From IMG/VR virus record IMGVR_UViG_3300001450_000305, positions 1 through 24,046 of that record: DNA of 24,046 nucleotides; one strand, 5' to 3'. Of the stretch, positions 1-24,046 are shown one piece after another. The notes under the pieces were generated by a model, which had not been told where the DNA came from, ran no database searches, and worked only from the letters and a program-made list of their open reading frames with translations. Positions within the stretch are counted from its first letter, which is position 1. Each line of letters starts with the position of its first letter. A program made the position numbers and the translations under genes. This DNA comes from a virus.

Positions 1-383
1 TTAGCATCCCTTAGAGTTGCCTCCATGGACTTTATGCGGTCTCTGATGTACCCATTGCGAAAAGCAGCAGTTATTTTTCTCTGTGCTTCGCTTTGAAACG
101 CTCGCCTGACCCCAGCGTCTTTTGTCGCAAATACTATAATCTCCGCTCTGGCTTGGCTCAATTGTTTGGGGTTAATCTCTTCGGCGGTATTTTCAACAAC
201 GGGTAAGCCGAAGACGGCGGACGTTCTCTCGTTAAGAGTAGAATGATTTTCTTTGACATATTTTTCCCACTCAGTAAACTTAAACCCGTACTTCGCAGCA
301 ATTCTATTAATTTCTGTTTCGCCGGGTCGTCCGCCGCCGCCGCCGCCGGCACCTTCGGTCGGTACTGCTATTGGGATGCTCAT
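1..383 (-). CDS. Unidentified protein, 3' end outside window; probable baseplate-region gene
   Basis: An open frame starts at ATG 383-381 behind a strong AGGAGG-type site (391-397) and runs without a stop to base 1, giving 127 codons, so the gene is cut by the window edge. The N-terminus reads MSIPIAVPTEGAGGGGG, a short lead followed by five glycines encoded by GGC/GGA codons, which looks like a flexible linker. After it comes a charged, probably helical stretch containing FTEWEKYVKENHS and later RRAFQSEAQRKITAAF. I recognise no family. It follows the LysM-like baseplate gene by about 30 bases in the same operon, so a baseplate, hub or tail-associated role is likely from context only. T4-like hubs often carry lysozyme or peptidase domains further downstream in the protein, but nothing visible here shows one. 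Confidence 0.75.
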   Translation of the reverse strand, partial: MSIPIAVPTEGAGGGGGGRPGETEINRIAAKYGFKFTEWEKYVKENHSTLNERTSAVFGLPVVENTAEEINPKQLSQARAEIIVFATKDAGVRRAFQSEAQRKITAAFRNGYIRDRIKSMEATLRDA

Positions 384-414
384 TAAAAACGCCTCCTAGT
401 CACTTTTCAATCTC

Positions 415-753
415 CTAAAAGATAGCCAGAACGTCAGACAGGGGTTGCGGGACATAATATATGTCACCCACTTTAAAGTGAGCCTCTGTAGGTTTTTGGT
501 TGAACCAAGAAATGACCCACCAATATTCTGGCGAGCCGTAGTATTCATCGGCAATATTATACAACTTGTCAGTAGACCCCCACCGAAGCGGAACGGATTC
601 TAATTCTTGGAATTGCTCATCTGTAGGATAACCTATGATTGGAGTCTTAAATTGATAGGTCTGAGTCAGATCACGATCTTTAAAGAATACTTTTTTGTAC
701 TCTCTGTCATCATTGAAAAACAACTCTCTTTTGTCGTATCTAGAAAATGGCAT
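415..753 (-). CDS. LysM-like baseplate wedge protein, gp53-like
   Basis: This 112-residue protein has a C-terminal LysM-like segment at about residues 55-105: RWGSTDKLYNIADEYYGSP, then YWWVISWFNQKPTEAHFKVGD, then a closing YVPQPLSDVL strand. In T4, gp53 is a baseplate wedge component that carries a LysM-like domain, and this short protein has the same order of elements without the extra T4 regions. Here the domain most likely acts as a structural clamp in the baseplate rather than for peptidoglycan binding, though that is inference. Start ATG 753 follows GAGG, and the previous gene ends 2 bases upstream, so translation is probably coupled. It sits between a tube-initiator-like gene and the partial gene at the window edge, consistent with a baseplate cluster. 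Confidence 0.7.
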   Translation of the reverse strand: MPFSRYDKRELFFNDDREYKKVFFKDRDLTQTYQFKTPIIGYPTDEQFQELESVPLRWGSTDKLYNIADEYYGSPEYWWVISWFNQKPTEAHFKVGDIYYVPQPLSDVLAIF

Positions 754-755
754 TA

Positions 756-1610
756 CTATTTTGTCCTCTGTTCGCTTAGCGCTTCTCTGGTCGCAGCGTT
801 CGTCTGGGCACTATTAGCATCATTGCTGGGACGGGTTGCCGGCGGTGATATAACCGAGTCGCTAGGGGTAAAGTTTTCCACCGTCACAGTACTGTCGGTT
901 GGAGGGGTTGTGCGGTATGGGAAGTCGGAGCCAGCATTGTTCTTATCGGATCGAAAGCTAAACTTTGTCTTCTTAGATTTTCCTTGGCCGTCTCTATACT
1001 CAGTTATGTTTTGTTCCTTGCCCTTGATAAAACCCAATGGATGTTCGTGAAGAACAGTAAGTTCAAAATTTAGTCTAATTGTCTTAGGGATAACCACTGC
1101 GATGCCAGCCTCCGTAGTGCCATAAAAAGTTCCCTCTTCTGTCAGGGGATCCATTGTAAACCCATTTACATATCCCAAAAGAGGTCCACCGAGTTCAGAG
1201 TTCTGTATTAAATTAAGATAACCAACCTTCATTAGTGGCCCCATATTCATAGTTGTAGCACCAGATCTTTTTGTATACAAAGGATACAACATTTGCATAA
1301 GAGTATTAACTTTTTGTAGGTTTTGAGAGCCTCGTTCCATTGATTCTGCGGGGATTATCCAAGACACAGAAATTGCTCGTCTTGTGCCGGCAAAAGTTGC
1401 AATAGGGTCCATTCTACCAAAGACTTGTTCGGCGCTCCACTCGGAAGTGTATGCATCACTGAAGTTTTCTAAAAACGCTGGGAACTCAACATAGCGACCT
1501 GTTGGGACATGCTCTAAGCTTAAGACATAACCCTCTTGTTCAAGTTGAGAGATGCCGAGTGTTCCGACATTCCCCTGTTTCCAAAGCGGAACTGGTGTTC
1601 TGGTAGCCAT
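756..1610 (-). CDS. Baseplate / tail-tube initiator-like protein
   Basis: A 284-residue protein with a conserved-looking core at about residues 30-190: an FPAFLENFSDAYTSEWSAE segment, then VFGRMDPIATFAGTRRAIS, then VNTLMQMLYPLY, and later LNFELTVLHEHPLGF. This resembles tube-fold baseplate proteins of contractile tails, which cap or initiate the inner tube (the T4 gp48/gp54 role), and I read it as such by pattern and position only. The last 80 residues or so are polar, rich in Ser, Thr, Asn and Pro, and look disordered. ATG 1610 has a strong GGGAGGG site. It lies directly downstream of the tape measure and upstream of the gp53-like gene, where tube-proximal baseplate genes are expected. A hub or LysM-adaptor role is the main alternative. 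Confidence 0.55.
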   Translation of the reverse strand: MATRTPVPLWKQGNVGTLGISQLEQEGYVLSLEHVPTGRYVEFPAFLENFSDAYTSEWSAEQVFGRMDPIATFAGTRRAISVSWIIPAESMERGSQNLQKVNTLMQMLYPLYTKRSGATTMNMGPLMKVGYLNLIQNSELGGPLLGYVNGFTMDPLTEEGTFYGTTEAGIAVVIPKTIRLNFELTVLHEHPLGFIKGKEQNITEYRDGQGKSKKTKFSFRSDKNNAGSDFPYRTTPPTDSTVTVENFTPSDSVISPPATRPSNDANSAQTNAATREALSEQRTK

Positions 1611-1636
1611 GTTTTTAACCCTCCCGAGATTCTAAC

Positions 1637-3814
1637 TTAAGGTCTTGAAACGCCATAACCACCACCCAGTGCTGTAGAGTCAGCAGTCTTTACACTATAC
1701 GATCTACTGGCTCTACCAATCTCTTTTGAGTTAAGCTGGATAGATGAGTTCAACTCTATAGCGCTGGGTGTCATTGCCTGTCCTGCGCCAATAACTGCCC
1801 GCACCACCTTCTCCATCAAAGAGTTATCTTGAGCAGATTTAGTTGCTGCCGCAGCGAGCGTAATCTGCTGGACTACTTCCTTCAGGTGTCCTACATCCTC
1901 TGCTTTAATCTTTGTCGTTAGTTCGATTACCTTGCCCATATTTGCAAGACCCTCGGAAGCCTCTGAGATGTCTCCCGCCAAAGAGTCGCCGATTGTTGCA
2001 ATGGCAAGAGTCAAAGCAGTCAAACCTATCAAGGCAAGAGGGTTGCCGAGAACACTGCTAGCAGCAGCCAAGGCAACCATTGCTGAAGCAAGTGCCAAAA
2101 CCCCCACAGAAACAGCATATATTTTTTCTGGTGCCAGTTCAGCCAACTGAGATATGAAAGTACTAAATCCGGAGAGGACCATAGTTATACCCTCACCCAG
2201 CATCTTAAATCCGAAGCCTGCGGCTGCGATCCCCACGCCAACGAGGGCAAGGGATGCGGCGATTGGTAAAAGTGCCACACCCAACTTACCGAAGCCGGGA
2301 GCGGCGACACTAGCAGAGGCTCCGGCACGAGCCACTCCGGCCCCAGCGGATCCGGCGGCTTTATCCGTGGCAGCAAACAACCCAGCTATCAAAGTAAATG
2401 GCACCGCCAATAGTTTCACGGCACCAACAAAAGCTGCAATCGATTTAACTACTGCAAAAAAAGCAACGCCCATTGCAATCACTTTTATAACCCCGCTCTC
2501 AGCTATGATCCTAATAAAGTCTGTTGTATTCTCTATTAGAGGTCCCAAGCCGATGACAACATTTTCTATTGCTACCTTAAATTTTTGCATCGCAGTTGTC
2601 ATTGACTCTGCTCTTTCGTCAATACCTTTTTGTTCTCGTTGGTATTTTCTTAGCGCTACTGGGTCTCCAAACATTCTTCGGGCCATATCAACATCAACAC
2701 CCATCGCTCGTGCAATTGCTTGTTTCTCACGACGGTCCATATCATCAAAGTTTTTGCCTCGCATCTGGAACTCATTCCTGAGGATCTTAATTCTGTCTGC
2801 CTCTGAAGCAGCCATAAGTTCTACAGAGTTTAATCTAAGTCCGATCTGGGCATTTAGGCGACCCGCAATATCAGCCGCACCTTCGAAAGTATCGAAAAGA
2901 TCTGCCATGGCAAACGCCTCTTGGACCCCCATACCCATTTTACGAGCTTCTTTGGCAAGTTCTTTAAATTGTTTTGTGCCTAGTTTGCCGTACTTCGCCA
3001 GAGAGCCACTCAAAGCATTGAAGTCCCCTATCAACTGACTAGCAGGAAGACCCAGACTCTGCCCAAGTCTGTCAAACTCAATAGCCGCATTACTAGCCGA
3101 CGAAGTACTTAATCCCATTCCTCGTGTTAAAGCGTCTAACGCTTGCCCAGTAGTAGCAGCGTCAACTCCCATAGCAGACAGCAACGCTGTCGTCTGAGCA
3201 AGTTCCGCACGAGCATAACCAGAAGAAGCAGCGAACAAAGTCATATTAGAAGCTAAAGAACCAACTATTTCCGACGACTCGGCTATGCCTATACCAAGAC
3301 TGTCGTTATTCATCGCTAGGGTTTTCATATCCCCAGATAGTGCTCTGGTATATCCTGATGTCTTAGCTAACGATACTTGAGCCGCATCAAAAGATTGAGC
3401 GATACCAACTACTGTAGACGCAAGTCCTTTTAGACTTGTTAGGTCTTGGAAGTTAACTCCAGTTATATCTTGTACAAGCCCATATATGTCACCATATATT
3501 TCTTTTATTTTCTCGACTCGTTTTTCTTGCTCAGCTAATGACTTGTTTTGATCTTCTATAGCAGTAGACTTATCTTCTTCTGCTTGAACTGATGCCTGTA
3601 AAGCTTCTATCGTTTTTTGGTCAAGTTTAGATCCTGCCAGCTTCTTTTGGACAATCTCGTCCTCAAGTTCAGCACCAGCCCTAAGCAGATCGACAATCTG
3701 CTGGGCATCTTTGGCTCTTCCTTTGCTGAGTTTTTTATCTTGTAAAAGTTGCTCAGTGACTTGCTTCTGAAGCGCTAACTGTCTTTCTAATACTTTTGTT
3801 GGATCATCAGCCAT
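1637..3814 (-). CDS. Tail tape measure protein
   Basis: At 725 residues this is the second largest protein here and has the usual tape-measure architecture. Residues 1 to about 110 are charged and coiled-coil-like (for example VLERQLALQKQVTEQLLQDK). The middle, about 120-420, is rich in Ala, Gly, Ser and Leu with helical repeats. About 430-620 holds several long hydrophobic stretches (around GVAFFAVVKSIAAFVGAVKL, LALVGVGIAAAGFGF and ALASAMVALAAASSV), and the tail end is polar. Tape measures set tail length inside the tube and are ejected with DNA; T4 gp29 is about 590 residues. At roughly 0.15 nm per residue this would permit a tail near 110 nm, an estimate only. It follows the chaperone-like frameshift locus, the standard position for a tape measure. 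ATG 3814 has AAGGAT upstream. Confidence 0.85.
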   Translation of the reverse strand: MADDPTKVLERQLALQKQVTEQLLQDKKLSKGRAKDAQQIVDLLRAGAELEDEIVQKKLAGSKLDQKTIEALQASVQAEEDKSTAIEDQNKSLAEQEKRVEKIKEIYGDIYGLVQDITGVNFQDLTSLKGLASTVVGIAQSFDAAQVSLAKTSGYTRALSGDMKTLAMNNDSLGIGIAESSEIVGSLASNMTLFAASSGYARAELAQTTALLSAMGVDAATTGQALDALTRGMGLSTSSASNAAIEFDRLGQSLGLPASQLIGDFNALSGSLAKYGKLGTKQFKELAKEARKMGMGVQEAFAMADLFDTFEGAADIAGRLNAQIGLRLNSVELMAASEADRIKILRNEFQMRGKNFDDMDRREKQAIARAMGVDVDMARRMFGDPVALRKYQREQKGIDERAESMTTAMQKFKVAIENVVIGLGPLIENTTDFIRIIAESGVIKVIAMGVAFFAVVKSIAAFVGAVKLLAVPFTLIAGLFAATDKAAGSAGAGVARAGASASVAAPGFGKLGVALLPIAASLALVGVGIAAAGFGFKMLGEGITMVLSGFSTFISQLAELAPEKIYAVSVGVLALASAMVALAAASSVLGNPLALIGLTALTLAIATIGDSLAGDISEASEGLANMGKVIELTTKIKAEDVGHLKEVVQQITLAAAATKSAQDNSLMEKVVRAVIGAGQAMTPSAIELNSSIQLNSKEIGRASRSYSVKTADSTALGGGYGVSRP

Positions 3815-3832
3815 TTACATCTTATCCTTAGA

Positions 3833-4168
3833 TCAGTTGCGAATTGGCCAATTAATCTTAGCTTCCCGCTCAAAACGTTTAATAGCAACATCAAGCTTGG
3901 ATTTCTGCTTATAAGTCATGGGATCATCAAGACCATACTTCTTGATGTATTCCATATATCTTTTTTCGTTCACTAAAGCATCAGTGAATCTTTCAATCTC
4001 AATTTTATTTCCACGCACACGAACAGGAATCCGGCGACCCTTAAACATCTTAGATAAAAGGTACTGTATCCAAGCCGCAAAAACATAAAGAATATTTTCG
4101 TTCAATTCACCACGCCTTGCAGCGCCGAGATCAAACACCATCTCCTTTAATTCGTCTTCTGAGAGCAT
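3833..4168 (-). CDS. Small unknown protein between tail chaperone and tape measure
   Basis: A 111-residue protein with no family I recognise. It is charged and probably mainly helical: an acidic start (MLSEDELKEMVFDLGAARRG), an aromatic/hydrophobic helix LYVFAAWIQYLLSKMFKGRR, a possible strand pair RIPVRVRGNKIEIERF, and a basic C-terminal half. There is no signal peptide. The hydrophobic helix is short and flanked by basic residues, so it more likely packs in a soluble protein than crosses a membrane. It has its own good ribosome-binding site (GGAGGAA) and ends 18 bases before the tape measure start. A role in tape-measure folding or tail-tube initiation is inferred from place only. Confidence 0.75.
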   Translation of the reverse strand: MLSEDELKEMVFDLGAARRGELNENILYVFAAWIQYLLSKMFKGRRIPVRVRGNKIEIERFTDALVNEKRYMEYIKKYGLDDPMTYKQKSKLDVAIKRFEREAKINWPIRN

Positions 4169-4231
4169 TTCTGTTCCTCCAAAAAAATACGTGTGCTCAA
4201 TAAGTAGTTAATTGGATAGAATAATGAAGTT

Positions 4232-4435
4232 TTATCTGCTACCTGATTTACTACGAGAAAGAGCCGACTCATGCTGCTTCACTTCTTCTTCTTTTTGTTT
4301 TGATAACCTTCTCAAGAACCAGCGGCGAAGAACAACAGGTAAATTATAAACTTCGAAAAAGCTCCAGCTTCCATAATATTTTAATTGAAAAAATTCTTCG
4401 TGTATCGCTTCTTTATATTCGTCACTTAGGCCAAA
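4232..4435 (-). CDS. +1-frame extension of the tail chaperone, probably made by frameshifting
   Basis: The frame one base forward of the gp26-like gene is open across the overlap and to a TAA at 4232, adding 66 residues after the FF encoded in the T run: GLSDEYKEAIHEEFFQLKYY, then SWSFFEVYNLPVVLRRWFLR, then a Lys/Glu-rich end. It reads like a real helical protein domain. I find no credible independent start: there is no ATG in this frame. The only start that would keep the domain is a TTG at 4495 without a Shine-Dalgarno sequence, deep inside the upstream coding region, while a GTG falls too late and would cut the domain. The simplest reading is a 348-residue fusion, like lambda GT. The start given here is the first codon that could belong to the extension. 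A miscounted homopolymer in the assembly would instead make this the ordinary C-terminus of a single gene. Confidence 0.65.
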   Translation of the reverse strand, partial: FGLSDEYKEAIHEEFFQLKYYGSWSFFEVYNLPVVLRRWFLRRLSKQKEEEVKQHESALSRSKSGSR

Positions 4436-5279
4436 AAAAGTCCGCAGTGAGCGGCACCTCCATGTCAGCAGAATAGCCGCAAGAGTTGCACTCAAAAGTT
4501 TGCGATAAATCGATGTTTGGAACTATTTTTCCATAAAAGGTTCTCAAGAATCGAGAATCTCTAGCTGGCATAGTTTGTATAAAGGACTTAAGATTGAAGA
4601 CATCCTGACTTCCATTAACAGAAACGATAAAAGCCTGAAATTGATCCGTCAGGGTAGTGTCCCCGATCTTTCTTCTCGCCTTTCTCTCTGCCTCTTTGTA
4701 AAGCTTCATCTCGTCAGCGCCGTTCAAGAGACGGCACTCAACCACCGCCTTACTTAGGGGCAATGTCACAGAAAATGTGTTATACCCCGTCTGCTCTCCG
4801 TCATATAATTCTAGAGCAGACTGTGTCTCTGAAACTTTGACATCTTCAAGACTAAAGGAGAAGTCCTCCGCTGTATCACAGGACGGACAAGTAACCTTTG
4901 TCTCATACTCAGGCCCATATCCAGTAATGCGGGCTGCTACGATCAGGGCGTTCTTGTCGCCAACAAGAAAAGTATCTAGATTGAGGTCCTTATCAACAAG
5001 AAGGTTCTTGAGAAGACGGTCGATAACGACACCTTCTTTTATAAGAGATCTAGAAGTAAGTATGTCTTCTTCTTTCGCTGTCATATAGCGAATTTCTACT
5101 GACTCCTTGTTATGGAGAGGATGACTCTCAGCATAAAACTTACCCCGGCTTGGTAAGCTGACAAACTCAGTAGGAACCGACCAGTTAAAGGTGGCTCCTT
5201 CTGAGTTGTTTGTTGTCGCAATTGGGGCGGGAGTCTCGTCCACCACAGGGGCGGATGCCCGGTCTTCATTTCTGCTCAT
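4422..5279 (-). CDS. gp26-like baseplate hub / tail assembly chaperone with zinc site
   Basis: This 285-residue protein resembles the T4 gp26 family of baseplate-hub assembly proteins. Recognisable elements are FNWSVPTEFVSLPSRGKFYA (about 31-50), the segment EIRYMTAKEEDILTSRSLIK (about 62-81), and two Cys pairs, CPSC at 131-134 and CNSC at 264-267, which together can form one zinc site. The N-terminal 30 residues are polar and probably disordered. It lies directly after the tail tube gene and before the tape measure, the position where other long-tailed phages encode tail assembly chaperones. Its last codons, GAC TTT TTT TGG CCT AAG TGA, contain a run of seven T, and the +1 frame there continues for 66 residues. 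ATG 5279 follows AAGGG. Whether it is a virion component or only a chaperone cannot be decided from sequence. Confidence 0.75.
   Translation of the reverse strand: MSRNEDRASAPVVDETPAPIATTNNSEGATFNWSVPTEFVSLPSRGKFYAESHPLHNKESVEIRYMTAKEEDILTSRSLIKEGVVIDRLLKNLLVDKDLNLDTFLVGDKNALIVAARITGYGPEYETKVTCPSCDTAEDFSFSLEDVKVSETQSALELYDGEQTGYNTFSVTLPLSKAVVECRLLNGADEMKLYKEAERKARRKIGDTTLTDQFQAFIVSVNGSQDVFNLKSFIQTMPARDSRFLRTFYGKIVPNIDLSQTFECNSCGYSADMEVPLTADFFWPK
4433..4439 (-). other. T7 slippery run, probable +1 frameshift or transcriptional slippage site
   Basis: On the coding strand the end of the gp26-like gene reads GAC TTT TTT TGG CCT AAG TGA. A Phe tRNA on the second TTT can move one base forward and pair perfectly with another TTT. 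The zero-frame codon waiting in the A site is TGG, read by a single tRNA, which could promote the slip; the next codon is then GGC in the extension frame. Loss of one U by RNA polymerase slippage on the seven-base run would give the same product. A minus-one shift would instead meet TAA two codons later, so it is not productive. Confidence 0.55.
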
Positions 5280-5344
5280 TTTGTAACCCTTCTTTTAAAG
5301 AAACTAACACACAAAGAAAATTTTGTTAATTTAACTTATTTCCC

Positions 5345-5899
5345 TTATCTGATTGCAGGTGGACCAGCAGTTCGGCCCTTAGTCCTAAGCTCTGCCCAGT
5401 CGAATGCTAGTTCTAAACTTATTTCATTCATTTCGTCAGAGGTATAATCAAGCTGACCACCAAAATCGATGCTAACCATAAATGGATTTATTAGGGTCCA
5501 AGTCTCAATTGGATCCCCCTCATCATCAAGTTGTTGAATCTGAATTCTGCCGATGGCCTCTGAGGCTTTTTTCTTACTGAGGCTTGATTTAGCACCCTGT
5601 TGGGTAGTGGGATACCTATAGCCCGAAACGCCCAAACGTTGCAAAAACTCATAAGCCAGATCTGGATCAACCGGATCGATTAATGTTAGGGTGATATTGT
5701 CCCAAGTAACACGACCGGGATACTTAAAAGTATGATCCAAGTAAGAGTGCTCTACCACACTAACATTTGCCTTTGGCTTTGTAGCGGTCTTAACGGTCCA
5801 GATAGGGATAGCCTCCCCTTGACCGTTTAGTTGTACCGCAAAACGATAACGTCGTTTAGGGTCGGTATTAACGTTTGACCAGAAAAGATCAGCAGCCAT
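5345..5899 (-). CDS. Tail tube protein, gp19-like
   Basis: The protein has 184 residues, slightly longer than T4 gp19 (163), and shows the tube fold pattern: an early FAVQLNGQGEAIPIWTVKTA strand pair, the long loop KANVSVVEHSYLDHTFKYPG, then VTWDNITLTLIDPVDPDLAY and a C-terminal INPFMVSIDFGGQLDYTSDE, NEISLELAFDWAEL. The strand IPIWTVKTATKP followed by PGRVTWDNITLTLID is typical of tube subunits in contractile tails. It would polymerise as hexameric rings inside the sheath. It lies directly downstream of the sheath gene, the conserved 18-19 order, with a clear AGGAG site before ATG 5899. Confidence 0.9.
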   Translation of the reverse strand: MAADLFWSNVNTDPKRRYRFAVQLNGQGEAIPIWTVKTATKPKANVSVVEHSYLDHTFKYPGRVTWDNITLTLIDPVDPDLAYEFLQRLGVSGYRYPTTQQGAKSSLSKKKASEAIGRIQIQQLDDEGDPIETWTLINPFMVSIDFGGQLDYTSDEMNEISLELAFDWAELRTKGRTAGPPAIR

Positions 5900-5944
5900 T
5901 ATATGTTTCTCCTTGATATATTATATAGTGCATTATAACTTTTC

Positions 5945-8900
5945 TTAGTCCTCAAAAGAAGCCCCGCTGTTTGTAACAACGAAGTCAATAGCGAAGAACT
6001 CTGCCGTGCGGGTAGGCTTGACCAAGAGCTTAGCATAAATAATGTTACGATCTACAAGATCAGGCGTTGTAGTGGTTTCATCTAAGATTAGACGGAAATC
6101 GTCAACACCGAACTGAGACTTGACAGAGTCCAACACCGGAGTAGCCTGAGCTAAAAATGCATTCCAAGTCTCTTGTGTATTCGCTCGGAAGAGAAGACGA
6201 GAGGCTATGAAGGAAATTTCACGCTTCAAGAAGATCATCAATCGACGAACGTTAATTCTATCAAGTGCTGAACTCGTTTGTTGCAAGGTTTTCTGCCCAA
6301 AGATCACAATGCCTTCGGCTGGGAACTTAGCGATGGGGTTAATGCCCACATCATACAAAGAGTCTCTTTCTGAAGAGGTCAGGCGGCGGCTAACATCAAG
6401 AACCGGAATTCCTGCTGCGCCTTCGCTTAGTCCACCTCGGGCAAAGCCTGCGGGGGCGTACCAAGGTGCAGCATTGCGATCCGTGGTAGAAAGGGCACCC
6501 AAGGCTGCAACAGAAGGTGGGCAGTAAACAAGACGGTTAGAAACCGGATCTTGCACCAGAACCCAAGGATAGTATGTTGCAGCATAGCTGCTGTCAATGT
6601 TTCTATCTTTCAGTCCGTCAACTACCTGTTGCACAGTGAAGTTGTTTCTCACAGCAGCACTTGCTGTACTCTCCGTATCAGGTGTGTAAACGTTTTGCAA
6701 ATCGATGATTGCTAAAGCATCGCCACGCTCTTCTACAGTATCTACTAGGAAGTCTGTCACTGCGTTTTGGGTTACACCGGGGACAGAGATCAAGTTGTAT
6801 TGGTTCTGTTCTGAGTCTGATACAATATTTATTGCTCTCTTCAGAGTTTCTAACTGATAACTTTCTGTTTCTTTTGTGACACCTTCGAAAGTAGAGTTAG
6901 AGAGACGGAAAGGGTCTCGCTCGGTTACATCAAAGCCATCAAAACCACCGTGTAACAATGTGGTAAAGCGGTCGTATCCGGCATCTAGAGTACCCGTATA
7001 ACTTGCTCTATGCATTGAGATACTTTGTCCGTTTGCCCGGTTTCCATAAGAATATGTTCCGCTCTGAGCAATATTGCTATTTGCTACAAATGAGCCAGAA
7101 ACATCATCTAGTGAGAATACCCACGAGATGGCCAATGGTGAAGTAGTAGCACTTCCAGACTCGCCCTGTGGCATATTGAGAAGACCATCACGATAACTTC
7201 CACTAGAAGCGACATCGAAATCGGTCGAAGCGGGGTTAGTATGAACCGAAGTAAATGCAGCATTTCGCACTCTCAGCCAATCCGATGTGTCAGTATTATA
7301 GGTTGTGTCAGTTGAGCTTAGACCAGTCCAAGCACCCCAGTAAACATTTTCATTAGTCTTAGGTGAACCCCAAGCGCTCTGTTTTCTGAGTGGTACAGAT
7401 GGGAAAACAATTGACCCAGTATAGTGAAGACCGACAGCATTTGCAAGTGCAGCCTGTCCGGGACCAGCAGTACCACTCAAGCTGATAACTTGTTGGGTAG
7501 CAGCCGAATTGCCACCCATTTTACCATACTCAGAAGGATTACCACCAGCCACCATAGAGTTGTTGGTACCCATTGAGGCGGACCTATATCTTTCGTGAGC
7601 CTTTAGTCCGGGTCTGGCGTTTGGCAATAAGCCACTTCCGCTAATGAATGTTACGTTTCTGTACTGAAGAGGTCCGAAGACGCCGAAAGGTAACAGTCTT
7701 GCGTCAAGACCGCCTCGGTCGAGGTCGGCGTCCATCTCTACACGAACATATTTTGATCTATTTTCAAATCGACCATACTGACGATTCGCTTGGTCAACTT
7801 CGCTGTAAGCCTCATATTTATCTCCGATTCGGATGGCGATATAATTTGGCGAGGCAGGATTTAGACTTAAATTGTCAAATCGTTCCAGAACGACCTGTCG
7901 ATTATCTTTATCTGTTATCTTTCTTACGACAACACTAAAGCTTCCGTATGCCTTGACATTGCCTCGTGGGGCTTTTATCTTTTCAACAGATATTTTAATT
8001 TCTTTCTGTACGCTTTCGCCGGCAGTAAGTGCCTCAAGGCGGAAAAGCTTTTGTTGGTTCTTAGCTTCATATGTGCCAAAGTTTGTTGACAAATCCTGAC
8101 CGATATAAAACCCAGTAGAGGCACGAGTTGCACCAAACTGGAAGCTGTGCTGGTCTTGTGTTGTGTCTTTCTGATTAACCATTGGCAAAATGACTGCGTG
8201 CAGCCCATTGCTTGGAGAAAATGCAGAATGCGAAACATTCACCATAACACCGATAGATGTTTCTTCTCTTTTGACAATCTGGTTAGCAAAAGATTCGCCA
8301 ACCCAGAACTTACCACCCAAACTTGAAGTTCTAGATGCATCTGTAGAAATTGATGCATTTGTTAAAGTTGGGTTTGTATTTAATACGTTTCTAATGTAAT
8401 TATCTTTATTGCGGTCTAAACTAACTGTTGTAGTTTCTAAATTTGCCGCTGTACCATCTTTAGAGAAGCCGATACCAATATTTCCGTCCGGGAATACATA
8501 AAGGTCGCCGGCAGAACCTGTGCTCGTACCGAACGTTCCATTGTTTCTGGCTCCAGACAAGACAACACGTCCAGACTCTAGATAGAATGTAGCCGCCAAC
8601 GCTCCCGTAACAGCACTCTTGCTCTGAAGACTAGCTGATGGAAAGACAACAAGTCCCCAAGCGCCGCCATCATTGACTGTTGTGCTCTTAGTCTTTACAC
8701 CAGCTTTATACCCAGCTTTACCAGTGGATGTGGCGCTAGAGTTCTGCACCCCAACAAGACGAACAAAGGTCAGGGGAGCATTGTTCGCAAGATAAGCCTG
8801 CGCAGCTAATGCACCATAGGTTGGAGAAGTCAGGTTGCCTTCTCTGGCAATATCTACTGCCTCAGGTCCAGCAACAGGCTCACCAAAAGTTTGAACAAAG

Positions 8901-9070
8901 TCAGAGAAAGATCTGATAGTAACTGGCTTCATGGCCGGTCCTTTTCTAGATCTACCAATTATAACTGGTCCTATTTCGCCTATTTCCTCAGGTAATTGTG
9001 AGTTGTCTACCTCGTTAATAAAAACGCCGGGTGAAATGAACTTAAACTTTCTAGCAGAATCATCTGACAT
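5945..9070 (-). CDS. Tail sheath protein, gp18-like, unusually long
   Basis: The contractile sheath subunit. The N-terminus has the family signature FISPGVFINEVDNSQLPEEI (about residues 11-30), then GPVIIGRSRKGPAM and the FSDFVQTFGEP motif. The C-terminal domain, from about residue 880, contains INVRRLMIFLKREISFIASR, FRANTQETWNAFLAQA, FRLILDETTTTPDLVDRNII and a closing AEFFAIDFVV, which build the inner core and the arms linking neighbouring subunits. The protein has 1041 residues against 659 in T4, and the excess lies in the middle, about 100-750, which is Gly/Ser/Thr/Asn-rich and beta-like, so it probably forms extra outer domains on the sheath surface. ATG 9070 has GAGGAG about 15 bases upstream. 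The tail tube follows 45 bases downstream. Confidence 0.93.
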   Translation of the reverse strand: MSDDSARKFKFISPGVFINEVDNSQLPEEIGEIGPVIIGRSRKGPAMKPVTIRSFSDFVQTFGEPVAGPEAVDIAREGNLTSPTYGALAAQAYLANNAPLTFVRLVGVQNSSATSTGKAGYKAGVKTKSTTVNDGGAWGLVVFPSASLQSKSAVTGALAATFYLESGRVVLSGARNNGTFGTSTGSAGDLYVFPDGNIGIGFSKDGTAANLETTTVSLDRNKDNYIRNVLNTNPTLTNASISTDASRTSSLGGKFWVGESFANQIVKREETSIGVMVNVSHSAFSPSNGLHAVILPMVNQKDTTQDQHSFQFGATRASTGFYIGQDLSTNFGTYEAKNQQKLFRLEALTAGESVQKEIKISVEKIKAPRGNVKAYGSFSVVVRKITDKDNRQVVLERFDNLSLNPASPNYIAIRIGDKYEAYSEVDQANRQYGRFENRSKYVRVEMDADLDRGGLDARLLPFGVFGPLQYRNVTFISGSGLLPNARPGLKAHERYRSASMGTNNSMVAGGNPSEYGKMGGNSAATQQVISLSGTAGPGQAALANAVGLHYTGSIVFPSVPLRKQSAWGSPKTNENVYWGAWTGLSSTDTTYNTDTSDWLRVRNAAFTSVHTNPASTDFDVASSGSYRDGLLNMPQGESGSATTSPLAISWVFSLDDVSGSFVANSNIAQSGTYSYGNRANGQSISMHRASYTGTLDAGYDRFTTLLHGGFDGFDVTERDPFRLSNSTFEGVTKETESYQLETLKRAINIVSDSEQNQYNLISVPGVTQNAVTDFLVDTVEERGDALAIIDLQNVYTPDTESTASAAVRNNFTVQQVVDGLKDRNIDSSYAATYYPWVLVQDPVSNRLVYCPPSVAALGALSTTDRNAAPWYAPAGFARGGLSEGAAGIPVLDVSRRLTSSERDSLYDVGINPIAKFPAEGIVIFGQKTLQQTSSALDRINVRRLMIFLKREISFIASRLLFRANTQETWNAFLAQATPVLDSVKSQFGVDDFRLILDETTTTPDLVDRNIIYAKLLVKPTRTAEFFAIDFVVTNSGASFED

Positions 9071-9130
9071 TTAGCTGTATTCTCCTCATTCTTTTTGAAA
9101 TCTTAAAAGTGTACATAATGTGGGGATACA

Positions 9131-9147
9131 CTACTAATAAATAGTAG
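9131..9147. repeat. Short inverted repeat in the gap before the sheath gene
   Basis: CTACTA and TAGTAG flank a five-base AT loop, giving a 6-bp hairpin in the 118-base gap between the gp15-like and sheath genes. A second weaker pair (GTGTA/TACAC, about 9109-9131) overlaps one arm, so both cannot form fully. No U run follows on the minus strand, so it is not a classical terminator. It may be an RNA-processing site, a stabilising 5' hairpin for sheath mRNA, or chance. I see no convincing promoter in this gap. Confidence 0.3.
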
Positions 9148-9188
9148 CTGTATTGCCGAAACTCCCATTGAAAAAGTAATGGTCTATT

Positions 9189-10070
9189 TTATCGTCTATA
9201 ATGGAATTTTTCATCTAAATGATATTCTATTTCATCTCCAAGCATCACACGCTCTCTTTGCAAAATTATTTTTGCGGCAGATTGGCGAACAACAACATTT
9301 GGAGTACTCTGGTTTTTATCTGCACCAACCAAATATCCTAAAACTTTAATTTGGATATTTGTTTTAAAGATTCTTTCGTTTGTATCAAGTCCAGAAGAAT
9401 TATTATCTAAGGTAAAATCTTGATTTAAGAAAGCTTCGTAACGATTCCCCTCATGTTTTATAGTAAAAACACTTGGAGTCCCAGACAGGTTCAAGAAAGG
9501 AGCCAATATTTCATTCATTTGCTGTTGATAGTCAGTGACTATTGAAATTTCATAGGTAACTTCTACAAAACTTGGCATCGGAATGGAGTATGACTCGTAA
9601 ACAATATTTTTACTTTTGCCCGGAAAAGTTTGATAATTTTTATCCTTCTTAGTTGAGGACTTTCTTATGGAATTGGCATTCGCAAAGTCCTTTGTCTTGT
9701 TTTGATTAACAACTCTAGCTATTTCGATTGAGCCGCCCTTTTTATAGTAGTCAAAATATGGAGGAACGTGAACACCGTAACGACCTTTGTTGGATGGGTT
9801 CTGCGTCACGTCTGATCTTCTAACGGACATTATAGGATAAACTAAAGTTCTACCATTTGGCCTTAAATCTGGATTGTTTTTTATCTGATATGCTCTTTCT
9901 GGAAGAGAGTAGATAATTGGCACCTTCTGAAAGCCTTGATTTGTGTCCGTGAAGATATTTAGATCATCATTTATATAATTATAAATAGCGTAATCTATAT
10001 CTTCAAGCCGGGATGGGGCTAAGGGGTATGAAGAGGATAATTTGGTCTTAAGTGGTGTGCTAATTGGCAT
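9189..10070 (-). CDS. Tail completion / sheath stabiliser protein, gp15-like
   Basis: This 293-residue protein matches the outline of T4 gp15 (272 residues), which caps the finished tail and joins it to the neck. Shared features are an early helical region, a VPIIYSLPERAYQIK segment near residue 50 (T4 gp15 has VPITYASKEHFM), and the central PMPSFVEVTYEISIVTDYQQ followed by QMNEILAPFL, the counterpart of T4 SPIKMIYELSIFTRYEDDMF. The middle region, about 110-155, is Lys/Asn-rich and probably a loop. The start overlaps the end of the gp14-like gene by 11 bases and has GAGG upstream. Its place after gp13- and gp14-like genes and before the sheath supports the call. Confidence 0.75.
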   Translation of the reverse strand: MPISTPLKTKLSSSYPLAPSRLEDIDYAIYNYINDDLNIFTDTNQGFQKVPIIYSLPERAYQIKNNPDLRPNGRTLVYPIMSVRRSDVTQNPSNKGRYGVHVPPYFDYYKKGGSIEIARVVNQNKTKDFANANSIRKSSTKKDKNYQTFPGKSKNIVYESYSIPMPSFVEVTYEISIVTDYQQQMNEILAPFLNLSGTPSVFTIKHEGNRYEAFLNQDFTLDNNSSGLDTNERIFKTNIQIKVLGYLVGADKNQSTPNVVVRQSAAKIILQRERVMLGDEIEYHLDEKFHYRR

Positions 10071-10566
10071 CGAATAATCCTCTTCGAGCCTGCTTGGCTA
10101 CGACAGTCACTTCTAGTGAGGTTTCATCATTTGTAAAAGAACTGTCTTGACCGAACAAGTATCGTGGCTCAAAAACATCTACAATCTCAAAATACATCTC
10201 GTCATACTGAACAAAGTCTCCAAGGCGAACAAAAAGATCTTGGTCCTCTGTTAGCCTTCTCTTATGCATGTGTATGTTGAGATTGTAGATATTATCAAAC
10301 CCATATTGTTCTTGAACTCGATCGGTGCCAACGTACTCAACTAAAGAATAAATTCTAACTGGTGGTAAGAAAGTTTTATTAATTGCTTCTCCGTAAAGAC
10401 TATGATAATTTGTACGCTCCACATCTATTGGAAAATATAAAATCTGTTCCCCGACGATCTTCTCTATTATTTCGTCGTTTATTTGTTTTACAAAGTTTCT
10501 TTCTGCCTTACCAACAAAAAGAGGTGGCGGAGGAGAGGTGGGTTGTGTCCATTTATTGTTTGCCAT
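10060..10566 (-). CDS. Neck protein, gp14-like
   Basis: A 168-residue protein, shorter than T4 gp14 (256 residues). The best match is the segment VRLGDFVQYDEMYFEIVDVF followed by EPRYLFGQDSSF, parallel to T4 gp14 [20 protein letters not shown] and DPFYQLGQ. An earlier part has EQILYFPIDVERTNYHSLYG, similar in style to the gp14 YYVPREYV region. The N-terminus is Pro-rich and flexible. gp14 forms the neck with gp13 at the head-tail junction. ATG 10566 lies 4 bases beyond the previous stop and shares the GGGA of that gene's end as its ribosome-binding site. It also overlaps the next gene, so all three neck genes are translationally linked. Confidence 0.72.
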   Translation of the reverse strand: MANNKWTQPTSPPPPLFVGKAERNFVKQINDEIIEKIVGEQILYFPIDVERTNYHSLYGEAINKTFLPPVRIYSLVEYVGTDRVQEQYGFDNIYNLNIHMHKRRLTEDQDLFVRLGDFVQYDEMYFEIVDVFEPRYLFGQDSSFTNDETSLEVTVVAKQARRGLFDAN

Positions 10567-10570
10567 TTAT

Positions 10571-11827
10571 TTATCCCACGTATATGCCGTGAGGGATTTT
10601 ACCCAAAGTTTCATTTACACTAGCCTGAAGAGCGGCATCGCCTTCGGCTAGCTTGCCATACACAAGCTCGTCCAAGACTGACTTAAGCTCATCCCTTAAA
10701 GAACTCTGCTCCTCTTTTGCCTCTGATATTAACGCTGAGCCATTCAAAGTCACGTCATTCCCCGGTATGGGTATTGATCCGAGTTTTGATCTTACTTGTC
10801 CTAGAGTTTCTTTGGATAGTGATAGAGCAAATCTTCTTATCCACTGTTTACCGATGCTATTAATTTTATTATACGGGACATTAGGGAACGGAAGCGTATT
10901 CATATTATTGACACCGTCAGCGCCATATTTACGATCAGAGTCCTCATCATAGGCGTCTTCTGATACTCTAAACTTCACCCAAAATTTGCTAGGCTGATCC
11001 CCGTCAGGTAATGGAAATATTCTCAGCTTATTATTATTTATTTCAAAGGAATAATGGGAAGCACGAACATTCATGTCCTCTTCGTAAGCATATGCTTGCA
11101 AAACATTTTGCCAAGCTGGGACCAACTGAAACGTGCTATCATCTGCATACATTCCATAGGTTGATAGATTCCCAACTGCACCAACTTGTCGTCCGCCAAA
11201 AAATCTCCAGCTTGCTCTTGGGGTCTTGTAAAATACTTTCTGTATAGTTATAGCATTCTTCCCGACTTTATTGTAAAATGGGACATCTGCTTCCAAGGAT
11301 GCACTATAAATTATTCCCTGAAGATCATAGTCCTGCACGTCTCTCTCTGAAGTAAATGATGCAGAATATATTGTTTGTGATGCCCCAACATTGGCGTGCA
11401 AAGAAGCACCACGAGCTATATGGGTAGCATATCCTAACTGAAATCTTGGAAATTTTAAATTTGGGTTTGAGTCAATTCCGCCAGATCCTGAGTATTCGGA
11501 AAATTCCCCATCCTCATCGAAAGACCCAGTAGTGTTACCCATCAAGTCAGATAATACATTTTTTGCTTGATGGGTATTAATGAGATATGAATACTCTAAG
11601 CAAGCCTCTTCGTATGCATTATAAACATTTTTAGGAGTAATCTCTAGATCAAGAATGTTTCCGCCTAATTTATTATAAACATATGCAACTTGATCAACGG
11701 CACCACTAACGAAAGAGGAATTGTTATAAATACCATATGCCAAATCAGATGCAACATCAGAATGGGTCCCTGTTGCTGGTAAAACAACTGCGCTTAAAGT
11801 GCTTGCTGGGCGTAAATTGGTCGGCAT
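10571..11827 (-). CDS. Neck protein, gp13-like
   Basis: A 418-residue neck or head-completion protein, longer than T4 gp13 (309). The N-terminal third includes NVYNAYEEACLEYSYLINTH, a helical pattern common in connector proteins. The C-terminal third has RFALSLSKETLGQVRSKLGS, IPIPGNDVTLNGSALISEAK and the helix SSLRDELKSVLDEL, a combination I associate with gp13-type proteins of T4-related phages. The middle is beta-rich and contains an ASWRFFGGRQVGAVGNLSTY loop. It probably sits under the portal and receives the tail. The gene is the first after the terminator that follows the capsid gene, so it should be transcribed by readthrough or from a promoter I cannot identify in 11828-11898. GAGGAA precedes ATG 11827. 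Confidence 0.72.
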   Translation of the reverse strand: MPTNLRPASTLSAVVLPATGTHSDVASDLAYGIYNNSSFVSGAVDQVAYVYNKLGGNILDLEITPKNVYNAYEEACLEYSYLINTHQAKNVLSDLMGNTTGSFDEDGEFSEYSGSGGIDSNPNLKFPRFQLGYATHIARGASLHANVGASQTIYSASFTSERDVQDYDLQGIIYSASLEADVPFYNKVGKNAITIQKVFYKTPRASWRFFGGRQVGAVGNLSTYGMYADDSTFQLVPAWQNVLQAYAYEEDMNVRASHYSFEINNNKLRIFPLPDGDQPSKFWVKFRVSEDAYDEDSDRKYGADGVNNMNTLPFPNVPYNKINSIGKQWIRRFALSLSKETLGQVRSKLGSIPIPGNDVTLNGSALISEAKEEQSSLRDELKSVLDELVYGKLAEGDAALQASVNETLGKIPHGIYVG

Positions 11828-11898
11828 TAATTTTCTTCCTCAATATTATGAGTTACAAGGAACCTTACTAAATAGTTTTCTTTTCTTATCTTCTCCAA

Positions 11899-11936
11899 AT
11901 AAAAACAGAAAACCCCGCCACAAGGACGAGGTTCTC
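11899..11936 (-). terminator. Intrinsic terminator after the major capsid gene
   Basis: On the minus strand GAGAACCTCGTCC and GGCGGGGTTTTC form a stem of about 12 bp with a few G-T pairs and a short TTGT-type loop, followed directly by TGTTTTTATTT. It lies about 30 bases after the capsid stop codon. It probably stops a share of transcripts, separating the abundantly needed capsid message from the neck and tail genes downstream. Confidence 0.85.
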
Positions 11937-11964
11937 TGCGTTATTATTCAACCTTATTTAAATT

Positions 11965-13671
11965 TTAAACAAGATCAGCGACAATAACAAGACCGTACAT
12001 GTCAGGACGTACCATCTTCTTAGCGTAGCGAGTCATCACGCCCTTGCGAGGCACGAAGTCTTCGACACCAAAGATGGTGGGCGTGACTTGCAGCGGTACA
12101 TAAGGAGCATAAACATACCCGGACTCAAGGAAGCTAGTTCCCTTACGACCGACTAGGATCACGTTTCTCATGAAGTAAGGATCGACATAAATGTCCATCT
12201 TACGGCTCAGAGAACCAACTTGGTTGGCACCCCAACTACCCTTGTCTCCATCAACTTCAACCGATGCACGGAATCCGGAGGTGAATTCAAGTAGCGAAGA
12301 AACTTCTGGAGAGCAAACAATAAAGTTTGCGCCGCCACGAAGCGTCTTGCGATGCAAGCGAGCACTGACATCATTAATGGTCTCAAGAAGTGTCTCGTAC
12401 CATTCCGACACAGTGCCGGCGAAATCTGGATGCAAGCTGTTGGTAATATCTGCACCCGTTTCACGGTTGACAAACTTACCGGGGCGACGGCTCCAGAACA
12501 ATGTTCCAGCAGTGGCCTCGTTAACTAGATCATTTAGAATCTCTTGATCTATTTCGAGAGCAATTTGCTCAGAAAGGATGCTCGTAAGCTCAACTTCAGC
12601 GTCGAGGTTATGATAAGCATTCAAATCTTGAGCAAGCTCGGGGCTCCACTTAGCCTTGAGCTTTTTGGTGATCGCTGTGACAGCGGTGCTGTCTACCTTG
12701 ATATCGATCTCTGGGATATTTGCCTGAGTTTCAAGTCCCCAACCCTGAGAAGCGTTAGAACCAGCGATGGCACCAAAGGGATCACCCGCTGCGACGAACT
12801 GATCGACGATTGGGAAACTAAGACCTGTGGTCAAGCCAATAGATGCACTAAGGTCAACAGCAGTTGCAATACCTGTTCTAGAGATACCCACAATATGGAT
12901 GTCATTTTGGGCGCTACCAGAGTACGAAGTCAAGCGGCGAGCCTGATACGAATTTGGCGACAATGTACCCGTTCCATGAACAATCGCTGTAAGATCGCTA
13001 AAGTTAGCACCAGACAACGCCGAGGTACGAACTCTATAAATGGCATACGTTGAGGTACCCGAAATAAGATCAGGATCTGCTTTAAGTACGTCAAAGAATG
13101 CTCCACCGGGAAGCGTACCAGAATCACCGAAAGTGTTAGCAGCGACGAAAGTCAATGCAGACGGGTGATTAGTCGATGAACCCGTTGGGCTAGAGTAACC
13201 ATTGTTCAAGCTATAAAAACTTTGTTCTTGGTTTGCGTCAGCAAGGTTGACACCATTTTGCAGGTCCTTACCGACTACGCCACCACCATACAATGAGGTG
13301 TCAGCGATGTTACCTAGACGAGGATTAGTGTTATCAGCACTAAACACAAAATCTAGGAAGAAAATGAGTCCACTTGGGAGGCTCATTGGTTGTACGGACA
13401 CGAGGTCCTGAGCCAATAGACCGCCGAATACACGACGAACGATTGGGAAAGCAACTGAGGCAAAGCCTTCAACGTCACCTGCTTGCATTGTGGTGGTTTC
13501 TTTAAGAAGCTGAGCAGCTTGGTTTTCTAGAAGACGAGACATGCTCGAACGAGCGGTGTCGTTAAGTCCTTCTAGGAGACCAGTCTTTTCCCACTTCTCA
13601 AGAAGGGCTTCACCTTCATTAGCAAGAGAACGTTGACGGATACCTTCTGTCAATGTTGAAATTACAGACAT
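11965..13671 (-). CDS. Major capsid protein, gp23-like
   Basis: This is the HK97-fold shell subunit of the T4 gp23 type. The strongest signature is VRRVFGGLLAQDLVSVQPMS followed by LPSGLIFFLDFVFS (about residues 78-110), which parallels VRRAIPNLIAFDICGVQPMN in T4. The C-terminal half has ILSEQIALEIDQEILNDLVN and RGGANFIVCSPEVSSLLEFT, and it ends with DMYGLVIVADLV. It is 568 residues long (T4 gp23 is 521). The N-terminal 60 residues are helical and probably form the propeptide removed by the prohead protease; LLE at 47-49 and LKE at 56-58 fit the T4 rule of cleavage after (L/I)xE. AAGGAG precedes ATG 13671, and a strong terminator follows. Confidence 0.95.
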   Translation of the reverse strand: MSVISTLTEGIRQRSLANEGEALLEKWEKTGLLEGLNDTARSSMSRLLENQAAQLLKETTTMQAGDVEGFASVAFPIVRRVFGGLLAQDLVSVQPMSLPSGLIFFLDFVFSADNTNPRLGNIADTSLYGGGVVGKDLQNGVNLADANQEQSFYSLNNGYSSPTGSSTNHPSALTFVAANTFGDSGTLPGGAFFDVLKADPDLISGTSTYAIYRVRTSALSGANFSDLTAIVHGTGTLSPNSYQARRLTSYSGSAQNDIHIVGISRTGIATAVDLSASIGLTTGLSFPIVDQFVAAGDPFGAIAGSNASQGWGLETQANIPEIDIKVDSTAVTAITKKLKAKWSPELAQDLNAYHNLDAEVELTSILSEQIALEIDQEILNDLVNEATAGTLFWSRRPGKFVNRETGADITNSLHPDFAGTVSEWYETLLETINDVSARLHRKTLRGGANFIVCSPEVSSLLEFTSGFRASVEVDGDKGSWGANQVGSLSRKMDIYVDPYFMRNVILVGRKGTSFLESGYVYAPYVPLQVTPTIFGVEDFVPRKGVMTRYAKKMVRPDMYGLVIVADLV

Positions 13672-13693
13672 TATTTTTTTCTCCTTGTTAAAA

Positions 13694-14695
13694 TTAGTCT
13701 TTGTTTGATAGACCAGCGAGAGTAGCCCAGCGATTTAATACCGGATTACCATCATCTGTTGTTTCTGTCTTACGACGTCCACTTAGAATTACCGAAGAAC
13801 TTCTTGTTACTACCTCAGACAATGATTTCTGGGGTCTGGTTACAGATGGCCCCGCCAATGTCTTTTGAAGTGTTTCAAAAACTAGCTTCGCTTCTTCTAC
13901 TGATCGTGCATTCGAGACCATCTCAGCAATCTTATTTTTTTGCTGCTCATTCAAGGAGGTGTCTTGCAAAACACGGTTTGTGTATAACAATCTAGCGTTT
14001 GACAGGTTAATTTCTTCTAACCTATCTTTCACTTTTACTAGAATATTTTTTAATTGTTTGTTTTCATTTGTTAAAGATTCCATCTCAAGGCGAGCGGTAG
14101 ATCTTTCATGGGCTTCAATATCTTTCTTATCCATGCCGTCATCGGCAGAAGAAGATACAACTACAGTTTCCTCTTCTTCCTTTTCATCTTCGGCCATCTC
14201 TTCCGAGATTTCGATAGCCGCCTCTGGGAGATCCACAACGAGCATCTCTTTAAAAACATCGACAAGTGCTTCCTCGTCTAGTTCTATTTCTTCATCTTTA
14301 CGATTAGCGGGCATATCATCAGTCATCTCAATGCCAATATCATCAGCGATTTCGTCAGCACCGAGAGAGATGTCTTCATCTTCACCAGCTTCTTCTTCTT
14401 CCTCGTGGGCAGTAATGAGTTGGTCGAGATCAAGGACTACAACCTCTTCATCTTCTAAAGATGGGTCCTGAGCAGAGGGGATACCGCCCATAACATCACT
14501 CTCCACGCCTTGCTCATCGCCGTCCAAAGATGTGTCCATAGACAGATCGTCCAAGGGATCCTGTTCCAAAAGCTTATTCACTGCTGTTTTAACTTCATCA
14601 GAATATTTTTCAATTACTAACATTTCGGCATTTTTGAGCGCAACTTCTCTGAGAGCTTGTGCGTCTATGATTGCCTGCTCTAACATATTAGACAT
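13694..14695 (-). CDS. Prohead core scaffold protein, gp22-like
   Basis: A 333-residue, extremely acidic protein directly upstream of the capsid gene, the place of T4 gp22. The N-terminus is helical (MLEQAIIDAQALREVALKNA, then IEKYSDEVKTAVNKLLEQD). Residues about 50-190 are dominated by Glu and Asp with low complexity. A coiled-coil segment follows at about 200-270 (RLEMESLTNENKQLKNILVK, DRLEEINLSNARLLYTNRVL). The C-terminus is basic and contains SLSEVVTRSSSVILSGRRK, with LSE as a possible protease site. Scaffold proteins fill the prohead core and are degraded or expelled before packaging. The family match rests on composition and position more than on residue-level similarity. Confidence 0.75.
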   Translation of the reverse strand: MSNMLEQAIIDAQALREVALKNAEMLVIEKYSDEVKTAVNKLLEQDPLDDLSMDTSLDGDEQGVESDVMGGIPSAQDPSLEDEEVVVLDLDQLITAHEEEEEAGEDEDISLGADEIADDIGIEMTDDMPANRKDEEIELDEEALVDVFKEMLVVDLPEAAIEISEEMAEDEKEEEETVVVSSSADDGMDKKDIEAHERSTARLEMESLTNENKQLKNILVKVKDRLEEINLSNARLLYTNRVLQDTSLNEQQKNKIAEMVSNARSVEEAKLVFETLQKTLAGPSVTRPQKSLSEVVTRSSSVILSGRRKTETTDDGNPVLNRWATLAGLSNKD

Positions 14696-14710
14696 GTGGG
14701 GTTCCCCTAG

Positions 14711-14750
14711 GATTTATATGATAATATATCAAATTAAATAGTTATTTATT
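14711..14750 (-). promoter_or_regulatory. Candidate phage late promoter before scaffold and capsid genes
   Basis: The 124-base gap upstream of the scaffold gene holds, on the minus strand, AATAAATA (14743-14750) and TATAAATC (14711-14718), each one mismatch from the T4 late promoter box TATAAATA. The first lies about 48 bases from the start codon, a workable distance; the second is probably too close to the ribosome-binding site. The region is AT-rich, so chance matches are likely. The rest of this gap shows nothing I can name. Confidence 0.3.
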
Positions 14751-14819
14751 TCTCTAATCGACTTAGAATTATTATATGAGGGGGTAGTCAAAAGAAAATT
14801 TCACGTCACTAGTGATTTA

Positions 14820-15293
14820 TCAGATGCCGCCGACACCGCTATTAGTGATGCCAGAACCCGTAAGTTCATACATCTCATTTGCATCGATTCCTGTTAATTC
14901 TGCAAATAATTCAAACTTCCCAACATTCGCACTCTTGTTAGAGATAAAAATTCTGCGGCATTTAACTTGCATATCTAATTGTGCCAAGTGGGCAGTCGCA
15001 TCGGCTTGGGGCTGAAGTGTTATAAAGTGTGATCCACTAACGACGTTTTCATGACCGAGTAAACTGCCGGTGGGTGCAAAAGTCACAAGAAGAGGTGCGT
15101 TTGTGGTTGTGTTGCGAAGAACTATTCGATTAGTAACACGAGGGAAATTAATCTCTGTCATCTTATTTGTTGCTAGGTTCTGCGATCCTGTGAGATATGG
15201 ATGTCCAGCTACTTGATAAGATGCGACATTTGCAATTCCCGGACCTTGGAAGCCACTAAAATAAGTTGAATTGTCTGGTTTTCTGCTTCCCAT
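14820..15293 (-). CDS. Small virion-like protein, possible capsid decoration protein
   Basis: A 157-residue protein with no family I can name. After a Gly/Ser/Tyr-rich start (GSRKPDNSTYFSGFQGPGIA) the rest alternates hydrophobic and polar residues in beta-strand style: TEINFPRVTNRIVLRNTTTN, APLLVTFAPTGSLLGHE, SGSHFITLQP and CRRIFISNKSANVGKFELFA. The end is Gly/Ser-rich. This is the look of a compact beta-sandwich exposed on a virion. Its position just before scaffold and capsid, with a strong CAGGAG site that suggests high expression, fits a decoration or accessory head protein. That role is inference. The start lies 2 bases past the stop of the bS21-like gene. Confidence 0.65.
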   Translation of the reverse strand: MGSRKPDNSTYFSGFQGPGIANVASYQVAGHPYLTGSQNLATNKMTEINFPRVTNRIVLRNTTTNAPLLVTFAPTGSLLGHENVVSGSHFITLQPQADATAHLAQLDMQVKCRRIFISNKSANVGKFELFAELTGIDANEMYELTGSGITNSGVGGI

Positions 15294-15295
15294 TC

Positions 15296-15598
15296 TTACT
15301 TTCTCCTGTTAGAGCGCTTTGAAAAGGCGTCCCTAGGTCTAAATAGTTCTTCTCTTTGCTTATTTACCTTTTGAATTGTTCTTTGTACATTTCGGCGTTC
15401 TTCTCTTCGCACGTCAGAGGGTTTAGTAAAATGTGTTCGGGATCGATACTCCTCTATGATCCCATCATTTTTAACCTTTTTGATAAACTTTCTAATCATT
15501 TTATCAACATTACCTTGACACTCTTGTTGAGTCACTGTGATGCAGCCATTTATGTTTTTTTGTTCTCTGTGTGTTCTATTATTTCCAAGCTTTCTCAT
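15296..15598 (-). CDS. Ribosomal protein bS21 homologue
   Basis: A 100-residue, strongly basic protein whose residues 19-80 align along the length of bacterial bS21: CITVTQQECQGNVDKMIRKF, IKKVKNDGIIEEYRSRTHFT, then KPSDVRREERR. E. coli bS21 has the same order: [20 protein letters not shown], then RREFYEKPTTERKRAK. Shared points are the RKF/RRF helix, the Gly-hydrophobic turn, an RxR/RR stretch, an aromatic, the KP pair and the basic C-terminal helix. It carries 18 extra N-terminal residues and a longer basic tail (RPRDAFSKRSNRRK) than the usual 70-residue form. bS21 sits on the 30S subunit near the anti-Shine-Dalgarno end of 16S rRNA, and bS21 genes are known in other phages. The ribosome-binding site here is weak (AGAAAAAG), 6 bases after the previous stop. 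Confidence 0.78.
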   Translation of the reverse strand: MRKLGNNRTHREQKNINGCITVTQQECQGNVDKMIRKFIKKVKNDGIIEEYRSRTHFTKPSDVRREERRNVQRTIQKVNKQREELFRPRDAFSKRSNRRK

Positions 15599-15604
15599 CT
15601 TTTT

Positions 15605-15997
15605 CTACTTTCTTTGTTTAGAGGCTACCGCAGCCCAAGATCCCATTCCGGGAATGTTTGAAATATCTACTCCTGCATCACCGGGGGCGACCCCGGACAA
15701 TGCACTACTGCCATTCCCTTCGGGAATTGGACTTGTTCCTTCAAAAAGTCCGGGATTTTTAAACTTTTTCTTAAGATCATCATACCCGGTGTCTCCAATA
15801 GCAGACAGGACTCTCTTTTTTGAATCGCTAACTGAGTTTCGATTTGAAGAATTTGTCTTAGTTTTAGATTCTTGTACCAGAGGCGCTGATGTTAGCCCTT
15901 GGGCCACTTCAGTGATTATCCCAGACAGAACCCCATCCTCAAATATAACCTCCTTGACACATTCTTTAATAATATTTTTAAGTTCCGATTTTTTCAT
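15605..15997 (-). CDS. Small head-region protein with possible capsid-targeting leader
   Basis: A 130-residue protein I cannot assign. The N-terminus, MKKSELKNIIKECVKEVIFE followed by DGVLSGIITE, is an amphipathic helix ending in I-T-E at residues 28-30. T4-type prohead proteases cut after (L/I)xE, and T4 internal proteins carry short N-terminal capsid-targeting leaders ending in IAE. So this may be an internal head protein cleaved after Glu30 to leave a 100-residue product; this is inference. The remainder is polar, Ser/Lys/Gly/Pro-rich and probably poorly structured (for example GTSPIPEGNGSSALSGVAPG). It lies between a fibre-like gene and the bS21-like gene. Start ATG 15997 has a modest AAGAAAG site. 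Confidence 0.65.
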   Translation of the reverse strand: MKKSELKNIIKECVKEVIFEDGVLSGIITEVAQGLTSAPLVQESKTKTNSSNRNSVSDSKKRVLSAIGDTGYDDLKKKFKNPGLFEGTSPIPEGNGSSALSGVAPGDAGVDISNIPGMGSWAAVASKQRK

Positions 15998-16015
15998 AGT
16001 CTTCTTTCTTAAATC

Positions 16016-17062
16016 CTAGCCCACAGAGGCTAAAGTGTTGTTTCCTATAAGTACCCATTTGCTTCCTGTCCATATAAAATCAAAAGCGGCACCTTGCTTA
16101 TTGTTCTCTATAGCAATTACGCCATAAGAACCAAGAATATTTGCTGGAGATATCATAATAGGTTGATTGTTTGTAGTTGTGTTCATTATTACTTTTAGTA
16201 TTTGCCCTGCGGTCGTGCCGTCCGCTAGGGTCATTACATGTGCACCGACAGCAGCGTTTGCTGTAATAGAAGTAGCGTCGAGAAGATGAACAGAACTAGC
16301 AGGTGTCAGAGTACTTGTTTGGCCATTTCCCAGATCGGTCGAGGTGGTACCAAAAATAACCTCTTCTGTTGCCTTAAAATCTCCGCTTACTTCAAGTGAG
16401 TGGGTTGGTGTTGCCGTATGAATGCCGACATAACCATTTGTTCCCTCTAGTGTGATGCGGGCTTTGTGTCCATTATTAACTGAAGCATTAGCGATCTGCA
16501 ATGGTCGGTTGCTATGACCAATCAGGGGGTAAAACGCATCCATAAAGAAAGCATCTGCCAGAGACCCTGTAAATGTTGTTCCGGCTACATCCTCTAGAGC
16601 CAGCGAGCCTTTTCTATTATTTCTACCGGAGGTGTCTGAGTTTCCATCTGCATAAAAATCTATAAAAGGATTATCGGACTCGTCAGAATTATCAGTGTCG
16701 GCAACCAGTTTAATGCCCACAGACTTTTTACTAACGAGTCTTAATACCGCATCTTTTTCGTGACCTGCTATATCATTAAAAGGGTCTATAATGTCAAGTA
16801 GGTTCTGGGGGGAGTTGTTCCCAACGCCAATACGGTTGTTTCCGCCATCAATATAAAACATATGAGTGGCGTGATTGCTTTCTACACGAAAATCAGCATC
16901 TATAGAGCCCTCGTTAAACACAGCGGGACCATCAACAAAAACCGAGCCCGTGATTCGGACGATATCAGATGCCTCGTCTCCTATATAAGTGTTCCCGTCA
17001 GGGTCTACCTTAAAAGCCCAGCCGCCGCTGTTATTAGGTACCCCAAATCCAGCACTGGCCAT
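16016..17062 (-). CDS. Fibre-like beta-repeat protein, possible head fibre
   Basis: A 348-residue protein with motifs typical of trimeric phage fibres: GNTYIGDEASDIVRITGSVF, then FYIDGGNNRIGVGNNSPQNL and YVGIHTATPTHSLEVSGDF, the latter two being copies of the xVGIGxxxPxxxLxV pattern found in fibre shafts. The C-terminus has AIENNKQGAAFDFIWTGSKW and VLIGN, a terminal strand motif also common in fibre proteins. There is no recognisable self-cleaving chaperone domain of the S74 type. It sits between the prohead protease and head accessory genes, far from the tail cluster, which suggests a head-attached or whisker-like fibre; a tail fibre encoded out of place is possible. The start overlaps the protease stop as TAATG, with GGGAG upstream. 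Confidence 0.7.
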   Translation of the reverse strand: MASAGFGVPNNSGGWAFKVDPDGNTYIGDEASDIVRITGSVFVDGPAVFNEGSIDADFRVESNHATHMFYIDGGNNRIGVGNNSPQNLLDIIDPFNDIAGHEKDAVLRLVSKKSVGIKLVADTDNSDESDNPFIDFYADGNSDTSGRNNRKGSLALEDVAGTTFTGSLADAFFMDAFYPLIGHSNRPLQIANASVNNGHKARITLEGTNGYVGIHTATPTHSLEVSGDFKATEEVIFGTTSTDLGNGQTSTLTPASSVHLLDATSITANAAVGAHVMTLADGTTAGQILKVIMNTTTNNQPIMISPANILGSYGVIAIENNKQGAAFDFIWTGSKWVLIGNNTLASVG

Positions 17063-17658
17063 TAATCATCTCCCAAAATATCATTAATTGCTCGATTGAT
17101 TCTGTCAGCTTTTGTCAGGTGAGTTTTAACGCTACCCTCTGAGACCAAATAAGCACCTGTAGTGCTTGGCTCAGAAACTAGGTCAAAACAAAGAAGCTGA
17201 AAGTCGTCTTCTACCATAGTTGTATCACCCTGTTGACGTGTGGACCCGAGCCCACGACTAGAAATGCCCAATTGGACTCCGCCCTCGACAAGTTGTTTAG
17301 CTATTTGTCCAGCAGGTGTATTAAGAATTTTCATTTTACCCATAACATCGTCGCCTTTCCACCACACCTCAGTAATAAGATGACTTGCGTTTTTAAGCTC
17401 CACAACAGAAGTATCAGGATGATCTAACTCACCAATCGCTCGTCCCTCTTTTACTAATTTTTGATAGTTTTTCATTTCCCGCTCAAGTATTGGTCGTGGA
17501 TAAATGCGTCCATTACCATTCTTTTTTCCAGCGGCTTGAATCTTTCCTGCTACGATAAGATGAGTTCCGTCACGATTTCCAGTACGCTCCTCTTCAGTGA
17601 GAAGATCGTCACTGTAATCGAGGTTCATAAATTCTTGTAGTACATATTTCTTATTCAT
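17062..17658 (-). CDS. Prohead core protease, gp21-like
   Basis: A 198-residue maturation protease of the T4 gp21 / herpes-assemblin-like serine protease type. Visible features are KNGNGRIYPRPILEREM (about 46-62), the GELDHPD motif with the probable catalytic His80, the QLGISSRGLGS motif with the nucleophile at Ser133 or Ser134, and LLCFDLVSEPS (about 155-165), which is conserved near the third catalytic region. It would cut scaffold, capsid propeptide and internal proteins after (L/I)xE, including itself; LQE at residues 7-9 is a possible self-processing site. AAAGGAG precedes ATG 17658. The gene follows portal-linked genes and overlaps the fibre gene start by one base, matching the T4 20-21-22-23 order apart from the inserted genes. 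Confidence 0.9.
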   Translation of the reverse strand: MNKKYVLQEFMNLDYSDDLLTEEERTGNRDGTHLIVAGKIQAAGKKNGNGRIYPRPILEREMKNYQKLVKEGRAIGELDHPDTSVVELKNASHLITEVWWKGDDVMGKMKILNTPAGQIAKQLVEGGVQLGISSRGLGSTRQQGDTTMVEDDFQLLCFDLVSEPSTTGAYLVSEGSVKTHLTKADRINRAINDILGDD

Positions 17659-17675
17659 TTTTGTCTCCTTTAGAA

Positions 17676-17690
17676 GCGGGGTTAACCCGC
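17676..17690. repeat. Near-palindromic hairpin just before the protease ribosome-binding site
   Basis: On the minus strand GCGGGTTAACCCCGC forms a strong 5-bp GC stem around TTAA, lying 18-32 bases upstream of the protease start and directly before AAAGGAG. No U run follows, so it is not an intrinsic terminator. A translational control hairpin, RNA-processing site or transcript-stabilising 5' end are possible. Confidence 0.4.
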
Positions 17691-17699
17691 TAAATACAG

Positions 17700-18044
17700 C
17701 TACCCCTGCAACAATTGGTTACTGGTCTTAGCATCCACTTTCGTGTCCACGTTCCCTCTAATTCGGTGTTCATATTGAAATCCTCCGTCTGATATCAGCA
17801 TACACAACGCATAAGATGTCCCGGAAGATAAACAGCCTAGTAGAAAAGCGTTTATCAAAGAAACATCAAATATAAATAGTTCTGTAAATGGGTTTAGGAG
17901 TAGAAGAAACGCCCCAACCCAGAACCCTATGCACATAGGACAGTGAAAAAAATAATGTTTTGGCCTTATGGGGTCAAATATTTTAGAAAAAACTAAAATT
18001 TGTGTCAACCCATAAGAACACAAGATATAATAAATCAAACTCAT
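17700..18044 (-). CDS. Small membrane protein with CPMCIGFW motif (DUF1360-like)
   Basis: A 114-residue protein with three hydrophobic segments: residues 3-20 (LIYYILCSYGLTQILVFS), 39-58 (IGFWVGAFLLLLNPFTELFI) and 61-84. Between the first two is KHYFFHCPMCIGFWVGAF with Cys35 and Cys38 in a CxxC pair next to Phe-Trp. This arrangement, an N-terminal membrane helix and CxxCxxFW before the second, resembles the DUF1360 family of small phage and bacterial membrane proteins of unknown function. The C-terminal 30 residues are polar. It lies in the head operon between the 186-residue gene and the protease, an unexpected place for a membrane protein; membrane-attached prohead assembly or host modification are possible but unsupported. 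Confidence 0.7.
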   Translation of the reverse strand: MSLIYYILCSYGLTQILVFSKIFDPIRPKHYFFHCPMCIGFWVGAFLLLLNPFTELFIFDVSLINAFLLGCLSSGTSYALCMLISDGGFQYEHRIRGNVDTKVDAKTSNQLLQG

Positions 18045-18055
18045 ATTAATTTCTG

Positions 18056-18616
18056 CTAGTATAAGTATCCATACCCAGCATACGCATATGAATTGCTTCC
18101 GCCAAGGGACTTTCTATAAGGCTCATCTTCTTCAGGTTTAACTTCTCCTAATTCCGTTGAGTCTTCATCAGAAGGGTCAGTGAACCTATCTTCAATATTC
18201 TTGTCATAAGTTTCAGCCCGAAGATCGTCGTTAGAAGTTCTTTTTATAAACCTTTCGATTTCATACAAGACAACCTGTATTGGATCTACATCCGAATCTG
18301 CGGGCTCGGCAGCAAAAGCTGCCTCCAGAACACCAAAGTTAGCAGAAGACTGGACAGAATCATAAATAACTGCGCCGCCCTCAAATAAAGACTGCATTAG
18401 TTCCCGCTGGTGTTCGTAAACGTTATCCCCAGCGTGGGGCTTTGGAATAGCAACAACTGCGGCAGAGGATGGCACAATCATTATATCCATCTTTGGATGA
18501 TCAGCAATAAGAATATTGCCATCAAGAGTTTTCCGCATCTTAAGCTCAATTGTAGCTTGGATTTCCCTAGGCGGGGTTCCTATTTTAATTGTTAATGGCA
18601 TCAGATTTATACTCAT
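18056..18616 (-). CDS. Unknown head-region protein
   Basis: A 186-residue protein with no family I recognise. The first 65 residues look like a small beta domain (LTIKIGTPPREIQATIELKM, GNILIADHPKMDIMIVPSSA). The middle is helical (HQRELMQSLFEGGAVIYDSV, then VVLYEIERFIKRTS). The C-terminus is acidic, then ends in a Tyr/Gly-rich tail (SYAYAGYGYLY). The start at 18616 overlaps the previous gene by 32 bases and has no clear Shine-Dalgarno sequence; ATG 18601 (MPLTIKIG) is an equally possible start and would reduce the overlap. Between portal and protease, a portal-associated, core or head-assembly role is the contextual guess. Confidence 0.65.
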   Translation of the reverse strand: MSINLMPLTIKIGTPPREIQATIELKMRKTLDGNILIADHPKMDIMIVPSSAAVVAIPKPHAGDNVYEHQRELMQSLFEGGAVIYDSVQSSANFGVLEAAFAAEPADSDVDPIQVVLYEIERFIKRTSNDDLRAETYDKNIEDRFTDPSDEDSTELGEVKPEEDEPYRKSLGGSNSYAYAGYGYLY

Positions 18617-19418
18617 TAACTAAATTTTGAAGCTTTAAGACCGTTTTCAATTCTTTGTCTCCAATATTCGAGACATTAATACTTTCTATCTGTTCTATAA
18701 TTTTTCTACTATTCGACACCATTGTTTCATCAGAGGAAACCTCTTCAGATTTTAAAGAATCCAATACGGCTGTTTTGATCCTTTTTAATTCTTCAAACAT
18801 CGTTACTTTAAAATCAGCGTCATCGTTATTGAAAGAAAAAATATACTTATTTAATAAGTTCTTTTGTTCGGACAAGAGTGTATCATATTGGTCATTGAAC
18901 TTTTCAATAAAGTTAACGACAACCAAGTTATCAGTTGGAACTAGCTGGTCACCCTTAGGGTCACTGGAAGAAGTTAAAACCTCTAACACTCGCTGCTCCA
19001 TAATAACTTTCTGTTTAACTGGTGTTGTACTACTAAAAATTTGTGCTATGGTAGCGAAGGATCGATAGTTTGGAACAAAGTTTGAAAAAACGGAAGAGCT
19101 TATATCTTTGTTTATTTTTCCAATAACAACCGATTGCTCCTCAAAGATCTTTTGCTTGTCTAAACTATTATAGGCATCCTTGGCACGATGAATAGTTTTT
19201 TCGGCAGTATAATTATCAAACCCACTCTTCTCGGTCAATGCCCTGTAGCACTGAAGTTCTCTTTCCAAGACCGCACCTTGGCGAAAATGCTCCCGAAGAA
19301 GGGTAACAATTTTATTCTTTGTTGAACTATCTTTATCGATAATTGCCTTAGACATTTCTCTAATAAGCGCCTCAAAGATAAACGCAGTATTTCTTTTCTT
19401 ATTATGTTTTGTCTTCAT
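18585..19418 (-). CDS. Helical protein following the portal, possible core or portal-assembly factor
   Basis: A 277-residue, almost wholly helical protein without Cys clusters, membrane segments or signal peptide beyond one Cys in ELQCYRALTEKSG. The N-terminus is basic and reads KTKHNKKRNTAFIFEALIRE, then MSKAIIDKDSSTKNKIVTLL and LREHFRQGAVLERELQCYRA. I associate this type of protein with the position beside the portal gene in T4-related environmental phages, where it has no known function. Coiled-coil-like stretches occur at about 160-275. The start overlaps the portal end by 17 bases without a strong ribosome-binding site, so translation is probably coupled. A prohead core or portal-chaperone role is inferred from place only. 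Confidence 0.7.
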   Translation of the reverse strand: MKTKHNKKRNTAFIFEALIREMSKAIIDKDSSTKNKIVTLLREHFRQGAVLERELQCYRALTEKSGFDNYTAEKTIHRAKDAYNSLDKQKIFEEQSVVIGKINKDISSSVFSNFVPNYRSFATIAQIFSSTTPVKQKVIMEQRVLEVLTSSSDPKGDQLVPTDNLVVVNFIEKFNDQYDTLLSEQKNLLNKYIFSFNNDDADFKVTMFEELKRIKTAVLDSLKSEEVSSDETMVSNSRKIIEQIESINVSNIGDKELKTVLKLQNLVNEYKSDAINN

Positions 19419-21264
19419 GTTTTTTATCCAACTGAGTTATTAAGGTTTTGATGTCTTTGTTTGTCTCTGTTATTAAATCTTCTTCTCTTTTAACAAGACC
19501 AGCACTGACAATCCCTCTGCCCAAAGGACCCAGTTCTCCTGCTACACCCTTAAATAGTCTTGATTGTCCCGGATATGCCGCTTTTTCTCCAGCAGAGGCA
19601 AGGGCGCTTCTCTTTCTTGGTCCGCTGCCCGACCTTCTGTCCAGTTTGACAGGGATATATCCATCATCTCTTTGTCCCGGCTCAGCAAGCAATGGCCCAG
19701 CGTCTTCTTCTTCGCCGCCGCCAAGATCATCGCCGCCCAAATCGTCACCACCGAGATCATCTCCGCCTAGGTCATCGCCTGAGTCAGTCATGGCTGACTC
19801 CGTCGCTGTACCTGTGCCATCAATCAAAGCTGTATGCTTAGCGTCGCCATACTGTTCACGCATAATTCGAATAACTTCATCGTCATCCAACTTAAAGATG
19901 TTCTTGTAAATCCATCGTTTAGAGAATAGTCCATCAGTTGCTGCGCCGGCAATGTCAAATCTTGTCCGGAGATGTTCTAGTTCTTGCAACTCTGCAATTT
20001 TAGATGGATTATTGAGTGTTAAATTAAACCCAGTCAGATCTTCATTTCGATAACCTAAAGTATATAAGTGGATTACACATATCTTTTGGATTTCAGCTAT
20101 CGCTACTCGCTGCAACCTCTGGATTGTTCTCGCAAACCTAATATCTTTTTGAGCTAGAGTTGCTTTATCCTCGACGGCATCAGCTTGGGCGAGGTAAGCC
20201 TTTGGTATTTTAATTGCTGAAAACAGTTTGTCTCTTAGGTAGTTAACATCCTCTATATCACCTGTAAAAGCACCACCTGCCAAAGTTTCAATCCTAGAAG
20301 AATTACCGGCTCGGACGGGGATATAATAATCCTCATCAATGCTCATAGCGTTATATCGAAGATCTACCCTTCCAGTATCTGGATCGACTATTTGATTCCT
20401 CTTCATCTGAGTTCTGACTTGCTCTATGTATTGCTCCACATCCTCAACGGGGATATTCCCAACATCAATGTAGAATACACGGCGCTCAGGAGACCGGACA
20501 ATACGATATGCCATCATCGCATCTTCCAAGAGAATCAACTGTCTCCAAATACGACGAGCAGACTCTAAGACCGATGTGCCATAGGGAACATACTTATCAT
20601 TTCCCAAAACACGGAAATGCGCTATCTGCCAATTTTCAAATGTTACGCCGGGATCATCAGCGCCGTTCCAGAAATACTGTATATAATTGGGATTAGTTTC
20701 GTCTTTCCCTTCTATTCTCTCTATTTCCCTGACAGGTAGCGGAATAACATTTGTGATCCCCATATCGTCGTCAATGTCCAAGTAAAGGAAATAGTCTCCG
20801 TACTTGCACATGCTCCTAGCCCAACCAAACAAGTTAGATTCGATATTTAACACACTATAAAGCAGAGTGTGTAGAATTTCTTTTATTTCTCTATTTTGAC
20901 AATCAATATGAACAAGTGGCGTGATCTCTGATGAGGTAGTTATCTCATCCGCATAAACATCAAGTGCCGAGGCTAGTTCGGGTGTGTATTCCATCTGTTC
21001 AAAGTCAGTATACCGTAAAGCTTTATCACGGTCCATAAGAGTTTTATTTTGTAAGCCCGAGAAAGGATTATAATACTCACGTTTTTTAAACTCTTTACCA
21101 GTATTTGTCTTAAATTTGTACTTTTTAACAGTTCTTGCTGTTGATCTAACAACAGAAGGTTGATTGTAATCTACTATTGGCCCACTAAAGAGACGGGTCA
21201 GACGCTTAAAAAGAGTTGACTGAACATTTCTTGGGTTTTTATTGTCTTGGTTGTTATCTGCCAT
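19402..21264 (-). CDS. Portal protein, gp20-like
   Basis: The 620-residue portal vertex subunit. The N-terminal region has LFKRLTRLFSGPIVDYNQPS and RTVKKYKFKTNTG. The core contains YTDFEQMEYTPELASALDVY with ADEITTSSEI (about 85-115), then LFGWARSMCKYGDYFLYLDI, IPLPVREIERIEG, ERRVFYIDVGNIPVEDVEQY and the helix region DVNYLRDKLFSAIKIPKAYL, all typical of gp20-type portals, which form the dodecameric DNA channel and nucleate prohead assembly. A four-copy GGDDL repeat at about 495-514 and an EEED run lie in the C-terminal part, followed by a basic, Arg/Gly-rich segment, so the C-terminus has an acidic linker not needed by the core. The start lies 3 bases past the terminase stop and uses AAGGGA from that gene's end. 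Confidence 0.93.
   Translation of the reverse strand: MADNNQDNKNPRNVQSTLFKRLTRLFSGPIVDYNQPSVVRSTARTVKKYKFKTNTGKEFKKREYYNPFSGLQNKTLMDRDKALRYTDFEQMEYTPELASALDVYADEITTSSEITPLVHIDCQNREIKEILHTLLYSVLNIESNLFGWARSMCKYGDYFLYLDIDDDMGITNVIPLPVREIERIEGKDETNPNYIQYFWNGADDPGVTFENWQIAHFRVLGNDKYVPYGTSVLESARRIWRQLILLEDAMMAYRIVRSPERRVFYIDVGNIPVEDVEQYIEQVRTQMKRNQIVDPDTGRVDLRYNAMSIDEDYYIPVRAGNSSRIETLAGGAFTGDIEDVNYLRDKLFSAIKIPKAYLAQADAVEDKATLAQKDIRFARTIQRLQRVAIAEIQKICVIHLYTLGYRNEDLTGFNLTLNNPSKIAELQELEHLRTRFDIAGAATDGLFSKRWIYKNIFKLDDDEVIRIMREQYGDAKHTALIDGTGTATESAMTDSGDDLGGDDLGGDDLGGDDLGGGEEEDAGPLLAEPGQRDDGYIPVKLDRRSGSGPRKRSALASAGEKAAYPGQSRLFKGVAGELGPLGRGIVSAGLVKREEDLITETNKDIKTLITQLDKKHEDKT
19721..19780 (-). repeat. 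Four 15-base tandem repeats in the portal gene
   Basis: Four imperfect 15-base units of the kind CCAAGATCATCGCCG encode GGDDL four times in a row. Third-position differences between units show that the protein repeat is kept while the DNA drifts, so it is not a fresh slippage event. The repeat would form a flexible acidic linker in the portal C-terminal region. Confidence 0.85.
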
Positions 21265-21267
21265 TTT

Positions 21268-22848
21268 TTATCCCTTTATAATCCATGATAAATCGTAATT
21301 CTTTCCATCAGTCCCTGTAAAAGTATTTTGATGTTTTGATGGGCTTCTATACCCTTGTTGTCCTTCAATTTTAGTATGGAAGTTTTTTGTATCTTTCATA
21401 ATTCCTGCTATCATTGCTTTTTTGTATTCTACTTCTCTTTTGTTAACAGTTAAAGCTGTGTCCCGTACCCAGCACCCTATAGAACAGGCAATAACAAGAT
21501 CATCATTATAGCCTCTCATTCCCTGCGGCCTGCCATTGTGCCATACAAACGTCTTGATTTCATTAGCTAGGCGCATAGAATTAATAGTAATTAGTTTATT
21601 CCTAACGAATTCCTCAAACTTCGATATAACAAGTGGTCGTGTTTTCATAGACATAGTAAATCCAGCAACACCCCCTATAGCCTCCGCAGTGGCTTGATCA
21701 ACATACTCGTGAGTAGATCTCACACTGTAATATATGTTATTATATTGCAAATCTTCTAATCTGTTCAGCACACCAATGCCTAAAGAGTTATTTTCTATAA
21801 CTAAAAGAGCCGTATTATATTCTTTTCCTATTTCTGAGAGCAGAGGAGCAAACATATCAGGTGTTATTTTTCCTTGATATTCCGCTACTTGCTCCATAGT
21901 TTGCAAATCAAAAACCTGACACACACTGAAATCTGACCCATCACCACGAGCAACATCAGCAACAGCTAAATATTCCTTATCAGGCTCTGGCCCTTTCCAT
22001 ATCCAATAATTCCTATCAAAACCTGTTCTATGCCGAGGGTCGTTACAAGCCTCTAGGATTCTTTTTAAATCATCTCCGTGAACCACTGTCTCGCCAGAGG
22101 CATTAAAGTTACATTCAAGCTCTTGAGCTATCTCCCTTTTCGACATATTTCGAGTTTCTTTCTTAAACCACTCGTCATTTCTCTCTGGGTGTACTGACCA
22201 AGGTAACTTCATTGGAAAAAAATCATTCTTTTTCTCCTCAGCCTCAACATAGCTCTTGTGGAACCAATTACCAACACCATATGGAGTGCTCAAAGCTATA
22301 CAACCACCACCAGTTGAGAGAGTTGGATATAGTCCCGCCCACATCTCATCCAGACCTTCAACAATCGCTGCCTCATCAACAACAAGTAAAGAAAGAGCTT
22401 CGGAACGTCCAGCATCTCCAGAGGTAGAAGATGCCTTAACTTGTGATCCGTTAGATAGCTCGAAAGAATTTCTATTATCAATCTCTATGGAAGCGATCTT
22501 TAGCCACTCAGGGAGATGCTTGTAGATAGCTTTTGCTTTTTTGACAAGGTTGGCTGCTGTTCCTAATTTGGTTGCCACTACTAGAACATTTTTATCTCGA
22601 TGAAACAACAGGAGCCAACATACATAAGCTGCGACTGTTGTAGATATTCCAAGCTGTCGGGCTTTCAGAATTATCGTAAATCGATTGTCTTTAAAGTTAT
22701 CTAAGACTTCCTCCTGAAACTTGTACATTTCAAAAGGGATTAATCCATGAAGTGGGTGTGATATTTTTGCGTAATTATTAGCAAAATAAACTGGGTCTTT
22801 GCCCGAACGGACAACCTCAGCCATTAATTCTTTTTTTGTTAGAGTCAT
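21268..22848 (-). CDS. Large terminase subunit, gp17-like
   Basis: The 526-residue packaging motor ATPase-nuclease. Residues 57-72 read FTIILKARQLGISTTV, the terminase Walker A region, in which the usual Lys of GKT/GKS is replaced by Ile. Walker B with catalytic Glu is LLVVDEA (154-160, Asp158-Glu159). The ALSTP coupling motif is at 185-189. The C-terminal RNase H-like nuclease has Asp298 in VADVARGDGSD, Glu352 in LLVIENNSLG and Asp449-Asp450 in GYNDDLVIA, the expected acidic metal-binding set. Length is close to other large terminases, though shorter than T4 gp17 (610). The start follows the previous stop directly as TAAATG with GAGG upstream, and the portal gene follows 3 bases later, so packaging motor and portal are tightly coupled. 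Confidence 0.95.
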   Translation of the reverse strand: MTLTKKELMAEVVRSGKDPVYFANNYAKISHPLHGLIPFEMYKFQEEVLDNFKDNRFTIILKARQLGISTTVAAYVCWLLLFHRDKNVLVVATKLGTAANLVKKAKAIYKHLPEWLKIASIEIDNRNSFELSNGSQVKASSTSGDAGRSEALSLLVVDEAAIVEGLDEMWAGLYPTLSTGGGCIALSTPYGVGNWFHKSYVEAEEKKNDFFPMKLPWSVHPERNDEWFKKETRNMSKREIAQELECNFNASGETVVHGDDLKRILEACNDPRHRTGFDRNYWIWKGPEPDKEYLAVADVARGDGSDFSVCQVFDLQTMEQVAEYQGKITPDMFAPLLSEIGKEYNTALLVIENNSLGIGVLNRLEDLQYNNIYYSVRSTHEYVDQATAEAIGGVAGFTMSMKTRPLVISKFEEFVRNKLITINSMRLANEIKTFVWHNGRPQGMRGYNDDLVIACSIGCWVRDTALTVNKREVEYKKAMIAGIMKDTKNFHTKIEGQQGYRSPSKHQNTFTGTDGKNYDLSWIIKG

Positions 22849-23397
22849 TTACGCCTCAGGCGTATCTGGGTTCTTAGGTGCTTTGTTGGCTTTTTTTGTA
22901 CTATGGAGTTCTGTAAACTTTTTAATAGCTGCATCAACGTTATCTTTAGAGGCTTGCCCGTTTGGTGCTACGTCTTCATCCAAATTTCCAATCTTATATT
23001 GCTTAGTTGCCTGAACCCAGTTTCTAACCCGAGAGGTACTCTGGACCATGACATCTGCTGCGGATACCTCGGATAAAGATACAGAAGATTTTGTTACTTT
23101 TTTATATTCCTTTTTCAAGAAAGATACAATGTCTGTAAACTTACGCTCAATCTCATTCTCGAACTGATTGCGAGGATGAAGTTCGTTTAACATCACTTCA
23201 CTTTGATATGAAACGATTAACTTGTCTGCGGAAAATTTAACTCCAAAGCCATCCATAATGCGACTGTCCAAGATAGGGTGCCCTTCTTCCCTCTTTAAAC
23301 CAGCAGAGATCGGCTCGCCATTGTTATCTAGCGCTCCATCGTAAGCGTTTGCTGCGGCTTGCGAAAGCCCTTGTACTATGTCTGAAATGCTAGCCAT
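22849..23397 (-). CDS. Unknown protein preceding terminase; possible small terminase or head factor
   Basis: A 182-residue protein. The N-terminus MASISDIVQGLSQAAANAYD is helical and Ala-rich, followed by GLKREEGHPILDSRIMDGFG and a mixed region VKFSADKLIVSYQSEVML. A helix FENEIERKFTDIVSFLKKEY leads into VQSTSRVRNWVQATKQYKIG, and the C-terminus is Lys/Pro-rich and probably disordered. I know no function for this type. In T4 the small terminase gp16 (164 residues) sits directly before gp17, and this protein occupies that position at a similar size. However, no DNA-binding helix-turn-helix is evident, so the terminase assignment is only a hypothesis. GAGGAG precedes ATG 23397, and its stop abuts the terminase start. 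Confidence 0.65.
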   Translation of the reverse strand: MASISDIVQGLSQAAANAYDGALDNNGEPISAGLKREEGHPILDSRIMDGFGVKFSADKLIVSYQSEVMLNELHPRNQFENEIERKFTDIVSFLKKEYKKVTKSSVSLSEVSAADVMVQSTSRVRNWVQATKQYKIGNLDEDVAPNGQASKDNVDAAIKKFTELHSTKKANKAPKNPDTPEA

Positions 23398-23399
23398 TA

Positions 23400-23819
23400 T
23401 TATTTTCTCCTCGATAATGCTATTTTAAGATTCTCATCAGTGGGCCGCCAACCATCTTTCCATCGCTGTTCTTCGTGTTCCACAAAATCAACATAACATC
23501 GATAGCAGCATTGGAACCTATTCATATATAGGTCGTCTTTTGATGAAAATGAGTATGTTTTACATATCGGGCAGGTCCTTGATGGTTTTTTGGCACCGGA
23601 CCTCTTTTTAATGATTGCTTCACCGGCTTCAATTATCTCTTTTGTTTTTTTTATGCCAGTTTTCTTGTGGTTACGGCTTTTAAGTTGGGAAAGATATATT
23701 TCCTCTTTCTCTTGCCCCCAGTCAGAGCGAAAGTCTTGAACTGTTTGTTTTCCATATTTTTCTGTTATTGCCTTCTCTACAGATGCAATATAATTATAAT
23801 CCTTTTTCTTGTCACTCAA
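23400..23819 (-). CDS. Zinc-ribbon protein of unknown function
   Basis: A 139-residue basic protein with two Cys pairs, TCPICKT (Cys83, Cys86) and QCCYRCYVDF (Cys105, Cys108, with an extra Cys104), spaced as in a small zinc ribbon. The N-terminal 75 residues are charged and helical (VEKAITEKYGKQTVQDFRSD, then LKSRNHKKTGIKKTKEIIEA), suited to nucleic-acid or protein binding. The C-terminal part is Trp-rich (EEQRWKDGWRPTDENLKIAL). The only workable start is TTG 23819, which overlaps the upstream stop in TTGA with no visible Shine-Dalgarno sequence, so it is probably translated by reinitiation. Its place ahead of terminase suggests a packaging or transcription-related role, but nothing in the sequence fixes one. 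Confidence 0.75.
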   Translation of the reverse strand: MSDKKKDYNYIASVEKAITEKYGKQTVQDFRSDWGQEKEEIYLSQLKSRNHKKTGIKKTKEIIEAGEAIIKKRSGAKKPSRTCPICKTYSFSSKDDLYMNRFQCCYRCYVDFVEHEEQRWKDGWRPTDENLKIALSRRK

Positions 23820-24046
23820 CGCTGGTACACTGCGTGAACGATGCCAATAGACATCCCCGCTCCAATAACTAAGCCAGTAACAATTCCGACTGTTCCACGA
23901 TTCCTGTCAAACCAAGAGTTGTTTTTATTAAGTTGTTCTTCTAGTTTGGTGATGGAACGAATGTACGTCACCTGCATCTGAGTGCAGACCTTTTGGTCCA
24001 CCGAGCACTCGGCTATTTTAGCATTGGTATCAATTTTCTTTTGAAG
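23816..24046 (-). CDS. Membrane-anchored small protein, 5' end outside window
   Basis: The frame is open from the window edge to a TGA at 23816, giving at least 76 residues; a GTG at 24001 could be an internal start, but the frame continues upstream without a stop, so the true N-terminus is probably outside. A helical, coiled-coil-like part (TYIRSITKLEEQLNKNNSWF) with two Cys residues before it is followed by a basic DRNRG and one membrane helix GIVTGLVIGAGMSIGIVHAV, ending in YQR. A soluble helix plus a C-terminal membrane anchor could suit a spanin- or holin-accessory protein or a membrane regulator. No cleavage signal, lipobox or enzyme motif is visible, and the role is open. Confidence 0.65.
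   Translation of the reverse strand, partial: LQKKIDTNAKIAECSVDQKVCTQMQVTYIRSITKLEEQLNKNNSWFDRNRGTVGIVTGLVIGAGMSIGIVHAVYQR

Follow-up and report, generated by a model that had tools for sequence, protein, structure and literature searches.

A +1-frame extension conserved behind a gp26-type tail assembly chaperone gene in T4-related phages and its probable expression by programmed frameshifting

Genes and reading frames at the chaperone locus

The late genes of the 24,046-base viral record analysed here (the whole stretch is called the window) lie on the minus strand, and the tail genes follow in the order sheath, tube (PF06841), gp26-like gene, one small gene and a 725-aa tape measure candidate (Table 1), which agrees with the gene order given in the preliminary description of this DNA. 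A family search with the small gene gave no match. The tape measure candidate resembles ORFs located 3' of the chaperone gene in 29 relatives, and the records of Flavobacterium phage immuto and Bacillus phage SP-15 label its counterpart as tape measure. The surroundings recur among the relatives, with a tail tube gene 5' of the chaperone gene in 120 of 131 and a long ORF 3' of it in 93 of 97. Only one PF12322-type gene was found in the 24-kb record, a fragment, and no separate full-length pair of short and long genes as in T4.

Table 1. Position of the features of the chaperone locus in the window
Feature	Position	Strand	Basis or remark
Tail tube gene, upstream	5345..5899	-	PF06841 Phage_T4_gp19, E 3e-7
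Short form, TAC-N (gp26-like, lambda G analogue; 285 aa, C-terminus ...TADFFWPK, then stop)	4422..5279	-	PF12322, PHROG 150
Candidate small hairpin CCGC-TCACT-GCGG, just 5' of the run	4442..4454	-	Weak lead
C immediately 5' of the run	4440..4440	-	Prevents the -1 heptamer U UUU UUU
Slippery run U7	4433..4439	-	Retained in almost every one of the 135 non-redundant loci
+1-frame extension, TAC-C (T-domain analogue), 66 codons	4235..4432	-	HMM matches, AlphaFold
Small gene in the interval between chaperone and tape measure	3833..4168	-	Ribosome-binding site GGAGGA
Probable tape measure gene, 725 aa	1637..3814	-	Position, length, relatives

The gp26-like gene (5279-4422) ends in GCG GAC TTT TTT TGG CCT AAG TGA, the 0-frame stop falling at 4424-4422, and past the run of seven T (4439-4433) the +1 frame reads GGC CTA AGT GAC GAA ... 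and stays open for 66 codons (4432-4235) up to a stop at 4234-4232; gene end, run and open frame were all found as first described. In the +1 frame 5' of the slip, the window offers a single start codon, a TTG at 4495, which has no ribosome-binding site.

The short form matches PF12322 (T4_baseplate) over residues 57-283 and profile positions 12-219 of 219 (E 1.1e-12, 48.6 bits, cut-off 24.5) and also PHROG 150, baseplate hub (E 5e-16). Both T4 gp26 and T4 gp51 are members of PF12322, and since profile comparison of these two proteins with the locus gave short weak alignments only, the Pfam membership serves as the bridge between them. The TAC-N and TAC-C halves were folded apart for structure prediction. 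The AlphaFold model of TAC-N (pLDDT 88) had a strong structural match to gp26-type proteins of other phages, and its top match among 350,542 PDB chains was the HK97 tail assembly chaperone 2ob9 (E 0.59, probability 0.41), which appears to be the right kind of protein, yet is not significant alone. The preliminary description had also called the protein zinc-binding; the zinc-site cysteines are missing in several relatives, and zinc is therefore not essential to the chaperone role.

TAC-C is predicted by AlphaFold to form three helices (pLDDT 89), and a search of this fold against the PDB returned no significant match. Its alignment to residues 211-248 of T4 gp51 is weak (i-Evalue 0.015, hhalign probability 0.2%). 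There is also a sub-threshold match of the extension to Pfam DUF6760 (PF20546, E 0.021), which may connect it with small proteins found in other contractile systems. Between related loci, codon positions 1, 2 and 3 of the +1 frame take 26, 16 and 58% of the differences in the extension, a substitution pattern characteristic of purifying selection on a protein. Annotation has missed TAC-C in Mel-JY01, immuto, SP-15 and LIS04, where it is absent or appears as a hypothetical protein or a shortened ORF.

Conservation of the frames, the site and its direction

Relatives were collected from scans of viral contigs and genome contigs together with a phage genome search, and the extension profile was run in all three forward frames of the 196 loci in which the end of the gene is complete. 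The best profile match lay in the +1 frame in 186 loci, in the -1 frame in 8 and in no frame in 2, counts to be read with regard to a profile trained on +1-frame sequences, which very different -1 extensions may escape; the two loci with no match were L033, cut by the contig edge, and L100, whose -1 extension is too distant. Removal of sequences at least 85% alike left 138 +1 loci, 135 of them with a clear site, and the site finder, which demanded YTT, left out L094 (TTT TTT AGT), L095 (TTT CTA TTC) and L099 (TTT TTC GCT). The 12-mers at the 135 sites were TTT TTT TGG CCT (106), TTT CTT TGG CCT (11), TTT TTT TTC CCT (6), TTC TTT TGG CCT (5) and others (7), and the variants mostly retain the +1-slippery YTT_Y, chiefly as CTT T and TTC TTT T. 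The 0-frame stop comes 3-10 codons after the site in every one of the 135 loci. The break is present as well in the complete genomes of cultured Flavobacterium phages (four records). Alignment with related phages, which had been proposed as a check on the locus, found both frames and the slippery run conserved, and the claim of a +1 programmed frameshift gains good comparative support from the 186 loci in +1 and from the identical 12-mer at 106 sites; the recurrence of the +1 arrangement in these genomes is far beyond chance.

Information content reaches 1.5-2.0 bits at all positions of the 12-mer, third positions included, and is mostly 0.05-0.2 at the adjacent upstream third positions. At codon 2, Phe is encoded by TTT in 124 of 124 cases (background 0.79, P 2e-13) and Leu by CTT in 11 of 11 (background 0.22, P 5e-8), where the P values ignore shared ancestry and are indicative only, because pairs of loci are not independent. 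The CCT at the fourth codon, which accounts for 131 of 133 Pro codons, follows from the need of the +1 frame for Gly-Leu. Directly 5' of the run, T was observed in 4 of the 135 sites as against 67 expected from the amino acids, and in 2 of 118 among the TTTTTT sites. A U before the run would create the -1 heptamer U UUU UUU, and we read its avoidance, a feature of the aligned sites, as probable selection for the direction of the shift. The window has no -1 slippery heptamer: its run is preceded by C, and the extension occupies the +1 frame. Relatives with a -1 geometry (L093, L098, L100) do carry T 5' of the run, and the sites of this geometry read AGT TTT TTC in S-RIM8, GAT TTT TTC in Bakedbeans and AGT TTT TTT in RAS14. 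Both frames, the site, the gene order and the constraint on direction are thus conserved.

A tree was built on 49 short-form proteins, in which +1 is the rule throughout the window's clade and the group of SP-15, LIS04 and GXN1; the branching order is uncertain at depth, where branches are long. L076, with its extension in -1/+2, and L193 and L199 are placed within the +1 clade. In the IMG/VR contigs L076 and L077 the gene ends in TTC TTC TGG CCT TCC CGG TAG, the extension is in -1 (or +2) and the +1 slip site is lost. In L193 and L199 the extension is longer and starts at an ATG of its own, a few bases past the short-gene stop, which looks like a loss of the frameshift. A separate gene with its own ATG had been named in the preliminary description as evidence against a frameshift, and it was found in these two loci; because they are nested in the +1 clade, we read them as later changes, by which the frameshift in the window is not disproved. 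In Pseudomonas phage Cygsa01, the extension is apparently a separate gene with a TAATG overlap. The cyanophage sisters S-RIM8 (L098) and S-SCSM1 (L099) differ, with the extension in -1 in the former and +1 in the latter behind nearly the same TTT TTC end, which reflects either a real switch of direction or an indel in one record. A very distant gp26-like gene of Stenotrophomonas phage RAS14 (L093, about 4800-4860 of the locus) carries AGT TTT TTT ATC, and its -1 frame holds a stretch resembling TAC-C; the probable -1 site of this jumbo phage is U UUU UUU, and its annotation shows no fusion.

Signals around the site and other routes to the extension

Among the 135 loci, no universal stimulator was found around the slip site. 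A Shine-Dalgarno stimulator was rejected: SD-like tetramers are enriched within 25 nt upstream (60 of 135 loci versus 17 in a control stretch), but they lie off the RF2 spacing, and no SD sequence was found three bases upstream of the slip codon. The use of GGG three codons ahead of the run depends on lineage. Positions 4442-4461 of the window hold the Shine-Dalgarno-like GGAGGTG together with CCGC...GCGG just 5' of the slip site, and the Glu in this region is GAG in 35 of 36 relatives (background 0.23). The CCGC-TCACT-GCGG stem occurs in 9 loci with one compensatory pair type, and register-shift controls gave 0-6. The region from -48 to -7 shows synonymous constraint and is predicted to fold more stably than its synonymous randomisations (mean z -1.37, controls about -0.2), although part of this stability could stem from G+C choice at third positions; hairpins in it differ by lineage, and a single shared upstream hairpin was not found. 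A general downstream stimulatory structure was likewise rejected, as there was no signal across loci. A hairpin GGGYCT-loop-AGGCCC with some compensatory changes, located 6-25 bases past the slip codon and enclosing the 0-frame stop, was seen only in the L040-L071 sub-lineage and a small number of other loci; it is not present in the window. UGG, the single Trp codon, is used 8.5 times per 1000 codons in the genes of the window and is not especially rare.

A run of seven T is a classic site of length errors, and the rival explanation raised in the preliminary description was that the assembly had miscounted it and that the gene is truly one continuous frame. The identical break, however, is found in about 190 separately assembled loci, including the four records of cultured Flavobacterium phages, and it persists at TTTCTTT sites, which have no long run. 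A break conserved in well over a hundred relatives is therefore not a sequencing or assembly error, and the chance that it is one here seems to us negligible. RNA polymerase slippage on the T-run would give mRNAs with 6 U and continuous translation, and the T7 run on which it could act is present at 109 of the 135 sites; against this, the frames are unchanged at the TTTCTTTGG (11) and TTCTTTTGG (5) sites, which lack a long run. Because TTTCTTT and TTCTTTT interrupt the T-run, transcript slippage on a homopolymer is not a shared feature, and this route is highly improbable.

The extension could instead be translated on its own as a small gene, from a weak or coupled start and with no fusion, as is apparently the case in Cygsa01, L193 and L199, and the in-frame TTG of the window might be taken for such a start. 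Yet 50 of the 135 +1 loci have no ATG, GTG or TTG from the preceding in-frame stop to 8 codons beyond the slip, and a separate gene leaves both the conserved run and its 5' base unexplained, so we consider this very unlikely. Slippage by -2, as in phage Mu, leads to the same downstream frame as +1, and on U7 the Phe-tRNA can re-pair at -2 too; at the TTC TTT TGG sites, however, our reasoning on pairing would place it on UCU with a mismatch at the middle base, whereas +1 gives UUU, and we think it very unlikely that -2 is the route used.

Proposed mechanism and relation to known systems

The explanation that we prefer, and regard as very probable from the comparison of sequences, is a programmed +1 frameshift by which a slip of the P-site Phe-tRNA yields a minor long form, TAC-NC, from the gp26-like TAC-N, the two forms doing a job like that of lambda G and GT. 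The majority of ribosomes would translate TAC-N and terminate at its stop. In the U7 run, Phe codon 1 occupies 4439-4437, the probable P-site slip codon 2 4436-4434, and the skipped U 4433. A minority of ribosomes, with the Phe-tRNA in the P site on UUU and the 0-frame UGG (4433-4431) in the A site, would slip one base forward on U7, the Phe-tRNA would re-pair with UUU, and decoding would resume at GGC into the 66-codon TAC-C to give TAC-NC with the junction ...DFF-GLSDEYK.... At the CTT sites the Leu-tRNA on CUU would likewise move to UUU, as in RF2. Slippage at codon 1 also fits most sites and is likelier in L095. We infer the exact slip codon, a useful rate of slippage and the assembly role: on the lambda G/GT model, the short form would cover the tape measure protein, and recruitment of tail tube subunits would fall to TAC-NC. 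The G/GT-like role has good comparative support, as PF12322 includes the published T4 chaperone pair and the C-terminal domain lies in an overlapping frame.

Previous work assigned the tail assembly chaperone role in T4 to gp26 and gp51 (Vladimirov, Gautam and Davidson 2022, as described in PMC10885494 and PMC12846349). The same study is reported in PMC10885494 to have found that some T4-like phages carry a short gene together with a long fused one, and is cited in PMC12846349 for poly-T -1 signals in T4-like phages. The chaperone role that the preliminary description assigned to gp26-type proteins of T4-like phages therefore holds, but it is not new, having been published in 2022 (PMC10885494, PMC12846349). 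The locus is like T4 gp26/gp51 in its PF12322 membership and in its short form and long form with an extra C-terminal domain, but T4 has two separate genes and the locus one gene with a frameshift. Frameshifting is reportedly said, in the abstract of the 2022 study, to be conserved in several T4-like groups. With lambda gpG/gpGT and other -1 chaperones, the locus shares the place before the tape measure gene, the overlap of two frames and a presumed minor long form, whereas the lambda type shifts by -1 on a heptamer and the locus would shift by +1 at YUU_U while UGG occupies the A site; sequence homology of the locus to gpG was not detected. The gp26-type loci of the cyanophage S-RIM8 and Vibrio phage Bakedbeans also have the extension after a Phe-Phe end, but in the -1 frame at U UUU UUC. 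RF2 (prfB) undergoes a +1 P-site slip on CUU_U, which is possible likewise in the 11 TTT CTT TGG loci, but it has a stop codon in the A site and an SD three bases upstream, where the locus has UGG and no such SD. PSA and the archaeal myovirus HSTV-2, whose tail chaperone is very likely made by a +1 shift (review PMC5009743), resemble the locus in that a phage gene for a structural protein or tail chaperone is shifted in the +1 direction; PSA, however, slips on proline CCC, the genes are unrelated and HSTV-2 belongs to a different phage group.

A frameshifted gp26-type chaperone is probably already known. What appears to be new, with the 2022 study judged through the papers that cite it, is the +1 shift at a sense codon, the depth of its conservation, the constraint that sets its direction and the switch of relatives to -1 or to separate genes. 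More tentatively, and as a possibility that we rate somewhat below an even chance, YUU_U(GG) may be a distinct class of sense-codon +1 signal that drives a two-form chaperone across a very large, uncharacterised T4-related clade, in which the base 5' of the run would set the direction (U for -1, as in cyanophages and the jumbo phage RAS14, and non-U for +1), so that small changes may flip the direction while the two-form output is kept.

To our knowledge, bacteria and their phages seldom use a programmed +1 shift at a sense codon. The family described here comprises more than 100 natural versions of one such site in a large and mostly uncultured group of T4-related phages, whose relatives seem to reach the same two-protein output by a -1 shift, a separate start or two genes. 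In practical terms, annotators overlook the second half of the chaperone, and the family makes the selection of slippage direction testable.
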